Part shown: piece after piece, positions 1 to 64,000 of the stretch
Position numbering within the stretch: the first letter of the stretch is position 1
Layout of the letters: each line of letters begins with the position of its first letter
From: Lactobacillus panisapium
GTDB lineage: Bacteria; Bacillota; Bacilli; Lactobacillales; Lactobacillaceae
Direction: 5' to 3'
NCBI RefSeq assembly: GCF_019469265.1
Contig: NZ_CP048268.1
Coordinates: forward strand, 244,001 to 308,000
Length of the DNA stretch: 64,000 nucleotides
Translations under genes and position numbers: made by a program
Notes under the pieces: model-generated
Seen by the model: the letters and a program-made list of their open reading frames with translations, nothing else
Told to the model about the DNA's origin: nothing
The model's database searches: none

Positions 1-624
1 ATTTTTAACCGGTACTTTAAACTGGTAGCTTTTATGAATTGTCGAAACTTCTTGGTCGATCTTATTTAATTTCGCTGTTAGATTCTCCGAATTAATAAAC
101 GAGAATGTACCTTGTTTAAAAATGACCTTGTTAAGGAGCTCATTTGCCTTTAATTTATAGGACTTACCGGCAACTTTGTAGGTCACGCTGGCACGGCTAA
201 CTGACGTTAATTTGCTGTTGGCACTTTCTAAATCAGTATAGTAGTACTCGTAATTTTTCTTGTTGGGCATGGTTGTGTGTTGTTTAGCAAAATAATCACG
301 CACAGTTTGCCGATCAATTGTGTTAATGCTGGGATCACGCTCGATTGCGACTTTACCTTTTTCAAGGGTCACAATATTGTTGGCCTGGCGGTTAATTTTG
401 GCCGTTGCCTTGGCAACAGTTAAATTGCCCACTTTAACACCATAAATACTTACATTAGGGTTAAAATGGTTGGTGGCAAATTCTCTTGCCTGTCTTTGTG
501 ACTCGACATGGTGGTTATATAAAACTACGCCGAAAACAACCGCTAAAATTAAAACAATTCCAATAATGATTAGGTAAAGATTGTTGCGATTATTGTATTT
601 TTTTAAGTTTTTTCTCGATTCCAT
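1..624 (-). CDS. Membrane-anchored cell-wall protein, L,D-transpeptidase-like N-terminal part (partial)
   Basis: The frame is open from an ATG at 622-624 down to the left edge, 208 codons, so the C-terminal part lies outside the window. A short basic N-terminus is followed by one hydrophobic segment at about residues 15-40, then an extracellular alpha/beta region. This layout, with a 'Tyr-Lys-Leu-Lys-Ala-Asn' stretch resembling the PG_binding_4 domain, is what I know from lactobacillar YkuD-type L,D-transpeptidases. The catalytic Cys domain would lie beyond the edge, so the enzymatic call is inference. A VanW-like or other envelope protein is the alternative. It diverges from the DUF4931 gene. 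Confidence 0.55.
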   Translation of the reverse strand, partial: MESRKNLKKYNNRNNLYLIIIGIVLILAVVFGVVLYNHHVESQRQAREFATNHFNPNVSIYGVKVGNLTVAKATAKINRQANNIVTLEKGKVAIERDPSINTIDRQTVRDYFAKQHTTMPNKKNYEYYYTDLESANSKLTSVSRASVTYKVAGKSYKLKANELLNKVIFKQGTFSFINSENLTAKLNKIDQEVSTIHKSYQFKVPVKN

Positions 625-734
625 AATTTTTACCCACTGTAAATAATTTTTTAAAAATAATTGCGGTTCCAGTTTATCATCTATTGTGGCTCTAGTAAAA
701 TACAATAGTTAAAAAACTTGTTTAGGAGGTTCGC

Positions 735-1526
735 ATGGAAAATGATCCGTTAATTTTTGATGTTAATATTGCCAAAGAAAAGCCCAATTCATACCGGAAA
801 ACCAAGAATAAGTCAGGCTGTCCCTTTTGTGCACCAGATGAATTGAGCAATATTTATGACCGTAACGGCGATATGATCTGGCTGCGCAACAAATATCCTA
901 CGTTGCGTGATACGGTTCAAACTGTTCTAATTGAGTCGAGCGATCATCAAGGCGATATTACCACCTATTCTACTAAACAAAACCGGGCGTTAATGCGTTT
1001 TTCTTTAGCATGCTTTAATAAAATGCGAAAGCAAGAAGAGTTTCGGTCAACCTTGTGGTATAAAAATTTTGGCCCGCAATCGGGTGGATCACTCATTCAT
1101 CCTCATATGCAGATTGTTGGCCTGAAAAAGCAAGACGGCTACCATTATTTGTCAGAAAAGAATTTTAATGGGGTTACTTTGTTTAACCAGGAAAACGTAG
1201 AAGTCAATATTGCTCGTTTTCCGGTTCAAGGCTATATTGAAATTAATATCAATTTGCTTAATAGCGCCGGTATAGACTTGTGGGCAGATTGGATTCAATG
1301 CGGGGCAAAATATATGCTGACGGTTCTTTCGAATGGCCGGTGTGATTCGTATAACCTCTTTTTTTATCCGCGAAAAAATAATGTGATTTGTGCTAAGCTG
1401 ATTGCGCGTTTTGCTGCGCCACCATATTTTGTTGGCTACAAACTATCCCAAGTAGATAACGAAGAGAAATTACAGGACGAGGCCCAAAAATTACGGCAGT
1501 TTTTTGCTATCACCGCTAATAAATAA
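735..1526 (+). CDS. DUF4931 / HIT-like nucleotidyltransferase-related protein
   Basis: 263 residues. The sequence shows a zinc-type CPFC pair (Cys29, Cys32) and an HPHMQ motif at residues 122-126. This matches the His-x-His-x-Gln core of the HIT/galactose-1-phosphate uridylyltransferase superfamily, preceded by the Gly-Gly-Ser usual in GalT-like proteins. In the superfamily the middle His is the nucleotidylated residue. The substrate of this DUF4931 branch is not known to me, so GalT activity is not claimed. A strong AGGAGG site sits 5 bases before the ATG. It is probably monocistronic or co-transcribed into the ECF gene, which has its own promoter. Confidence 0.75.
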   Translation: MENDPLIFDVNIAKEKPNSYRKTKNKSGCPFCAPDELSNIYDRNGDMIWLRNKYPTLRDTVQTVLIESSDHQGDITTYSTKQNRALMRFSLACFNKMRKQEEFRSTLWYKNFGPQSGGSLIHPHMQIVGLKKQDGYHYLSEKNFNGVTLFNQENVEVNIARFPVQGYIEININLLNSAGIDLWADWIQCGAKYMLTVLSNGRCDSYNLFFYPRKNNVICAKLIARFAAPPYFVGYKLSQVDNEEKLQDEAQKLRQFFAITANK

Positions 1527-1604
1527 TTAAACTTGCCGTAGATAGTATTGATAGTTTTTCTTTATGCCATTATTATAATTTTTAATAATCTTAAGCACGA
1601 TTAT

Positions 1605-1633
1605 TTGCGGCTTATTTGGTTTAGCAATATAAT
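1605..1633 (+). promoter_or_regulatory. Promoter of the ECF S-component gene
   Basis: TTGCGG at 1605-1610, a 17-base spacer and a perfect TATAAT at 1628-1633. The expected start near 1640 leaves only about 20 bases before the ATG at 1662. This argues against a long 5' riboswitch and against the far-upstream start at 1548. Confidence 0.5.
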
Positions 1634-1661
1634 GACAACGTGTTATTTAAGGAGAAATCAG

Positions 1662-2276
1662 ATGCGTAGAGAACAAACTAGAAACTTGGCAATTACTGCC
1701 TTATTTATTGCAATTTTTTTACTGCAGACTTTCGTCCCTAATATTGGTTATATCCGTATTTTGCCTGGCTTGCCTGCAATTACTACAGCGCCGTTGACTG
1801 TTGCTGTTTATTCACTGTTAATGGGACCGGTTGCCGGAACTTGTTTTGGCATTTTCTGGGGACTGCTACGGGTGATCCTAGCATATACCCAGCCTGGAGA
1901 TATGGTCAGCTTAATCCTATTCCAGAATATTTTTATTTCATTTATCCCAAGTATTTGTGCGGGACTTTTCCCAGGGCTAATTGGTAAGGCCAGTCAAAAT
2001 AAGAGTAGAGGCGTTAAAGAAGGCAGCTATATCGTTGCTGGTGCAGTTACGTCATTAACAAATACGGTTTTAGTCATTCTTTTGACTAGTCTCATTTTTA
2101 TGGGAAATTCCTCCAGGCTAATGGGGTATATGGGCAATTTTGCCACGGGAACACCTTTGATCCAAGCACTGATTATTGCGCTTGGCATGAATGGACTGAT
2201 TGAAGCAATCTTTACTGCTATCGTTACGCCAATTATTGTTACCCCGTTAAAAACCGTGATGAGTAGAGCTAGATAG
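1662..2276 (+). CDS. ECF transporter S component, PanT-like
   Basis: 204 residues, almost entirely hydrophobic with five to six predicted membrane helices. It is a substrate-binding S component of an energy-coupling-factor vitamin transporter, which works with shared EcfA/A'/T subunits encoded elsewhere. The region 'GYIRILPG...PAITTAPLTVA' (about residues 24-45) resembles lactobacillar pantothenate S components (PanT). The substrate is inferred, not proven. I chose the ATG at 1662 because GGAGA precedes it and a promoter lies just upstream. The frame is open back to 1548, but that extension would cover the promoter. A hairpin terminator follows. Confidence 0.75.
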   Translation: MRREQTRNLAITALFIAIFLLQTFVPNIGYIRILPGLPAITTAPLTVAVYSLLMGPVAGTCFGIFWGLLRVILAYTQPGDMVSLILFQNIFISFIPSICAGLFPGLIGKASQNKSRGVKEGSYIVAGAVTSLTNTVLVILLTSLIFMGNSSRLMGYMGNFATGTPLIQALIIALGMNGLIEAIFTAIVTPIIVTPLKTVMSRAR

Positions 2277-2306
2277 TCCGTTTTTAGATAAATAATTAAA
2301 TTTAAA

Positions 2307-2336
2307 AGTCATTTGCTTTGCAAATGGCTTTTTTTT
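2307..2336 (+). terminator. Rho-independent terminator after ECF gene
   Basis: Stem GTCATTTGC / GCAAATGGC (one G-U pair) with a short loop and an eight-T tract. The -35 box of the next operon starts within a few bases of its end. Confidence 0.8.
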
Positions 2337-2338
2337 GT

Positions 2339-2367
2339 TTGACAAGTTCAAAATAATGGAATAGTGT
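2339..2367 (+). promoter_or_regulatory. Promoter of the Bce-like ABC operon
   Basis: Perfect TTGACA at 2339-2344, a 17-base spacer and TAGTGT at 2362-2367. The weak -10 box suggests that an activator may be needed. No two-component gene is present locally. Confidence 0.45.
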
Positions 2368-2408
2368 ATTAGTTAAATAATACAGAGAAATGACAGTGAG
2401 GTTGAATT

Positions 2409-3158
2409 ATGACTGAAATTTTACGAGTAGATCAAGTTACTAAAACCTACGGTAAACGAGGAGAAAAGCAATATCAGGCACTTAAGGGGATTAATTTCGC
2501 CGTTAATTCAGGTGAATTCGTTGCCATCATGGGTGCTTCTGGTTCAGGTAAAACTACTTTGCTTAATATTCTTTCTACACTTGATAAACCGACAACGGGC
2601 CACGTTTTTATTAATCACCAAGACAACAGCACGCTTAATGCCAACCAGCTAGCAGACTTCAGGAGTAAGCAAATTGGTTTTATTTTTCAAGATTTTAATT
2701 TACTGGAAAATTTGACTAACCGCGAAAATATTGCCTTACCGTTGACACTTCAAGGGGTAAAGTCTAGTCGAATTGATCCGTTAGTTGACCGTATTGCTGC
2801 TAGGTTAAGTATTAGTCAGATTATTAATAAATATCCGGCTGAAGTTTCCGGCGGGCAGAAGCAAAGAGTTGCCGCAGCTAGGGCTTTAGTACATGAACCA
2901 GCAATTTTATTAGCTGATGAACCCACTGGAGCTCTTGATTCAAAGAGTGCCCGTGAACTGTTAGATACAATGAGTGACTTAAATACAAACGATGGTATTA
3001 CAACCCTAATGGTTACGCATGATCCACTTGCCGCTAGTTTTGCTAGCCGTATTTTGTTTATTAAAGACGGAAAAATTGGTGAGCAACTACTCAAGCAAGA
3101 TTTACCGAGACAAAAGTTTTATCACCAATTGCTTGAACACTTAGGTACTGAAGAATAG
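2409..3158 (+). CDS. ABC transporter ATPase, BceA/MacB-like
   Basis: 249 residues, a complete ABC ATPase. Walker A GASGSGKT is at residues 42-49, followed by a Q-loop (IFQDFN), the signature VSGGQKQR and Walker B ILLADEPTGALD. The insert before the signature and the 'LNILSTLDKPTTGHV' type sequence belong to the family that drives FtsX-like permeases, used for antimicrobial-peptide sensing or resistance in Firmicutes. Its stop is 10 bases before the first permease start. A single ATPase precedes two permease genes, so it may serve both. Confidence 0.88.
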   Translation: MTEILRVDQVTKTYGKRGEKQYQALKGINFAVNSGEFVAIMGASGSGKTTLLNILSTLDKPTTGHVFINHQDNSTLNANQLADFRSKQIGFIFQDFNLLENLTNRENIALPLTLQGVKSSRIDPLVDRIAARLSISQIINKYPAEVSGGQKQRVAAARALVHEPAILLADEPTGALDSKSARELLDTMSDLNTNDGITTLMVTHDPLAASFASRILFIKDGKIGEQLLKQDLPRQKFYHQLLEHLGTEE

Positions 3159-3168
3159 GGTGAAAATC

Positions 3169-4971
3169 ATGATTTGGAAACTTTCTTTAACGGGCATCAA
3201 AAGCCGACTTAAAAACTATCTCGTTCTTTTTTCAGGCTTAATAGTTGCTAGCATGATCTTTTACATGTTTTTAACGATTGCTATTAATCCTTCTTTTATT
3301 AGTCATGATGTCAATGCCTCAACGGATTATCTAAATTTTACTTTTGCCTTTGGGATCGTTTTATTAGTCCTGATTACTTTTGTTTACTTAATTAATGCCA
3401 ATTCGCTTTTGCTCAGTATGCGCAAGCATGATTACGGTATGTTTATGTCGCTAGGAGCCAAAAGCAGCCGCATCGGGCTATTGATTTTTATCGAAACCTT
3501 AATTACTGGGATATTGGCTACAATTGCAGGTATTGTCTTGGGCTTTGGCTTAACTGCTATTGTGTCACAATTACTCATTACAAAATTAAATTTACAGATT
3601 ACTCACTTTGCTGTGATTTATCCGCCAGCAATTGGCTGGACACTCATTTTCTTCATTTTCATGTTCTTTTGGGGCGCTATTCATAATGTGCGAAAATTAA
3701 CCCACACGCCAATTATTAGCTTACTCAAGGAGGATCAAAAACCTGCTAAACTAGGTAATCATCCGATTAAGCTTGCAGTTGAAGCTGTTTTGGGTCTGCT
3801 ACTATTAGCGGCTGGTTACCATATCTTGGGTCTGCCTTTAAACATGTTTTTACTAATTATTCCAGGTGCACTTATAACAATTGTTGCAGGAACGTACTTT
3901 ATTTTTGATGCCGCGTGTGTTGGCGTCATTAATTTCCTAATTAAAAAAAGATCTCTTTCTTATCGCGGATTGCGCGTTTTCATCTTGGGCCAATTGAAGT
4001 TTCGCCTGCATGACTTAACTAAAATCTTAACTATTATTTCACTGCTATTTGCTTTGGCATTGGGTGCAATCACTGTGGGACTTAACTTCACTACTCTTAA
4101 AGATTTGGGTAAAGAAAGCATCTATTACGACAATATTGTTGTCAGCGCATCGCCCGCAGTTAAAACCGAAGTTGCCAAATTACATATTTCTACTGAGCAA
4201 ACCTACCATTATAAAGAAAATCGCAAGAATTTATTTTTAATGCGTGATGAGCTAAAAAAGCAGCCGGTTAAAGACAAAGAGGCCTATTTAGCAGGTCATG
4301 AACCAACATATAAAACTGTCAATTTAGCACTTAGTGACCTTGCTAAAAGTGATACACATGCAAACAATGCCTTTAGTTCACTACTAGGGACGACTAAGAA
4401 AATTAAACTAGTATCCCATTCTGACTGGCAGAACTTACCCGGTAAGCCTCATTTCTTGTCGCTAATGTTAGTTAAAAATTTCGAACAGGATTACCCAATT
4501 TTATTAAAGATTCAGCAATTGCAACTAAAAGAAAATCCGCATTACCTTAACCAATTTAATGAGAGCAAACCGGTTTTCTATCAATTAATTAGCAATTTCA
4601 GTGGCGGGTTTGAATTTATGGGCTTTTTCTTGGGACTCGCTTTCCTGACCATGCTGGCTTCTACCTTGATGTTTAAGGTACTAAGCGGGGCAGCTAGGGA
4701 CCGTATTCGTTACCAGATGCTTTATCAAATTGGTGCGCGAAGAAGAGTTTTAAGTTCAGCAGTTAAAAGTGAACTGGGTACATTATTCTTGCTGCCTGCG
4801 GTACTAGGAATACTAGATGTTTTATTTGGATTGAAACTATTTAGGATTCTTTTGCCTAATCCGTACCATCACTTATGGATCCCGTTTACAATTTTTATTG
4901 TTTTGTACTTTATCTACTATGCAATCACGGTCAAGCTCTACCAGAAAGTCGTCTTACCACAGGAAAAATAA
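3169..4971 (+). CDS. FtsX-like ABC permease, BceB-type (copy 1)
   Basis: 600 residues with about ten hydrophobic segments and an extracellular loop of roughly 200 residues between membrane segments 8 and 9, as in BceB-type permeases that recognise peptide antibiotics. I prefer the ATG at 3169 over the GTG at 3160. The paralog downstream begins with the same MIWKLSLTGIK, and AGGGTGA lies at the right distance. The two permeases are clearly similar at both ends and diverge in the large extracellular loop. This suggests duplication followed by change in ligand binding. Confidence 0.85.
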   Translation: MIWKLSLTGIKSRLKNYLVLFSGLIVASMIFYMFLTIAINPSFISHDVNASTDYLNFTFAFGIVLLVLITFVYLINANSLLLSMRKHDYGMFMSLGAKSSRIGLLIFIETLITGILATIAGIVLGFGLTAIVSQLLITKLNLQITHFAVIYPPAIGWTLIFFIFMFFWGAIHNVRKLTHTPIISLLKEDQKPAKLGNHPIKLAVEAVLGLLLLAAGYHILGLPLNMFLLIIPGALITIVAGTYFIFDAACVGVINFLIKKRSLSYRGLRVFILGQLKFRLHDLTKILTIISLLFALALGAITVGLNFTTLKDLGKESIYYDNIVVSASPAVKTEVAKLHISTEQTYHYKENRKNLFLMRDELKKQPVKDKEAYLAGHEPTYKTVNLALSDLAKSDTHANNAFSSLLGTTKKIKLVSHSDWQNLPGKPHFLSLMLVKNFEQDYPILLKIQQLQLKENPHYLNQFNESKPVFYQLISNFSGGFEFMGFFLGLAFLTMLASTLMFKVLSGAARDRIRYQMLYQIGARRRVLSSAVKSELGTLFLLPAVLGILDVLFGLKLFRILLPNPYHHLWIPFTIFIVLYFIYYAITVKLYQKVVLPQEK

Positions 4972-5033
4972 GCAAATGAAAAAACTAATCTCTCGCTTAG
5001 ATTTTTTAATACTTTTGCGCTAGGAGAAAAATT

Positions 5034-6827
5034 ATGATTTGGAAATTATCGTTAACCGGAATCAAAAACAGAATGAAAGATTATGTCGTGCTTTTTTCTG
5101 GCTTAATTGTTGCCAGCATGATCTTTTACATGTTCTTGACGATTGCCATTAACCCCGCTTTTCTTGCCAAGGATCTTCAGGTTAACCACTTGAATTACGT
5201 CAACTATATTTTTACTTTTGGCATCGTGTTGTTGATGATTATTACATTCTTTTACCTGCTCTATGCCAATACCTTCTTGTTAAGCATGCGTAAACACGAT
5301 TATGGGATGTATATGATGCTCGGGGCAAAAAGCATGCGGATCAGTCTTCTAATTTTCTGCGAAACCTTATTGACGGGGCTAATTGCGGTAATTGTGGGGA
5401 TTATTTTAGGCTTAGGCTTAACCGCACTTGTTTCTCGGCTGCTAGTCAGCAAGTTGGGTCTAGCAATTAACCACTTTCAGGTAATTTTACCTCGGGCTAT
5501 TTTAGGCACGATTCTTTTCTTTATTGTTATCTTTTTCTTCGGTGCGCTTTTTAATGCGCGCAAGTTAACAAAAACCCAAGTAATCAGCCTGCTGCACGAA
5601 GATCAAACACCCGTTAAGCTGAAGCGGCATCCACTATTACTGCTAGTTGAGGGAATAGCCGGAATTGGCCTGCTTGCTTGCGGCTATTATGTGATGACCC
5701 TGAACCCCAATAATATCTTCAAGATTATTCCCACAGCTCTGATAACAATTGTTGTTGGTTCCTACTTTGTTTTCAATGCGGTCTTCACGTCGATTATTAA
5801 CTTGCTTTTAAAGAATAAAAAAATTTCCTACCGTGGTATTCGCATGTTTACTTTGGGGCAGCTGAAGTTTCGCTTGCATAGCTATACTCGCATTTTAACC
5901 ATGATTTCACTTCTTTTTGCCTTGGCATTAGGTGCAATCACAGTTGGCCTTAATTTTAATTCTCTTAAAGAGACAGTTGCCCAAGGATATTACTATGATG
6001 CAAGTATTTGTAGCGATTCTAAGCCTGTCAAAAAAGAACTGGCAAAGCTGACATTAAAAAGCCAGCAGACATACCATTATAAAGAAGATCGTCAAAAAGC
6101 CTATTTTCAAAGTGCCGAACTGACCAATAAACCACTTAAAAATAAAGAATTAGTTGACTCAAGTACTTCAACCGGCATGATAAAAATGCGCGTTGTAACC
6201 GTGTCTAAGGATAGTCTTGCGCCAATTCTTAGCAATTTCTTTCCCAATACCGGTAAGGTAGTGCAACTGGTAACAAAAGAAAAGTACCGGCAATTGAAGC
6301 AGAAGCCGAAAGCAATTACCTTGATTAGGACGAAAGACTTCGTTCACGACTACCCGCGCATTTTAAAAATAGAGCACATGGAGGTAAAAGAAAACGCAGC
6401 TGCAGCTAATGTAACCAATACTAGTAAAGCTAATGCCTATCAAATGGTAGTCGGCTATGTCAGCGGCTTTGAATTCATGGGTTTCTTTCTCGGGCTAGCC
6501 TTCTTAACCATGCTTGCTTCAACCTTAATGTTTAAGGTACTTAGCGGTGCTTACAATGATCGCTTGCGCTACCAAATGCTGGCCAAAATGGGGGTGAGAA
6601 TCAAATTACTCAGACGCTCAATCATGATGGAAATTGGTGCATTGTTCGCACTGCCCGGCATTTTAGGCATAATTGATGTTCTCTTTGGGCTTAAGCTATT
6701 TAGGACACTGCTAGAAAATCCTTACAGTGGTCTAATATTACCGTTTACCATTTTTATCATTCTTTACCTCTTTTATTATTTATTGACGGTTAAGTTATAT
6801 GAAAAAATCGTCTTAAAGTTTAAGTAG
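5034..6827 (+). CDS. FtsX-like ABC permease, BceB-type (copy 2)
   Basis: 597 residues, a tandem paralog of the preceding permease with the same membrane layout. The N-terminal 60 and C-terminal 120 residues are highly similar, and both copies share a near-identical 'GFEFMGFFLGLAFLTMLAST' stretch. The extracellular loop differs strongly. It starts with ATG after GGAGA, 62 bases after copy 1. Both copies are intact, so this is not a broken gene. They may form separate complexes with the one ATPase, or a heteromeric pair. Confidence 0.85.
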   Translation: MIWKLSLTGIKNRMKDYVVLFSGLIVASMIFYMFLTIAINPAFLAKDLQVNHLNYVNYIFTFGIVLLMIITFFYLLYANTFLLSMRKHDYGMYMMLGAKSMRISLLIFCETLLTGLIAVIVGIILGLGLTALVSRLLVSKLGLAINHFQVILPRAILGTILFFIVIFFFGALFNARKLTKTQVISLLHEDQTPVKLKRHPLLLLVEGIAGIGLLACGYYVMTLNPNNIFKIIPTALITIVVGSYFVFNAVFTSIINLLLKNKKISYRGIRMFTLGQLKFRLHSYTRILTMISLLFALALGAITVGLNFNSLKETVAQGYYYDASICSDSKPVKKELAKLTLKSQQTYHYKEDRQKAYFQSAELTNKPLKNKELVDSSTSTGMIKMRVVTVSKDSLAPILSNFFPNTGKVVQLVTKEKYRQLKQKPKAITLIRTKDFVHDYPRILKIEHMEVKENAAAANVTNTSKANAYQMVVGYVSGFEFMGFFLGLAFLTMLASTLMFKVLSGAYNDRLRYQMLAKMGVRIKLLRRSIMMEIGALFALPGILGIIDVLFGLKLFRTLLENPYSGLILPFTIFIILYLFYYLLTVKLYEKIVLKFK

Positions 6828-6839
6828 TAGCTCGTATTT

Positions 6840-6871
6840 AGCTGTGAATTATTAGTTCACAGCTTTTTTTT
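6840..6871 (+). terminator. Terminator of the Bce-like operon
   Basis: AGCTGTGAA / TTCACAGCT stem, loop of about six bases, then nine T. Confidence 0.85.
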
Positions 6872-6970
6872 ACGGTAAAATTTGGTTGCAAGAAAAGCGC
6901 CTTGCAATAAATATTAAACGAATTAATAAAAACTATTTAAATATTTATAAAATAATTTTAATATTTTTTA

Positions 6971-6999
6971 TTGACATCTTAATTTACTGTGCCTATAAT
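6971..6999 (+). promoter_or_regulatory. Consensus sigma-A promoter of liv leader 1
   Basis: Perfect TTGACA (6971-6976), a 17-base spacer and perfect TATAAT (6994-6999). The sequence from the -10 box to the leader ribosome site is nearly the same as at 11945-11980, showing that the promoter-leader unit is duplicated. Confidence 0.85.
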
Positions 7000-7036
7000 T
7001 CTAAGTATTAAATTAAATTTTGAGGAGGCTATTTTA

Positions 7037-7126
7037 ATGAACAACGAACAAATTAACGCGCAATTGCACATTAAAATAGCTGCTGCTCAAGAAATTATTA
7101 TTGCCTTGTTGTCGAGAAGGACTTAG
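7037..7126 (+). CDS. Leader peptide 1, Ile/Leu-rich attenuator peptide
   Basis: 29 codons with a strong TGAGGAGG site nine bases upstream of the ATG. The peptide has three Ile codons in a row at residues 20-22, then Ala, Leu, Leu, and ends Ser-Arg-Arg-Thr-stop. The last ten residues resemble those of the second leader at 11988 (IIIALLSRRT against LAALLLSRRT). The final codons (bases 7117-7126) also form RNA segment 1 of the downstream hairpin set, which explains why their DNA is conserved. Its role is inferred: ribosome stalling at Ile/Leu codons when charged tRNA is short. Confidence 0.8.
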   Translation: MNNEQINAQLHIKIAAAQEIIIALLSRRT

Positions 7127-7244
7127 CAAACGAGAATTACTAATGGTAATTCACCCAAGTTAAGCCCTTGTTTACGTCTTGATGAATGAGGCTTAACTAA
7201 CATTAGCCTGAAGCCTCATTCATTAACTTGAATGAGGCTTTTTG
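7117..7244 (+). promoter_or_regulatory. Transcription attenuator 1 upstream of livJ
   Basis: Five segments can pair in exclusive ways. Segment 1 (7117-7126) pairs with segment 2 (7160-7169), nine of ten positions. Segment 2 (7158-7166) pairs with segment 3 (7190-7198), nine base pairs. Segment 3 (7181-7194) pairs with segment 4 (7211-7224), 14 pairs. Segment 4 (7211-7222) pairs with segment 5 (7229-7240), 12 pairs, then a U tract: the terminator. A small hairpin (7134-7140 with 7146-7152) lies between 1 and 2. Predicted logic: completed leader translation covers 1, so 2:3 and terminator 4:5 form. A ribosome stalled at Ile/Leu leaves 1:2, then 3:4, and transcription continues into livJ. Confidence 0.82.
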
Positions 7245-7267
7245 TAGGCATGGGATAAAAGGAGAAG

Positions 7268-8470
7268 ATGATGAAAAGGTTTACTAAAAAGGTATTGGGT
7301 GTCCTGACAGCGGGCACAGCAGTATTGATGCTAGCGGGATGTTCAGTTGCCAAAAATGGTGGTAGTGGTGCCGGCACCAAGCAAGACAAGGATACAGTTA
7401 AAATTGGTGTCAACATGGAGCTTTCCGGCACCGTTGCAGGTTACGGTAACGCCGAAAAGCAAGGAATCCAGTTAGCCGTCAGTGAAATTAATAAAGCAGG
7501 TGGAATTAACGTCAATGGTCATAAGAAAAAGATCAAGTTAATCATGCGCGATAATAAATCGTCAATCGCTACATCGGCTTCTGTAGCAGCGCAATTGACG
7601 ACTAAGGACAAGGTTGCGGCAGTGGTGGGACCTGCTACGACTAATGCGGGAACAGCACAAATTCCAAACATTACCAAGGCTGCCGTACCATTTGTCAGCC
7701 CGTCTGCAACTGATCCAAAATTCACCTTGCAAAAAGATGGTAAGGTACAGCAATACGTATTCCGGGCATGTTTCCAAAACAATATTCAAGGTGAGAGTGC
7801 AGCCAAATTTGTCATGGATAAACTGAAGGCAAAGCGCGTAGCAATTTATGCTGACAATTCTAGTGACTACGGTACGGGCTTAGCTAAGGCGTTTAAGAAG
7901 ACCTTTAAAGGCAAGATTGTTGATAATCAGACTTACTCGGCCGGAGATAAGGACTTCAATGCAGTTTTGACTTCGTTTAAAGCTAAAAACGCTGACGTAA
8001 TTTATGTTCCTGGCTACTATACGGAAATCGGCTTAATCATCAAGCAAGCTCGTCAAATGGGCATTAAGGTTCCAATCGTTGGTGGTGACGGGATGTGTGA
8101 CTCAAAACTGGTTCAGATTGCTGGTGCCAAAAATGCCACTAAGATTTTCTACACCACACCATTTTCAACTCGCGTTGCTGCTCAAGATCCGGTTGCTTCC
8201 AAATTTTTAAAAGCTTTTAAAGACCGCTATCATGCAGATGCACCTGCATTCTCAGCTCTAGCGTATGACTCGGTTTACATGGTTAAACAAGCAATCGAAG
8301 ACGAGAAATCTGATGATTCTACTAAGATTGCAGCTGGGTTAGCTAAGCTCAAGGACTTTAAGGGAGTTACGGGCAAAATGACAATCGACAAATACCATAA
8401 TCCAGACGAGCCAATTGTTATTGAAGAAATTACCAATGGCAAAATTAATAATTCATTCAAGATTGAGTAG
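7268..8470 (+). CDS. livJ: Branched-chain amino-acid ABC transporter substrate-binding lipoprotein
   Basis: 400 residues. The lipoprotein signal has a basic start, a hydrophobic core and lipobox LAGC with Cys25 as the lipidated residue. The mature part is a type-1 periplasmic-binding fold (Peripla_BP_6): 'KIGVNMELSG', then 'LAVSEINKAGGINVNG', 'VGPATTNAG' and 'DNSSDYGTGLAK'. It delivers Leu/Ile/Val-type substrates to LivHM; exact specificity is inferred. GGAGA precedes a tandem ATGATG, so the start may be 7268 or 7271. It lies directly behind attenuator 1 and heads the liv operon. A close paralog follows at the operon end (12223). Confidence 0.92.
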   Translation: MMKRFTKKVLGVLTAGTAVLMLAGCSVAKNGGSGAGTKQDKDTVKIGVNMELSGTVAGYGNAEKQGIQLAVSEINKAGGINVNGHKKKIKLIMRDNKSSIATSASVAAQLTTKDKVAAVVGPATTNAGTAQIPNITKAAVPFVSPSATDPKFTLQKDGKVQQYVFRACFQNNIQGESAAKFVMDKLKAKRVAIYADNSSDYGTGLAKAFKKTFKGKIVDNQTYSAGDKDFNAVLTSFKAKNADVIYVPGYYTEIGLIIKQARQMGIKVPIVGGDGMCDSKLVQIAGAKNATKIFYTTPFSTRVAAQDPVASKFLKAFKDRYHADAPAFSALAYDSVYMVKQAIEDEKSDDSTKIAAGLAKLKDFKGVTGKMTIDKYHNPDEPIVIEEITNGKINNSFKIE

Positions 8471-8517
8471 GGTAACTTTTTGTCAGCAGATTTACTAAAT
8501 TAAAGGAGCGATTAAAT

Positions 8518-9396
8518 TTGCAAATAGTTTTACAGCAAATCATTAATGCTTTGTCGCTAGGTTCAATTTACGCCTTACTGGCTTTAGGCTACAGCATGGT
8601 TTACGGCATTATTAAATTGATCAACTTTGCTCATGGCGATATTTACATGCTCGGTGCATTTTTTGCATACTATGCAATTAGCCTGTGGCATTTTAACTTT
8701 ATTACTGCCTTGCTTTCAGCAATGATTGTTGGTGCGATTGCGGGTGTTGTAATCGAATATTTCGCATATCGGCCACTACGTAAATCACCGCGGATAGCTG
8801 TTTTGATTACCGCAATTGGTGTGTCATTTTTACTCGAAAACGGCATGTCCTACCTAGTTGGTTCAAATGCTCGCAGCTTTCCCCAGGTCATGGAACAAGT
8901 TAATTACAATATCGGCGGCGTGATCATTTCCAATGTCCAGGTCTTAATCTTGGCAACGGCTTTAGTTTTAATGCTTTTATTACAAGTTATCATTAAAAAA
9001 ACCAAGATGGGGCGCGCAATGCGTGCCGTTTCGGTTGACCCCGATGCAGCGGAATTAGTTGGCGTTAATGTTAACCACACTATTTCATTTACTTTTGCCT
9101 TGGGCTCAGCACTTGCAGGTGCAGCCGGTGTCCTGATTGGGATGTACTATAACCAAATTGACCCATTAATGGGGATGACGCCAGGAATTAAAGCATTCGT
9201 AGCAGCTGTTTTAGGTGGAATTGGCTCAGTACCTGGAGCATCTCTTGGTGGTTTCCTAATTGGGATATTGGAAACATTTTTCCAATCAATTGGTCTTTCT
9301 GCGTACAAGGATGCCGTGGTTTACTTCGTGTTAATTGTTATTTTGCTCTTTTTACCAGCAGGTATTTTTGGCAAAAATACTAAGGAAAAGGTTTAG
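8518..9396 (+). CDS. livH: Branched-chain amino-acid ABC permease LivH
   Basis: 292 residues, about eight membrane helices, with the LivH-type start 'INALSLGSIYALLALGYSMVYGIIKLINFAHGD' region at residues 8-41 (BPD_transp_2 family). It forms the translocation channel with LivM. It starts at TTG 8518 after AAAGGAG; no nearer ATG fits. 47 bases after livJ and 8 before livM, so one operon. Confidence 0.93.
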   Translation: MQIVLQQIINALSLGSIYALLALGYSMVYGIIKLINFAHGDIYMLGAFFAYYAISLWHFNFITALLSAMIVGAIAGVVIEYFAYRPLRKSPRIAVLITAIGVSFLLENGMSYLVGSNARSFPQVMEQVNYNIGGVIISNVQVLILATALVLMLLLQVIIKKTKMGRAMRAVSVDPDAAELVGVNVNHTISFTFALGSALAGAAGVLIGMYYNQIDPLMGMTPGIKAFVAAVLGGIGSVPGASLGGFLIGILETFFQSIGLSAYKDAVVYFVLIVILLFLPAGIFGKNTKEKV

Positions 9397-9404
9397 GTGG
9401 CAAA

Positions 9405-10361
9405 ATGAAAGCAAATTGGAAATATATTTTGTCGTGGCTTGCAATCATGGTTGCCGGCTTTTATCTAATCAATACGCTGATTATGGTAGGTGTCATTGAC
9501 GACTTCATCGAAAATATGTTAGTTACAATTGGAATTAACATTATTTTGGCTTCGGGATTAAACTTAATTATCGGATTCAGTGGCCAATTTTCGCTAGGTC
9601 ATGCTGGCTTTATGGCAATTGGTGCGTATACGACCGCGATCATTACGCAACATATCAATAGTGAATTAGGCTTTATTGCTTCTGTACTGATTGGAATGGC
9701 GCTAGCGATTATTATTGCTGCCGTCATCGGTACTGCAACCTTTATCAGACTAAAAGGTGATTATTTGGCAATTGCCACTTTAGGTGCTGCCGAAATTATC
9801 AGAAACATTATTAATAATTTGAAAATTACGGGCGGTTCCGCTGGAATGTTTAATATTCCGCAGTTTTGTTCGTGGCCAACTGTTTATATCTTGGTCTGCT
9901 TGACGACCATTGTTTTGATGAATTTCATTCGCTCACGTGATGGTAGAGCGATTAAGGCTGTTCGTGAAGATGAAATTGCTGCTGAAGCAATGGGTATCAA
10001 TACGACTAAGTGGAAATTGGCTGCCTTCGTTTTAGGCGGGGCAACTGCCGCAATTGCCGGTAGTTTACAGGCTTCATACGTCCAGACGATTTCACCTTCT
10101 AATTATGGCATTATGGAATCTATCTCAATTCTGGTAATCGTTGTTTTAGGTGGTGTTGGCAGTATGACCGGAACCTTTGTGGCAGCTACCGTGTTAGGCA
10201 TACTTGATACGGTTTTGCAGAACTTTGGCTCGTTGCGGATGGTGATATACGCAATTGCACTGATTCTGATTATGATTTTCAAACCATCAGGACTGCTGGG
10301 TAACTGGGAATTCTCCCTGAAGAACTTAACGCGTCGTTTTGGTAAAAAAGAGAGGGGCTAA
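9405..10361 (+). CDS. livM: Branched-chain amino-acid ABC permease LivM
   Basis: 318 residues with nine to ten hydrophobic segments and the LivM hallmark 'NLIIGFSGQFSLGHAGFMAIGAY' region (about residues 53-75). Second channel subunit of the Liv transporter. The ATG follows TTAGGTGGC, eight bases after livH, and the gene ends three bases before livG. Confidence 0.93.
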   Translation: MKANWKYILSWLAIMVAGFYLINTLIMVGVIDDFIENMLVTIGINIILASGLNLIIGFSGQFSLGHAGFMAIGAYTTAIITQHINSELGFIASVLIGMALAIIIAAVIGTATFIRLKGDYLAIATLGAAEIIRNIINNLKITGGSAGMFNIPQFCSWPTVYILVCLTTIVLMNFIRSRDGRAIKAVREDEIAAEAMGINTTKWKLAAFVLGGATAAIAGSLQASYVQTISPSNYGIMESISILVIVVLGGVGSMTGTFVAATVLGILDTVLQNFGSLRMVIYAIALILIMIFKPSGLLGNWEFSLKNLTRRFGKKERG

Positions 10362-10364
10362 AGA

Positions 10365-11147
10365 ATGGAACATTTATTGCAAGTTGAGCATGTGGTGCGC
10401 AAATTTGGCGGACTGACAGCCGTTAATGACGTCTCCCTTCACTTAGACAAGCATGAATTAGTTGCTTTAATTGGTCCCAATGGCGCAGGCAAAACTACCT
10501 TGTTTAACCTGCTGACCGGTATGGTTCAGGTAACAAGCGGTAAGATTGATTTGCATGTTGACCAGCAAAACTATGACTTGACGCGAAAAAGTGCTGTTCA
10601 GATAGCTGATTTGGGGCTATCGCGTACTTTCCAAAATATTCGGTTATTTAAAAATCTGACGGTTATGGATAATGTATTAACGGCCATGACCAATGAGTAC
10701 AAAGAGGGCTTTTTAACGACGGTTTTCCGTTTACCTAGTTTTTATCGCACAGAAAAAGAAATGCGAGTTGCGGCTGAAAAACTTTTAGACATTTTTGACT
10801 TGACCGCCAACAAGCAGACTTTGGCCAAAAATTTACCATATGGAACGCAGCGCCGCCTGGAGATTGTTCGGGCACTTGCAACAGAGCCCCAAATTCTCTT
10901 TTTGGATGAGCCGGCTGCAGGGATGAACCCAGAGGAAACAGCAGATTTAACTAATTTGATTAAGCATATTCAACAAGAATTTCAAATTACCGTCTTGTTG
11001 ATTGAGCATGATATGTCCTTAGTCATGAATTTAGCGGAGCGGATTTACGTCCTTGATCAAGGTCAAATGCTTGCCACTGGTACTCCAGAAGAAATTAGGT
11101 CAAATCCGAAGGTAATCGAAGCATACTTAGGAGAAGGTGAAGACTAG
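10365..11147 (+). CDS. livG: Branched-chain amino-acid ABC ATPase LivG
   Basis: 260 residues. Walker A GPNGAGKT and Walker B ILFLDEPAAGMNP with the LivG-type 'RTFQNIRLF' Q-loop. The expected LSGGQ signature is degenerate here ('LPYGTQRRLEI'), which is common in LivG proteins. It ends with the family's 'VIEAYLGEG' tail. It couples ATP hydrolysis to LivHM and is translated just ahead of livF with no gap. Confidence 0.93.
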   Translation: MEHLLQVEHVVRKFGGLTAVNDVSLHLDKHELVALIGPNGAGKTTLFNLLTGMVQVTSGKIDLHVDQQNYDLTRKSAVQIADLGLSRTFQNIRLFKNLTVMDNVLTAMTNEYKEGFLTTVFRLPSFYRTEKEMRVAAEKLLDIFDLTANKQTLAKNLPYGTQRRLEIVRALATEPQILFLDEPAAGMNPEETADLTNLIKHIQQEFQITVLLIEHDMSLVMNLAERIYVLDQGQMLATGTPEEIRSNPKVIEAYLGEGED

Positions 11148-11858
11148 ATGGCAATGCTAAAAGTAAGTGATCTTTCCGTTAATTACGGGGTCATTCAAGC
11201 GGTAAAAGGGGTCAATTTTGAAATCAATGAAGGTGAAATCGTCACCCTTATCGGCGCTAATGGTGCTGGAAAATCAACTATCGTAAAGACGATTTCTGGT
11301 CTGCTCAAACCTAAAGAGGGACAAATTATCTACCAGGGTAAAGACATTGTGCATCAAAAAGCACCACAAATTGTGCTAGATGGGATTTCGCAGGTTCCGG
11401 AAGGACGGCATATTTTTTCAGGCTTAACGGTAATGGAAAACCTGCAAATGGGGGCTTTTTTACAAAAAAATAGTAGTGAAGCCGCCAAGAGCTACCAAGA
11501 AGTGTTTGACCGGTTTCCAATTCTTGCTAAACGCAAGAATCAGGATGCGGCAACTTTATCTGGTGGGGAGCAACAAATGTTGGCTATTGGTCGTGCACTG
11601 ATGGCTAAACCCAAATTATTGCTGCTTGATGAACCGTCAATGGGTCTGTCACCTCTGTTTATCCAGCAAATTTTTACGATTATTAAAGAGTTAAATGAAA
11701 AAGGAACTACGATTCTTTTGATTGAGCAAAATGCTAAACAAGCGTTGTCAATTGCCAATCGGGGTTATGTTTTAGCAACAGGTCAGGTTCAGTTAACAGG
11801 TTCAGGCCATGAATTGCTAGCCAACCCTGAAGTTCAGAAAGTATATTTTGGTGGTTAG
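11148..11858 (+). CDS. livF: Branched-chain amino-acid ABC ATPase LivF
   Basis: 236 residues. Walker A GANGAGKST, the LivF-type 'SQVPEGRHIFSGLTVMENL', signature LSGGEQQ and Walker B LLLLDEPSMGLSP. It forms the ATPase pair with LivG. The ATG abuts the livG stop, with GAAGGTGA as ribosome site; an internal ATG at 11154 is possible. No clear terminator follows before the second promoter-leader module at 11922. Confidence 0.93.
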   Translation: MAMLKVSDLSVNYGVIQAVKGVNFEINEGEIVTLIGANGAGKSTIVKTISGLLKPKEGQIIYQGKDIVHQKAPQIVLDGISQVPEGRHIFSGLTVMENLQMGAFLQKNSSEAAKSYQEVFDRFPILAKRKNQDAATLSGGEQQMLAIGRALMAKPKLLLLDEPSMGLSPLFIQQIFTIIKELNEKGTTILLIEQNAKQALSIANRGYVLATGQVQLTGSGHELLANPEVQKVYFGG

Positions 11859-11921
11859 CTAGGTTAAAATAATTTTGTATTAATATGCATCATTTTATTT
11901 TAATTTAATTACCATTTTTAA

Positions 11922-11950
11922 TTGACTTTCTTAAAGCCAATCGCTATAAT
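11922..11950 (+). promoter_or_regulatory. Sigma-A promoter of liv leader 2
   Basis: TTGACT (11922-11927), a 17-base spacer and perfect TATAAT (11945-11950). It is homologous to the leader 1 promoter base by base beyond the -10 box. Confidence 0.8.
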
Positions 11951-11987
11951 TTTAAACATCAAACTAAATTCTGAGGAGGAAATTTCA

Positions 11988-12074
11988 ATGGAAACTAATG
12001 ATCATAATTCGATTGCTATTAAAATGACTTATACTCAGAATTTAGCAGCCTTGTTGTTGTCGCGAAGGACTTAA
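11988..12074 (+). CDS. Leader peptide 2, Leu-rich attenuator peptide
   Basis: 28 codons with a GAGGAGG ribosome site. Leu codons are at residues 19 and 22-24 (three TTG in a row), and the peptide ends Ser-Arg-Arg-Thr-stop like leader 1. The first half is unrelated in residues to leader 1, so only the control codons and the RNA-pairing 3' end are kept. This is the pattern expected of a regulatory leader rather than of a functional small protein. The run here is all Leu, while leader 1 has Ile-Ile-Ile then Leu-Leu. Confidence 0.8.
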   Translation: METNDHNSIAIKMTYTQNLAALLLSRRT

Positions 12075-12092
12075 CGAAATGAATTGCTTTTA
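12065..12092 (+). other. Segment 1 of attenuator 2 and following hairpin arm
   Basis: Bases 12065-12075 overlap the last leader codons and can pair with 12107-12117 at ten of eleven positions. The following arm 12078-12087 pairs with 12093-12102 as a small nested hairpin. The equivalent elements occur after leader 1, and the small hairpin keeps pairing although its bases differ. Confidence 0.6.
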
Positions 12093-12106
12093 GTAATTTA
12101 TTGATG

Positions 12107-12192
12107 GTTAAGCCCTTGTTTGCGTCTTAATGAATGGGGCTTAACTACTTAGTAACAATGAGCCTCGTTCATTAAATGAACGAGGCTTTTTT
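12107..12192 (+). promoter_or_regulatory. Transcription attenuator 2 upstream of the second livJ
   Basis: Segment 2 (12107-12114) pairs with segment 3 (12138-12145). Segment 3 (12129-12141) pairs with segment 4 (12161-12173), 13 pairs including two G-U. Segment 4 (12161-12172) pairs with segment 5 (12176-12187), 12 Watson-Crick pairs, followed by six U. In the terminator the centre pair is G-C (CGTTC/GAACG) where attenuator 1 has A-T (CATTC/GAATG). This compensatory change supports a real RNA stem. The logic is the same as for attenuator 1. Confidence 0.8.
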
Positions 12193-12222
12193 ATTGCCAC
12201 TAGTAGTTTAAAGGAGAAAATA

Positions 12223-13419
12223 ATGAATAAGTTTACTAAAAAAATGCTGGGAGTAATGACTGCCTCAGCTGCCGTGATAATGATGTCAGGATGTAGTGTC
12301 GCGAAGAATAGCAGTAATGCGGGAACAAAGCAAGATCATGCGGTAGTAAAAATTGGAGTTAACATGGAACTGTCAGGCGCAGCCTCCGGTTATGGCGAAG
12401 CCGAAAAACAGGGTATTCAACTAGCTGCCAGTGAAATAAACAAAGCGGGTGGAATCGACGTTAATGGTCATAAAAAGAAAATTAAACTAATAATTCGTGA
12501 TAATAAAACGGCTATTGCCACTTCGGCTTCAGTAGCGGCGCAATTGACAACAAAGGATAAAGTAGCGGCCATTGTTGGTCCAGCTACGACTAATGCCGGA
12601 ACTGCTCAGATACCTAATATAACTAAGGCAGCCGTTCCTAGTGTTAGTCCATCAGCCACGGATCCCAAATTTACTTTACAAAAAGATGGTAAGGTTCAAC
12701 CATACGTCTTTCGTGCCTGCTATCAAAATAACTTCCAGGGTGGCAGCGCAGCGAAATTTGTCTTTAATCAGTTAAAGGCAAAGAGAGTTGCAATTTTAGC
12801 TGATAATTCAAGTGATTATGGCACTGGTTTGGCTAAGGCCTTTAAAAAGGCATATCAAGGCAAAATCGTTGATAGTCAAACATTTTCAGCAGGTGACAAA
12901 GACTTCAATGCCATTTTAACTTCATTTAAATCCAAAAAAGTTGATGCAATATATGTTCCTGGATATTACACAGAAGCTGGTTTAATCATCAAGCAAGCGC
13001 GGCAAATGGGGATTAAAGTTCCAATCGTTGGTAGTGATGGCATGGCCGATCCTAAATTAGCCCAAATTGCTGGTAATAAGAATGCAACTAAGATCTACTA
13101 CACGACACCATTTTCTGTTCGGGCAGCTGCCAAGGATCCAGTTGCTGCTAAGTTTATGAAGGCTTATAAGGCGCGTTATCACGAACAAGCACCGACTTTT
13201 TCAGCCCTTGCCTATGATGCGGTTTATATGATTAAAGAAGCAATTGAAACGGGTAAATCGGATGATTCAGCTAAGATTGCAACCAATTTAGCCAAGATTA
13301 AAGACTTTACCGGAGTTGCTGGCAAAATAACGGTTGACCAAAAGCACAACCCGGAAAAGCCAATTGCGACAGAAGAACTGACTAATGGACAGGTAAGCAA
13401 TTCATTTAAAATTGAATAA
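12223..13419 (+). CDS. livJ: Second branched-chain amino-acid substrate-binding lipoprotein (livJ paralog)
   Basis: 398 residues. Lipobox MSGC with Cys24 as the lipidated residue, then the same type-1 binding fold as the first livJ. The two align end to end, with many identical blocks ('KKIKLI', 'SASVAAQLTTKDKVAA', 'ATDPKFTLQKDGKVQ'). They differ at several positions near the presumed ligand pocket, such as FVSP against SVSP. It is probably a recent duplicate that shares LivHMGF and widens or tunes specificity. It is under its own promoter and attenuator, so it can be expressed apart from the operon. Terminator follows. Confidence 0.9.
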   Translation: MNKFTKKMLGVMTASAAVIMMSGCSVAKNSSNAGTKQDHAVVKIGVNMELSGAASGYGEAEKQGIQLAASEINKAGGIDVNGHKKKIKLIIRDNKTAIATSASVAAQLTTKDKVAAIVGPATTNAGTAQIPNITKAAVPSVSPSATDPKFTLQKDGKVQPYVFRACYQNNFQGGSAAKFVFNQLKAKRVAILADNSSDYGTGLAKAFKKAYQGKIVDSQTFSAGDKDFNAILTSFKSKKVDAIYVPGYYTEAGLIIKQARQMGIKVPIVGSDGMADPKLAQIAGNKNATKIYYTTPFSVRAAAKDPVAAKFMKAYKARYHEQAPTFSALAYDAVYMIKEAIETGKSDDSAKIATNLAKIKDFTGVAGKITVDQKHNPEKPIATEELTNGQVSNSFKIE

Positions 13420-13454
13420 TTGAGTTACTTAGTAAAGTTAGCTGGTAAGTAGTA

Positions 13455-13510
13455 AAAAATGCTCTTAAGGACAAATTAGATATTCAATCTAAGTCCTTAA
13501 GAGCATTTTA
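13455..13510. terminator. Bidirectional terminator between livJ2 and matrixin gene
   Basis: Long inverted repeat: AATGCTCTTAAGGAC pairs with GTCCTTAAGAGCATT, with a further short inner stem. A-rich on the left, T-rich on the right, so it can end both converging transcripts. Confidence 0.8.
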
Positions 13511-13538
13511 CGTTGACTATAAATGTTTTATTGCCAGC

Positions 13539-14117
13539 TTATTTACGGTAGATTTTTTTAACTTTTTTAATATCAAGTGGCTGAATGGTATATTTGCACT
13601 CAGGATCCATAACTGATGGCGCTTTTTTATAATGACTAAGGCCAATAGCGTGACCCAATTCATGTTCAACCACTTTGACAATGTCTTCATGAGTCAAAAT
13701 GATTTTTGAATGGTTTTGCAAGTAAAATTGATTTAACAAGATGGTGGCATCATGCATTCGCTTATTCTTAAGCTTGTAATGCCATGAAGTATACCCAGCA
13801 AAGTCGGTGGTGGTATTGTACCAAGGCATAATGACAATCTTAGCCTTATTAGGCTTCTTGGTCTTAACAAACGTAAACGCCTTGGTTTTGTTCCATGCCT
13901 TAATTGCGTCGTTTGAAGCGGCAATTAAATCCTTGTTTTTACCTAGTTGTAAGTAAACAGTTGCCTTAGCTTTATCCCAACGCCGGTAAGTGGTTGCTTT
14001 AGCCGCAGCGTTTTGGGTCGGTATCACAGGATTGTTAACAGTAAAGCAGCTTCCGATAGCTGCTGAAACCAATATTGTACTAATAAATTTATTTATAAAA
14101 TGATATGTCCTATTCAT
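13539..14117 (-). CDS. Exported matrixin-like zinc metalloprotease (copy 1)
   Basis: 192 residues. The hydrophobic N-terminal signal (about residues 8-24) ends in Ile-Gly-Ser-Cys24, so it may be a lipoprotein although the lipobox is atypical. The C-terminal half carries the metzincin zinc site HELGHAIGLSH (152-162, the full HExxHxxGxxH) and a following Met-turn (Met170 in 'SVMDPE'), the hallmarks of matrixin (Peptidase_M10). The catalytic Glu is present. There is no long propeptide. The substrate is unknown: extracellular peptides or surface proteins are likely. A paralog lies at 15138. Confidence 0.8.
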   Translation of the reverse strand: MNRTYHFINKFISTILVSAAIGSCFTVNNPVIPTQNAAAKATTYRRWDKAKATVYLQLGKNKDLIAASNDAIKAWNKTKAFTFVKTKKPNKAKIVIMPWYNTTTDFAGYTSWHYKLKNKRMHDATILLNQFYLQNHSKIILTHEDIVKVVEHELGHAIGLSHYKKAPSVMDPECKYTIQPLDIKKVKKIYRK

Positions 14118-14469
14118 TTTTTAACTTTCTATCTTTTTAAAAAATTAATTGCAACAATTCTAGCTGTAAAGCAAATAATATACATTATAACCTCAAAATG
14201 CTAAAATAAGAACACATATATATCGGGTTTTTACCTGCTATATATGAGCTACTTTTTAAATAGGCTAGAAACCAATTTGGAATTAGGTTAGCTAGAAGAA
14301 CAGCTTTTTGGCACCAAGATAAATACCTTGATGATTAACCAAAATAATTTTTGGTTAATTTTAAGGACAAAACAACCTCACTTACCATTTTTGGTAAATG
14401 AGGCTGTAAGCAAAAAGTATTGATTGCTGCTGGTAAATGAACCTCAAAGTAATAAGAGCTTTTGACAAC
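14118..14469. other. Gene-free stretch with several hairpins
   Basis: 352 bases with no supported gene. It holds an imperfect ATATAT-flanked hairpin at about 14214-14247, an ATTAACCAAAA / TTTTTGGTTAAT hairpin at about 14333-14360, and a CCTCA-TTACCA / GGTAA-TGAGG hairpin at about 14376-14404. Part of the last ('GGTAAATGA') recurs near 14431. The left end must contain the promoter of the matrixin gene. The 14333-14404 pair may terminate the minus-strand phosphatase transcript. Confidence 0.45.
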
Positions 14470-15114
14470 TTAGAGTTTCATTTTATTATATGAGACAATT
14501 TTTTTAGAATGTTCAGTCATATTCATAATTGTGATTGAAGAATTACGAGGCCCTTCACTAATATCAACGTCACCAAATTTAGCAGCAATGCTGCGAATGG
14601 TAAATCCGTGAGTTACAAGTAAGATGTTTTCTGCACCATCAAGCTGACTAATTAAGTTGAATCCTTTTCCGATCCTGTCCCAATATTCTTGGGCATTTTC
14701 GGCTTCGTGAAATGGATCAGCTTCCTTAATCCAGTCTTTGACTTTATCAATGGGCTCATTCTTAAATAAATCATAGTGATTTTTATAACCATGAGGTCCA
14801 CCGATCATTTGCCAAGCCATGTCAGTATCCATGCCTTCAAAATAGCCATAGAAGTGTTCCCGGAAAAATGGGGTGGCAATGTGCTGTATTTCATCGCGAT
14901 TAACGTTATGATTAATAATGATGTCGCACGTGTCACTAGCACGTTTCAAATCGCTAGATAAGGCAATATCAAAAGGTACGTCTTTTAGTGCTTCACCTGC
15001 TTCATCAGCACCCTTAATTCCTGTTTCAGTTAAAGGAGTATCACACCAACCTTGCATCTTATTGTACCGGTTGATGTATGTCTGACCATGACGAACAATA
15101 TATATTCTCTTCAT
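14470..15114 (-). CDS. Histidine phosphatase (phosphoglycerate mutase-like)
   Basis: 214 residues. The N-terminus carries the RHG motif (Arg8-His9-Gly10) of the histidine phosphatase superfamily. His9 is the phospho-acceptor, and the second catalytic His lies in 'LLVTHGFTI'. 'GWCDTPLTETG' is typical of the phosphoglycerate mutase-like branch. The cytosolic substrate cannot be read from sequence; small phosphorylated metabolites are usual. It lies between the two matrixin genes on the same strand, 24 bases after copy 2. Confidence 0.85.
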   Translation of the reverse strand: MKRIYIVRHGQTYINRYNKMQGWCDTPLTETGIKGADEAGEALKDVPFDIALSSDLKRASDTCDIIINHNVNRDEIQHIATPFFREHFYGYFEGMDTDMAWQMIGGPHGYKNHYDLFKNEPIDKVKDWIKEADPFHEAENAQEYWDRIGKGFNLISQLDGAENILLVTHGFTIRSIAAKFGDVDISEGPRNSSITIMNMTEHSKKIVSYNKMKL

Positions 15115-15137
15115 TTACCTACTCAAATTTCTTTTTA

Positions 15138-15806
15138 CTAATTTGCATATAGCTTTTTGACGTTTTGAATGTCAATATCTTGAATTGGGTAAATTGAACC
15201 AGTTGGGTACATGACAGATTGACCATTATTATGTTTAAGGCCGATTGCATGTCCTAATTCATGTTCAACGGTATTGACTACCCGTTCATAACTATAATTG
15301 TATGAGGAGAAATTATCAAGGTAGTAAGTGTTTAATTTAGTATCAGCTGAGAATAATAAGCCGCTTTTTACATAGTAATGAAAAGTTGTGTAGCCAGCAT
15401 AATTGGTGTTTGGACTATAAACTTGCTCGACTGTGATATCTGCGTTTTTCTTGTTCTTAGTTTTAACAAAGGTAAAGGCTCCGGTGTCATTCCAAGTCTT
15501 GATTGCTTCATCGGAAGCAGAAAGCAAGTTTTTGTTACCGTCTAAGTCAAGATAAACAGTGGCTTTTGGCTTTGGCCATCTCCAATCAGTAGAAGCATTA
15601 ACCTTTTTAGTTTTCTTAGCAGACTTCTTAGCATGCTTTTTTGCTCGCTTAGCCTTTTTGACTTTTTTGGCTTTTTTCGCATAAACGACCTGATTTGGAT
15701 TACTGGATAAGATATTGTTGTCAAGTGGTTCAAAACATCCGCTGATAGCGATAACGGCAATTAAAGCACAAGCTAGTTTATTTAAAAAATGGTGAAAGTT
15801 CCTCAT
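15138..15806 (-). CDS. Exported matrixin-like zinc metalloprotease (copy 2, lysine-rich linker)
   Basis: 222 residues. The signal ends in Ile-Ser-Gly-Cys24, a good lipobox, so it is probably a lipoprotein. Residues of about 43-70 are an extreme Lys/Ala-rich linker (AKKAKKVKKAKRAKKHAKKS) that may bind teichoic acids or span the wall. The protease domain carries HELGHAIGLKH (182-192) and Met199 in 'SVMYPT'. It shares the domain plan 'KATVYL-LG-NK-LI/LSAS-DAIK-WN' with copy 1, so the pair arose by duplication. Confidence 0.8.
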   Translation of the reverse strand: MRNFHHFLNKLACALIAVIAISGCFEPLDNNILSSNPNQVVYAKKAKKVKKAKRAKKHAKKSAKKTKKVNASTDWRWPKPKATVYLDLDGNKNLLSASDEAIKTWNDTGAFTFVKTKNKKNADITVEQVYSPNTNYAGYTTFHYYVKSGLLFSADTKLNTYYLDNFSSYNYSYERVVNTVEHELGHAIGLKHNNGQSVMYPTGSIYPIQDIDIQNVKKLYAN

Positions 15807-15974
15807 AATTTATCAGCTCCGTTACTTTATATTTCTAGAGGATAATTGTAATATTATTAAATGTCTCGTTAACATTATTATAGACATATTTCCCCTTAAT
15901 TTCATGGATAATCTTCTAATAACAAAAATTTTTTAAAATGAGCTCCGTGAATATCCCTGAAATCGATATCATGG

Positions 15975-16067
15975 TAAAATAGTAGACAGCTTTTTAAAAA
16001 AACTAAAGATAACGTTATGTTAAAAAGCTGGTATTTTTTTAAAACGTATAGGTGACGTTATGTTAAA
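15975..16067 (+). other. helD upstream region with repeated start context and short ORF
   Basis: An extended -10 (TG-G-TAAAAT, 15972-15980) lies ahead of two copies of ACGTTATGTTAAA (16012-16024 and 16055-16067). The second contains the helD start. The first starts a 12-codon ORF (16017-16055) whose stop codon overlaps the helD AGGTGA ribosome site. Translational coupling is possible but unproven. Confidence 0.35.
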
Positions 16068-18354
16068 CGCGACAGATGATAAAAAATTTGAACAAAAACA
16101 TCTCGATCAAATCTTAAAAATGGTTCGAGCAAAGAAGGCGGAATTATCCTCGTCAATTAAGTCGGCAGAAGGCGAAGCCAAAGATATTAATTCGCATTTT
16201 TTTGACGATGTGAAATTGGATTATGATGGCTACTCGACTTCAATGGAAACCGCATTATCCATTCATCAACAGCAGCAACTGCTCGATGAACGTGAGAATG
16301 CATGGCAGCATGCCGCTAGACAACTGAGTACGATTCAAAAACTTGAAAAAAAGCCCTATTTTGCCCGGGTAGATTTCAAAGAAAATGGGCAAAAACCTGA
16401 GACTATTTATATTGGCTTAGGTTCATTTGCTGATAAAAATAATCACTTTTTGATTTATGATTGGCGGGCACCAATTTCCTCTATTTACTATGATGGAAAA
16501 CTGGGAGATGTTTCATACCATTCACCAGAAGGTGAGATTACGGTTGAAATGACCAAAAAGCGGCAATTCATGATTGATGATGGTCAAATAGTTAACATGT
16601 TTGACACTAATGAATCAATTGGTGATCAAATGCTTTTAGAAGTGCTGGGCGAAAAATCCAGTACGCAGATGAAGTCAATCGTAACTACCATTCAGCGTGA
16701 GCAAAATAAGATTATTAGAAATACTGACGCTGACTTGTTATTTGTTCAAGGCGCAGCCGGATCGGGAAAGACTTCCGCCATCTTGCAGCGAATTGCCTTT
16801 CTGCTTTATCGCTATCGGGGCAACTTGACTAGTAGCAACGTCATTATGTTTAGTCCGAATCAATTATTTAATGACTATATCAAAAATGTTCTGCCAGAAA
16901 TGGGTGAACAAAATATGGTCCAAATGACTTATTGGCAGTTTGTTGCCCGGCGTTTACCGGGAATGAGCGTTGAAAACCTCTTTGACCAATTCGAAGATGC
17001 GGCTGCTGATTCTGCGATTAGTCGTTTTAAAGATTCAACTAATTTCTTTGACCTCTTAACGCGCTATGCTAAACACCTCAATCGTCGGGGTATGGTTTTT
17101 AAAAACATTTACTTTCGGGACAAGAAGCGGCCATTTTTTACTAAAGAAAAAATTGGTGAAATCTATTATTCATTTAATTCCAATTACAACTTGAATAACC
17201 GGATTGATGCAACGCGTGAAGATTTAATCAAGATGTTGAACCGTAAAATAAGCTCTGAGAGCAAAAAGGCGTGGGTGTCAGATGCAATTCAAAGTTTGAG
17301 CCAAGAGCAGCTTAACCAGTTGTATGACCGCCCGGATCAGGAGTTTGAATCTGAAGAAAAAGAAGAGAAATTCTTGAGCCGCAAAATTGTTGTGAAGGCT
17401 TTAGATAAGGTGTTCCAGCAAATTCGACGCAACAACTTTATCAACATGCGGGCACAGTACCTGAGCTTCTTACGTGCAGTGCCAAAAATGACGGATTTGG
17501 CTAAATGGGAAATTACGGAAAACGACTGGCGTGATCACGTTAATCAGGTCAAGGAAAGCTTTAAAAAGCATTACATGCATATGAACGATGTTTCAGCCTA
17601 CCTTTACCTTTATGACCTGATTACGGGGCGGCACGTCGATTATGAAATGCGCTATGCCTTTATTGATGAAATTCAGGACTATACACCATTTCAGCTTTGC
17701 TACCTTAAATACAACTTCCCCCGGGCGAAATTTACAATGCTCGGTGATTTGAACCAAGCGATTTTTACTAAAGACGAAAGTAAGAGTCTGCTAAAACAAA
17801 TCAGTGGCTTGTTTGATCCTGAAAAAACTGATGTTGTTCAGCTGACAAAGTCTTACCGTTCAACTAAGCAGCTTACTGATTTCACCAAGCAGATTTTACG
17901 TCAAGGTGAAAAAATTGAGTCTTTCAACCGGCAGGGGCCAAAACCAGTGCTCTGGGGCCGGGAGAATGATCAACAGGCAATTGCACTACTCCAAAAGATT
18001 TTGGCAGATAATGATCAAGAGCAATTGACCACCGCCGTTATTACCAAAGACCTTGAACAAGCAAAATTTGTTGCTGACAAGCTAAAACAAGCTGGCGTTA
18101 AGGCTACCCTGATTGCAACTGCCAATCAGCGCTTAGTCGAGGGAACACTGATCATTCCGTCATATCTTGCTAAGGGGCTTGAGTTTGATGCCGTTATCAT
18201 GTGGGGAGCTTCCCGCGAAAATTATCATCGAACTGATGAAACCCAATTAGTCTATACGATTACTTCTCGGGCAATGTATAAACTAGATGTTGTCTATGTT
18301 GGTCAAAGAAGTCCGCTGCTTGATGTTGACCCGCAGACTTTTATTGAAAAATAG
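16060..18354 (+). CDS. helD: HelD-family superfamily-1 helicase-like ATPase, RNA polymerase recycling factor
   Basis: 764 residues. An N-terminal coiled-coil arm (about 1-110) is followed by UvrD/Rep-type motor motifs: Walker A GAAGSGKT at 231-238, Walker B FIDEIQD around Asp536-Glu537, 'GDLNQAIF' motif III and 'LTKSYRST' motif IV. Family members of this length use the N-terminal arm to enter the RNA polymerase secondary channel and release stalled polymerase from DNA; this role is by family. AGGTGA precedes the ATG. The GNAT gene follows directly. Confidence 0.88.
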   Translation: MLNATDDKKFEQKHLDQILKMVRAKKAELSSSIKSAEGEAKDINSHFFDDVKLDYDGYSTSMETALSIHQQQQLLDERENAWQHAARQLSTIQKLEKKPYFARVDFKENGQKPETIYIGLGSFADKNNHFLIYDWRAPISSIYYDGKLGDVSYHSPEGEITVEMTKKRQFMIDDGQIVNMFDTNESIGDQMLLEVLGEKSSTQMKSIVTTIQREQNKIIRNTDADLLFVQGAAGSGKTSAILQRIAFLLYRYRGNLTSSNVIMFSPNQLFNDYIKNVLPEMGEQNMVQMTYWQFVARRLPGMSVENLFDQFEDAAADSAISRFKDSTNFFDLLTRYAKHLNRRGMVFKNIYFRDKKRPFFTKEKIGEIYYSFNSNYNLNNRIDATREDLIKMLNRKISSESKKAWVSDAIQSLSQEQLNQLYDRPDQEFESEEKEEKFLSRKIVVKALDKVFQQIRRNNFINMRAQYLSFLRAVPKMTDLAKWEITENDWRDHVNQVKESFKKHYMHMNDVSAYLYLYDLITGRHVDYEMRYAFIDEIQDYTPFQLCYLKYNFPRAKFTMLGDLNQAIFTKDESKSLLKQISGLFDPEKTDVVQLTKSYRSTKQLTDFTKQILRQGEKIESFNRQGPKPVLWGRENDQQAIALLQKILADNDQEQLTTAVITKDLEQAKFVADKLKQAGVKATLIATANQRLVEGTLIIPSYLAKGLEFDAVIMWGASRENYHRTDETQLVYTITSRAMYKLDVVYVGQRSPLLDVDPQTFIEK

Positions 18355-18366
18355 GTGGCACGCAAA

Positions 18367-18813
18367 ATGGAAAATGAGAAGTTTACTTTTAAAAAGATTG
18401 CTGAAATGACAGGGCGAGAGGTCTATTGCGTTGCCCGGCTCAGAATTGATACTTTTGTGACGGAACAAAAGATAACTGACCCAGAGCTTGATGACCAAGA
18501 TCTAACCGCAATTCAAGTCTTCTTACTTAATGAAAATCAGACCAATGCCTTAGCTGTTTGCCGGTTATTTGTGAATGATGGTAAATGGATGCTTGGTCGG
18601 GTCGCGGTTGCAAAAGCTGCGCGTGGTCAAAATCTTGGAACTAAGATGATGGCGCAAGTTCATGAATATTTGCAAAAGCTTGGGGCGAAGCGGTTATATT
18701 GCCATGCGCAGATGCAAGCCAAACCATTTTATGATTACCTTGGCTACCAGGTTCAGGGAGATGTTTTTACTGAAGCTGGCATCAAGCATGTAATGATGGC
18801 TTATGATTTATAA
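18367..18813 (+). CDS. GNAT acetyltransferase, ElaA-like
   Basis: 148 residues. 'GRVAVAKAARGQNLGTKMM' is the acetyl-CoA-binding loop (R-G-Q-x-L-G) and 'AKPFYDYLGYQ' is the C-terminal GNAT motif. It resembles the ElaA branch, whose substrate is unknown. I prefer the ATG at 18367 because AGGTGG lies eight bases ahead. A GTG at 18355 directly after the helD stop is an alternative. Co-transcribed with helD. Confidence 0.82.
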   Translation: MENEKFTFKKIAEMTGREVYCVARLRIDTFVTEQKITDPELDDQDLTAIQVFLLNENQTNALAVCRLFVNDGKWMLGRVAVAKAARGQNLGTKMMAQVHEYLQKLGAKRLYCHAQMQAKPFYDYLGYQVQGDVFTEAGIKHVMMAYDL

Positions 18814-18821
18814 AAATTACA

Positions 18822-18849
18822 AACTCGCGTTAATGTACGCGAGTTTTTT
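18822..18849 (+). terminator. Terminator after the GNAT gene
   Basis: AACTCGCGT / ACGCGAGTT stem followed by a T run. Confidence 0.85.
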
Positions 18850-18877
18850 AGTTAGAAAATGCCTGCTCTGGCAGTTT

Positions 18878-18907
18878 TTGGTGCAAGGCAGAGATTTATT
18901 TTATAAT
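18878..18907 (+). promoter_or_regulatory. Promoter of coaA
   Basis: TTGGTG (18878-18883), an 18-base spacer and perfect TATAAT (18902-18907), about 30 bases before the coaA ATG. Confidence 0.5.
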
Positions 18908-18937
18908 GAATAAAAAAAGATTAAGGAACTATTACTG

Positions 18938-19852
18938 ATGAAGAATTATTTGCGTTTTAATCGCGATGAATGGGCCTCATTTTCATCTGAGGCTGCGGTT
19001 AAAATTACTAAAGAAGAGTTGGCTAATATTAAGTCATTAGGGGATGTTATTAATCTTACTGATGTCCAAGAAATTTATGGTAGTTTAATCAATTACCTCT
19101 ATTTGGTTTACCAGGAAAAGTGTCGGCTGCAGCAAAAACAAAGCGAGTTTTTACGGCAAAAAGTGACGGCAGCCCCTTTTATCATTGGAATTTCCGGTTC
19201 AGTTGCGGTCGGCAAATCGACAACAGCCCGTTTGTTACAGGTTTTATTGAGTAGAACATTTGCTAATTTAAAGGTCCACTTGATGACCACTGATGGTTTT
19301 ATTTATCCCAATGATGAGCTAAAAAGACGTGGCTTATTTGACCGCAAAGGCTTTCCTGAAAGTTACAACATGAATTTGCTCAGGAACTTTTTGCGTGATG
19401 TCCTTAGTGGTAAAGATAATATTGCGTACCCACTTTATTCCCAGGAATTAAGCGATATTGTTCCCGGTAAGTACGGTCATGTTCAACGGCCAGATATTTT
19501 GATTATTGAAGGAATTAACACCTTACAGTTGCCGACAAATGGGCAAATTGTCACGAGTGATTTCTTTGATTTTTCAATTTATATTGATGCGGACGAAGAT
19601 TTAATTGAAAAGTGGTTTATGCAGCGGTTTGTACGTGTCTTGGAACTTAATAAGAATAATCCCACTAACTTTTATTACGAGATGGCTAACGGGCCACGAG
19701 AAGATGCTTTACAACTGGCTCAGGACACTTGGCAAATGGTTAACTTGGTTAACCTGCGGGAGTATATTGCACCAACGAGACAACGTGCTAGCCTAGTTTT
19801 GCATAAAACGAGAGGTCACCGAATTGATGAGATTTATTTAAGGCAATTTTAG
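18938..19852 (+). CDS. coaA: Type I pantothenate kinase
   Basis: 304 residues, the usual length. ATP-binding P-loop GSVAVGKS at 87-94, and 'MTTDGFIYPNDEL' and 'LIIEGINTLQ' as in bacterial CoaA. It phosphorylates pantothenate, the first step of CoA synthesis, and is feedback-controlled by CoA in known homologs. An upstream ECF S-component resembling PanT (1662) could supply its substrate, but it is not linked. Confidence 0.95.
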   Translation: MKNYLRFNRDEWASFSSEAAVKITKEELANIKSLGDVINLTDVQEIYGSLINYLYLVYQEKCRLQQKQSEFLRQKVTAAPFIIGISGSVAVGKSTTARLLQVLLSRTFANLKVHLMTTDGFIYPNDELKRRGLFDRKGFPESYNMNLLRNFLRDVLSGKDNIAYPLYSQELSDIVPGKYGHVQRPDILIIEGINTLQLPTNGQIVTSDFFDFSIYIDADEDLIEKWFMQRFVRVLELNKNNPTNFYYEMANGPREDALQLAQDTWQMVNLVNLREYIAPTRQRASLVLHKTRGHRIDEIYLRQF

Positions 19853-19900
19853 TAATCTGTTTAGTTAAAAAGATGGCGAAAGCCGTGCGGGAGAAAAACA

Positions 19901-20872
19901 ATGTTAGTAGTAACAAAAAAGGACATTGAAAAGTGTTATTCACTTAAAGAGTGTATCGATGCAGTAGCAGAAGCATTCAAATACTTTTCAGCAGGCAAAG
20001 TTGACGTTCCCTTGCGAACGCAGATTGTGAAAAAGAATGGGCGCGATACTTTCTTATGTATGCCGGCTTTTTGTGAAGAAAAAGATGCTGCTTGTGTGAA
20101 GATTTTGAACATGTTTCCGAATAACATTGAGCATGGCCTACCCTCAATTAACGCGCAGGTGTTAAATATTGATGCAAATACCGGTGTCGTAAATGCCATT
20201 ATTGATGGTAATTACCTGACGCAATTACGCACTGGGGCGGCTTCAGGTGTTGCACTTAAATATTTAGCAAGAAAAAATTGTACTAAGGGTGCACTAATTG
20301 GTACGGGCGCACAAGCGGCGACACAACTAGAGGCAATGCTACTTGTTCGCGATTTGGCTGAAGTTTTGGTGAGTGACCTTAACTTTGAGCGTGCACAGGA
20401 ATTCGCTAGCAAAATGCAAACTAAGCTAGCCAAATATCAGACTAAGATTAAAGCCGTAAAAACAGGTAATGAGGCCGTTCGGGATGCAGATATCATCATT
20501 TCAGTTACCCCATCGCATAAACCCGTTTATGATTTTAGCAATGTTAAAAAAGGGGCAACAATTTGCGGCGTTGGTTCGTATCAACCACAAATGGAGGAAA
20601 CCCCAGCAGAGCTGGTGGCACATGCTGATAAAATTTATTTTGATGCGAAAAAAGCGGTTCTAGCAGAAGCCGGTGATATTATTATTCCACTACAGCAAGG
20701 ATTGATTGACGAAAGTCATTTGCAAGGTGAAATTGGTAAGGTAATCAGTGGTGAACTAGTTGGGCGTGAAAATGACGAAGAGACCATCTTCTTTAAAACA
20801 GTTGGCATTGCGGCACAAGACCTGATGACCGCCAAAGCAATTTACGCTAAAGCTGCGGTAGCTAACAATTAG
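19901..20872 (+). CDS. Ornithine cyclodeaminase / mu-crystallin family NAD(P) enzyme
   Basis: 323 residues. It shows the OCD_Mu_crystall pattern: 'PLRTQIVKK', 'INAQVLNIDANTGVVNAIIDGNYLTQLRTGAASG' and a Rossmann motif 'GALIGTGAQAATQLEAM'. Members catalyse ornithine to proline, alanine dehydrogenation, or imine/ketimine reduction. The residue pattern does not let me choose. Ribosome site GGGAGA. 49 bases after coaA, so co-transcription is possible. Confidence 0.85.
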   Translation: MLVVTKKDIEKCYSLKECIDAVAEAFKYFSAGKVDVPLRTQIVKKNGRDTFLCMPAFCEEKDAACVKILNMFPNNIEHGLPSINAQVLNIDANTGVVNAIIDGNYLTQLRTGAASGVALKYLARKNCTKGALIGTGAQAATQLEAMLLVRDLAEVLVSDLNFERAQEFASKMQTKLAKYQTKIKAVKTGNEAVRDADIIISVTPSHKPVYDFSNVKKGATICGVGSYQPQMEETPAELVAHADKIYFDAKKAVLAEAGDIIIPLQQGLIDESHLQGEIGKVISGELVGRENDEETIFFKTVGIAAQDLMTAKAIYAKAAVANN

Positions 20873-20938
20873 GTGAGTTAAGGCGGTTGTTATAATCACT
20901 AAAAACGCTAATTTTTTGGTACCTAGATGTGCGCAACT

Positions 20939-20948
20939 TTGTTATACT
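20939..20948 (+). promoter_or_regulatory. Extended -10 promoter ahead of efp
   Basis: TGT-TATACT (20940-20948) is an extended -10 element without a convincing -35 at normal spacing. The expected start falls at or next to the ATG at 20956. Confidence 0.5.
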
Positions 20949-20955
20949 AAACACT

Positions 20956-21033
20956 ATGAATACGATTTATTTACTATTAATAAAAAAATTTGCCTTGCCT
21001 CCGGCGTCAACTTTCTTGATGAATAATAATTAA
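20956..21033 (+). CDS. Possible leaderless 25-codon ORF with a Pro-Pro motif before efp
   Basis: An ATG lies about seven bases after the -10 box, so an mRNA from this promoter would begin at or near the start codon. The peptide contains Ala-Leu-Pro-Pro-Ala (residues 13-17) and ends 23 bases before efp. EF-P is the factor that relieves ribosome stalling at Pro-Pro, so a sensing leader is conceivable. There is no ribosome site, and the base composition gives no further support. It may be chance. Confidence 0.3.
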   Translation: MNTIYLLLIKKFALPPASTFLMNNN

Positions 21034-21056
21034 AGTGAGTTTTAAAGGAGACAAAA

Positions 21057-21629
21057 ATGGTACAGGCAATTAACTTAAAAAAAGGTATGGTTTTCAGTCA
21101 AGACGGCAAAATGATTAAGGTCCTCAAGGCCAATCACCACAAGCCCGGAAAGGGTAATACCGTTATGCAAATGGACTTGCGCAATATTGAAAGTGGTGCA
21201 GTGGTTCATAAGACAATGCGTCCGACTGAAAAAGTCGAATTAGTTGATATTACAAAGAAAAATGCGCAGTTTCTTTACAATGAAGGTGATGTTTACACCT
21301 TCATGGATACTGAAACTTATGAGCAATATGAGGTTTCAGGCGAACAACTTGGTGACGATAAGCTATACTTAATGCCTAATATTGAAGTTCAACTTGAATT
21401 TGCGGATGGCACTAAGCTGCTTGGTGTTGAGCTGCCTTCAACCGTTACAATGAAAGTCGCTCATACTGAGCCTGGAATTAAGGGTGCAACTGTCACTGGT
21501 TCCGGTAAGCCTGCCACAATGGAAACAGGTTTAGTGGTTCAAGTTCCCGACTTCATTAAAGAAGGCGAAGAGCTGGTAATCAACACAGCCGAAGGTGCTT
21601 ATAAGTCAAGAGCAGAAAGCGGAAAATAA
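21057..21629 (+). CDS. efp: Elongation factor P
   Basis: 190 residues. It has the KOW-like N-domain with the exposed loop 'HKPGKGN' (Lys32 at the tip, the residue modified in many bacteria), then two OB domains and the end 'VINTAEGAYKSRAE'. It binds between P and E sites and helps peptide bonds at polyproline runs. A strong AAAGGAGA site. Single gene with its own terminator. Confidence 0.97.
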   Translation: MVQAINLKKGMVFSQDGKMIKVLKANHHKPGKGNTVMQMDLRNIESGAVVHKTMRPTEKVELVDITKKNAQFLYNEGDVYTFMDTETYEQYEVSGEQLGDDKLYLMPNIEVQLEFADGTKLLGVELPSTVTMKVAHTEPGIKGATVTGSGKPATMETGLVVQVPDFIKEGEELVINTAEGAYKSRAESGK

Positions 21630-21640
21630 GCTAAAACAAT

Positions 21641-21674
21641 AAGCCATGGTCATAATTTTGACCATGGCTTTTTT
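21641..21674. terminator. Terminator after efp (may act both ways)
   Basis: AAGCCATGGTC / GACCATGGCTT stem, with six T on the plus side. The converging rpiR gene ends at 21684. Confidence 0.85.
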
Positions 21675-21683
21675 GTATGCAAC

Positions 21684-22484
21684 TTAGCGATCATCAACGG
21701 CAATTCTTGTTGTAGTCATTGAGTTTTTAAAACAATCTTCTTCCTGCAAACAAGAAGTTAAGATATCGATTAGATACATGTTGGAAAACTGCGAGTTAAT
21801 AAATTTTTCGTTATTGGCAAAGCGGGGGTTGTACACGTGAAATATTAAGTCACTTAGTTGTGCAACCGGATTGTCCATGTAACTGGTGATTGAAACAATC
21901 TTAGCGTCATTTTTCTTAGCTAAAGTGAGCGTATCGACAATACACTTGGTGACACCGCTATTGGAGATTGCTAAGAATAAGTCCTGCTTGCTGGCGATAC
22001 TAGCGCGCATTTTCATCCAGTTGGGATCAATAAAGCTTTGTGCATCAAGCCCCATGCGCATTAATCTAAGCCCGAAAGTATCAGCCGAAACACCAGAACT
22101 ACTGGAACCGATGACAATAATGTGTTCCTGCTTTTTTAATAAGGCAATAAACTGCTTAATCATATTGTGATCAATCATCTGTTGCGTATTCTTAATCACG
22201 GTCTGGTAGAAAGTAAAAACTTCACTTACAATGTCATCATCGTTTTTGGCAATATTGGTGATTAAGTGGTGTCCAATATTAACCTTCATATCGGAATAGC
22301 TCTTACAGCCAATTTTTTTCACAAATCGCGTAATCGTTGCGCTAGACGTTGAAGTTTGCTGAGCTAATTCCGTAATTTTCATATTATTGATTTTAGGACT
22401 GTTCTGCAAAATATAATCCGCAATTGTTTTTTCATTTTTAGAAAAACTCAAATAATTTTTTTGGATTGCAACAAGTGGATTCAA
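21684..22484 (-). CDS. MurR/RpiR-family transcriptional regulator
   Basis: 266 residues. The N-terminal HTH_6 domain ('ITELAQQTSTSSATITRFVKKIG', about residues 38-60) is followed by a C-terminal SIS sugar-phosphate-binding domain ('IIVIGSSSSGVSADTFGLRLMRMG', 'LFLAISNSGVTKCIVDT'). It diverges from the mannose-family PTS operon. Palindromic sites GAAAATTATTTTC lie over its own promoter and over the PTS promoter, so it probably controls both, with the imported sugar phosphate as effector. Confidence 0.88.
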   Translation of the reverse strand: MNPLVAIQKNYLSFSKNEKTIADYILQNSPKINNMKITELAQQTSTSSATITRFVKKIGCKSYSDMKVNIGHHLITNIAKNDDDIVSEVFTFYQTVIKNTQQMIDHNMIKQFIALLKKQEHIIVIGSSSSGVSADTFGLRLMRMGLDAQSFIDPNWMKMRASIASKQDLFLAISNSGVTKCIVDTLTLAKKNDAKIVSITSYMDNPVAQLSDLIFHVYNPRFANNEKFINSQFSNMYLIDILTSCLQEEDCFKNSMTTTRIAVDDR

Positions 22485-22545
22485 AGTGATTTCCTCCCGT
22501 GGCTTTGTTAAACCAGCTATATAATATTAATTTTACTTACCATTT

Positions 22546-22582
22546 ATTATACTAACTACTGAAATGGGTGAAAATTATTTTC
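22546..22582 (-). promoter_or_regulatory. rpiR promoter with operator copy 1
   Basis: On the minus strand a TATAAT -10 (22546-22551) lies 17 bases from a weak -35 (22569-22574). The palindrome GAAAATTATTTTC (22570-22582) covers that -35, as expected for self-repression. Confidence 0.6.
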
Positions 22583-22795
22583 TTCAATTCGAAGATATCG
22601 TTAAATTTTTTATTTAGTGTAAACCCGTAAGTCACATTGGCAAGTTAAGCAGGAAAAATTTAATAAAAAAGTTTGCTGTATGATAAGTGGGCAATTTTGA
22701 CCAGGTTAAAATGATTTTTGGACTTTTCTAGGGCATAGCGCCATAATTACAGCCAATTTTATCTTCCCAAAACATGGCATATTTTAGGCTAAAAT

Positions 22796-22808
22796 GAAAA
22801 TTATTTTC
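22796..22808. promoter_or_regulatory. RpiR operator copy 2
   Basis: Exact second copy of the 13-base palindrome GAAAATTATTTTC. Its centre is 29 bases from copy 3, about three helical turns, which suits cooperative binding. Confidence 0.6.
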
Positions 22809-22820
22809 TAAAATGTAATA

Positions 22821-22849
22821 TTGCGTAAATTATTTTCTTGTAGTATTAT
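22821..22849 (+). promoter_or_regulatory. PTS operon promoter with operator copy 3 in the spacer
   Basis: TTGCGT (22821-22826), a 17-base spacer and TATTAT (22844-22849). GTAAATTATTTTC (22825-22837), one base off a perfect operator half, sits inside the spacer and would block RNA polymerase when bound. Confidence 0.6.
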
Positions 22850-22878
22850 CAAAAATGAAAGGGGTATCAAACAGCAAA

Positions 22879-23970
22879 ATGAAAAAACAGCCATATATAT
22901 TACCACGAATTTGGATGAAACGTGATGACGATCAATTAACAATTAAAATATTAAATTGTCCGAAAAAAGAATACCAATTGTTTATCGGTGATACGCCAAA
23001 TAAGACCGCCATTTCTACATTACTAGCAGTTAGTGCTAATGGCGAGTTTAAGGTGGAAGTCCCACGTGAACAATTACCAAAGTATTTTATTATTAAGGCT
23101 TCTGATGAAAGTTGTGGCACTAATTTATTTGCGGAACGGGTTTTACCGTTAAAAAATGCGATTAATGTTCGCGACATGGGTGGTTACGAAGCAAACGATG
23201 GTCGCTTTTTAAAGTGGGGTCAATTATTTCGTGGTGATCAACTGTCAAAACTAGATGAACAAGATCAGAAAATATTGACCAATTATCATCTGCAAACGAT
23301 TGTTGATTATCGTTCCCCGCACGAGCGGCAGTATCATCCCAACCATTTTTTACCAAGTATTTTGCAAGTATTAAATTGTGATCCGCAGTCGAGTTTTTCC
23401 GAAGCGGCGGCTAATGTAGTTGACCTGCAGGGCGAAAATGAAAAGCTGGTGCAGTCACTTAAAAATGGTGAGGTTCCGGAAAAATATATCAATGATCGCG
23501 GCGAAAACGTTATTGCAAGCTATCAAGACCTAGTGACCTCTCCAGTTGCGCAAGAAGCTTATGGTCGAATGCTTAAAGCGGTTGTGCGAAGGGAATGTTT
23601 ACCTTTGTTCCATCATTGCCGCGGGGGAAAAGACCGAACTGGATTTGGCTCCATGCTTATTTTGCTCTTATTGGGTATAAAAGAAGATGAGATCGTCAAA
23701 GATTATATGCTGACTAAGACGATCAGAAAAGAACGTAATCAGCTGAAATATGATCTTTACCGTGAATTAGTTCAAAAGAAATCATACCTGGATTACCTGA
23801 TGGCTATGATTGATACACGAGAATCTTACATTAAAGCGGCAATTGCGAAGATCTTTGCTTTATTTGGTACTCCTGAAAACTATTTTCAACAACATTTTGG
23901 TTTAACAATGGCGGAAATTACCGCCGCACGAGATTTTTATTTGGAAGAGGGGATTCATTATGATAGATAA
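22879..23970 (+). CDS. Tyrosine-protein phosphatase-like protein heading a PTS operon
   Basis: 363 residues from the ATG at 22879. An N-terminal domain of about 90 residues (probably beta-sandwich) precedes a Y_phosphatase3 catalytic domain. The P-loop is HCRGGKDRTG with Cys247 and Arg253 (CX5R), and the family's 'NVRDMGGYEANDG' and 'QLFRGDQL' are present. It may act on phosphotyrosine or phosphoinositide-like or sugar-phosphate substrates. The start is uncertain: ATG 22855 has no ribosome site but lies at the predicted transcript start. The end overlaps the EIIA gene by 11 bases. A distant paralog is at 49388. Confidence 0.82.
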   Translation: MKKQPYILPRIWMKRDDDQLTIKILNCPKKEYQLFIGDTPNKTAISTLLAVSANGEFKVEVPREQLPKYFIIKASDESCGTNLFAERVLPLKNAINVRDMGGYEANDGRFLKWGQLFRGDQLSKLDEQDQKILTNYHLQTIVDYRSPHERQYHPNHFLPSILQVLNCDPQSSFSEAAANVVDLQGENEKLVQSLKNGEVPEKYINDRGENVIASYQDLVTSPVAQEAYGRMLKAVVRRECLPLFHHCRGGKDRTGFGSMLILLLLGIKEDEIVKDYMLTKTIRKERNQLKYDLYRELVQKKSYLDYLMAMIDTRESYIKAAIAKIFALFGTPENYFQQHFGLTMAEITAARDFYLEEGIHYDR

Positions 23971-24409
23971 AACTGCAAAAGTAGCAGTAATTTTAGCAAG
24001 TCACGGTTATTTTGCTAAAGAAGCACTGCATAGTGCAGAAATGATAGTTGGTAAACAGGATAATTGCGCCTATTTAGCGGTTACCGAGGACTTAAATCTT
24101 CAGCAGGCAAAAGAGCAAATGGAAGAAATGTTTACCCAACTTGATACAAGTAATGGCACGGTGATTTTATGCGATATTTTAGGCGGAACGCCTTCGAATG
24201 TTAGCGGCACTTTTTGTCTTGAAAAAGAGAATACCCTAGTTTTAAGTGGTTTAAATTTACCGATGCTGCTTGATTTATTTACCAACCGGCAGCGCAGTCT
24301 AGCTGAACTAGCCGAGTCCCTTGAAAAATCATATGAGATGGGCTTTCAAAATATTTCAGCAAGATTTAAAGAAGAGGAGCAAGAAGAAAATGGCAGTGGA
24401 ATTTTGTAG
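23960..24409 (+). CDS. PTS EIIA, mannose/fructose/sorbose family
   Basis: 149 residues. 'VAVILASHGYFAKEAL' near the N-terminus carries the phosphorylated His15, and 'VILCDILGGTPSNV' is the EIIA-Man core. It takes phosphate from HPr and passes it to EIIB. It overlaps both neighbours, so the genes are translationally coupled. Confidence 0.9.
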   Translation: MIDKTAKVAVILASHGYFAKEALHSAEMIVGKQDNCAYLAVTEDLNLQQAKEQMEEMFTQLDTSNGTVILCDILGGTPSNVSGTFCLEKENTLVLSGLNLPMLLDLFTNRQRSLAELAESLEKSYEMGFQNISARFKEEEQEENGSGIL

Positions 24410-24866
24410 AATTGATGACCGCTTGATCCATGGTCAAGTTGTAACTACCTGGCTCAACGTTAAGGAAATTGAGCAAGTAATAATTGTTGATGATGCGGTA
24501 GCTAAGGATAAGATTCAATCAAATGTTTTAAAAATGAGTGTGCCGCGCAATGTTAAACTGCACATTTTTAGTACAGCTAAATTCTTAAAAATTGTCCCTA
24601 ATAATCCAGTAACACGTAGAACAATGCTGCTTTTTGCTTCACCGTTTACCGTGGAAGATATTGTGGCAAGCGGCTACCAAATACCTAAATTAAATATTGG
24701 CGGTATTCGTGGTAACGATGAGCGTAAGCAATATACTAAAGCCGTCTTTTTGACTGACGAAGAAAAGCAGGCACTAGAAAAATTGCTGTCTCAGGGCGTT
24801 GATATTGAAATCCAAATGGTTCCAAGTGATGGAGCAGTAAAACTAAGTGAGGTCTTGCAAAAATGA
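24390..24866 (+). CDS. PTS EIIB, mannose/fructose/sorbose family
   Basis: 158 residues. 'CRIDDRLIHGQV' contains the active His14, and 'IIVDDAVAKD' is the family pattern. I chose the ATG at 24390: it is preceded by GAGGAG, and the protein starts as known EIIB-Man proteins do. A longer upstream frame exists but lies wholly in the EIIA gene. It overlaps EIIA by 20 bases. Confidence 0.9.
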   Translation: MAVEFCRIDDRLIHGQVVTTWLNVKEIEQVIIVDDAVAKDKIQSNVLKMSVPRNVKLHIFSTAKFLKIVPNNPVTRRTMLLFASPFTVEDIVASGYQIPKLNIGGIRGNDERKQYTKAVFLTDEEKQALEKLLSQGVDIEIQMVPSDGAVKLSEVLQK

Positions 24867-25687
24867 AAGTCTTTATCTTAACGGCTTTAGCTTTTCTTTT
24901 GGGAATTGATGATGTTAGTACCAAGATGTTTCGCAGGCCGCTATTAATTGCACCAATTGTTGGTCTTATTTTAGGTAACTTGCAGGCTGGATTAGTCATT
25001 GGCGCTACGCTTGAAATTATGTGGATGGGCATTGGTGATGTCGGTGCATATATGGCACCAGACATAATTACGGGAACCATGATTAGTACTTCGCTTGCCA
25101 TCATGGGCAATAGTAATGGCTCAATTTCAACAATGGTGGCAACCGCAATTACTTTAGCCGTCCCGACCTCAATTTTGGCCCAGCAACTTCTCATTTTGAT
25201 TGAAACGATTAACTGTTCTTTGAATGGTTGGGCTAAACGGCTTGCTGATAATGCTGATGTTAAGGGGACTTATTGGCTTACTTGGCCACCAGCACTGTTA
25301 TATGGGTTCACAAGATCTTTTCCAACCTTTTTAGCTTTGCAATTTGGTGCCGGTGCAATTCAACAAGCGATTAATGATTTACCTAAATTCATTATTAATG
25401 GCTTGAGCACTGCGGGCTCGATTATTCCTGCGGTCGGAATCGCTTTGTTAATGATGACAATGCTAAAAAAGGGTGAACTATGGATGTTCGTTATTTTAGG
25501 CTTTGTGTTGTCTTCATATCTCAAGTTAGATATTTTACCGATTACGCTTATTGCACTCGTATTCGCATTCTTGTACGAACGGGCAACCCGTGAGCCAGCC
25601 GCTAAACCGGCAGCAAGTCAGGCGGTGCAAACAACTGGCACAATTACTAGTGACAGCGATGAAGATGAGGAGGATTACGACTTATGA
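24863..25687 (+). CDS. PTS EIIC, mannose/sorbose family
   Basis: 274 residues, seven to eight hydrophobic segments of the EII-Sor type ('LIAPIVGLILGNLQAGLVIGATLEIMWMGIGDVG', about residues 26-60). It has an acidic, disordered tail (SDEDEEDYDL). It forms the sugar channel with EIID and overlaps EIIB by four bases. Confidence 0.9.
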   Translation: MKVFILTALAFLLGIDDVSTKMFRRPLLIAPIVGLILGNLQAGLVIGATLEIMWMGIGDVGAYMAPDIITGTMISTSLAIMGNSNGSISTMVATAITLAVPTSILAQQLLILIETINCSLNGWAKRLADNADVKGTYWLTWPPALLYGFTRSFPTFLALQFGAGAIQQAINDLPKFIINGLSTAGSIIPAVGIALLMMTMLKKGELWMFVILGFVLSSYLKLDILPITLIALVFAFLYERATREPAAKPAASQAVQTTGTITSDSDEDEEDYDL

Positions 25688-26532
25688 CGGAAGAAAAGCT
25701 GACTGCACCGGAGCATAAATTAAACAACCGTGACATTTGGCGGATGTTTATGCGGTTGAATACAATGCGCATCACGCTTAACTATGAAACGCTGCAAGGA
25801 GTAGGCTTTATGCGTGCCATTGCTCCTGCTTTGGCTAAAATTTATCCTGATAAAAAAGATTTGTCCGAGGCGATGAAGCGGCACCTGGTTTTCTATAATT
25901 CTCATGTCAATTTTGATGCAGTCATTTTGGGATTATCTGCGGCCATGGAAGAAACAACGCCACCTGACGAAAAGGATGGCATTAACCCCTTAAAAACAGG
26001 GTTGATGGGTCCGTTGGCTGGTTTAGGCGACAGCCTAATTAAATTCACGTGGCTACCAATTGTTGGAAGTATCGGTGCTTCGATTGCTTTTGGTGGCAGC
26101 ATTTTTGGCCCAATCTTAATGTTTATTCTTTATAACGTGATTAACATGGGCGCGCGTTATTATGCTGTATCGTTTGGTTATAAAAAGGGAATTGACTTTT
26201 TAAATAATAACCAGCAAAGTGACGTTATTCAGCGCATTTCAACGATGGCAAATGTAGTCGGGTTGATGGTCGTTGGAGCATTAATTTCAACGGTTATTAA
26301 AGTCAAGACGCCATTAAAAATTGTGGTGCACTCTAATGTTTCAAGTAAAGTCGGTGGCAATGTAATTAGTTTGCAATCGATGTTTGATAAAATTATGCCG
26401 GGTTTGCTAAGCTTGCTAGTGACAGTGGCAGTTTATTATTTGCTAAAAAAGACCAACGGCAAGCATGCGGCTTTACTTATTATTTTGATGATGATTATTG
26501 TTGTTGGACTAACGTATTGCAAGATTCTTTAA
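25684..26532 (+). CDS. PTS EIID, mannose family
   Basis: 282 residues. 'RMFMRLNTMRITLNYETLQGVGF' and 'GLMGPLAGLGDSL' are EIID-Man (ManZ) signatures, with C-terminal membrane helices. It overlaps EIIC by four bases and ends the operon. No sugar-processing enzyme is encoded with the PTS, so the imported sugar cannot be deduced. Confidence 0.9.
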   Translation: MTEEKLTAPEHKLNNRDIWRMFMRLNTMRITLNYETLQGVGFMRAIAPALAKIYPDKKDLSEAMKRHLVFYNSHVNFDAVILGLSAAMEETTPPDEKDGINPLKTGLMGPLAGLGDSLIKFTWLPIVGSIGASIAFGGSIFGPILMFILYNVINMGARYYAVSFGYKKGIDFLNNNQQSDVIQRISTMANVVGLMVVGALISTVIKVKTPLKIVVHSNVSSKVGGNVISLQSMFDKIMPGLLSLLVTVAVYYLLKKTNGKHAALLIILMMIIVVGLTYCKIL

Positions 26533-26576
26533 TAAAAGTCAATGGCAATAAGTACTACCTGAAATCTTTGAAAGTG

Positions 26577-26605
26577 TTTACAATAAAAGATTTAAATGGT
26601 ATATT
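26577..26605 (+). promoter_or_regulatory. Promoter of a small-RNA candidate
   Basis: TTTACA (26577-26582), a 17-base spacer and TATATT (26600-26605), in a gene-free region. Confidence 0.5.
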
Positions 26606-26611
26606 TGTACT

Positions 26612-26686
26612 AAATAAGGACGTTACTTTTAGGAAGGCGTTACTTACAGTTTTTTACCTAACTAAACTGTGAGTAGCGCCTTTTTT
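26612..26686 (+). ncRNA. Candidate small RNA ending in a strong hairpin
   Basis: A predicted transcript of about 75 bases from the promoter at 26577. Its 3' part (26636-26680) forms a long stem: GGCGTTACT with AGTAGCGCC and ACAGTTT with AAACTGT, then six T. No ORF with a ribosome site fits inside. It could also be a leader that controls something downstream, or simply the PTS operon terminator with a chance promoter. Confidence 0.45.
26634..26686 (+). terminator. Terminator after the PTS operon
   Basis: Same hairpin as the 3' end of the small-RNA candidate. Its position 100 bases after EIID also fits termination of the PTS operon. Confidence 0.75.
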
Positions 26687-26716
26687 CTGGCGTTCATTAC
26701 AAAAGAGGTGATAAAT

Positions 26717-26743
26717 TTGGCAAATAAAAACTCCGATGAGTAA
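26717..26743 (+). CDS. Eight-codon minigene inside a terminator
   Basis: A strong AGAGGTGATAA ribosome site precedes TTG and eight codons (MANKNSDE, then TAA). The last codons and the stop lie in the left arm of the hairpin at 26731-26756. Either a remnant of a deleted gene whose start and terminator were joined, or a translated control element. Confidence 0.3.
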   Translation: MANKNSDE

Positions 26744-26763
26744 TTTACTCTCGGAGCTTTTTA
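26729..26763 (+). terminator. Terminator overlapping the minigene
   Basis: CTCCGA pairs with TCGGAG and inner GAGT with ACTC, followed by CTTTTTAG. Confidence 0.7.
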
Positions 26764-27011
26764 GTCTTTACTATTTAATTTACTTAGATTAATGATTTGT
26801 CCTAGGACTAATTGAATATTAACTAAATAAAAAGGCAATGCAGTATGTTTAGATAACCGCAAACCGTGATAAACACGTCGAACCTGTAAAAACATGAACT
26901 TGCAATACTAAAGAAGGTGACGTCCCTTTACCTCTTATTTCTTACAGCTTTCACTTTAGCAGTTTTATCAAGTCGGAAGGGTACTTTAGCCTTTATATAG
27001 CAAGATGTTTA
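26764..27011. other. Gene-free stretch, no clear content
   Basis: About 250 bases. I see a TTTGTCCTAGGACTAA palindrome-like piece (about 26795-26810) and, on the minus strand, a 30-codon open stretch ending near 26850 with no start or ribosome site. It may be a fossil of a lost gene or mobile element, but nothing is recognisable. Confidence 0.3.
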
Positions 27012-27602
27012 CTAGTCTTCCCACTTGCATAAAGTATATCCCTGATTAATTGCCTGTTGCAGCGTCATTTTCGTAATGTTGCCGTTAGCTGGCCGCAGGC
27101 CACGGCAATTAGGACTAAAGTGATACCTTCTTCCAGATGTAGGAGCAACATATACGGTTCGACTGTGATGGTCACTTGCGGCAGCTTGCTCTTTTTGAGC
27201 TTTTTGCTGCTTGCGTTGCTGTTGTCTGCGCTGCTTTTTTTGTAATTTAAGTTGTTTTTGCTTTTGCTGTCTGATAGCGGCTAGACGCTTTTGCTCAGCT
27301 TTTTGTCGTTGTTTTCTTTGCCGCTTTTGAGCATCTAACCGTTGCTGCTTCTTGCGTTCACGTTGCTTTTTTGCGGCTAATTGCTTTAGCCTTTTTGTTT
27401 GCTCTTTTTTCTTAGCAGCTAGTTGCTTACTTTTGGTTTTGGAAGCAGCCGTACTTTTTTGTTTGACTTGAGCAGATCGTGGCTCGGCTGGGTGGCTAGC
27501 AGCAGATTCAGAACTGCTCCTGAAAATATTAGCCGTCAAGATTACGATGACTGTTAATATCCAGAACCACCACTTCTTATAAAATGGTTTGTTAGTTTGC
27601 AT
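27012..27602 (-). CDS. Membrane-anchored protein with basic coiled coil and Cys domain
   Basis: 196 residues. One N-terminal membrane segment (about 10-27), then roughly 100 residues made almost only of Lys, Gln, Arg and Ala (predicted long coiled coil). A C-terminal domain of about 45 residues follows, with the pattern 'YVAPTSGRRYHFSPNCRGL...MTLQQAINQGYTLCKWED'. This small Cys/His domain recurs at the C-termini of many Firmicute surface and nuclease-like proteins and may bind zinc. Function unknown. The coiled coil could bind nucleic acid or teichoic acid. Confidence 0.7.
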   Translation of the reverse strand: MQTNKPFYKKWWFWILTVIVILTANIFRSSSESAASHPAEPRSAQVKQKSTAASKTKSKQLAAKKKEQTKRLKQLAAKKQRERKKQQRLDAQKRQRKQRQKAEQKRLAAIRQQKQKQLKLQKKQRRQQQRKQQKAQKEQAAASDHHSRTVYVAPTSGRRYHFSPNCRGLRPANGNITKMTLQQAINQGYTLCKWED

Positions 27603-27837
27603 AATTTACTCCCCTTTTAGATAACTGAAACCATTTTAAATAATCAAACCAGATATAGAAAATAATGTTGTGAAAATTCACTCATAAAATAATTACTTAG
27701 ACCAATTATCCAAAATAAACGGGTAATTGGTCTTTTGGTGCAAGAAATTGTAAAAAGCTGCAGTTTGCTTAGTGCAGTCACTTACATTGGATTGCAGTTA
27801 TTATCTAATTGAAAAGAGGAAAGCAGGTGAGAAAACC

Positions 27838-29976
27838 TTGTTATATCACGAATATTTGCTATTAAAAATATTGTTAAATTCAAACTCACTGTTGGGAATC
27901 GATCAGATTGTTGCCCAGCTTGAAACTACTAAAAGAACAGCTTATTCGGTAATTAATGGCGTAAATGTTTGGCTTGAAACACATGGCCTTGATCCGTTAA
28001 TGGTTGTGCGTACTCATGGCTATTATATTCAGCCAGCTGAAATTAAAAAGGTTAAATCGTGGCTTAGTTGGGATTTGGAAAATGGCAAGATTAAGTTGCC
28101 ACCACCTGCGCGAATTGCGGTAATTGAATTCACTTTGCTATGCAAAAAAAATCCGGTCACGTTGCAATACTTAAATGATTTAAATGGGGTAACAACTAGA
28201 ACAACTCGTAGTGATCTTGCACAAGTTAAAGCAGAAATTGAAAAAAGAAACTTAACCCTAAGCCTGCATGAGCATGGCTACCAAATAACTGGCTTAGAAG
28301 AGGAAAGCAGAAAATTCGCTGTCCAAAAGCTAGCCAATATTCAGGACACAATCGTTTATGACAAAATCGCGGGGTATCTTGACTTGGATACTAAGGATAA
28401 GCTGCAAATTGAGCAAATGCTCTTAAGTTTGGAACAAAATTCGGGCTGCTATTTAACGGATGAATCAATTTTTCAAGTAAAAGAATATATTTGCTTTGCC
28501 ATAACTAGGTACCGGCAGGGACACTATTTAACACCAATTGGCCAAACAAAACGGCAGCTGGCGGATGAATCTAGTGAAACCAGTACTGCTGTTAGAAGTC
28601 TGTTGTCGCACTTGGGCGTTTCAGACCAACATTTACAGGCTGAAAGTCAACTACTGTTGAAAATTATTGATTCTAGGCAGATTAGCAAGACCAGTAAAAA
28701 AATTAGTTCACAAAAAATATCACAGATAGCAACAGAGATTATTAGAAACTTCTCGGTTATTTCCGGAATTGATTTAGTTAATAGTTCGAATTTACAAAAA
28801 GCACTGACAACGCATTTGATTGCAGCCAAAAGACGGGTCGAAGATAATGTGCAATTTTTAAATTCGAGTCTGATTAACGTTAAAAGCAAGTATCCGGAGA
28901 TTTATTTTTTAACTAAAAAAGCTGTTTATCCTTTTGAACAATATCTAAATCAGTCACTGACTACAGATGAAATTGAACTGATTGCCATCTATTTTGGCGG
29001 TGAAATTGAGTTGCGCAATCATCTAGCCGATCAAGAAGCGCGTAAAAAAGTAGTGCTTGTCTGTGGTAGTGGAGTTGGCACATCGCGTTTGTTGAAAATT
29101 CAGTTGGAACAGTTATTTCCAAAGCAGCTGCAGATTAGCGTTGTTACCAAACAAGATTACGAGGAACTTGCCAGTCTTAATGCAGATGTAGTAATTGCGA
29201 CCTTGCCTGTAACCAGCAAGGGACCACCAATTATTAATATTAATCGCATTTTAACGGATTATGATTTACAGACGATAAAGCAATCTTTGCTGGCACAGCC
29301 TGTTGATTCTGCTACTTTGCATAATTCGCCAGCAGTAAAGACAACGCAAGTGTTGGATATTGTGAGCGAGTTTGCCCAAGTTAAGGATTTTCCCGGCCTT
29401 ACAACTGCGTTACAGAGCTATTTTGCTAAACGCGGTAAACCGGTTAAGAAAAAGCAGCCTTTTTTACCTAGTCTTAGTGAACTGTTGCCATCAAACCGAA
29501 TTGTTTTCACGACTAAGCGGTGCACGTGGCCAGAAGCCGTTGAACTTGCTGGTAAATTATTGCAGCGCGATCAAGTTATAGACGGACAATATGTGACTAA
29601 AATGCGGCAGCAAATCGATCGGTATGGACCCTATATGCGAATTATGGATGACGTAATGCTGCTTCACGCCAAACCGGATCAACCATGTAAGTATTCGCGC
29701 CCGGGGATGAGCTTAGTTTGCTTTAAGTACCCGGTTGATTTTGGCCAACAAGTTAAAGCCAAATATGTGTTTAGTTTATATGCACCGGCGGGCCAATCGC
29801 ACTTAAAGGCATTAACGCAATTGACGGAAATTTTTTCTAAGCAAAAATTATTAGAGCAATTTAGAAATTCAAGAACAGCAGCCGAGTTAGAGCGCTTGTT
29901 CAGTACAGTTATGAAAGGAGATGAGAAAGTAAGTGACGCCGCTAATAATGCCGGAGCTAGTTCAACTGAATGTTGA
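27838..29976 (+). CDS. PRD-containing transcriptional regulator of the MtlR/LicR type
   Basis: 712 residues from TTG 27838. N-terminal helix-turn-helix region, a second winged helix, two PTS regulation domains, an EIIB-Gat-like domain ('VVLVCGSGVGTSRLL') and a C-terminal EIIA domain with 'MLLHAKPDQP' as the active-His region. In PRD2 the first conserved His is present ('LTTHLIAAKRR') but the usual second one is Tyr ('IAIYFGGEIE'), so phosphorylation control may be altered. The TTG has AGGTGA seven bases ahead; a GTG at 27772 is the alternative but has no ribosome site. It overlaps the next gene and presumably activates this operon. Confidence 0.85.
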   Translation: MLYHEYLLLKILLNSNSLLGIDQIVAQLETTKRTAYSVINGVNVWLETHGLDPLMVVRTHGYYIQPAEIKKVKSWLSWDLENGKIKLPPPARIAVIEFTLLCKKNPVTLQYLNDLNGVTTRTTRSDLAQVKAEIEKRNLTLSLHEHGYQITGLEEESRKFAVQKLANIQDTIVYDKIAGYLDLDTKDKLQIEQMLLSLEQNSGCYLTDESIFQVKEYICFAITRYRQGHYLTPIGQTKRQLADESSETSTAVRSLLSHLGVSDQHLQAESQLLLKIIDSRQISKTSKKISSQKISQIATEIIRNFSVISGIDLVNSSNLQKALTTHLIAAKRRVEDNVQFLNSSLINVKSKYPEIYFLTKKAVYPFEQYLNQSLTTDEIELIAIYFGGEIELRNHLADQEARKKVVLVCGSGVGTSRLLKIQLEQLFPKQLQISVVTKQDYEELASLNADVVIATLPVTSKGPPIININRILTDYDLQTIKQSLLAQPVDSATLHNSPAVKTTQVLDIVSEFAQVKDFPGLTTALQSYFAKRGKPVKKKQPFLPSLSELLPSNRIVFTTKRCTWPEAVELAGKLLQRDQVIDGQYVTKMRQQIDRYGPYMRIMDDVMLLHAKPDQPCKYSRPGMSLVCFKYPVDFGQQVKAKYVFSLYAPAGQSHLKALTQLTEIFSKQKLLEQFRNSRTAAELERLFSTVMKGDEKVSDAANNAGASSTEC

Positions 29977-30385
29977 TGCCAAAGACTGGCGGGATGCTAT
30001 TTACCAATCGGGTGCCCCACTTGTTAAAAAGCACTTGATTACTAAAAATTATTTGGATAGTGTCATTAAAATTGCCGAAGAAACCGGACCATATATTGTT
30101 TTTATGCCTCATGTGGCGTTGTCACATGCCAAAACGGAAGATGGCGCACTGGGAGATGGCATTGGGTTAACGGTTTTGAGAAATCCCGTCCTGTTTGGTA
30201 ATAAAAGCAACGATCCAGTTAAATATATTTTTACTTTAAGTTCGCTTAAGCCTGATGGCCACCTAGAGCAAATGGCTCGGTTAGTTAATCTGCTATCCAA
30301 GAAGGACTTTTTTCAAAGAGTAGCACAAGCAACTACTGTGCAAGAAATTATTAAAGTTATAGATGATATTGAAGGAGAAAAATAA
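29933..30385 (+). CDS. PTS EIIA, fructose/mannitol-ascorbate type
   Basis: 150 residues, PTS_EIIA_2 family. 'GPYIVFMPHVALSHAKTEDGA' contains the active His65. GTG start after AAAGGAGATGAG, overlapping the regulator by 44 bases. It pairs with the EIIB and SgaT-type EIIC that follow. Confidence 0.88.
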   Translation: MTPLIMPELVQLNVDAKDWRDAIYQSGAPLVKKHLITKNYLDSVIKIAEETGPYIVFMPHVALSHAKTEDGALGDGIGLTVLRNPVLFGNKSNDPVKYIFTLSSLKPDGHLEQMARLVNLLSKKDFFQRVAQATTVQEIIKVIDDIEGEK

Positions 30386-30386
30386 G

Positions 30387-30665
30387 ATGAAAAAAGCAAT
30401 TATTACGTGTCGTGCAGGCATGGGTACAAGTACAATGCTAACGGTTCAGGTAAAAAACGTTGCTAAGAAAAATAATTGGGAGCTGGAAGTTAATCACACC
30501 AGTCTTGATGGCGTTGGCAGCTTTAATGGCGACTTTATTATTGCCTTGAGCGATGTCGCGGATGATCTCCGGGCCAAAAGAAAAGATATTCCAATTGTGG
30601 GGATTAAAAACATGATGGATCAAGATGAAATCACCCAAAAATTGGCACCGTTAATGGAAAGTTAG
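30387..30665 (+). CDS. PTS EIIB, ascorbate/lactose-like
   Basis: 92 residues. 'AIITCRAGMGTS' with the phosphorylated Cys8 at the N-terminus. I chose the ATG at 30387 with GAAGGAGA seven bases ahead; upstream in-frame residues lie in the EIIA gene. Similar in type to UlaB at 39403 but clearly distinct. Confidence 0.88.
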   Translation: MKKAIITCRAGMGTSTMLTVQVKNVAKKNNWELEVNHTSLDGVGSFNGDFIIALSDVADDLRAKRKDIPIVGIKNMMDQDEITQKLAPLMES

Positions 30666-30679
30666 AGAGGTGGTATTGA

Positions 30680-31945
30680 ATGTTAAATTTTATTATTAGT
30701 TTTCTGAGTCAACCGGCCGTATTACTAGGTTGTGTGGCGTTTATCGGTCTAGTTGCACAAAAAGACAAGGATTGGACAGATGTAACTAAAGGAACAGCTA
30801 AAACCGTAATTGGTTTTTTAATCTTTGGTATTGGTTCAAGTACATTAACTGGCGTTCTGCAGAATTTTAATGTTCTCTTTCAATCAGCGTTTCATATCCA
30901 CGGCTTGATTGCATCACCTGAAGCCGCAACTGCGGCGGCGCAGACTAAGTACGGCTTTGTAGTTGCCTTAATTTTAATTTTGGGCTTTGCAATGAATATC
31001 GTGTTTGCCCGAATTACGCCGTTTAAAAACATTTTCTTCACGGGCCAGCACAGCTTATATTTTGCTTGTGTTTTAGGACTGGTTTTGAAGTTTAGCGGAC
31101 TCAGCAACACTTGGGCAATCATTATTGGAGGCATTATCTTAGGACTTTGTGCCAGTGCCTTACCAGAGCTTTGCCAGCCGTTTATGCGAAAAATAACGGG
31201 TAATGATAATCAAGCGATTGGTCATTACAACATGTTTGGTTACGCCTTGTCAGGAGCAATTGGCTTATTATTTAAAAAACATCAAGATGAAACTACTGAA
31301 AACTTTAAGTTACCGAAGTCATTATCAATTTTTAAAGACTTTTTGATGGGGCTGGCAATCGTAATGCTTATCCTATTTTATTTTTCGGCTTTAGTTGCTG
31401 GCCCGGTAGTAACTGGAAAATTGGCAGGACCTGTTGATTGGCTTGTTTATCCGTTTATTCAGGCGATGACCTTCACGGCAGGAATGGGCGTATTAATGTA
31501 TGGTGTCGGCATGTTCTTAGAGGAAATCACCAATGCGTTCGTAGCGATTTCAACTAAATTTATCCCCGGCTCGCGGCCAGCGCTTGATGTCCCAACTGTT
31601 TTCCCATTTGTCCCAACCGCTGTTTTGATTGGCTTTGTTAGCTCATATGCAGCTGGATTAGTTGCAATCGGAATTATGGTTCTTTTGCACAGTCCGATTA
31701 TTATTATTCCGGCAGCACATATTTGCTTTTTCTCTGGCGGAACTGCTGCTATCTTTGGCAATTCAACTGGTGGCTGGCGTGGCGCCATTGCAGGTTCGTT
31801 CGTAGTTGGGCTGCTATTAGCTTTTCTGCCGTTAATTTTAGTTCCCGTCTTTCAGCAGATGGGAATTAATAGCTCAACATTTCCAAACATCGACTATAAT
31901 ATCGTCGGCTCGCTGCTCCACGGCATTTTACAGTTAGTTCATTAG
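30680..31945 (+). CDS. PTS EIIC, SgaT/UlaA ascorbate family
   Basis: 421 residues, about eleven membrane segments of the EIIC-SgaT family ('FIIGLVAQKDKDWTDVTKGTAKTVIGFL'-like start, 'HSPIIIIPAAHICFFSGGTAAIFGN'). Shorter than the true UlaA at 37889 (498). Known members transport L-ascorbate. The neighbouring enzymes do not match ascorbate breakdown, so another acidic sugar is likely. Confidence 0.88.
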   Translation: MLNFIISFLSQPAVLLGCVAFIGLVAQKDKDWTDVTKGTAKTVIGFLIFGIGSSTLTGVLQNFNVLFQSAFHIHGLIASPEAATAAAQTKYGFVVALILILGFAMNIVFARITPFKNIFFTGQHSLYFACVLGLVLKFSGLSNTWAIIIGGIILGLCASALPELCQPFMRKITGNDNQAIGHYNMFGYALSGAIGLLFKKHQDETTENFKLPKSLSIFKDFLMGLAIVMLILFYFSALVAGPVVTGKLAGPVDWLVYPFIQAMTFTAGMGVLMYGVGMFLEEITNAFVAISTKFIPGSRPALDVPTVFPFVPTAVLIGFVSSYAAGLVAIGIMVLLHSPIIIIPAAHICFFSGGTAAIFGNSTGGWRGAIAGSFVVGLLLAFLPLILVPVFQQMGINSSTFPNIDYNIVGSLLHGILQLVH

Positions 31946-31955
31946 AGGTGCTTAA

Positions 31956-32588
31956 ATGTTACAAAAAAATAGTTATGTTCAGCAAATTAGCGACTTAAAT
32001 ATTATGGCCGTAGTAAGAGACACCCCTGAAGAAACATTAAGAATTGCGCAAGCTTGTTTAAAAGGAGGCGTAAAAGCAATTGAAGTCAGTTTTACGGTGT
32101 CAACTGCTTTACGGTCTTTGACAAAAATCAGTGATGAATTGCCGGAAATGGTTGCTTGTGCCGGCACGGTATTAGATGCGGCAACCGCCCGTTTAGCTAT
32201 TCTTAGTGGGGCAAAACTAATTCTGTCTCCGGCTTTTAGTCAGGAAGTAGCTGAAGTGTGCAATTTGTACCAAGTTCCTTATGCTCCGGGATGCAACAGC
32301 ATGACTGAAATTACCACAGCTTTACGTGCCGGTGCTTCTTTTATCAAAGTATTCCCCGGTTCGGCTCTAGGTGGGACTAAAGAAATAACGACAATTAAAA
32401 CACCGATTCCGTTTATGCCGCTTCTTGTTTCTGGGGGAGCCACACTAGCTAATTATCGGGACTTCTTGCTTGCTGGAGCTGACTGTGTAAGTTTTGGCTC
32501 AGCTTTAACAGGTGACTCTGAAAAAATAACCAAAAATGCACTGTTGCTAAATAAGACATTGAGCAATTTTCGAATAGACAAGAGGTAA
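31956..32588 (+). CDS. KDPG/KHG aldolase-like class I aldolase
   Basis: 210 residues, Aldolase_6 (Eda) family. Glu43 in 'GVKAIEVSFT' and the Schiff-base Lys131 in 'FIKVFPGSALGG' are conserved, as are Arg21 and 'AGTVLD'. Family members cleave 2-keto-3-deoxy-6-phosphogluconate to pyruvate and glyceraldehyde-3-phosphate, or related keto acids. It lies in the PTS operon without a dehydratase. This suggests that the imported compound, or a simple product of it, is already a 2-keto-3-deoxy acid phosphate. Confidence 0.88.
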   Translation: MLQKNSYVQQISDLNIMAVVRDTPEETLRIAQACLKGGVKAIEVSFTVSTALRSLTKISDELPEMVACAGTVLDAATARLAILSGAKLILSPAFSQEVAEVCNLYQVPYAPGCNSMTEITTALRAGASFIKVFPGSALGGTKEITTIKTPIPFMPLLVSGGATLANYRDFLLAGADCVSFGSALTGDSEKITKNALLLNKTLSNFRIDKR

Positions 32589-32590
32589 AA

Positions 32591-33202
32591 ATGGATATTA
32601 TTACTAATATTTGTGCTGTGGTTAATGATGAAGCAACAGCTTTAAAGCAAGTTGAAGCAAGCATCAGGCATAATAATGAAGATTATCTAGAACTAGTTAA
32701 GCAAATTATTGCCTTAAACGGGCGACTGATATTTACCGGTGTGGGTAAGTCTGGTCATATTGGACGAAAATTAGCGGCAACATTTGCGAGCATGGGAACA
32801 CCAGCATTTTTTGTTCATGCCACTGAGGCAATGCACGGTGATTTAGGCATGATTACCCCTAATGACCTAGTAATTGCTATTTCAAATTCTGGTGAAACAA
32901 AAGAAACAACCACTGTCATTGCGCCAATTCACAGAATAGGTGCAAAGGTGGCCGCTTTAACTGGTAATAAAAACTCGTTACTGGCACGGGAATGCGACTA
33001 TTTAATATTAGTTCATGTTGCGCGAGAGGCAGATCAGTACAATTTGGCGCCAACCAATAGCTCAACAGCCGCTTTAGCCGTAGGCGATGCTATTGCGTTA
33101 ACAGTTGCCAAGGCTAAAGGCTTTTCCGAAAAGGATTTTGGGATGTTGCACCCTGGTGGCAGTTTAGGTAAGCGATTGGTTCAAGAAGGCGTAATTAAGT
33201 AA
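32591..33202 (+). CDS. SIS-domain sugar isomerase, KpsF/GutQ-like arabinose-5-phosphate isomerase without CBS domains
   Basis: 203 residues. 'GVGKSGHIGRKLAATFASMGTPAFFVHATEAMHGDLGM' (about 50-87) matches the KpsF/GutQ/KdsD signature almost residue for residue, and the C-terminal 'LHPGGSLGKRL' fits too. Known members interconvert D-ribulose-5-phosphate and D-arabinose-5-phosphate. The two CBS domains of KdsD are absent, so only the catalytic SIS domain is kept. A Gram-positive without LPS has no biosynthetic need for this reaction, which points to a catabolic role. Confidence 0.82.
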   Translation: MDIITNICAVVNDEATALKQVEASIRHNNEDYLELVKQIIALNGRLIFTGVGKSGHIGRKLAATFASMGTPAFFVHATEAMHGDLGMITPNDLVIAISNSGETKETTTVIAPIHRIGAKVAALTGNKNSLLARECDYLILVHVAREADQYNLAPTNSSTAALAVGDAIALTVAKAKGFSEKDFGMLHPGGSLGKRLVQEGVIK

Positions 33203-33216
33203 AGCAGGAGGTAATA

Positions 33217-34104
33217 ATGTTTAAAGGAATTATCACACCAATTGTCACGCCGTTTAACCGTGATCAAGAACAGTCGCTTAATTATCCAGCGGCCCAAAAG
33301 CTAACCGATTACCTAATAAAGGCTGGTGTTAGCGGGATTTTCGCATTAGGAACAAACGGTGAATTTCATGTTTTGTCACGGCAAGAAAAAATTGCATTTA
33401 CAAGTAAAATTGTTCAATTTGTTAATCATCGTGTTCCTGTTTTTGCAGGAGCAGGTGCTTGTTCAACGCATGAAGCCATTAGGCTTGCAACAGAAATGGC
33501 GCAAATTGGCGTTGACGCTTTATCTGTAATTAGTCCGTATTTTATCAGGCCAAGTGCTAAGGAATTAATAGGTTATTATCAAGAGATTGCAGCAAGTGTT
33601 GATCTGCCAATTATTTTGTACAATATACCGCAAAACACTGGGTACAATCTTCCAGTTAGTGTAGTTAAAGAATTGGCGAAAAGTGAGAATATCGTTGGTA
33701 TTAAAGACAGTAGCGGTGATTTAGAGCTGCTTAAACAATACCAAAGTATTGCCTGCGCAGCGGATTTTCAAGTATTAATTGGTTCTGATTCAAAAATTTC
33801 AGATGCTTATCATTACGGCGTGCGAGCTGCAATTGCAGGCACAAGCAACCTACTTCCGCAGACTTTAGTTGCTTTGGACCACGCCTTAAATGAGCAAAGG
33901 CAAGAAAAAGCGCAGGAATTGCAAGAGAGTATTTCTGTTTTGCGTGCGGCACTTAAATTGGGGACGGTACCGGCTGTTTTGAAAAGAGCACTAGAACTAG
34001 CCCAAATTGCGGAGGTTGGTCCTGCCCGAAAACCGGTAACGGAAACTACTCCCCAAGTTGATGACCAAATAATTGCAATGCTTAAGTTTTATCACCTATA
34101 TTAA
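33217..34104 (+). CDS. DHDPS/NAL-superfamily class I aldolase
   Basis: 295 residues. 'GTNGEF' (45-50), Tyr135 in 'ILYNIP' and the Schiff-base Lys163 in 'GIKDSSGD' are all present. The family (DapA, NanA, KDG aldolase, and others) makes or breaks bonds between pyruvate and an aldehyde. It is not expected to be lysine-pathway DapA, because it ends a sugar PTS operon. AGGAGG ahead. Last gene of the operon. Confidence 0.87.
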   Translation: MFKGIITPIVTPFNRDQEQSLNYPAAQKLTDYLIKAGVSGIFALGTNGEFHVLSRQEKIAFTSKIVQFVNHRVPVFAGAGACSTHEAIRLATEMAQIGVDALSVISPYFIRPSAKELIGYYQEIAASVDLPIILYNIPQNTGYNLPVSVVKELAKSENIVGIKDSSGDLELLKQYQSIACAADFQVLIGSDSKISDAYHYGVRAAIAGTSNLLPQTLVALDHALNEQRQEKAQELQESISVLRAALKLGTVPAVLKRALELAQIAEVGPARKPVTETTPQVDDQIIAMLKFYHLY

Positions 34105-34222
34105 TGAATACAGTTAATAAAAAATCATCTTGCAAAAACTATTTTATTGTATTATTGTATTGCATTGATACTGATGAAAATATCTGTATCTAGCAACTAT
34201 AATAATGGTATGGGGTGATTTT

Positions 34223-34567
34223 ATGGAGTTAGGGCCAATATCAGAGTGGGTAACTGCAGTAGCAGAGATTGCTGCTGTCTGTGTAGCACTTTTTTTACCA
34301 GTTTATGATAAGAAGAAAGAAAAAAATAAGAGAACACGTAATATGAAGGCGATTTTTGGTTATTTAATCAAAAAAGCCTTGGATGAACATGATACCTCTA
34401 ACTTGGAATCTTACTTTAAAATTGGTTATTTAATTATCGATAGTGACGATGATAAGCAGGTTTATTCAATGGTTCAACATGCGATTGAGATTTTGAAGAA
34501 CGAAGATATTCCGCAAGATAAGAAGAAACGTGATATTACAAAGGTGTTGGAATATTTAAAACACTAG
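34223..34567 (+). CDS. Small protein with one membrane segment, unknown
   Basis: 114 residues. A hydrophobic stretch at about 6-27 ends in a 'KKKEKNKRTR' basic patch, followed by a helical soluble part. ATG 34223 has GGGGTGA ahead; an ATG at 34205 is in frame but poorer. I do not recognise the family. It has its own terminator and no functional link to neighbours that I can see. Confidence 0.6.
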   Translation: MELGPISEWVTAVAEIAAVCVALFLPVYDKKKEKNKRTRNMKAIFGYLIKKALDEHDTSNLESYFKIGYLIIDSDDDKQVYSMVQHAIEILKNEDIPQDKKKRDITKVLEYLKH

Positions 34568-34575
34568 ATAAAGTA

Positions 34576-34612
34576 AAAATTCACTTAGTTCGTATAACTA
34601 GGTGAATTTTTT
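34576..34612 (+). terminator. Terminator after the small membrane protein
   Basis: AAAATTCACTTAGTT / AACTAGGTGAATTTT stem with T run. The A-rich left side would also work on the minus strand. Confidence 0.85.
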
Positions 34613-34823
34613 AATAGTAAGTATTTTGCTTTTGGATAAATAATTAGCCAAAAACGCTTGAGCCATATTTTTAGCTTGATTATCTTTTTAAGCTTGCTTT
34701 ATTAAGCATAAAGCCTTATGTTTTTAGTAAAAGTTAACTATTCATAGCACAAAAATTGTTGGTAAATGAAATATAGCAATTTAGTTCAATGCTGATTTTT
34801 AAACCAAAGTGGGGTGAAAGCTA

Positions 34824-35180
34824 ATGCAAGCCGGGCAACAACTATTCATAAACATTTTTCAAGCTGGCCAATTAGTTTTAATAATTGGCGTAGTAATTGC
34901 AGCTTTTTACGTTAAAACACATGAGCGAGAAATCTATAGTAGGCCAAGGCTCTATCCTAAAAAGGTTGAACTATTCTTATCTTGTATACCTTTTTTAGTT
35001 CCATGGGCTGCGTTAATTGGTTACTTTATTTTTCCACTAAAAGCTGATTTTTCTGTTTACGTCAAGCATGTACTAGATGTTTGGCCATTAATCATACTCT
35101 GCATAATTTGGACACTAATTATGGTTTTAGCAATCCATCATGATTTGAAACTACGGAAAAAATATGGCGGTGACCCATAA
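34824..35180 (+). CDS. Small membrane protein of unknown function
   Basis: 118 residues with three hydrophobic segments (about 10-28, 50-70, 85-105) and charged ends. Ribosome site GGGGTGA ahead of the ATG. I do not recognise the family. Confidence 0.6.
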   Translation: MQAGQQLFINIFQAGQLVLIIGVVIAAFYVKTHEREIYSRPRLYPKKVELFLSCIPFLVPWAALIGYFIFPLKADFSVYVKHVLDVWPLIILCIIWTLIMVLAIHHDLKLRKKYGGDP

Positions 35181-35196
35181 CCAGTAGGAGATAAAT

Positions 35197-35329
35197 AAAA
35201 AAGAATCTGAGATTTACTACCGAAATATCTTTTAACTAAAAGCAGAAATCCTATTAAATCAAGGTTTAGCAATACCGAAATTTAATAGGATTTTTTGGCT
35301 TAGAAAAGTTTTTGCTCAGATTCTTTTTT
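35197..35329. terminator. Nested inverted repeats, converging terminator
   Basis: The outer arms AAAAAAGAATCTGAG (35197-35211) and CTCAGATTCTTTTTT (35315-35329) pair over 15 bases. Inside lies a second 14-pair hairpin, AAATCCTATTAAAT (35246-35259) with ATTTAATAGGATTT (35280-35293), ending in T. It separates the plus-strand membrane gene from the minus-strand DeoR gene. Confidence 0.75.
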
Positions 35330-35331
35330 GT

Positions 35332-36093
35332 TTATAACTGAACTTGGACTACCTGAACACCAGCTTTGATGAACTCCGTAATTGTTTGACTCGGTGTAAA
35401 AGAGTCGGTAATTAGTAAATCAATGTCTTCTGCGTGACCAATGGTGAAGTTCGAAAACTGACCAAATTTGCTGTAGTCTGCAACCACAATTAGCTTGCGT
35501 GAATGCTTAATAATTGCCTGGTTAACTTTGGCTTCTTCGATGAAGGGAGTTGAGATGCCATGCTCGAGACTTAATCCGGCGCAACCAATAATTGCCCAGT
35601 CGGCGTAAATTTTTAGGAACGGATCAACTGCTAGATCACCGCTCATAATCATTTTGCGACTGATGTTGCCGCCACTAAGGATAATTTTGCTGTTGCTGTT
35701 ACGCATATCGAGATTGCCAGCATAGCCATTGTTGGTCAGAATATTGACGTCTTTTTGCAATAAATAAGGAATTGCTTCGAAAGCAGTTGTACTTGAATTA
35801 ATGAAAACCCAGTTATGTTTTTCGATGTGACCCGCTGCTTCTTCACCGAGTCGTTTTTTGATGTAACTGACAGAATCGGTAAAAGGCACTTCTTCAGGTT
35901 TGACCAGCGAAACCGTCCCTTTATCCTGAATGATTTTGCCTTGATTAGCTAAATTACTACAATCTCGCCGCACAGTCATGATTGATACGCCCAGTTTTTG
36001 ACAAAGTTCATCTAAGGAGATGTTTTTTTGATGATTGAGCAAGTCAATTATTTTTTTGCGCCGATTTTTGATTACTTGATATGAATTTTTCAT
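35332..36093 (-). CDS. DeoR-family regulator of the ascorbate operon
   Basis: 253 residues. HTH_DeoR at residues 10-60 ('KIIDLLNHQKNISLDELCQKLGVSIMTVRRD') and a DeoRC sugar-phosphate sensing domain with 'NSSTTAFEAIPYLL' and 'GCAGLSLEHGISTPFIEEA'. It diverges from ulaG, so it is the functional counterpart of UlaR, with L-ascorbate-6-phosphate as likely inducer (by analogy with E. coli). Confidence 0.85.
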   Translation of the reverse strand: MKNSYQVIKNRRKKIIDLLNHQKNISLDELCQKLGVSIMTVRRDCSNLANQGKIIQDKGTVSLVKPEEVPFTDSVSYIKKRLGEEAAGHIEKHNWVFINSSTTAFEAIPYLLQKDVNILTNNGYAGNLDMRNSNSKIILSGGNISRKMIMSGDLAVDPFLKIYADWAIIGCAGLSLEHGISTPFIEEAKVNQAIIKHSRKLIVVADYSKFGQFSNFTIGHAEDIDLLITDSFTPSQTITEFIKAGVQVVQVQL

Positions 36094-36186
36094 TTTGAGC
36101 TACCTATAACCTCTTGAATAACACTTGTTGATTATGAAAAATATCATAAAACCAATTAATTATCAATAAATATTGATGTTTTTTGC

Positions 36187-36205
36187 TAAAACACCATATA
36201 AAACA
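36187..36205. promoter_or_regulatory. Possible DeoR/UlaR operator repeats
   Basis: Direct repeat TAAAACA at 36187-36193 and 36199-36205 (12-base period), just upstream of the ula promoter. DeoR-type regulators often bind such repeats. The divergent gap holds other A/T-rich repeats, so this is tentative. Confidence 0.35.
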
Positions 36206-36225
36206 TTATTTATCATTTAATATGG

Positions 36226-36254
36226 TTGAAAGCGTTATCAGATTAAAATATAAT
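36226..36254 (+). promoter_or_regulatory. ulaG operon promoter
   Basis: TTGAAA (36226-36231), a 17-base spacer and perfect TATAAT (36249-36254), 44 bases before the ulaG ATG. Confidence 0.75.
36227..36240. promoter_or_regulatory. cre site (CcpA) over the ula promoter
   Basis: TGAAAGCGTTATCA matches the consensus TGWAANCGNTNWCA at every position and covers the -35 box and spacer, so CcpA should repress the operon when a preferred sugar is present. Confidence 0.85.
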
Positions 36255-36297
36255 TACCATGAAAACAAGCTTAAAGGAAAAATTTTAGGAGGAAAAC

Positions 36298-37371
36298 ATG
36301 ACAAATCCAACGAATATCAATCAAGTTACACCAGAAGTCTTTGCGGAAAATAATTTTCCAGAATGGGGCACTTTTTTAAATGAACAAATTGCAGCTAAAA
36401 AGGTCCCTGCAAAATCATTTGCAATCTGGTGGCTAGGCTGTATGGGTACTTGGCTTAAGACACACGAAGGAACAAATATTGCGATTGACATGTGGAACGG
36501 TACCGGTAAACACACTCATGGTGACGGTAAAATGCGCAAGGGTCACCAAATGATGCGGATGACTGGTGGCGAGGCAATGCAACCAAATCTTCGTAATAAA
36601 CCTTATGTCATTGATCCATTTGCAATTAGAGATTTAGACGCACTTTGCGTGACGCATACACACCATGACCATTTGGATATTTATACTGCAGCTTGCGTTA
36701 ACAAGTTTTGTCCGAACGCTAAATTTATTGGCCCGCAAGGCGTTGCCGATGAGTGGGAAGAATGGGGTGTTCCCGCTGAAAAAATTACGGTCGTCAAGCC
36801 CGGTGATGAAGTTAAGGTTGGTTCCGTAACAATTAAGGCTTTAGAAGCATTTGACCGGACTGAACTGGTAACAGAAGATGACCCTAACGTAAAGCTTGCC
36901 GGTACTAAACCAATCGAAATGGCTAAAGTTGCCGTTAACTATTTAGTTGAAACTTCAGGCGGCAATGTCTACCACTCAGGTGACTCACACTATTCCAACA
37001 CATTTGTTAAGCATGGTAATGAAAATAAAATTGATGTTGCTTTATGCGCATATGGTGAGAACCCACGCGGTATTACCGATAAGTTGGATGATTCCCAAGT
37101 TTTAAGAATGGCTGAAGCACTTAATACAAAGGTTATCATTCCAATGCACTATGACATTTGGAGTAATTTTTACAGTGACCCAAAGGATATTTTAGCTCTT
37201 TGGGATCGGAAGAGATACCGCTTACAATATCAATTTAAGCCATATATTTGGCAAGTCGGTGGTGAATTTAACTTCCCACAAGATAAGGACAAGTTTGAAT
37301 ACATGTATGATAGAGGATTCCATGATGCCTTTAAGAATGATCCTGATTTGCCATTCCCAGAGTTATTATAA
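36298..37371 (+). CDS. ulaG: L-ascorbate-6-phosphate lactonase
   Basis: 357 residues (E. coli UlaG about 354). Metallo-beta-lactamase fold with 'CVTHTHHDHLDIY' as the metal site and a further His in 'VYHSGDSHY'. It opens the lactone ring of L-ascorbate-6-phosphate to 3-keto-L-gulonate-6-phosphate. AGGAGG ahead of the ATG. First gene of the complete ula operon. Confidence 0.95.
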   Translation: MTNPTNINQVTPEVFAENNFPEWGTFLNEQIAAKKVPAKSFAIWWLGCMGTWLKTHEGTNIAIDMWNGTGKHTHGDGKMRKGHQMMRMTGGEAMQPNLRNKPYVIDPFAIRDLDALCVTHTHHDHLDIYTAACVNKFCPNAKFIGPQGVADEWEEWGVPAEKITVVKPGDEVKVGSVTIKALEAFDRTELVTEDDPNVKLAGTKPIEMAKVAVNYLVETSGGNVYHSGDSHYSNTFVKHGNENKIDVALCAYGENPRGITDKLDDSQVLRMAEALNTKVIIPMHYDIWSNFYSDPKDILALWDRKRYRLQYQFKPYIWQVGGEFNFPQDKDKFEYMYDRGFHDAFKNDPDLPFPELL

Positions 37372-37406
37372 TTCACTTTTTGGTTAATTATCTGGTAGGA
37401 GGAATC

Positions 37407-37883
37407 ATGTTACGTTATTTTTTTGAAAATCATCTGATTAATATCAGTCAAAAGCATCCCCAAAATTGGCAAGAAGCCATCAGAGTCTCCGGGGAAGTAA
37501 TGAAGGCAAATAACCTTGTTACCGATAAATATATTGATCAGGTTATAGAAGATGTCAAGCAATATGGGCCATATATTGTAATTGTACCCGGAGTTGCAAT
37601 GCCCCATTCACAAGCTGATAGTTCTGGGGTTTTAGGGACTGGTATTGGTCTAACGATTTTTGAACAACCGGTTTCCTTCGACCAAAATGATCCAGAAAAA
37701 GACGCTCAGTTGTTCTTTATGCTAGCTGCCAAAGATAATGCTACCCATATGAAAAATATTGCTAATTTATCTAACTTACTAATGGAAGATGGCATGATTG
37801 AAGACCTGTGTCACGTCAAAAATCTTACCGATTACCAACAAGTCATGGCTAAGCATGACGAAAGTAAAGAAAAGAGCAGGTAA
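37407..37883 (+). CDS. ulaC: Ascorbate PTS EIIA
   Basis: 158 residues. 'VIVPGVAMPHSQAD' contains the active His67 of the PTS_EIIA_2 family. I chose the ATG at 37407 (TAGGAGGAATC ahead). Phosphorylates UlaB. 35 bases after ulaG. Confidence 0.9.
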   Translation: MLRYFFENHLINISQKHPQNWQEAIRVSGEVMKANNLVTDKYIDQVIEDVKQYGPYIVIVPGVAMPHSQADSSGVLGTGIGLTIFEQPVSFDQNDPEKDAQLFFMLAAKDNATHMKNIANLSNLLMEDGMIEDLCHVKNLTDYQQVMAKHDESKEKSR

Positions 37884-37888
37884 AGAAA

Positions 37889-39385
37889 ATGCAAAATATT
37901 TTGAATGTCTTACTAGCTATTTGGAGTTACTTCGCCACGAACGTATTAAATCAACCAGCCTTTATGATTGGTTTTATCGTTTTGATTGGTTATATCTTAG
38001 AGCACAAAAAGTGGTACGAAGTATTATCAGGCTTTTTAAAGGCAACTGTTGGGTATTTCATCTTAGCTGCGGGATCAGGCGGGTTAGTTAATACTTTCCG
38101 TCCCATCTTAGTCGGCTTAAAAGACCGTTTCCACCTCAGCGCCATGATTATTGACCCTTATTTTGGTCAAAATGCGGTTAACGCGGGAATCATGCAGCGC
38201 TTTGGCCGGTCATTTGCGGATACAATGCTGCTATTATTATTTGCTTACATTATCAATATTTTATTGGTGCGATTTTCTAAATACACTAAATTACGGGCGG
38301 TTTTTACGACCGGTAATGTCCAAGTTCAACAGGCAGCAACAGCGTTTTGGTTAATTTTATTCTGTTTTCCAAAACTGAACCGCTTTTCAATTTTAGCAAT
38401 TATGAGTTTAATTCTTGGCCTTTACTGGGCTGTTGGTTCCAATTTAACCGTTGGTATTACGCAGGAACTAACTGATGGTGCGGGTTTTGCCGTTGCGCAC
38501 CAGCAAATGTTCGGAATATATTTCTTCGCTAAATTATCAGAGATTATTGAAAAGCACGCGCTAAAGAAAAACCAAAACAAAAATAAACGGCTTGAAGATA
38601 TTAAATTGCCAAGTTTCATGTCAATCTTTAATGACAACATGGTTTCAACTTCTATCTTAATGTTGATTTTTATTGGTGCAATTCTGGTAGTCTTAGGACC
38701 TGATTATTTAATCAAAGCGCACTTTATGCAAAAAGGGCAAAGTTTCATTTTCTACATCTTACAGACTGCTCTACAATTTTCCGTTTATCTTGCAATCTTA
38801 CAGCTCGGCGTTAGAACTTTCGTTAATGAACTAACGGAATCCTTTACCGGTATTTCTGACAGATGGCTACCTGGGGCAGTTCCTGGTATCGATGTTGCTG
38901 CAACACTAGGTTTTGGTTCCCAAAATGCACAAACCATTGGTTTTATGTTTGGTGCACTAGGTCAGTTTACGATGATTATTTTGTTGTTAATTTTCCACTC
39001 ACCAACCTTAGTCATTGCTGGCTTCATTCCGTTGTTCTTTGACAACGCTGCTATCGGCTTGTATTCCAATAATCGTGGCGGCTATAAATGTGCAATGATC
39101 ATGCCGTTTATTTCCGGCCTGATTCAAGTTGCCGGCTCGGCATTAATTGCTACCTGGGTTGGCATGGCTAAATATGGTGGTTACCTTGGCATGTTCGACT
39201 GGGCAACAGTTTGGCCATTCTTCACTGTCGTCATGAAATACTTGGGCTACTTCGGTGTCGCACTCATTATTATCATGCTTTTGGCAATACCACAGTTGCA
39301 ATACCGGGCAGATCCAGAAGGGTACTTCTTGATTACCGAAGATTATCCAGAATGGCAAAAATTAAATGATAAAGAAAATAATTAG
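37889..39385 (+). CDS. ulaA: Ascorbate PTS EIIC
   Basis: 498 residues, about eleven membrane segments, EIIC-SgaT family. Imports L-ascorbate with phosphorylation by UlaB. Five bases after ulaC, ribosome site AAAGAAA-like and weak, so translation may be coupled to ulaC. It has a hydrophilic insert 'KKNQNKNKRLEDIKLPSF' between membrane segments. Confidence 0.93.
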   Translation: MQNILNVLLAIWSYFATNVLNQPAFMIGFIVLIGYILEHKKWYEVLSGFLKATVGYFILAAGSGGLVNTFRPILVGLKDRFHLSAMIIDPYFGQNAVNAGIMQRFGRSFADTMLLLLFAYIINILLVRFSKYTKLRAVFTTGNVQVQQAATAFWLILFCFPKLNRFSILAIMSLILGLYWAVGSNLTVGITQELTDGAGFAVAHQQMFGIYFFAKLSEIIEKHALKKNQNKNKRLEDIKLPSFMSIFNDNMVSTSILMLIFIGAILVVLGPDYLIKAHFMQKGQSFIFYILQTALQFSVYLAILQLGVRTFVNELTESFTGISDRWLPGAVPGIDVAATLGFGSQNAQTIGFMFGALGQFTMIILLLIFHSPTLVIAGFIPLFFDNAAIGLYSNNRGGYKCAMIMPFISGLIQVAGSALIATWVGMAKYGGYLGMFDWATVWPFFTVVMKYLGYFGVALIIIMLLAIPQLQYRADPEGYFLITEDYPEWQKLNDKENN

Positions 39386-39402
39386 AAAGGAAAGATTTAG
39401 TT

Positions 39403-39708
39403 ATGAAGATTTTAACTGCATGTGCAAATGGTTCTGGAACAAGTTTGATGTTACTCAGAACAGTAAAAAAGACGATGGAAAAATTGGGTTACCAAATTAC
39501 ACAGGCTGATCACACTTCAATTTCAGAGGCAAAGGGAATTGCCCGCAACTATGATGTTGTTTTTACCTCCGTCCCATTCATTAAGATGTTTGATGAGGTA
39601 AAAAAGCGCGGTGGAGAAGTAATTGGCATTAAAAATGTTATTTCCGCTAAAGAGGTAGAAGACAAAATTAATGCTTCAGACATTCCAGCTAAGTTTAAAA
39701 AAGATTAG
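39403..39708 (+). CDS. ulaB: Ascorbate PTS EIIB
   Basis: 101 residues, lactose/ascorbate EIIB fold with 'ACANGSGTS' and the phosphorylated Cys7. GAAAGGAAAG ahead of the ATG. Confidence 0.9.
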   Translation: MKILTACANGSGTSLMLLRTVKKTMEKLGYQITQADHTSISEAKGIARNYDVVFTSVPFIKMFDEVKKRGGEVIGIKNVISAKEVEDKINASDIPAKFKKD

Positions 39709-39717
39709 GAGCAAAAA

Positions 39718-40356
39718 ATGAATTTACCAATGATGCAAGTAGCATTGGATTGTAACGATACGGCCCAGGCAATCAATGTTTTACGCCAAGTAGAAGATCA
39801 AATCGATGTCGTTGAGGCGGGAACAATTTTAATTTACCGCGACGGAATGAGTGCCGTTAAGAACTTACGGGCAATGGCTCCAGATAAGATTGTTTTAGCC
39901 GATGTTAAATGTGCCGATGCCGGGACAAAATGTGGTGTATCTTGTCGTGAAGCAGGGGCAGACTGGATAACCTGCATTAATGCCGCAACAGTCCCTACAA
40001 TGAGTAATGCCCAAAAGGAAATTGAGGTTCAGGTTGAGCTTTATGAGGGCTGGGATAATAAGGACAGAATGCAAGAATGGCTTGATCACGGCATCCACCA
40101 AGTGGTTTACCACCAAAGTCGCGACGCCAAATTTGCTGGTCAAAAGTGGTCTGAGCAAGACGTTGAGAACGTCAAGAATTTAATTGCAATGGGCTTCAAG
40201 GTCTCCGTCACTGGCGGTGTGCATCCTGAGATTCTGCAACTATTTAAAGGTGTTCCCGTTTATACTTTTATTGCTGGCCGGGCAATTACTGGTGCTGATG
40301 ATCCTCATGCTGTCAGCAAGCAGTTTAAGGACGAAATTAAGCGAATCTGGGGCTAA
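39718..40356 (+). CDS. ulaD: 3-keto-L-gulonate-6-phosphate decarboxylase
   Basis: 212 residues, OMP-decarboxylase superfamily. 'QVALDCNDTAQAI' start, 'VLADVKCADAG' (the metal/catalytic Asp-x-Lys-x-x-Asp) and 'VTGGVHPE' are as in UlaD. It converts 3-keto-L-gulonate-6-phosphate to L-xylulose-5-phosphate. Confidence 0.94.
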   Translation: MNLPMMQVALDCNDTAQAINVLRQVEDQIDVVEAGTILIYRDGMSAVKNLRAMAPDKIVLADVKCADAGTKCGVSCREAGADWITCINAATVPTMSNAQKEIEVQVELYEGWDNKDRMQEWLDHGIHQVVYHQSRDAKFAGQKWSEQDVENVKNLIAMGFKVSVTGGVHPEILQLFKGVPVYTFIAGRAITGADDPHAVSKQFKDEIKRIWG

Positions 40357-40364
40357 CTGATAAA

Positions 40365-40399
40365 GGGGAGCAATGAATAATCATTGGCGCCTCTTTTTT
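40365..40399 (+). terminator. Internal terminator-like hairpin between ulaD and ulaE
   Basis: GGGG...CAATGA with TCATTG...CCTC (one G-U, two mismatches) and six T. It may reduce read-through into ulaEF. Confidence 0.6.
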
Positions 40400-40432
40400 G
40401 TTAGGTCACTAAAAATTATTTAGGAGTAGAAA

Positions 40433-41311
40433 ATGACCGTTAATTCACTAGGTATTTATGAAAAAGCTCTGCCACAAGATCTAACTTGGCAAGAAACATT
40501 TGAACTCACCCATGAACTGGGCTTTAATTTTTACGAATTTTCCGTTGATGAAAGTGATGAGCGCTTGGCCCGGCTTGACTGGAGCCACGAGGAACGCAGC
40601 CACATGCGCAGCTTAATGTGGCAAACAGGGATGCGGATCAACAACTTAATGCTGTCTGGGCACCGCCGCTTTCCACTGGGGTCAAAGGATCCTGCTGTCC
40701 GGCAAAAGTCTGTGCAGATGCTGGCCAAAGCCGTCGACCTATGCGTTGATTTAGGCATTCACAATATTCAGATGGCCGGCTATGACGTCTATTATGAGGA
40801 CAAAAGCGCCTTATCGCGCGAATTATACGTTGAAAATCTAACTAAGTGTGTGCACCTAGCAGCTAAAAAGAACGTGATGCTATCGATTGAAACCATGGAT
40901 GACCCGTTTATTAATAACCTGGCCAAAATCAGTCATTATCATGACCTGGTCAAAAGCCCGTGGCTGCAGGCTTACCCTGACTTGGGCAATCTAAGCGCCT
41001 GGCCTGAAAACGATGTCCCGGTAGAACTAGAAAACTACATTGACACCATTTGCGCAATCCACTTAAAGGACAGTAAACCGGTAACGGCCACTTCCAAGGG
41101 ACAGTTCAAGAACGTGCCTTTTGGTGACGGCTGTGTTGACTTTGCCGGCCTGCTGCGGCTGCTTGTCCGGTTAAACTATAGTGGCAGTTTTACCATTGAG
41201 ATGTGGTCTGGTGATAATGGCGATGAACAGGCAGTGGAGGAAGTCAAGGCTGCCAAAGCCTTTTTCGATCAAATTTTTGCTCAAGTAGGGATTGAGCAGG
41301 AAGCAATTTAA
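40433..41311 (+). CDS. ulaE: L-xylulose-5-phosphate 3-epimerase
   Basis: 292 residues, AP-endonuclease-2/xylose-isomerase-like TIM barrel. 'LGIYEKALPQDLTWQE', 'MLSIETMDDPFI' and 'HLKDSKP' as in UlaE. It makes L-ribulose-5-phosphate. The gene is visibly richer in G+C than those before it (38 of 60 bases in line 40561-40620 against 27 of 60 in ulaD line 39961-40020). Confidence 0.93.
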   Translation: MTVNSLGIYEKALPQDLTWQETFELTHELGFNFYEFSVDESDERLARLDWSHEERSHMRSLMWQTGMRINNLMLSGHRRFPLGSKDPAVRQKSVQMLAKAVDLCVDLGIHNIQMAGYDVYYEDKSALSRELYVENLTKCVHLAAKKNVMLSIETMDDPFINNLAKISHYHDLVKSPWLQAYPDLGNLSAWPENDVPVELENYIDTICAIHLKDSKPVTATSKGQFKNVPFGDGCVDFAGLLRLLVRLNYSGSFTIEMWSGDNGDEQAVEEVKAAKAFFDQIFAQVGIEQEAI

Positions 41312-41329
41312 GTAAGAGAGGAGCCAAAG

Positions 41330-42058
41330 ATGCTCGAACAATTAAAACAAGAAGTCTATGAGGCCAACATGCAGCTACCTAAGCTGGATCTAGTCACCTT
41401 TACCTGGGGCAATGTTTCTGGCATTGACCACAAGCAGGGATTATTCGTTATTAAACCTTCTGGGGTGCCATACGAAGAACTGACGCCTGAGGATTTGGTT
41501 GTGGTTAACTTAAAGGGCGAAGTGGTGGAAGGCAGCCGCAACCCGTCGAGCGACACGCCGACGCATACATATCTGTATAATCATTTTCCTAAGATTGGCG
41601 GAATCGTCCACACGCATTCGCCCTGGGCGGTAGCCTTTGCGGCGGCACAAATGGACATTCCGGCACTAAACACGACGCATGCAGATACCTTTTATACCGA
41701 TGTCCCGGCCGCTGATGCTCTGACTAAAGCCGAAATCGAAGAAGACTATGAGGGTAACACTGGTAAGACGATTGTGCGCACCTTCAAAGAGCGCCACCTC
41801 AATTATGAAGCAACGCCGGGCTGTTTGGTCAGTCAGCACGGTCCGTTTACTTGGGGTGAAACTGCTGCTAAGGCGGTTTATAATGCAAAAGTCTTAGAAG
41901 TGGTGGCTGAGGAGGATTACCACACCTTGCAGTTAACGCGGGCAAACAGCCACTTGCCGCAATATCTGCTAGATAAGCATTACTACCGCAAGCATGGTAA
42001 AAATGCGTATTACGGGCAGGACAATGCACAATCACAGACGCATGCTAAACGAAAATAA
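41330..42058 (+). CDS. ulaF: L-ribulose-5-phosphate 4-epimerase
   Basis: 242 residues, class II aldolase/AraD family. 'TWGNVSGID', 'KPSGVPYEEL' and the zinc ligands in 'THSPWAVAFA' and 'HADTFY' are conserved. It gives D-xylulose-5-phosphate for the phosphoketolase or pentose route. Same name-class as AraD; assigned UlaF by operon. G+C-rich like ulaE. GAGAGGAG ahead of the ATG. Confidence 0.92.
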   Translation: MLEQLKQEVYEANMQLPKLDLVTFTWGNVSGIDHKQGLFVIKPSGVPYEELTPEDLVVVNLKGEVVEGSRNPSSDTPTHTYLYNHFPKIGGIVHTHSPWAVAFAAAQMDIPALNTTHADTFYTDVPAADALTKAEIEEDYEGNTGKTIVRTFKERHLNYEATPGCLVSQHGPFTWGETAAKAVYNAKVLEVVAEEDYHTLQLTRANSHLPQYLLDKHYYRKHGKNAYYGQDNAQSQTHAKRK

Positions 42059-42066
42059 GGTAAATT

Positions 42067-42093
42067 AAAACGGCTTTAAATAAAGCCGTTTTT
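42067..42093. terminator. Terminator of the ula operon (bidirectional)
   Basis: AAAACGGCTTT / AAAGCCGTTTT stem with five T. The converging gene on the minus strand ends at 42097. Confidence 0.85.
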
Positions 42094-42096
42094 CAT

Positions 42097-42753
42097 TTAG
42101 AATTTAGTTTCTTTGATATCGTCTTCTGGGCGATGTTCTTGAATACGAATAATTTGCCAAGGCAAGTTGCTACTAGTAATTTCTACTAAGTCAATGGTCA
42201 ACGCGTTATCTTGGAACGTGAATGCAGGTTCACACCGATTTTCAATCATTTCAACGCGGTTAGGCGCCACTGTTAGACCAGACACAATCACTTGTTTTGG
42301 CAAAGGCTTGTTGACAAAAACGTATTTTTGATAATGTAAATGACGATTTTGGAGAACAAAGCCCGAATCTGCGGTAAGATTGCATGGCTGGCTATCATTA
42401 AACGCGTGGCCAAAAATATGCATCCAGTTATTAACCGTGGTGAGTACCTCTTTTGTTGCAGAACTAATTGCATTTTTTTCAGCAACCTCGACATTAATAA
42501 AAGAGCTTTGCCCAATTTTGCGGTTAGCAACAAGTTTGTCGATGACATCGTCACTTGTTGCATCAATGCCATCACGACCATCAACGAGTGCAACCGTGTA
42601 CTTAGCACAAGCAAGTTTAAATTCATCCTGCAGCTGATTAGTGGCAACTGCCCGTGCACCGATATCGCGCGCTGTTTTAACTAAAAAATCGGTGTCTACA
42701 TCTTTCGTGCTTTTTAGTTTAAAATTTAAGATGATTGCAAAATCAGGATTCAT
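42097..42753 (-). CDS. Conserved-looking protein of unknown function
   Basis: 218 residues, soluble, no signal. The N-terminal part reads like a barrel strand-helix set ('FAIILNFKL', 'VKTARDIGARAVATN', 'YTVALVDGRDGIDA'), the C-terminal third like a beta domain. I do not recognise the family and assign no function. GAGGAGAG ahead of the ATG. Confidence 0.65.
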   Translation of the reverse strand: MNPDFAIILNFKLKSTKDVDTDFLVKTARDIGARAVATNQLQDEFKLACAKYTVALVDGRDGIDATSDDVIDKLVANRKIGQSSFINVEVAEKNAISSATKEVLTTVNNWMHIFGHAFNDSQPCNLTADSGFVLQNRHLHYQKYVFVNKPLPKQVIVSGLTVAPNRVEMIENRCEPAFTFQDNALTIDLVEITSSNLPWQIIRIQEHRPEDDIKETKF

Positions 42754-42817
42754 TAATTCTCTCTCCTCAAAACATATTACTAAATAAGTTTAACCCAAAA
42801 GGTGGTAAATACGAAAG

Positions 42818-43585
42818 ATGAAAATTATTATCTCACCAGCAATGAAGATGAAAGTCGACCGTGATTCATTTCCGGCTCGCTCACACCCTCAGTTTCTTAA
42901 ACAGGCAAAAGAACTGGCGGCTTTTTTGCAGCAATGCAGTTTTACGCAGTTACAAGCAATCTGGCAATCAAGCGAGCGGACGACTAAAGAAGGACAAGAG
43001 CAAATCAAGCAGCTTAACCTAGCTAAAACGGACAACTTAACACCAGCAATTATTTCTTATTCTGGGATTCAGTATCAGTATATGGCACCCGACTTGTTTT
43101 CAGCGCAAGCACTTAATTATGTCCAAGAAAATGTGCGCATCTTATCTGGCTTATACGGTGTTTTACGACCATTTGACGGTGTTTGGCCTTACCGCTTAGA
43201 AATGAAGAACAAGGCGACAGGTTTTACCGAACCAAATTTGTACCACTATTGGGGTGAAAAACTAGCAGATAATCTTTTTGGTGAGGATCATATTTTGATT
43301 AATTTAGCCTCTAAGGAATATTCCAAAAATATCGCGCCTTATGTAACAAAAACGCGGCGAATGATTACTATCGACTTTCAGGAATTCGTCAAGGGTAAGT
43401 GGAAAACCGTTGGGGTTCATGCCAAGATGGCCCGAGGAGAAATGGTTCGTTTTGCTGCAGAACACCAATTAACTGAGCCAGAGGAATTACAGAAATTTAA
43501 TGATTTTGGTTTTCAATATATTGCCCAAGAAAGCACCACAGATAATTATGTCTTTCAAACTGAGTTTGATTTCAAACGGCGATAG
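42818..43585 (+). CDS. yaaA: Peroxide-stress protein YaaA (UPF0246)
   Basis: 255 residues, full length. 'MKIIISPAMKM' start, 'GLYGVLRPFDGVWPYRLEM' and 'RRMITIDF' are family hallmarks. E. coli YaaA limits free iron and DNA damage under peroxide stress. A lactobacillus makes peroxide, so this fits. AAAGGTGG ahead. Confidence 0.92.
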   Translation: MKIIISPAMKMKVDRDSFPARSHPQFLKQAKELAAFLQQCSFTQLQAIWQSSERTTKEGQEQIKQLNLAKTDNLTPAIISYSGIQYQYMAPDLFSAQALNYVQENVRILSGLYGVLRPFDGVWPYRLEMKNKATGFTEPNLYHYWGEKLADNLFGEDHILINLASKEYSKNIAPYVTKTRRMITIDFQEFVKGKWKTVGVHAKMARGEMVRFAAEHQLTEPEELQKFNDFGFQYIAQESTTDNYVFQTEFDFKRR

Positions 43586-43634
43586 TAATTTACTTATTGG
43601 GATAGCATAGACAACGTAAGAAATGAGGTTAATC

Positions 43635-44237
43635 ATGGAAATAGTTTTTGTACGTCACGGCCAGACCGACTTAAACAAAACGAGAAAAATTCAGGGAGCA
43701 CTTTTTGATCATGATCTTGATCATGAAGGACGCGTATATGCCGAAAAGGCAGCCGCTAATTTTGATCCTTCAAGCTTCGATCTTGTTTTTTCTAGTCCGA
43801 TGAAAAGGGCAGTCACAACGGCAAAAATTTTTACTAAAGGCCAAAAAGAAATCAGATTAGATAAAAGATTAATGGAGTTTAATTTTGGTGAATGGGATGG
43901 CCAATATTTAACTGAATTGGGTAAAAAATATCCCGATGCTATTGACCCATGGGGTAAAGCAGCTGCTAATTATGTTAAATATGCACCAAATGGCGAAACT
44001 TTTGCTGAATTAAACGAGCGCTGTGGTGATTTTTTAGCTGATTTACACCAAAATTACCCGGATAAAAAGATTCTGGTTGTGTGCCATGGTACTTTAATCA
44101 GAATGATGTTCGCTCATTGCTTTACTGATGGTGATATTAATGCCTTTGAAACAATGGCTAACTGCGCTCTAGCCAAGATTTCAGTTCGTGAGAATATTTT
44201 CCGGACTAATTATTATAATCGCGTATTAGTTCTATAA
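43635..44237 (+). CDS. Histidine phosphatase (phosphoglycerate mutase-like)
   Basis: 200 residues. RHG at 7-9 (His8 as phospho-acceptor), 'SSPMKRAVTTAKIF' and 'VVCHGTLIRMM' with the second His. I chose the ATG at 43635 because GAGGTT precedes it. Cytosolic. Substrate unknown. It is not closely similar to the one at 14470. Confidence 0.85.
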   Translation: MEIVFVRHGQTDLNKTRKIQGALFDHDLDHEGRVYAEKAAANFDPSSFDLVFSSPMKRAVTTAKIFTKGQKEIRLDKRLMEFNFGEWDGQYLTELGKKYPDAIDPWGKAAANYVKYAPNGETFAELNERCGDFLADLHQNYPDKKILVVCHGTLIRMMFAHCFTDGDINAFETMANCALAKISVRENIFRTNYYNRVLVL

Positions 44238-44244
44238 TTCAGCT

Positions 44245-44270
44245 AAAAGCCGCAAAGTCGCGGCTTTTTT
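44245..44270 (+). terminator. Terminator after the histidine phosphatase
   Basis: AAAAGCCGC / GCGGCTTTT stem with T run. Confidence 0.85.
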
Positions 44271-44321
44271 ATTTGCTTATGGCAATAATTAGGCTGCATA
44301 TTTTTGCAAAAGTTCATTTAC

Positions 44322-44350
44322 TTGACGATTAGGTTTAGTAATTGTATTCT
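44322..44350 (+). promoter_or_regulatory. hrt-like operon promoter
   Basis: TTGACG (44322-44327), a 17-base spacer and TATTCT (44345-44350). Confidence 0.7.
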
Positions 44351-44355
44351 GTTAT

Positions 44356-44378
44356 CAAAGTGACACGGTGTCACTTTG
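44356..44378. promoter_or_regulatory. TetR-type operator, HrtR-like palindrome
   Basis: CAAAGTGACAC-G-GTGTCACTTTG is a perfect 11-base inverted repeat overlapping the transcript start. Its core TGACAC-G-GTGTCA closely matches the published L. lactis HrtR operator ATGACACAGTGTCAT (from memory), differing at the flanks and centre. Confidence 0.85.
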
Positions 44379-44397
44379 GCGAAAAAGAGGTGTGCTC

Positions 44398-44919
44398 ATG
44401 GTTAAGACTACTTTTATTAATTTACCGCAAGAGAAGAAGGAGCGGATTGAGCAGGCGCTCCTTCATGAATTCAGCAATCATTCGCTTCCCAAGGCACAGG
44501 TTGCGCGAATTGTGAAGGAAGCGGACATTGCTCGTGGTGCTTTTTACAAATATTTTGCTGATTTAACTGATGCTTACCAATACATCTACCAGCGTGCGTT
44601 AAAGCAGATTCATGCTGAGATTAAGCTTTCAGAGCAGTACGATCCGCAAATGTTTTATCAAAGCGTTGTTACTTTTCTTGAGCAAACTTTGTGCAGTAAG
44701 TATGCCAAAATGGTTAAAATGCATGTGTTGTATAACGAAAGCTTAGTTAAGCAGCCATTCGCAAGCGAGAAATTAGTAAAACTTAGCGCGCAAAACTGGA
44801 GTGCAATGATGCTTAGCCATGCGGCAATTAGGGAAATTTTGGCAAACCCTACTTTAAAAAGTGCCATCCTTGCCCAACTGCAAGCGGGCTTGTTACTGTT
44901 AAAAAAGGAGACTAAATAG
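44398..44919 (+). CDS. hrtR: TetR-family regulator, HrtR-like (haem sensor candidate)
   Basis: 173 residues. HTH near residues 30-53 ('AQVARIVKEADIARGAFYKYF'). His72 ('LKQIHAEIK') matches the position of one haem ligand of L. lactis HrtR, whose second is His149; here His141 could serve. In L. lactis HrtR represses hrtRBA until haem binds. Gene order R-B-A and the operator agree. Start ATG 44398 with AGAGGTG ahead. The stop overlaps the hrtB GTG by one base. Confidence 0.78.
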   Translation: MVKTTFINLPQEKKERIEQALLHEFSNHSLPKAQVARIVKEADIARGAFYKYFADLTDAYQYIYQRALKQIHAEIKLSEQYDPQMFYQSVVTFLEQTLCSKYAKMVKMHVLYNESLVKQPFASEKLVKLSAQNWSAMMLSHAAIREILANPTLKSAILAQLQAGLLLLKKETK

Positions 44920-45980
44920 TGTTTTTAGCAATTAAAGAAATCAAAAGGGAAAAATTGCGTTATGGCCTAATCATTTTGATGATTTTTCTAATCAGCTACT
45001 TGATTTTTGTTCTATCGTCCCTTGCTCTCGGCTTAGCAAGCGAGAACACACAGGCAATTGAATCATGGAATGCTAAGCAAGTAGTGCTAAATAAAAATGC
45101 TAATGTAAGCATGAGCCAATCTGTTTTAAATAAGGATGACTTAAAAAAGGCTAAGATTGGAAAAGACGAGGCGTTACTTGGGCAAACGCCCGTGGTGGTA
45201 AAAAGCAAACAGCGAAGCCAAGTTTCCGCTCAGTTCATTGGCGTTAAGAAAAGCCAGTTCATTTACCATGATCAGGAATTAATTGCTGGAAGAAAAGCAA
45301 GCAAAGCTCATGAAGTAGTTGTTGATCAGGCTTTTAAAGTTAAGGGCTACAAAATTGGTGATCAATTAGAACTCAACGGAATGAAGCAAAAGTATCAGAT
45401 TGTGGGCTTTGTTCAAAACGCCAAGATTAACATTGCTCCGATTATCTACGGAACACTCACCAGTTGGAAAACCTTACGGCAAGGGATGCCAAATATGCGT
45501 GCTTCCGCAATTATTTCCCGCAATGCCAACTACCGCTATAACGATGGCAATAGCAAGACATATCCGATCAAGCAATTTATTAATAAATTGCCAGGGTATA
45601 CAGCACAAAATATGACTTTTCAATTAATGATTGGATTTTTGTTTATTATTTCACTAATTATTATTGCGGTCTTTTTATACATCTTAACTATGCAAAAAAT
45701 GCATAATTTTGCTGTTATGCGCGCACAAGGAATTCCTAGTGGAACCCTGGTTTGGTCAACGGTTAGTCAGGCTATTATTCTCGTTGGAATCGGAGTAATT
45801 ATCGGCTTGCTAGCAATGCTGTTAACGGCTAAAGTTTTACCAGCGGCAGTTCCAATGAGTTTTACGCCAACTATTATGCTCAGCGGCACTTTAGGCATGC
45901 TTTTAACAGGCATTATTGGCAGTTTAATTCCAATCAGATCAATCTTAAAAGTAGATCCAGCAAAAGCAATAGGTGAATAA
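44919..45980 (+). CDS. hrtB: ABC permease, HrtB-like (FtsX family)
   Basis: 353 residues. One N-terminal membrane helix, an extracellular domain of about 200 residues, then three C-terminal helices: the MacB/HrtB plan. It would export haem or similar toxic compounds from the membrane. GTG start overlapping the hrtR stop (TAGTG). Confidence 0.8.
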   Translation: MFLAIKEIKREKLRYGLIILMIFLISYLIFVLSSLALGLASENTQAIESWNAKQVVLNKNANVSMSQSVLNKDDLKKAKIGKDEALLGQTPVVVKSKQRSQVSAQFIGVKKSQFIYHDQELIAGRKASKAHEVVVDQAFKVKGYKIGDQLELNGMKQKYQIVGFVQNAKINIAPIIYGTLTSWKTLRQGMPNMRASAIISRNANYRYNDGNSKTYPIKQFINKLPGYTAQNMTFQLMIGFLFIISLIIIAVFLYILTMQKMHNFAVMRAQGIPSGTLVWSTVSQAIILVGIGVIIGLLAMLLTAKVLPAAVPMSFTPTIMLSGTLGMLLTGIIGSLIPIRSILKVDPAKAIGE

Positions 45981-45981
45981 G

Positions 45982-46656
45982 ATGACAGTCATTGAATTAC
46001 AAAATGTCCAAAAGATTTACGGTAAGGGCGCTGCACAAGTTCAGGCCCTAAAAGATATTAATTTCAAGGCCAATGAAGGTGAAGTTGTTTTGATCATGGG
46101 ACCTTCTGGGGCTGGGAAAAGTACTTTTTTAACTATTGCAGGTTCACTGCAAAAGCCAACAACTGGCAAGGTTTTTATTAGTGGCAAGGATATTGCTAAT
46201 ATTTCGACTAAGCAGAGTAACTCTTTGCGCTTAAACCAGATTGGCTTTGTTCTGCAAGCTTATAACTTGGTTCCTTTTTTGACCATTCAAGAACAGTTCG
46301 AACTGGTCGATCACGTTAAAAAGCAGGGCAATATTACAAAAGAAACACTGCAGCAATTGCTTGATAAACTGGGGATTACCAGCTTAGTAAGTAAATATCC
46401 GGGTGAATTATCGGGTGGTCAGCAGCAGCGAGCAGCAATTGCCCGCGCACTGTATGCTAACCCGCAAATCTTACTAGCAGATGAACCAACGGCATCACTT
46501 GATAGCGCGAAAGTTGGTGAAGTTGGGCAATTATTTAAGGATTTGGCTAAGAGCTATCATAAGGCAGTAATCCTAGTTACCCATGATCCGCGTCTGGAAA
46601 AATATGCAGACCATATTTATGAGATGATGGATGGCGAAATGACAAAAAAACAATAG
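45982..46656 (+). CDS. hrtA: ABC ATPase, HrtA-like
   Basis: 224 residues. Walker A GPSGAGKST, Q-loop 'FVLQAYNL', signature LSGGQQQR and Walker B LLADEPTASLD. It drives the permease upstream. I chose the ATG at 45982, with TAGGTGA ahead; a GTG at 45973 is in frame. Confidence 0.85.
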   Translation: MTVIELQNVQKIYGKGAAQVQALKDINFKANEGEVVLIMGPSGAGKSTFLTIAGSLQKPTTGKVFISGKDIANISTKQSNSLRLNQIGFVLQAYNLVPFLTIQEQFELVDHVKKQGNITKETLQQLLDKLGITSLVSKYPGELSGGQQQRAAIARALYANPQILLADEPTASLDSAKVGEVGQLFKDLAKSYHKAVILVTHDPRLEKYADHIYEMMDGEMTKKQ

Positions 46657-46703
46657 TTCTTAAATTAATATATTCTTTCAAATAATCTGAAATATAATTA
46701 TTG

Positions 46704-46743
46704 GATACGCAATTTTAGTAAAATCTAAAATTGCGTATTTTTT
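46704..46743 (+). terminator. Terminator of the hrt-like operon
   Basis: ATACGCAATTTTAG / CTAAAATTGCGTAT stem, T run. Confidence 0.85.
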
Positions 46744-47096
46744 CTTCCTAATTACTGAATACTAGGAATAGCAATGGGTTTAATAACGAGGGTAATTTTT
46801 TTGCTGGATACAAGTTACTATTTTAAGTGTAAAAAAAACACATTGTTCTTGACAAAACTGATTTAAATTTACTATTCTAATTAATAGATAATTAATTGTT
46901 ATTTTATAAAACCATATATTCGCTAAATTGCAGCGAACTAAAAAATCTAATTTGCTTTTAAAAAAATTGTTTGAAATATCTAAAAAAATAATTTTTTATC
47001 AAAAATAACAAAAAATTATTAACCATGATGTGTTTTTGTATTGTGGTATGAAAAGCTTACTAGGTTAACACTTCAGTTAATCTAGTAGGATTGGAT
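46744..47096. promoter_or_regulatory. A/T-rich gene-free stretch with promoter and palindrome
   Basis: About 350 bases without a supported gene. A promoter-like TTGACA (46849-46854), 18 bases, TATTCT (46873-46878) lies in it, followed by very A/T-rich sequence. A perfect-but-one palindrome ACTAGGTTAAC / GTTAATCTAGT (47059-47086) just before the small ORFs could be a TetR-type operator or an RNA hairpin. Confidence 0.4.
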
Positions 47097-47141
47097 ATGA
47101 AAATTACACGGAATTATTTGATAGTTGAGGTTTCAAAATGA
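47097..47141 (+). CDS. 14-codon upstream ORF overlapping the next start
   Basis: ATG 47097 to TGA 47139-47141, which overlaps the ATG at 47138 as ATGA. AGGATTGG lies ahead. A coupling leader for the following small gene, or chance. Confidence 0.3.
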   Translation: MKITRNYLIVEVSK

Positions 47142-47353
47142 GTGAAATACCAGAAGATAAAGCGATAGAAATATCGACAGATTATGAAAATCAAAGTATT
47201 AATATGCGCTTTTCTGAGAATTTAACGGATGATCGTGAGCGGGGCTACATTTTGTCTGCTGCTTTCTTTTCTTTCTGTGCATCTCAGGGATTGAGTAAAG
47301 ATGAAATCAAAGATATGGTTTCATCATATTATGATGAGTTTTTGGATAATTAA
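47138..47353 (+). CDS. Small acidic protein, unknown
   Basis: 71 residues, acidic, helical, no signal or membrane segment. GAGG lies about nine bases ahead of the ATG. I do not recognise it. It precedes a TetR gene and could be co-regulated by the palindrome at 47059-47086. Confidence 0.55.
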   Translation: MSEIPEDKAIEISTDYENQSINMRFSENLTDDRERGYILSAAFFSFCASQGLSKDEIKDMVSSYYDEFLDN

Positions 47354-47442
47354 AGCTAGCAGTTATTGAAAGCTAGTATTGCTTTACCCTAATCACATAT
47401 TGCGATGAGTAAAATGCTGAAGTTAATCAAGGGAAGACCAAA

Positions 47443-48066
47443 ATGGCGAGAAAAAAAGAAATTGGAAGAAATAAAATTTTAAATATTGCCTATCGAATGG
47501 TTGTTAAAGATGGTATTGAGAGTCTTACTGCACGAAATATTGCGAAGGCGGGACACTTTTCAACGCAGCCTTTATATCTTGAATTCAACAGTATGGATGA
47601 ACTGCGAACAGAAGTTTTGCGCAAAATTGCAGAGAACTTGAAGAGCAATATCTTGCAAAAAAAGTATACGGGTAAACCCATGATTGACATGGATTTATCA
47701 TATATCGACTTTGCTAAAGAGCATGAAAATCTGTTTCGGGCCATGTTTGTTGATGGCAAGTTTGGCAGTAAAATAATTTCTGATACCTTAATAAATCTCG
47801 GAATTGCCAAGTTTAAGGAGCAATATAAGGATACGAAGCATCCGGACGAGAAGATTATGAACATCGTTATTGCTAATTGGATTACCACCATTGGCATCGC
47901 CTCTTTACTTGTTAACGGGATTGCCAACTTCTCGCAAACGCAGATAGTTAATGTCTTGTCAGCTCAAATCAATGATGCAATTTTAAATGATTGGTTGAGT
48001 GAATCTAGCACAGTTTCTTTGTTTGAAACTGATAATAAGGAAAATAAAAAGAAGGGTAAAAAGTAA
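47443..48066 (+). CDS. TetR-family transcriptional regulator
   Basis: 207 residues. TetR_N HTH at about 10-55 ('ILNIAYRMVVKDGIESLTARNIAKAGHFSTQPLYLEF'). The ligand domain is unassigned. Lysine-rich tail. Possible target: the palindrome at 47059, or the neighbouring FMN reductases. Confidence 0.8.
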   Translation: MARKKEIGRNKILNIAYRMVVKDGIESLTARNIAKAGHFSTQPLYLEFNSMDELRTEVLRKIAENLKSNILQKKYTGKPMIDMDLSYIDFAKEHENLFRAMFVDGKFGSKIISDTLINLGIAKFKEQYKDTKHPDEKIMNIVIANWITTIGIASLLVNGIANFSQTQIVNVLSAQINDAILNDWLSESSTVSLFETDNKENKKKGKK

Positions 48067-48079
48067 AACCCCGATTAGG

Positions 48080-48105
48080 AAAAGCGGCTTAACTGCCGTT
48101 TTTTT
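48080..48105 (+). terminator. Terminator after the TetR gene
   Basis: AAAAGCGGC / GCCGTTTTT stem (one G-U) with T run. Confidence 0.75.
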
Positions 48106-48160
48106 GCTACTTGAAATTTAAAAAAGCAAAATCATGATTTAAGCCACAAAAATATAGATA

Positions 48161-48169
48161 TGATATAAT
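48161..48169 (+). promoter_or_regulatory. Extended -10 promoter of the FMN reductase pair
   Basis: TGA-TATAAT (TATAAT 48164-48169), 35 bases before the first ATG. Confidence 0.55.
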
Positions 48170-48203
48170 TGTCAAAGAAATTAGTTTCTGAAAGGTGGTT
48201 TTT

Positions 48204-48743
48204 ATGAAAATCCTTGCATTATCTGGCTCAAATGCCAATAATTCGTTTAATGAGGCATTGCTTAAGTTTATTGCTAAGCAATTTGCTGACAAATATGACT
48301 TTAAACTAGCAACTGTTAAGGGATTGCCAATGTTTAAAGAAGGCGAAGACGCTCCTGAGTCCGTCCAAACCTTGAGTAAAGAAATTGAGGATGCTGATTT
48401 AGTATTAATCGGTTCTCCTGAACAACAACACTCGGTAACTAGTGCTTTGAGTAGCGCCTTAGAATGGCTTTCATGCACTTCACACCCATTTAAGGGCAAG
48501 CCAGTTGCTATTGTTTCAACTTCACCAATGCCTCAGGGTGGTTCTCGTTCACAAAGCCGTTTAAAGAGTCTTATGACTGCACCAGGCTTTAGTGCAAAGA
48601 TCTTTAATGGTGATGAATTTATGATGGGTACTGCACCGAAGCAATTTGATGAAAATGGTGACTTAACTGATAAGTCTTCTGTTGAATTCTTAGGTCACTT
48701 CTTCGATGAAGTTGATGATTGGTACGCACAAGTTACTAAGTAG
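48204..48743 (+). CDS. NAD(P)H-dependent FMN reductase (copy 1)
   Basis: 179 residues, FMN_red flavodoxin-like fold. '[18 protein letters not shown]' is the FMN phosphate loop and '[24 protein letters not shown]' the next flavin-binding motif. I chose the ATG at 48204 (AAAGGTGG ahead). Eleven bases before its paralog. Likely reduces flavin, quinone or azo compounds. Confidence 0.87.
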
Positions 48744-48754
48744 GAGGACCAAGA

Positions 48755-49303
48755 ATGAAGATTTTAGCAATTGTTGGTACAAATGCCGCTTTCTCATACA
48801 ATCGCTTTTTAGCACAATTTATTGCAAAGCGTTACGGTGACAAGGCAGATATTGAAGTAAAAGAAATCGATAAATTGACACCTTTCTGCAGAACAGAAAT
48901 GGCTGATGATTCAATTAAAGCTTGGATCGAAGACATTAAGAGTGCGGATGGTATCGTTATTACTACACCAGAATATGATCACACAATTCCAGCTGCATTA
49001 AAGAGTAGTCTTGAATGGTTGGGTTCACATGCTGGTCCTAACGTAATGAAGATGAAGCCTGTTGCAGTAGCAGGTACTTCTTACGGTAGTCAAGGTACTG
49101 GTCGTGCTCAAGAAGATATCCGTGAAATTTTACTTTCACCTGATATGAGTGCTAATGTTTTGCCAGGTAACGAAGTTTTAATTGGTCAAGCCCCAAGCAA
49201 GTTTGACAAGGAAACTGGTGAATTAACTGACGACGCAACCATCAAGCAATTAGATGGCATGATGGACAACTTCTTTAAGTTCGTTGAACAAGCTAATAAA
49301 TAA
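48755..49303 (+). CDS. NAD(P)H-dependent FMN reductase (copy 2)
   Basis: 182 residues, tandem paralog of copy 1. 'ILAIVGTNAAFSYNRFLAQFIA' and 'IVITTPEYDHTIPAALKSSLEWLG'. The usual 'GSxR' loop is altered in both copies (GTNAAFSYNR here), a feature of this lactobacillar subgroup as far as I can judge. Probably works with copy 1 as a heteromer or isozyme. Confidence 0.87.
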   Translation: MKILAIVGTNAAFSYNRFLAQFIAKRYGDKADIEVKEIDKLTPFCRTEMADDSIKAWIEDIKSADGIVITTPEYDHTIPAALKSSLEWLGSHAGPNVMKMKPVAVAGTSYGSQGTGRAQEDIREILLSPDMSANVLPGNEVLIGQAPSKFDKETGELTDDATIKQLDGMMDNFFKFVEQANK

Positions 49304-49332
49304 TCTTTTGCTAGTTTGACTAGCAGAGAGTA

Positions 49333-49368
49333 AAATAACCGGATAGGATTAACTATCCGGTTATTTTT
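49333..49368 (+). terminator. Terminator after the FMN reductase pair
   Basis: AAATAACCGGATAG / CTATCCGGTTATTT stem, T run. Confidence 0.85.
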
Positions 49369-49387
49369 GGTTAGAAGGGAAATTCTT

Positions 49388-50179
49388 ATGTCTGATCCAG
49401 TAGTTTTACCAATCAAATCTGTGCGCAATCCACGTGATATCGGTGGATATACGGGTCTTTTGGGACGTAAAGTAAAAAAGCATCGCTTACTGAGAACTGG
49501 TAATATGAGTAAGATTGTACCCAGTGACGAACAGTTTTTAGTGGACTACGGTTTAAAGCAGATTATTGATTTACGTTCACCGGCTGAATGCAAGCAAAAC
49601 CCTGACCAAGCAATTGCTGGAGTAAAACATTATAGTTGCCCACTTTCAGTTGAAGACAATACTGGTGGAAACGGTCTTGATATGCAAAAGGAGTTCGCAG
49701 AATATCGACGTGATCAGTATGCGGGCTTTCGGATGATGTGTCGGCGTTATCATAATCATATTTTGACTGAAACTGCACAGCATAGTTTTCACCATATTAT
49801 TGAACTAATTGCACAAGAAGATGATGGTGCAACGCTTTATCATTGTTCCGAAGGCAAGGATCGCACCGGCCTAGTTACCGTGATCTTATTATACATTTTG
49901 GGCGTTGATCTGGAAGTAATCAGGCAGGACTACCTGTATTCAAATTATCTGCTAAATGATTACCGGGCAAGCCGTGATCGGCAATTTAAAAAAGCGGGTG
50001 AAAATGACCGCTTTCGCGCTAATATGCGTGTATTAGGTTCAGTTGCCAATGCCTTTTTTGACACTAGCTTAATTACTGTTAATGAAAATTATGGCAGTCT
50101 TGATTCTTATATTGTTAATGAACTTGCAATTGATCAGGATCTGCAAGAAACGATTAGAGAAAAGTATTTGGAGAAATAG
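49388..50179 (+). CDS. Tyrosine-protein phosphatase
   Basis: 263 residues, Y_phosphatase3. P-loop HCSEGKDRTG with Cys153 and Arg159, and the family 'VRNPRDIGGYTG' start. No N-terminal extra domain, unlike the paralog at 22879. ATG 49388 preceded by AAGGGA. 13 bases before the ApbE gene. Confidence 0.85.
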   Translation: MSDPVVLPIKSVRNPRDIGGYTGLLGRKVKKHRLLRTGNMSKIVPSDEQFLVDYGLKQIIDLRSPAECKQNPDQAIAGVKHYSCPLSVEDNTGGNGLDMQKEFAEYRRDQYAGFRMMCRRYHNHILTETAQHSFHHIIELIAQEDDGATLYHCSEGKDRTGLVTVILLYILGVDLEVIRQDYLYSNYLLNDYRASRDRQFKKAGENDRFRANMRVLGSVANAFFDTSLITVNENYGSLDSYIVNELAIDQDLQETIREKYLEK

Positions 50180-50192
50180 GAAAAACACACAA

Positions 50193-51122
50193 ATGATTGA
50201 AAATTTAGCTTTAGAACAAGCAGTTGGACAGCATCACGCTTTAGGAACAGCGATTACTCTACAAATTTTTGGTACAACAGATGATACATTAATTAACGAG
50301 TCATTTGATTTAATTGATCACTACGAAGACCTGTTAACGGTAAACCGTGAGTATTCTGAAGTGATGGATATTAATCATGCTGCTGGCAAAAAGCCGGTTC
50401 AGGTCTCTAGTGCGGTTTATGATTTAGTTAAGCTAGCCGTAGAACAAAGTCGGGAAAACTTTGGCTTTAACGCCCTAATTGGTCCATTAGTCAAACTTTG
50501 GGCGATTGGCTTTAAAGGCGCACATGTACCAACTGACGAACAGATTAAAGCCAAAATGAAGTTAACGGATCCTTTCAGTGTTGACTTAGATGATGAAAAT
50601 CAGACTGTTTTTCTACAAAAAGAAGGAATGGAACTTGACCTAGGCGGAATTGCCAAAGGCTGGATTGCCGATCGGATTCGTGATTTTTGGCGTGCTTATG
50701 GCGTACGCGCAGGAATTATTAATCTTGGTGGCAATATTTTATTAGTAGGCGATTCGCCTAAGCGAGCTAGTGGTCAATGGACTGTTGGTATTCAAGATCC
50801 TAAAAAGCCACGAGGTAAAAATATTTCTTCAGTCATGGTTTCCGCATGTTCTGCTGTTACTAGTGGGACTTATGAACGTTATTTAATTGTCGATGGTCAT
50901 AAATACCATCACTTGATTGATCCACGAACTGGCTATCCAGTCGAAACGGATCTGGCCGGCGTGACAACATTTACTAAAAATTCGGTGCAAGCTGAAATTG
51001 AATGCAAGCGACTCTTTTTTGCGGGTCACCCAATTGCAAATTGGCATGATGATCCTGACCGCATTGGTGCAATTTTCGTTTATAACGATGAGCACGTTGA
51101 GTATGATAATTTTGAGCAATAA
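50193..51122 (+). CDS. FAD:protein FMN transferase (ApbE-like)
   Basis: 309 residues. 'ELDLGGIAKGWIADRI' and 'INLGGNILLVG' with 'HHLIDPRTGYPVE' are ApbE signatures; Mg-binding Asp/Thr positions are present. It attaches FMN to Thr of target proteins, usually extracytoplasmic. No lipoprotein signal is visible, so the enzyme may act inside or be secreted in another way. The frame extends upstream through the phosphatase, but the ATG at 50193 starts like known proteins. Lies with FMN reductases. Confidence 0.85.
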   Translation: MIENLALEQAVGQHHALGTAITLQIFGTTDDTLINESFDLIDHYEDLLTVNREYSEVMDINHAAGKKPVQVSSAVYDLVKLAVEQSRENFGFNALIGPLVKLWAIGFKGAHVPTDEQIKAKMKLTDPFSVDLDDENQTVFLQKEGMELDLGGIAKGWIADRIRDFWRAYGVRAGIINLGGNILLVGDSPKRASGQWTVGIQDPKKPRGKNISSVMVSACSAVTSGTYERYLIVDGHKYHHLIDPRTGYPVETDLAGVTTFTKNSVQAEIECKRLFFAGHPIANWHDDPDRIGAIFVYNDEHVEYDNFEQ

Positions 51123-51160
51123 AAAGCGCTGATCCGTTTGTGACAAGCAGTAATTAAAAA

Positions 51161-51200
51161 AGCCGTAGCTAACTAGTAAGATTTAGCTACGACTTTTTTT
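51161..51200. terminator. Terminator after apbE
   Basis: CGTAGCTAA / TTAGCTACG stem, T run. The minus-strand peptidase gene ends at 51211. Confidence 0.8.
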
Positions 51201-51210
51201 GTTGGTCAAT

Positions 51211-52215
51211 TCATTTAATTGTAATTGCTTTATGACAAAACTCTTGTTGAATTGTCGCTTTCTTTAGCCAAGCTTTTGCGCCATGGTCATAGTTCATGTT
51301 CTTACCGCCAGTGCCAGCACCGTCATTGGCAGAATAATACAGAGGATCGTAGACAAGAAACTTCCCTTTGCGGTAGCCGACAATTACCTTGCAGTGATTG
51401 CGGTGATTATCCCCAGGTTTTTGGTAAGAAGAAAAGCCGTAATACAAGACAGGACTGCCACCTTGAACATACATCTTGATATCGTTTAGGCTCAACTTTT
51501 TGCTTGAGATGTTGACTACCTTTTTTCCAGTCTTAAAAGTACGTGCATATTTTGCTAGCGCGCCCGGGCTGATTACATACCCAAAGCCAACACCAGTATA
51601 AACATTACCTTTTTGGCCACCTTTAGTGGGTTGCATTGGCAGATGGTTTTGAACTTTAGTTAAAAAGCTGGCAGTGATTTTTTGCCCTTGCGAACCTAAA
51701 AGCATTGCCATTGAAGCGCCCGCACACCCCCAAGGCGTTTTTACCGGAACATATTGGCTAACATATGGAACCTTAACAACTTTGGCTTGATTGGGTTTAG
51801 CGACAGCATTTTTGTTAATATAACCAAATGCTTTTTTTCCTTTTTGATTGAGCCAATAATAGTGGTGTCCGTTATGGGTGAATGTTTTGTTAACATTAAA
51901 GGTTTGATGAAAATACTTTGAGCTAGACTTTTTATTAGTGAAGTTACCCTGGTAAATGCCGTAATTCTTTTTGACAATTGCGACTTTAAAAGTTTTAACT
52001 TTTTTAGTCTGTGAAACTGCAGGATTAGCATCATTAACTGTGTTACTTGTACCAGGCTGCTTGGCCGTACCAATAGCAGGTTTAGTATCTTGATTTGCTG
52101 GCGTATTTATTACGGCACGAACATTTGTCGTTAAATTATTGCAATAAATTGGTGCCGTCAGTATAGCGGCGGCAGAAATCGTCATGACTTTTTTAAAAAT
52201 ATTTTTTGCTCCCAC
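51211..52215 (-). CDS. Exported C39-like cysteine peptidase
   Basis: 334 residues. A signal peptide (about 1-30), a Pro/Asn/Thr-rich linker, a GW/SH3-like wall-binding region (about 75-145, with 'YYWLNQKGKKAFGYI') and a Peptidase_C39_2 domain with Cys in 'TPWGCAGASMAM', His in 'NHCKVIVGY' and Asp in 'VYDPLYY'. A surface peptidase acting on peptides or wall components. No ABC transporter or bacteriocin gene lies nearby, so a bacteriocin-export role is unlikely. Confidence 0.83.
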   Translation of the reverse strand: MGAKNIFKKVMTISAAAILTAPIYCNNLTTNVRAVINTPANQDTKPAIGTAKQPGTSNTVNDANPAVSQTKKVKTFKVAIVKKNYGIYQGNFTNKKSSSKYFHQTFNVNKTFTHNGHHYYWLNQKGKKAFGYINKNAVAKPNQAKVVKVPYVSQYVPVKTPWGCAGASMAMLLGSQGQKITASFLTKVQNHLPMQPTKGGQKGNVYTGVGFGYVISPGALAKYARTFKTGKKVVNISSKKLSLNDIKMYVQGGSPVLYYGFSSYQKPGDNHRNHCKVIVGYRKGKFLVYDPLYYSANDGAGTGGKNMNYDHGAKAWLKKATIQQEFCHKAITIK

Positions 52216-52349
52216 TTTATCCTCCGTATAAACAATTACTTAATTTTTTGTACCAAAATAGTTTACTACAACAACTAATAAAATAGCTAATCAAATTTTT
52301 AAAGTATATATGATTTGCTAACAACATGCTTTGATAAACTTGATGAGAT

Positions 52350-52383
52350 AAAAAAAGCCTGAATCTGGTCAGATTCAGGCTTT
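52350..52383 (-). terminator. Terminator of the cvpA-like gene
   Basis: AAAGCCTGAATCT / AGATTCAGGCTTT stem with the T run on the minus strand. Confidence 0.85.
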
Positions 52384-52406
52384 GTAAATAGCATCTTAAA
52401 GTTTGT

Positions 52407-52943
52407 TTATGCGGCTGTTCGGCTAATACTAAAGATATAGTTAAACATTCCGTTAGATAGACCTGGGGTACTGTAAATGATGAACCGTAAAAACGGTGAA
52501 TTTAAGGTCTGCTGGATAAACCATTGATTTTGCAGAGCATTAAGCATTGATAGGATAATGTAAACAAAGAAATAACTGGCAAAAAAGGAAACAATTGCGC
52601 CTAATACACCGTCTAGCAGTGAGCCAAAACTAGTTGAGTGGGGATTTTTACTTGGAAACCAACTTTTGAAAACTTTAGTAACCATTTTGCCGATAAAAAG
52701 AATGACGAAAAAGGCTAAAAAGCGAAAAATCATTAAATTAGCGCTCGGAGTCAGTGTGGTTTGAATATTTTGGCCGGTAATTTGACCATAAAGCCAATTG
52801 CCGACAGGATTTTGAAATAAAATTGCTGCAATAAAGACGATTGCCGCAAATATTAAATTAATAATTAATTTGGTAAAACCAGTATGATAGCCTTTATATG
52901 TTTTCCAGGCTAAATAGGCTAAAACAATTAAAGTAATAATCAT
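52407..52943 (-). CDS. CvpA-family membrane protein
   Basis: 178 residues, four to five membrane segments; 'LDGVLGAIVSFFASYFFVYIIL' is the CvpA core. Members are needed for colicin V production or are linked to envelope stress and biofilm; the role is unknown in lactobacilli. AAGGAGA ahead of the ATG. Confidence 0.85.
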   Translation of the reverse strand: MIITLIVLAYLAWKTYKGYHTGFTKLIINLIFAAIVFIAAILFQNPVGNWLYGQITGQNIQTTLTPSANLMIFRFLAFFVILFIGKMVTKVFKSWFPSKNPHSTSFGSLLDGVLGAIVSFFASYFFVYIILSMLNALQNQWFIQQTLNSPFLRFIIYSTPGLSNGMFNYIFSISRTAA

Positions 52944-53074
52944 GTTTATCTCCTTTGACGATATTATAGCTTATTTTGTTCATTTAGACTTTGACGGCTG
53001 TCGAAAAATATTTCATAATTATAGAGATGTAATGGCTTTACAATAAGCCATTTTTAGCGTTAAATTTATAGGGT

Positions 53075-53099
53075 GTGAAACAAGGTTTCACGGGTGAAA
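53075..53099. promoter_or_regulatory. Clustered inverted half-sites before rsmG
   Basis: GTGAAAC (53075-53081), AAG, GTTTCAC (53085-53091), then TTTCAC-GG-GTGAAA (53086-53099). The half-sites are those of parS (TGTTTCACGTGAAACA) but with a spacer of two to three bases, so it is not a canonical parS. It overlaps the rsmG ribosome site. Confidence 0.4.
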
Positions 53100-53100
53100 A

Positions 53101-53823
53101 ATGAATCCTGAACAATTTGTCCAAGAATTATCAAAGCGTAATTTTAAATTAAATGAAAAACAAATCAACCAATTTAACCAATATTTTACCAGCTTAATTG
53201 CGGCTAATCAGAAGGTCAATCTTACTCGGATAACCGAAGAAGATGATGTTTACCTAAAACATTTTTTTGATAGTCTTACGCCGTTATTTACTTTTTCTGA
53301 AGTCTTTAAGCCAGGTGATACGGTCTGTGATGTCGGCGCGGGCGCGGGTTTTCCGTCGATTCCGCTCAAGATTTTGCAACCAGAATTAAAGGTAACAATC
53401 GTTGATTCACTGGGGAAAAGGTTAACTTTTTTACAGGACTTAATTGAAAAATTGCAATTGCAAGATGTGACACTTGTTCATGGGCGTGCTGAGGATGTTG
53501 GTCAAAAGAAACTTTATCGCGAACAATTCGATATTGTGACGGCTAGGGCAGTGGCTAATATGGCAGTTTTAAGCGAATATTGCCTGCCGCTAGTTAAAAA
53601 AAGTGGGTACTTTGTTGCACTTAAGGGGCCAAAAGCGGAAAAAGAACTGCAAGATGGCCAAAAGGCAATTAGTCTCTTAGGGGGCAAAGTAATCCAGACC
53701 GAGGAACTCCAACTGCCAACTAGCAGTGAGGAACGGACACTGATTCTGGTCCAAAAGGTGAAAGCAACACCTAAAAAGTATCCACGGCAAGCGGGCACAC
53801 CGCATCGTAAACCAATTCAATAA
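53101..53823 (+). CDS. rsmG: 16S rRNA (guanine-527-N7) methyltransferase
   Basis: 240 residues, standard length. SAM-binding '[17 protein letters not shown]' and 'VTARAVANM' are RsmG hallmarks. Methylates G527 of 16S rRNA. GGGTGA ahead of the ATG. Co-oriented with noc, as in B. subtilis. Confidence 0.95.
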
Positions 53824-53839
53824 ATAGGGGGACTCTTAT

Positions 53840-54682
53840 ATGTCATTATTTTCTTCTTTACGACATCGTGATGAAATTCCTAAAGATAAACAAATTCAAG
53901 ATATTGAATTAACTAAAATCATTCCGAATTCTTATCAACCAAGGCGCGAGTTTTCCGATGAATCGATTCGTGAACTAGCTTCAACGTTAGACAAAGAAGG
54001 CTTGCTTCAACCAATTGTTGTTCGTGAACAAGGCGATAAATACGAAATTATTGCCGGTGAACGACGCTATCGTGCGGCGAAGCACTTAGGCTGGGAGAAA
54101 ATTCCAGCAATTGTTAACAATATGGATGAAGCACAAGCAGCTTCACTTGCGTTAATTGAGAACTTGCAACGCGAAGATTTAAATCCAATCGACGAAGCGC
54201 AGGCATATAACAACTTAATGAAGCTAAACAACTTAACGCAGACTGCATTAGCACAAAATATTGGTAAATCGCAGTCATATGTTGCCAACAAAATGCGGTT
54301 ATTAAAATTATCGCCAAAAGTGCAAAGTTACCTTGCTAGCGGAGAAATTTCTCCTCGTCATGGCCGTTGTCTAGTTGGTTTAACGCAAAAAGATCAAGGT
54401 CGTGTGCTTGATGAAATTTTAGCAAATAACCTCAATGTCAGCGATACAGAAAAAATCGTTAAAGACGTTGACGGCTACTTTGAAGATAAGAAAACGCATG
54501 AACAGGATAAAGCGGAAAAGACCAAGCGTGCCGTTAACCGGATTCCTAAGGATTTAAGGGTACAGATCAACACGATTAAGCGTGCCGTTAAATTAGCCAA
54601 AGAATCAGGTATCAAGGTTAAGGTTAAAGAAAATAATAATCCTGATGATTATATGATCACGATTGAATTGAAGAGAAAGTAG
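53840..54682 (+). CDS. noc: ParB-like protein, Noc (nucleoid occlusion)
   Basis: 280 residues. ParB-type nuclease fold 'ELTKIIPNSYQPRREFSDESIRELA', GERRYRAAK box, and a HTH 'TQTALAQNIGKSQSYVANKMRLL'. Order rsmG-noc-parA-parB matches B. subtilis, where Noc binds its own sites and prevents division over the nucleoid. Distinct from the true ParB at 55456. Assigned by synteny. Confidence 0.85.
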   Translation: MSLFSSLRHRDEIPKDKQIQDIELTKIIPNSYQPRREFSDESIRELASTLDKEGLLQPIVVREQGDKYEIIAGERRYRAAKHLGWEKIPAIVNNMDEAQAASLALIENLQREDLNPIDEAQAYNNLMKLNNLTQTALAQNIGKSQSYVANKMRLLKLSPKVQSYLASGEISPRHGRCLVGLTQKDQGRVLDEILANNLNVSDTEKIVKDVDGYFEDKKTHEQDKAEKTKRAVNRIPKDLRVQINTIKRAVKLAKESGIKVKVKENNNPDDYMITIELKRK

Positions 54683-54689
54683 GTTGAGC

Positions 54690-55478
54690 ATGGAAAATAT
54701 GGTAAGTGTAATTTCGGTTGCTAACCAAAAAGGCGGCGTTGGTAAGACAACGACAACGATTAATTTGGCAGCTTCGATTGCTGAACGTGGCTATCACGTT
54801 TTAATTGTTGATATTGATCCCCAAGGTAATGCTACTTCAGGCTTAGGAATTGAAAAGTCGGAAATCGATCAAGATATCTATAGTGTTTTGATTAATGATG
54901 TTCCTTTAAAAGACACGATTTTCCACACATCAACTGAAAAACTGGACTTAGTGCCTGCAACAATTAATTTATCTGGTGCAGAAACGGAATTAATCAGCAT
55001 GATGGCGCGTGAAACTCGGCTTAAGTCAGCTCTTGACACGGTTAGTGAAAACTATGACTTTATCTTTATTGATTGTCCGCCATCTTTAGGACAGCTATCA
55101 ATTAATGCCTTTACAGCTTCCAACTCAATCTTGATTCCGGTGCAAAGTGAATACTATGCTATGGAAGGTTTGAGTCAATTGCTGAATACTATTCGCTTAG
55201 TTCAAAAACACTTTAATAAAGATCTTGGCGTTGAAGGCGTATTGATGACTATGCTTGACGCACGGACAAATTTGGGTGCGGAAGTTGTTAAAGAAGTGAA
55301 GTCTTACTTTACTAACAAAGTGTATAAAACAATTATTCCACGAATCACTAAGTTAGCTGAAGCTCCAAGCTACGGCGAAGCAATTACAGAATATGCTCCT
55401 AACTCAAGGGGTGCCAAAGTATACGATGATTTAGCTAAGGAGGTGTTAAAGAATCATGGAAAGAGACTCAAGAAGTAA
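54690..55478 (+). CDS. parA: Chromosome-partitioning ATPase Soj/ParA
   Basis: 262 residues. Deviant Walker A 'KGGVGKTTTTINL', 'DIDPQGNATSGLG' and 'FIFIDCPPSLG', classic Soj. The ATG at 54690 is eight bases after noc and has AGGTTG ahead. It moves the origin with ParB and affects DnaA. Confidence 0.95.
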   Translation: MENMVSVISVANQKGGVGKTTTTINLAASIAERGYHVLIVDIDPQGNATSGLGIEKSEIDQDIYSVLINDVPLKDTIFHTSTEKLDLVPATINLSGAETELISMMARETRLKSALDTVSENYDFIFIDCPPSLGQLSINAFTASNSILIPVQSEYYAMEGLSQLLNTIRLVQKHFNKDLGVEGVLMTMLDARTNLGAEVVKEVKSYFTNKVYKTIIPRITKLAEAPSYGEAITEYAPNSRGAKVYDDLAKEVLKNHGKRLKK

Positions 55479-56343
55479 AGAGACTAAGAGAAAAGGCGGC
55501 CTTGGGCGCGGAATTGAAGCTTTATTTGAAGATGAGCCACAGATTGAAGAAACTGAGGAAGAAATTCAAGATATCGACCTGAGTGCTATTCGCCCGAATC
55601 CGTACCAGCCACGGAAAAATTTTGATGATAAGACACTAAAGGAATTATCAGATTCAATTAAAGAAAATGGCGTTTTTCAGCCAATTATCGTGCGCAAATC
55701 GGTTAATGGCTACGAAATTATTGCTGGTGAGCGGCGTTTCCGCGCTTCAAAGATGGCTAAGAAGAAGACCGTGCCCGCAATTGTTCGTGACTTTACTGAA
55801 AGTCAGATGATGGAAGTTGCTGTCTTAGAAAACTTGCAACGTGAAGATTTAACACCGCTGGAAGAAGCTCAGGCATACGAAATGCTGCAAAAGAACTTGG
55901 GCTTAACTCAAGAAGAAGTTTCTAAGAGAATGGGTAAATCACGGCCGTACATTGCTAATTATCTTCGGTTACTAACTTTACCTAATAAAACTAAGCACCT
56001 CTTGCAACACGGCGAACTGTCAATGGGACAGGCGCGGACATTATTGGGACTTAAGAACAAGGATAAAATTGACGAAGTGGCCAAGCAGGTCGTTAAAGAA
56101 GGGATGCCTGTTCGCAAGGTTGAGGCCCTAGTCGCCAACCTGAACGCGAAAAAGCCCCGCAAGAAGACGGTCCAAAAGTCAGCTTTTATTCGTGAAAGTG
56201 AACATCAGTTGGCAGATAAGCTAGGTTCAAACGTTAATATTTCTGAAAGTAAGAAGGGAAGCGGCCGCTTGTCGATTGGCTTCTCATCGGTCGATGAATT
56301 AAACCGAATTTTAGATATTTTAGGTGTTGATCTTGATGAATAA
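55456..56343 (+). CDS. parB: Chromosome-partitioning protein ParB/Spo0J
   Basis: 295 residues. 'RGIEALFEDEP' start, GERRFRAS CTP/arginine box, HTH 'TQEEVSKRMGKSRPYIANYLRLL', C-terminal dimer domain ending 'DELNRILDILGVDLDE'. Overlaps parA by 23 bases. Confidence 0.95.
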   Translation: MERDSRSKETKRKGGLGRGIEALFEDEPQIEETEEEIQDIDLSAIRPNPYQPRKNFDDKTLKELSDSIKENGVFQPIIVRKSVNGYEIIAGERRFRASKMAKKKTVPAIVRDFTESQMMEVAVLENLQREDLTPLEEAQAYEMLQKNLGLTQEEVSKRMGKSRPYIANYLRLLTLPNKTKHLLQHGELSMGQARTLLGLKNKDKIDEVAKQVVKEGMPVRKVEALVANLNAKKPRKKTVQKSAFIRESEHQLADKLGSNVNISESKKGSGRLSIGFSSVDELNRILDILGVDLDE

Positions 56344-56611
56344 GGAAATCACTTATAATTTAGCGGATACGGTTTTAATGAAAAAGCCCCATGCATGCAA
56401 GACCAATGATTGGGAAATCTTGCGCTTAGGTGCTGATATTCGGCTAAAATGTATGGGGTGCGGACATATCGTCATGATGCCGCGAGCAAAATTTACGCAT
56501 AACCTAAAGAAGGTTTTGCATAAGGCGAATGATCCGGTAAATACGAAAAAAGAACTTTATGTGCCTAAAGAAGATATTGCTTTACCAGGTTTAAATCAAG
56601 ATAATAACTAG
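56336..56611 (+). CDS. DUF951 family protein
   Basis: 91 residues. 'DTVLMKKPHACKTNDWEILRLGADIRLKCMGCG' region with four Cys/His (HxC...CxxC), probably zinc-binding. Conserved in Firmicutes beside parB and ychF. Function unknown. Overlaps parB by eight bases. Confidence 0.85.
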   Translation: MNKEITYNLADTVLMKKPHACKTNDWEILRLGADIRLKCMGCGHIVMMPRAKFTHNLKKVLHKANDPVNTKKELYVPKEDIALPGLNQDNN

Positions 56612-56634
56612 TTTTAAAAAAGAAGAGGATAAGA

Positions 56635-57735
56635 ATGTCATTAACTGCAGGTATTGTTGGCTTGCCAAATGTAGGTAAGTCTACTTTGTTTAACGCGATT
56701 ACTAAAGCTGGTGCTGAAATGGCCAATTACCCGTTTGCTACGATTGAACCAAACGTGGGAATGGTTGAAGTACCTGATAAGCGTCTTGCCCGGATTCAGG
56801 AATTAATTCCGGCCAAGAAAATCGTCCATACCACTTTTGAATTTACCGATATTGCTGGCTTAGTTAAGGGAGCTTCTAAGGGTGAAGGCCTTGGTAACAA
56901 GTTCTTGGAAAATATTCGGCAAACCGACGCAATTATTCACGTGGTACGTGCTTTTGAAGACGATAATATTACCTCAGTAACCGGTAAAGTTGATCCTGAA
57001 GAAGATATCAATACCATTAATTTGGAACTGGCAATCGCTGACCTTGATGCTGTTAACCGCCGCATTGATAAGGTAAAGAAAATTGCCCAGCAAAATGATA
57101 AAGAAGCAAAAGCTGAATACAATGTTTTAGAAAAAATCAAACCGGTCCTAGAAGAAGGCAAGGCCGTTCGGTCAATTGATTTTACTGAAGATGAACAAAA
57201 GATTGTTAAGGGCTTGTTTTTATTAACGGCTAAGCCGGTCATTTATGTTGCTAATATTGCGGAAGAATCAATGGCTGATCCCGAAAGTGATCAGTACTTC
57301 CAGATTGTCAAAAAGCATGCTGAAAGTGAAAAGGCTGAGTGCCTTGGCATTTCTGCAGCAACGGAAGAAGAGATTGCTGGTCTTGATGACGATGAAAAAG
57401 CTGAATTTTTAGAAGCTGAAGGCGTTACTGAATCAGGTCTTGACCGCTTAATTAGGGCAGCTTATCATATTTTAGGTCTCAGAACATTCTTTACGGCTGG
57501 CGGTCCGGAAACACGTGCTTGGACATTCCATGAAGGGATGAAAGCCCCACAAGTAGCTGGTGTTATTCACTCAGACTTTGAACGTGGATTCATTCGGGCT
57601 GAAGTTGTTTCCTATGATGACTTAGATAAATATGAAACAATGCAAAAAGTTAAAGAAGCTGGTAGATTACGTCTTGAAGGTAAAGACTACGAAGTTCAAG
57701 ATGGTGACATTATTGAATTTAGATTTAATGTTTAG
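56635..57735 (+). CDS. ychF: Redox-regulated ATPase/GTPase YchF
   Basis: 366 residues. G1 'GLPNVGKSTLF', G3 'DIAGLVKGASKGEGLGNKFL', a coiled coil and the C-terminal TGS domain with 'EGKDYEVQDGDIIEFRFNV'. Obg-family ATPase linked to ribosomes and oxidative stress. AAGAGGA ahead. Confidence 0.95.
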   Translation: MSLTAGIVGLPNVGKSTLFNAITKAGAEMANYPFATIEPNVGMVEVPDKRLARIQELIPAKKIVHTTFEFTDIAGLVKGASKGEGLGNKFLENIRQTDAIIHVVRAFEDDNITSVTGKVDPEEDINTINLELAIADLDAVNRRIDKVKKIAQQNDKEAKAEYNVLEKIKPVLEEGKAVRSIDFTEDEQKIVKGLFLLTAKPVIYVANIAEESMADPESDQYFQIVKKHAESEKAECLGISAATEEEIAGLDDDEKAEFLEAEGVTESGLDRLIRAAYHILGLRTFFTAGGPETRAWTFHEGMKAPQVAGVIHSDFERGFIRAEVVSYDDLDKYETMQKVKEAGRLRLEGKDYEVQDGDIIEFRFNV

Positions 57736-57744
57736 GAAGAAATA

Positions 57745-58527
57745 ATGGCAGAAAAAAATAACGAAGAACAGTCAAAGATTGATAATTCTAAGCAAGAAAA
57801 GCTGAAGGAAAAAGTTGCAAGCCAAAACATGGAGGACGAAGTTAAGCAAACAGAGCCCGCACAATTGCGTGAGCAGCTTAGCAATAAAAACTCTGATTAT
57901 GTTTACCGTTTGCAAAAAGAACTGGAAGCTCAAGGGTCAATGAGTGAAGAAGATGCAGTTAAACATGTAGACGGTCTTCTGTCTGACTTGGTAATAGCTC
58001 AACGTCATGGGCAACCGGCCAGTACATTTTATGGCATGTCACCTAAATTAAAGGCAGCCGACATGTTAAAGCCTAAGGTAAAAACTGCGGCTGATATTCC
58101 GTTTTGGCAATATGCAACCGATAGTGCCTTGCTATATGTAGCCTTATTTGTTGGTCTTTTTGGTGTGATTGCTTTATTTACACCTAACTCAAAGAACAAC
58201 TCACAAATGGGAATCTTAACTTTGGTCATTGTTGGTGCCGGCATGGGCATTTTCATGACGAAATATAATGACTGGGTTTTACCTGCAGGTGGTAAAAATA
58301 AGAAGATACCATGGTCAAAATTGATTTTAGGTATGTGTGCAATCGTGCTAATTTTAATCGTTCTTATTTTCTTGTTATCGATTCCAGCTCTGCATGCGAT
58401 CAATCCAGTATTACCTGGTTTTGCTGATATCATTATTGCTGCCGTTACTTATGGCGCTCGCTGGTTATTCCGGCGTCACTACCAAATTATTGGTTCCGTT
58501 TTCAATCCGGCTTCAAGAAATAAATAG
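57745..58527 (+). CDS. DUF1129 family membrane protein
   Basis: 260 residues. A charged, helical N-terminal 120 residues, then four membrane segments with a 'PFWQYATDSALLYVALFVGLFG' start, and a short basic tail. Matches DUF1129 from lactobacilli. Function unknown. Ten bases after ychF. Confidence 0.83.
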   Translation: MAEKNNEEQSKIDNSKQEKLKEKVASQNMEDEVKQTEPAQLREQLSNKNSDYVYRLQKELEAQGSMSEEDAVKHVDGLLSDLVIAQRHGQPASTFYGMSPKLKAADMLKPKVKTAADIPFWQYATDSALLYVALFVGLFGVIALFTPNSKNNSQMGILTLVIVGAGMGIFMTKYNDWVLPAGGKNKKIPWSKLILGMCAIVLILIVLIFLLSIPALHAINPVLPGFADIIIAAVTYGARWLFRRHYQIIGSVFNPASRNK

Positions 58528-58664
58528 AGTGCTATTTAATTTAAAAAGCGCTATACTAAGTTAACTATATATTTTTAGGGATAAATAGATTTTAAAATCT
58601 ATTTATCCTTTTAAAATTTAGGCACATATGAAAGTCATTTCACATAGATAGAAAGAGGTATTTA

Positions 58665-60389
58665 ATGATTAACACACTGCGTAAATCAATTAGGCAGTAT
58701 AAGAAACAATCCTTATTGTCGCCGCTCTTTGTTACTGGTGAAGTTATCATTGAAATGTTAATTCCATATCTGGTTGGAATTTTAATTGATAACGGCATCA
58801 TGAAAGGTAATATGCCTTATATTACTAGAGCTGGACTATTACTACTGATAATCACAATCGTTTCGCTTATTTTAGGTGCCGGAGCCAGCTACTTTTCCGC
58901 ACATGCGGCAGCTGGTTTTGCAGCTAATTTGCGTAAAGACATGTTTTACCATGTCCAAGACTTTTCTTTTGAAAATATTGATAAATTCTCAAGCTCAAGT
59001 CTTGTTACTAGAATGACGACTGACGTTAACAATGTTCAAATGTCATACCAAATGCTAATCAGAATTGCGGTTAGAGCCCCAATGATGCTGATAGTTTCGA
59101 TAATTATGTCCTTGATCATTAGTCCACGTTTGTCACTAATCTTTGTTATTATTGCACCAATCTTTGTCATTTTAATGGCCCTGATTATTAAGAGTGCTAA
59201 CCCATATTTCCCTAAAATCTTTCGGGGATATGACCGAATGAACCAAGTCGTGCGCGAAAATATTCGGGGAATTCGCGAAGTTAAAACTTACGTTCAGGAA
59301 GAGCCGCAAACCGTAGAGTTTAAAAAATCTTCTGGTTTTATTTACAAGCTTTTCTCAACGGCCCAAAAAATTATGTCACTCAACGCGATGGTGGTCATGG
59401 CCGTATTGAATATTTCCAACTTGGCTATCTGCTGGTTCGGTGCTAAAGAAATTGTTGGCGGCAGTTTACAAGCCGGTCAATTAATTTCAATGTTTTCTTA
59501 TTCAAACTCAGTTTTGAACAGTTTAAACATTTTGGCTATGATTTTTACTCAGCTGGTTGTTTCTGCGGCAAGTGGTCGGAGAATTGCTGACGTAATTAAT
59601 GAAAAGCCATCAATTGAGAATCCGCGTAAACCATTAAAGCATGTTACTAATGGTGAAGTTATCTTTGACCATGTTAATTTTAAGTACAATCCGGATGATA
59701 AAAACCTTGCTTTGAACAATATCAATTTGAATATTAAGCCAGGTGAAACACTTGGAATTATTGGTAAAACGGGTTCATCTAAGTCGACGTTAGTAGCAAT
59801 GATTCCGCGGCTGTACGACACTGATTCTGGTGCTGTCCGCGTTTCAGGTCATAACGTTAAGTCATATGATTTAAAGACTTTGCGTGATAATGTTGCCGTT
59901 GTTTTGCAAAACAATGTTTTATTTTCCGGTACAATCAAGGATAACTTGAAGTGGGGAAATGAACATGCAACAGATGAACAAATTCTAACTGCTGCCAAGA
60001 TTGCACATGCCGATGACTTTATTCGTGAAATGCCTGATAAATACGACACAATGGTTGAGCAAGGCGGAAACAATGTTTCTGGTGGTCAGAAACAAAGAAT
60101 TACGATTGCTCGTGCCTTACTAAAGAACCCAAAGATTTTGATTCTGGACGATTCAACTTCTGCGGTTGATACGCATACTGAACGGGAAATTCGTGAGTCT
60201 TTGGCAAAAGATATGCCGGAAACGACCAAAATTATCATTTCACAGAGAATTGTTTCAATTAAGGATGCTGATCGAATCGTTGTCATGGATGATGGTAAGA
60301 TTCAGGATATTGGCACGCATGACGAGTTAATGGAGCGTAATGATCTCTACAGTTCAATTGCCAAGTTCCAAGAAGAGCAAAAGAAGTAG
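58665..60389 (+). CDS. Heterodimeric ABC exporter subunit, degenerate-site half (LmrC/BmrC-like)
   Basis: 574 residues: six-helix ABC transmembrane domain and a nucleotide-binding domain. Walker A is GKTGSSKST at 367-375, with Ser372 where Gly is usual. Signature VSGGQKQR is canonical. Walker B ILDDSTSAVD has Asp496 where the catalytic Glu stands in active subunits. This is the typical degenerate-site partner of heterodimeric exporters. It pairs with the next gene; multidrug or lipid export is inferred. AGAGGT ahead of the ATG. Confidence 0.88.
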   Translation: MINTLRKSIRQYKKQSLLSPLFVTGEVIIEMLIPYLVGILIDNGIMKGNMPYITRAGLLLLIITIVSLILGAGASYFSAHAAAGFAANLRKDMFYHVQDFSFENIDKFSSSSLVTRMTTDVNNVQMSYQMLIRIAVRAPMMLIVSIIMSLIISPRLSLIFVIIAPIFVILMALIIKSANPYFPKIFRGYDRMNQVVRENIRGIREVKTYVQEEPQTVEFKKSSGFIYKLFSTAQKIMSLNAMVVMAVLNISNLAICWFGAKEIVGGSLQAGQLISMFSYSNSVLNSLNILAMIFTQLVVSAASGRRIADVINEKPSIENPRKPLKHVTNGEVIFDHVNFKYNPDDKNLALNNINLNIKPGETLGIIGKTGSSKSTLVAMIPRLYDTDSGAVRVSGHNVKSYDLKTLRDNVAVVLQNNVLFSGTIKDNLKWGNEHATDEQILTAAKIAHADDFIREMPDKYDTMVEQGGNNVSGGQKQRITIARALLKNPKILILDDSTSAVDTHTEREIRESLAKDMPETTKIIISQRIVSIKDADRIVVMDDGKIQDIGTHDELMERNDLYSSIAKFQEEQKK

Positions 60390-60398
60390 GTGATAAAT

Positions 60399-62261
60399 TT
60401 GGATAAAGCAGCAGAAAATAAAAAAACAAGTATGAAGGGTCAGCGGACCACAACCTTGTACCGCTTGCTCAAATTAATTGCGAATACTAGCCCTTGGATG
60501 TTAATTACGTCAATCATTGCTATTGTATTGACGGCCGGTGCCAATGTTATTGGTTCGCTTTTTATCGAGCGTTTAATTAACGTTTATATCATTCCGTTGA
60601 CTAAGCAAGCTCATCCTAATTTTGGTCCACTTTGGCAGGCAATTACGGTAATGTTTGGCTTTTATGCTATCGGCTTTATTTCAAACTACCTGTTTGCAAT
60701 GCTGATGGCCGTTTTGGCACAAAAAGTACAATATCGCGTTCGTAACGAAATGTTCGAGCATATGGAAAAATTGCCGATTTCTTATTTTGATGAGAATGAT
60801 TATGGGGATATTATGAGTCGTTATACCAACGATATCGATACCCTGATGCAGATGATTTCGCAATCAATTCCGCAATTTATGAACTCGATGCTCAACATTG
60901 TGTTTGTTTTAGCAGCGATGTTTAGTTTGAGCTGGCAGCTGACTATTTTTACCTTGATTATCTTTGCATTGTCAATTGGAATTGTGCGCTTTTTAACTAC
61001 GCGTTCATCACACTACTTCCAAATGCAGCAAAAAGAATTGGGTCAAGTCAACGGTTACAACGAAGAAATGCTTAATGGGCTAAAGGTAATTAAGGTCTTT
61101 AGTCATGAGCCTGAAGTTGAAAAGGATTTTAACGTTTATAACAAGGCCTTAGAAGATGCAGCAGGTAAAGCTAATACTTACGCTACTGTCTTATTCCCAA
61201 TTATGGGAAATGTTGGTAACTTGCTATACGTCTTAATTGCCGTTTTGGGTGGTGCTGTTGCGCTTAACCATATTGCTCCCTTGTCTTTGGGGGTAATCGG
61301 TGCCTTCTTGCAGCTATCTAAGCAGTTTGCTATGCCAATTGCGCAAATCTCGCAGCAATTAAACTCAATTGTTATGGCGTTAGCTGGTGCAAAAAGAATT
61401 TTCGACTTGGAAGATGAACCGGTTGAAATTGATGATGGCGATGTCACCATTTCGAAAAATAAAGATGTCAAAGGTTCATGGTACTGGAATGTTCCGCAAA
61501 AAGATGGTTCAGTCAAGAAAGTTACCGTTAAGGGTCACATTGTTTTTGACAAAGTAAACTTTGGTTACTCACCTAATAAGCAAATTTTGTACAACATTTC
61601 GCTTGATGCTAAGCCAGGCATGAAAGTTGCTTTAGTTGGTGAAACTGGTGCAGGTAAGACCACTATCTCCAACATGCTTAACCGTTTTTATGAAATTGGT
61701 TCAGGAACAATTACCTATGATGGCATTCCAATTAAACGGATCAAAAAAGATGACTTGCGACGGTCACTATCGATTGTTCTGCAGGAAACGCACATGTTTA
61801 CCGGAACTATTATGGACAATATCCGCTTCGGTAACATGGAAGCCAGCGATGATGACGTCTACCAAGCAGCACACCTTTCACACGCAGATGAGTTCATTCA
61901 TAATTTAGATGAGGGCTATAAGACTGTGATTGATGGTAATGGCGGCGATTTATCCCAAGGACAAATGCAGCTATTAAGTATCGCACGGGCAATGATTGCT
62001 GATGAACCGGTTATGATTTTGGATGAGGCAACTTCAAGCATTGATACTCAAACGGAGAAGTTGGTTCAAGCCGGAATGGATAACCTGTTAGCAGGGCGAA
62101 CAAGTTTTGTCATTGCGCACCGTTTATCGACAATTGTTAACTCGGACTTGATTTTAGTTCTTGACCACGGTCATATTATTGAAGCTGGTAACCACGAAGA
62201 GCTTCTCAAGGAGAAGGGTTACTACTACGAACTCTACACTGGCAAGAAAGAAATTGAATAA
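60399..62261 (+). CDS. Heterodimeric ABC exporter subunit, catalytic-Walker-B half (LmrD/BmrD-like)
   Basis: 620 residues. Walker A GETGAGKT at about 414-421, Walker B MILDEATSSID with the catalytic Glu543, but a degenerate signature LSQGQMQ. So the active site is formed by this Walker A/B and the signature of the first subunit. I chose TTG 60399 because AGGTGA precedes it at the right distance; GTG 60390 directly after the first stop is the alternative. It has a longer linker before the ATPase domain than its partner. Confidence 0.88.
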   Translation: MDKAAENKKTSMKGQRTTTLYRLLKLIANTSPWMLITSIIAIVLTAGANVIGSLFIERLINVYIIPLTKQAHPNFGPLWQAITVMFGFYAIGFISNYLFAMLMAVLAQKVQYRVRNEMFEHMEKLPISYFDENDYGDIMSRYTNDIDTLMQMISQSIPQFMNSMLNIVFVLAAMFSLSWQLTIFTLIIFALSIGIVRFLTTRSSHYFQMQQKELGQVNGYNEEMLNGLKVIKVFSHEPEVEKDFNVYNKALEDAAGKANTYATVLFPIMGNVGNLLYVLIAVLGGAVALNHIAPLSLGVIGAFLQLSKQFAMPIAQISQQLNSIVMALAGAKRIFDLEDEPVEIDDGDVTISKNKDVKGSWYWNVPQKDGSVKKVTVKGHIVFDKVNFGYSPNKQILYNISLDAKPGMKVALVGETGAGKTTISNMLNRFYEIGSGTITYDGIPIKRIKKDDLRRSLSIVLQETHMFTGTIMDNIRFGNMEASDDDVYQAAHLSHADEFIHNLDEGYKTVIDGNGGDLSQGQMQLLSIARAMIADEPVMILDEATSSIDTQTEKLVQAGMDNLLAGRTSFVIAHRLSTIVNSDLILVLDHGHIIEAGNHEELLKEKGYYYELYTGKKEIE

Positions 62262-62276
62262 AATAAAATAATAAGA

Positions 62277-62321
62277 ATCCTAATATCTACAATAAGTTGT
62301 CAAAGATATTAGGATTTTTTG
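62277..62321 (+). terminator. Terminator of the ABC exporter pair
   Basis: AATCCTAATATCT / AGATATTAGGATT stem, loop of 15 bases, T run. Confidence 0.85.
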
Positions 62322-62585
62322 TTTGCTGATTTTTAAAGATAATTGCTGATATCAGTGCATTTAAAGCTTACGCGAGCAAGGTTAAAGAAGCTTAAGGTTA
62401 ACAAAGTAAAATTAACTTTCTACTAAAAAAGTATCTAATCAGAGCACATTTTTAGATGAAAACATCAGTTTGTGTTATTGTAATAAAAGAATAAATTTAC
62501 GTGAACGTGTTATTGCGGTTAAAGTGCTACCTAGCAATGATTTAGCCGTTAACTAGTGCAGTGCTGAGTAAAAAGGAAATTATCA
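62322..62585. other. Gene-free stretch before the permease fusion
   Basis: About 265 bases. No clear ORF. The TTATTGTAATAAAA piece near 62475 may be a -10 region. Nothing else is supported. Confidence 0.35.
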
Positions 62586-64000
62586 ATGAACCAAATTATA
62601 CAAATCCTCAATGTTCGCCGGGGAGATTTATGGGTTGCCCTGTTGCAGCACTTACAAATATCGTTAGTATCATTGTTATTAGCAATGCTGATAGCAATGC
62701 CACTTGCCTTTTGGGCAACTAAGCATAAAAAGGCGGCTGAATTTTTATTACAGCTAACCAGTATCTTACAAACAATTCCGTCCTTAGCCCTTTTAGGTCT
62801 TTTGATTCCGTTAGTTGGGATTGGCACGGTTCCGGCAGTGATTGCCTTAGTTGTTTATGCCCTGTTGCCAATTTTTCAAAATACTTATGTTGGACTAACC
62901 GGCATTGATCCCGCACTTGAAGAAGCTGCCAATGCTTTTGGGATGTCTAGACTGCAAAAACTGACCAAGGTTGAATTGCCGCTTGCGATGCCAACAATTA
63001 TTTCGGGAATTCGGACTGCGCTAGTTTTAATCATCGGTACAGCAACGATGGCTGCGTTAATTGGTGCAGGTGGATTAGGAAGTTTTATCCTACTTGGAAT
63101 TGATCGCAATAACACTGCCTTAATCATTATCGGTGCTGTTTGTTCCGGCCTATTGGCAATCACTTTAAGTGCGCTAATCAAATGGCTTGAACATGCCTCA
63201 ATTAGAACCACCCTCGGTGTTTTCGGCGTCTGCCTGCTTTTTTTGGTCGGTTCAGGTGTTTATCAAACAATCAATAGCCAGACGGAAACGGTGACGATTG
63301 CCGGTAAATTAGGTGCAGAACCAGAAATCTTAATTAATATGTACAAAGAATTAATTGAAGACGGTGATAAGCACGTCAAAGTAACCCTTAAGCCCAATTT
63401 TGGGAAGACAACTTTTTTGTTTAGTGCACTTAAAAATGACAAAATTGATATTTATCCGGAATTTACCGGAACAGTGCTGGAAACTTTAGCCAAAAAGCCG
63501 GTCACGACGACTAATTTAACCGAAAAGCAAACTTATCAGCAAGCGCGTGCAGTTCTTGCTAAGCAAGATAACCTTACCTTGCTTAAGCCAATGGCCTACG
63601 ATAATACTTATGCGCTCGCGGTTAAAGCCAGTTTTATGAAAAAACACCAGCTAAAGACAATCAGTGATTTAGCAAACATTCAGAACCAGTTAAAGGGTGG
63701 CATGACCATGGAATTTATTGATCGTGGTGATGGCTTTAAGGGCATTAAAAAGCGTTACCGGATTAATTTCCCGGTTAAATCGATGGAGCCAGCACTGCGC
63801 TACCAGGCAATTGAGCAGGGAAAAGTTAATATTGTTGACGCATATTCCACTGATAGTGAACTGCGGCAATATCACTTAAATATTTTAAAAGATGATAAGC
63901 ATAACTTCCCAATCTATCAGGGGGCACCACTCATGCGGTCTGATTTTGCTAAGCGGCACCCACAGATTGTAGCTAGTTTGAACAAACTGGCAGGCAGAAT
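62586..64000 (+). CDS. Fused ABC permease/substrate-binding protein, OpuC/EgtU type (partial)
   Basis: 471 codons visible, cut by the right edge. Residues about 1-210 are a BPD_transp_1 permease ('[30 protein letters not shown]' is the EAA loop), a further helix at about 215-232, then an OpuAC substrate-binding domain ('[21 protein letters not shown]', '[11 protein letters not shown]'). Such fusions carry choline/betaine/carnitine or, in S. pneumoniae EgtU, ergothioneine. No ATPase lies upstream, so it should follow beyond the edge. AAAGGAA ahead of the ATG. Confidence 0.87.

Follow-up and report, generated by a model that had tools for sequence, protein, structure and literature searches.

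A candidate ribosome-mediated attenuator with a relay helix upstream of the liv operon of Lactobacillus panisapium, and its relatives among the Bacilli

The livJHMGF operon of Lactobacillus panisapium lies in a 64,000 nucleotide stretch of DNA, the whole of which is here termed the window, and its upstream region raises the question of how the uptake of branched-chain amino acids (BCAAs) might be matched to their supply. No CodY match was found in the genome (0/1), with the B. subtilis and L. lactis controls both being detected, and as the CodY gene was not found the operon cannot be placed among those under CodY control. An IlvD match was likewise not found in this genome and was recovered in 14/14 controls; we infer that the host is a BCAA auxotroph. 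In a genome with neither a CodY nor an IlvD match, a sensor of tRNA charging placed on an importer is plausible. The named species nearest on the basis of LivJ are L. apis, L. helsingborgensis and L. bombicola, which are bee-gut species.

The region upstream of livJ (positions 6971 to 7243; copy 1) comprises a promoter, a Shine-Dalgarno sequence, a leader of 29 codons, RNA segments that pair in mutually exclusive ways and an intrinsic terminator (Table 1). The promoter is the sole 12/12 match of the promoter scan within positions 6000 to 8500, and the leader carries Ile codons at 7094 to 7102, an Ala codon (GCC) at 7103, Leu codons at 7106 to 7111, which form part of segment 1a, and a TAG stop codon at 7124. 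The terminator at 7211 to 7240 is plain on folding (-19.5 kcal/mol) and was not listed by the terminator scan of this region, probably because AA:UU pairs lengthen its stem into the T run. Scans and folding thus bear out the anatomy proposed in an earlier sequence-only reading of this DNA, namely a perfect promoter, a 29-codon Ile/Leu open reading frame, exclusive segments and a terminator before livJ. The loop between segments 2 and 3 (7169 to 7181 and its counterparts in relatives), which is UUUGCGUCUU-like, is strongly conserved although it belongs to none of the assigned helices, and is perhaps a pause or protein site.

Table 1. Features of the two leader elements and adjoining genes, with positions counted from the first nucleotide of the window
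Feature	Positions	Strand	Basis
Copy 1 promoter, sigma-70 type, TTGACA-17-TATAAT, 12/12, 17-nt spacer	6971..6999	+	promoter scan
Copy 1 leader Shine-Dalgarno, GAGGAGG	7022..7028	+	
Copy 1 leader ORF, 29 codons, MNNEQINAQLHIKIAAAQEIIIALLSRRT then stop, ending IIIALLSRRT-stop	7037..7126	+	
Copy 1 regulatory codons, Ile-Ile-Ile-Ala-Leu-Leu	7094..7111	+	sequence and L/I/V codon bins of 55 leaders
Copy 1 segment 1a, GCC UUG UUG UCG AGA; putative partner of segment 3 when ribosome absent (default termination)	7103..7117	+	
Copy 1 segment 1b, AGGACUUAGC, putative relay; partner segment 2; overlaps Arg-Thr-stop	7118..7127	+	
Spacer hairpin, in Lactobacillus copies, variable elsewhere	7134..7152	+	
Copy 1 segment 2, GUUAAGCCCU	7159..7168	+	
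Copy 1 segment 3, AUGAAUGAGGCUUAAC	7182..7197	+	
Copy 1 segment 4, AAGCCUCAUUCAU	7211..7223	+	
Copy 1 segment 5 with U tract; pairs with segment 4 as intrinsic terminator	7230..7243	+	folding, pairing counts
livJ, first gene of the putatively controlled operon livJHMGF (to 11858), Peripla_BP_6 binding protein	7268..8470	+	Pfam
livH, livM, livG, livF	8518..11858	+	best NCBIfam matches, under curated cut-offs
Copy 2 promoter, TTGACT-17-TATAAT	11922..11950	+	by eye
Copy 2 leader ORF, METNDHNSIAIKMTYTQNLAALLLSRRT then stop	11988..12074	+	
Copy 2 segment 1b	12066..12075	+	
Copy 2 segment 2	12106..12117	+	
Copy 2 segment 3	12129..12145	+	
Copy 2 terminator, segments 4 and 5 plus T tract	12160..12193	+	
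livJ paralogue 3' of copy 2	12223..13419	+	

Folding of the copy 1 RNA from 7006 to 7250 yielded -77.5 kcal/mol (z -7.45), with 0/200 dinucleotide shuffles equally stable. In this free RNA, segment 1a pairs with segment 3 and its 5' edge, thereby enclosing the 1b:2 helix. Once the leader is removed, either up to 7111 (z -6.16; 0/200 shuffles as stable) or through its end (7128 to 7250; z -7.87; 0/200 shuffles as stable), the fold shifts to 2:3 and 4:5. This is the outcome that the sequence-only reading had predicted for a masked leader, and the pairings that it named (1:2, 2:3, 3:4 and 4:5) stand, with the 1a:3 pairing of the free RNA being absent from its list. As a read-out of the switch, full-length equilibrium folding of copy 1 is uninformative.

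Building on the anatomy, conservation, pairing, codon placement and kinship documented here, the element very probably represents a ribosome-mediated transcription attenuator which senses charged tRNA-Ile and tRNA-Leu through six strands (1a, 1b, 2, 3, 4 and 5), and for which we infer the following order of co-transcriptional folding, stalling and direction of response. Under starvation, a ribosome held on the Ile/Leu codons would mask 1a and leave 1b free; 1b:2 would form once segment 2 is made, leaving segment 3 free to form the 3:4 antiterminator, and livJ would be transcribed. Under conditions of plenty, a ribosome beyond the last Leu codon would mask 1b, 2:3 would form and 4:5 would terminate transcription. 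With no ribosome on the leader, 1a:3 closed around 1b:2 would hold segment 3 and 4:5 would again terminate, such that the default state would be off. Segment 1b would act as a relay, linking the ribosome to an otherwise classical module of pre-emptor, antiterminator and terminator. By analogy, an off state in the absence of translation would agree with the Listeria Rli60 leader, where start-codon and ribosome binding site mutations are described to lower ilvD transcription in low-BCAA medium; a terminator mutation raised ilvD transcription in the other minimal medium (PMC5864092). Similarly, the proposed starvation state would agree with a Leu-to-stop change in the S. aureus leader, selected without valine and predicted to relieve repression (PMC5794164), as a ribosome halted there would leave 1b free.

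The element is not unique within the window. A diverged second copy (11922 to 12193) with the same layout precedes a livJ paralogue, and its terminator differs from that of copy 1 by one compensated change from A-U to G-C. Alignment A4 comprises 55 distinct elements, both window copies included, from 52 of 69 sources; it omits thirteen near-identical copies or repeats, L049, L051 and L062 (segment 1 out of register) and L009 (no match), and was fitted on the 2:3 and 4:5 helices and the spacer hairpin, with 1b:2 and 3:4 left out of the fit. Alignment A3 (77 rows, six antisense or fragmentary) was kept out of the counts, and A6 (without L099) was used in place of A5, which held antisense rows. 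The leader open reading frame and an SD-like site occur in 55/55 elements, and this, together with the second copy and its compensated terminator pair, indicates that the arrangement is more than chance.

Pairing was scored across these 55 elements against partners slid out of register. The 1b:2 helix was paired in 84.2 % of cells (slid partners 19.9 to 49.2 %), and both sides had changed in five of its ten pairs; column pair 31:109, for example, is UA in 29, CG in 18, UG in five and another combination in three elements. Pairing reached 96.5 % for 2:3 (slid 62.5 % or less), 81.5 % for 3:4 (slid 55.6 % or less) and 98.5 % for 4:5 (slid 58.1 % or less), the last with 8/11 pairs changed on both sides. 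Depending on the measure, the observed pairing was reached by 0 to 14 of 500 shuffles for 1b:2, 0 to 1 for 2:3, 0 to 19 for 3:4 and 0 for 4:5; the slid controls carry the weight, since related sequences can outperform shuffles without any structure. The 1b:2 helix has flaws, in that an A.C mismatch is conserved in 46/55 elements and pairing is lost two positions away in 22/55; leaders of leuA and ilvD often have A-U in place of the A.C. The codons chosen in 1a give stronger pairing to segment 3 than the average of their synonymous alternatives in 51/55 elements (p ≤ 0.05 in two), which lends modest backing to the 1a:3 helix. An antiterminator (3:4) and an intrinsic terminator (4:5) which are mutually exclusive, as an attenuator requires, are present. 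The sequence-only reading had named the lack of a conserved leader or pairing in relatives as a result that would count against its attenuator; both proved to be conserved, and the comparative evidence supports an attenuator with a translatable Ile/Leu leader.

The position of the ribosome at which the switch is computed to turn coincides closely with the BCAA codons. Among the 55 leaders, the fraction of Leu, Ile or Val (L/I/V) codons in the bins from -24 to -9 relative to 1b was 0.91, 0.60, 0.56, 0.93, 0.98 and 0.58, as against 203/836 codons (24 %) upstream of about -33, and the regulatory codons are hence clustered at the switch point, as an attenuator demands. In copy 1 RNA ending at segment 2, a 1b:2 helix of about 9.7 bp was computed with the ribosome on any of the three Ile codons or on the Ala codon; it also formed with the ribosome on the first Leu codon at footprints of 9 to 11 nt, and comprised 5.9 to 8.6 bp on the second Leu codon and 0 to 1.9 bp at the first Arg codon. 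At footprints of 9, 11 and 13 nt, the last codon permitting 1b:2 lay -2 to +2 codons from the last BCAA codon in 55/55 elements, and a stop codon in the A site left 1b:2 with less than 1 bp in 49, 50 and 50 of 55 elements, respectively. Exposure of segment 3 peaked with the first free base at -20 to -4 from 1b in 55/55 elements. In RNA extending to segment 3, this segment was unpaired to a mean fraction of 0.29 with the leader free (1a:3 of about 8 to 9 bp); the value peaked at 0.43 with the ribosome edge at -18, where 1a is being masked and 1b is free, and was 0.15 once 1b was masked; the modelled effect of the ribosome on segment 3 exposure at equilibrium would thus be real but modest. L/I/V codons make up 108/306 of those in the exposure range (edge -20 to -4), compared with the upstream proportion given above; the BCAA codon cluster lies slightly downstream of this range, which counts against the relay reading.

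These computations bear on a simpler scheme, that of a trp-type attenuator with four segments, in which the stalled ribosome would mask segment 2, 3:4 would form and 1b:2 would be a mere pause hairpin. The 3:4 and 4:5 helices would suffice as its antiterminator and terminator, and the published Rli60 model (PMC5864092) has four segments. However, segment 2 of copy 1 starts 32 nt past the stop codon, out of reach of a ribosome stalled on the Ile/Leu codons, while 1b:2 covaries and disappears no more than two codons from the last BCAA codon, and the scheme is accordingly unlikely. The relay reading makes a demand of its own. In copy 1 at equilibrium, 2:3 (16 bp, -14.2 kcal/mol) takes segment 3 even with a stalled ribosome, 1b:2 contributing only -8.8 kcal/mol, and the free fraction of segment 3 is 0.10 to 0.21 with the ribosome on the Ile/Leu codons (13-nt footprint). 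As 2:3 is so much the stronger, read-through in copy 1 would need the earlier-formed 1b:2 to resist displacement, and folding kinetics would be essential. In copy 2, the free fraction is 0.55 at one place, namely the Ala codon with a 13-nt footprint or the run's first Leu codon with an 11-nt footprint, and otherwise 0.22 to 0.48 on the Leu codons.

At the end of the leader, an AGGAC motif is retained in nearly all elements (A 52, G 55, G 55, A 54 and C 53 of 55), in part by selection, as the 55 elements were picked with a model already containing it. The leader stop codon starts between -6 and +26 nt from this motif, ahead of it in six leaders, and the three reading frames are represented by 30, 24 and one of the 55 leaders. 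As the motif stays fixed while frame and stop position shift, the shared 'SRRT' end reflects a constraint on the RNA, which strongly supports the proposal to this effect in the sequence-only reading; constraint at the nucleotide level explains the likeness of leader ends without a conserved peptide. These shifts of frame and stop, and the facts that leuA leaders end 5' of the motif and that the N-termini are unalike, stand against the alternative that the leader product itself acts, as a small protein or arrest peptide whose C-terminus is conserved, and that the RNA pairings are secondary. This alternative is highly improbable even though ALL(L)SRRT-like ends are common to many Lactobacillus livJ leaders.

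The distribution of the element was explored with covariance model R1, built from eight Lactobacillus livJ leaders, including both window copies. At E ≤ 0.1 it matched 34/75 genomes of the genus and 84/301 genomes of the family, in 23/40 genera, and those weak matches that were read were mostly not elements. LivJ was present at 22/30 genus loci and at 25/27 of the best new family loci. The genus holds 36 livJ places, spread over 27/75 genomes, and an R1 element lies directly 5' of 31 of these, comprising every livJ with at least 72 % identity, although several of the 31 leaders are training sequences or near copies. The remaining five livJ genes (52 to 54 % identity; L137 to L141) have no R1 match and are preceded by a leader of unrelated sequence, for example MKCQMCQQMNNAMLFSAAVITLLQIM followed by a stop codon. 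These five nonetheless display five segments in the same order and with the same exclusive pairings (GAGCTC-type segments), and their free folds include an outer helix of leader codons around a 1b:2 hairpin (5/5) and a terminator hairpin (5/5). Either extreme drift or independent origin could account for them.

The recurrence of this layout in unrelated sequence, along with the fold z-scores of copy 1, the conservation and the covariation, weighs against an unregulated terminator with chance hairpins and constitutive partial termination; such an origin is very unlikely, although weak model matches do include ordinary terminators, for example 5' of ribD behind an FMN-riboswitch-like leader (by eye). 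T-boxes are common in the Lactobacillaceae. A metabolite riboswitch or T-box, suggested by a structured 5' UTR and terminator before an amino-acid operon, is barely credible given the BCAA leader with SD-like site in 55/55 elements and an Rfam search which gave no match at gathering in the window and, on 6900 to 7300, none credible at E ≤ 5 and no T-box (RF00230). Weak Rfam matches near the element at relaxed limits looked like chance and were set aside.

The strong genus matches to R1 (E ≤ 2.9e-9) number 37, of which 31 precede livJ and six precede SBP_bac_5 binding proteins, as identified by Pfam in 6/6; the one scanned with NCBIfam was nearest to Opp4A, below its cut-off. At these six loci (L072 to L075, L033 and L037), an attenuator 5' of Opp-type genes would tie peptide uptake to Ile/Leu supply. 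Eight further R1 matches that were read comprise four elements preceding leuA (L071, L077, L078 and L083), one preceding an SBP_bac_3 amino-acid ABC protein (L080) and three non-elements, and L096 is a further element preceding leuA. The leuA version (all five loci) is compact, with a stop codon that starts 6 to 7 nt 5' of an AGGAC or AGGAU motif. Rejected candidates include L079, L081, L082, L110, L116 to L119, L121, L122, L124 to L126, L128 and L135, which are plain terminators or gene ends with no credible BCAA leader, and L039 and L040, with no LivJ or BCAA gene adjoining. No LivJ match was found at loci L041 to L044, and no leader was found at the livJ relatives present in Streptococcus (L011) and Proteobacteria (L012). 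At L009 (Lacticaseibacillus), where R1 has no match at E ≤ 0.001, a leader and segments resembling these can be made out by eye. The Secundilactobacillus livJ stretch (L008:1475-1736) holds a T-box-like element (83.4 bits, gathering 93).

Outside the family, model R2, built from the 55 Lactobacillaceae elements with no staphylococcal rows, found matches at E ≤ 0.01 in 44/345 order genomes and 17/348 class genomes; at least ten of the weak matches were plain terminators or gene ends. Among the loci listed, a leader and segments precede ilvD at L100, L103, L105, L108 and L111 (Pfam), L112 (NCBIfam) and L113 to L115 (by eye). Other non-Lactobacillaceae elements lie 5' of livJ-type Peripla_BP_6 proteins (L090, L097 and L098), branched-chain aminotransferase (ilvE; L092, L093 and L123), leuA (L120), Opp-type permeases (L101, L106 and L109) and SBP_bac_5 (L107). 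Two further loci place an element 5' of an SBF-family symporter (L102) and, unexpectedly, of a PTS EIIC protein (L104).

R2 finds four staphylococcal ilvD leaders (E 2.8e-6 to 6.2e-6). The genus concerned (g108) was identified as Staphylococcus by RNAIII, detected in 9/9 of its genomes tested, those four included, and in 0/14 controls; RNAIII was not found in the one tested genome of genus g150. The leaders, for example MTNLNTQHQPTTSNIIILLYSLGLER followed by a stop codon, fit that reported for S. aureus ilvD, which has 26 residues with three Ile and then two Leu (PMC5794164). The Rfam rli60 model scored 111.4 and 87.9 bits on two staphylococcal leaders (gathering 60) and 37.7 to 41.0 bits on three of four other ilvD leaders, L111 being unmatched. 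These scores and the R2 matches indicate that the element is akin to Rli60 and to the ilvD attenuator of staphylococci, and a core shared with the latter is recognised under a single covariance model (R2, E about 3e-6; also R3). Model R3, built from 31 elements including non-family groups and three staphylococcal rows, matched 38/398 class genomes, 29 of the 38 in Staphylococcus; in a phylum-wide draw of 199 genomes it matched the L. panisapium genome alone, and at this sensitivity the element appears to be confined to Bacilli among the genomes searched. The sequence-only reading is supported in its interpretation as an attenuator, but it overlooked this kinship as well as the second window copy and the leuA, Opp-type, ilvD and ilvE targets.

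Leader-peptide attenuation has long been considered rare in the Firmicutes. Enterobacterial leu, ilv and trp attenuators follow the stalled-ribosome principle with a layout of protector, pre-emptor and terminator; principle and layout are common to the present element, which adds a relay segment between ribosome and pre-emptor and has importers among its targets. A BCAA leader peptide was reportedly predicted for the Lactococcus lactis leu leader by Godon and colleagues in 1992. That leader, cited as a prediction in PMC5794164, is likened here by description, being a predicted BCAA leader in a lactic acid bacterium but serving a biosynthetic operon. According to PMC2965389, before its hisS cases such attenuation was unshown outside Proteobacteria and Actinobacteria, ermC excepted; the Firmicutes cases named in PMC5794164, PMC5864092, PMC2965389 and PMC9413887 are ilvD of Staphylococcus and of Listeria, the leu leader predicted in L. 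lactis, and his/hisS leaders.

The closest known systems are those of ilvD. The staphylococcal ilvD (ilv-leu) leader (Kaiser et al. 2018, PMC5794164) has in common an Ile/Leu run, an AGGACU...AGUCCU...GAAUGGGACUU core and a terminator. It differs in controlling a biosynthetic operon rather than a transporter, in being subject to CodY, of which there is no match here, and in its published antiterminator, where GAAUGG pairs with the terminator tail instead of 3:4. Listeria Rli60 (RF02414; Brenner et al. 2018, PMC5864092) is likewise a ribosome-mediated attenuator before ilvD, with published four-segment logic in place of a relay. The window element scores 19.2 bits (E 4.7) against RF02414, far below the gathering value of 60, and falls outside that family as defined; this match was rejected as evidence of kinship, as it aligns 1b out of register with segment 3 of the model. 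Among the matches listed in full-text literature that included few subscription papers, no lactobacillar attenuator of liv, leu or Opp genes was described, nor was a common family, which leaves uncontradicted the remark in the sequence-only reading that none was known for a lactobacillar liv transporter. The principle is old, and the element would add to it a relay helix, a default-off helix and new targets.

In Lactobacillaceae, Staphylococcus and further families of Bacilli, one type of element thus stands 5' of BCAA importers, biosynthetic genes and Opp-type genes. It could provide a testable account of Ile/Leu sensing in a bacterium with no CodY or IlvD match, and suggests that the fold of the staphylococcal ilvD leader, and perhaps that of Rli60, be revised to include relay and default-off helices. 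Whether a single ancestral family of leader-peptide RNAs makes tRNA charging the common signal for BCAA import, synthesis and transamination and for peptide uptake across the Bacilli, and forms the main BCAA regulon in Lactobacillaceae lacking CodY, is evenly balanced; its hallmarks would be the relay helix 1b:2, where the frame drifts and the motif is fixed, and the nested default-off helix 1a:3.

Just 5' of the liv leader (2409 to 6827), an ABC ATPase is followed by two paralogous FtsX-type permeases. Two small paralogues matching Peptidase_M10 (matrixin), with HELGHAIGL-type motifs, are encoded on the reverse strand at 13539 to 14117 and 15138 to 15806.
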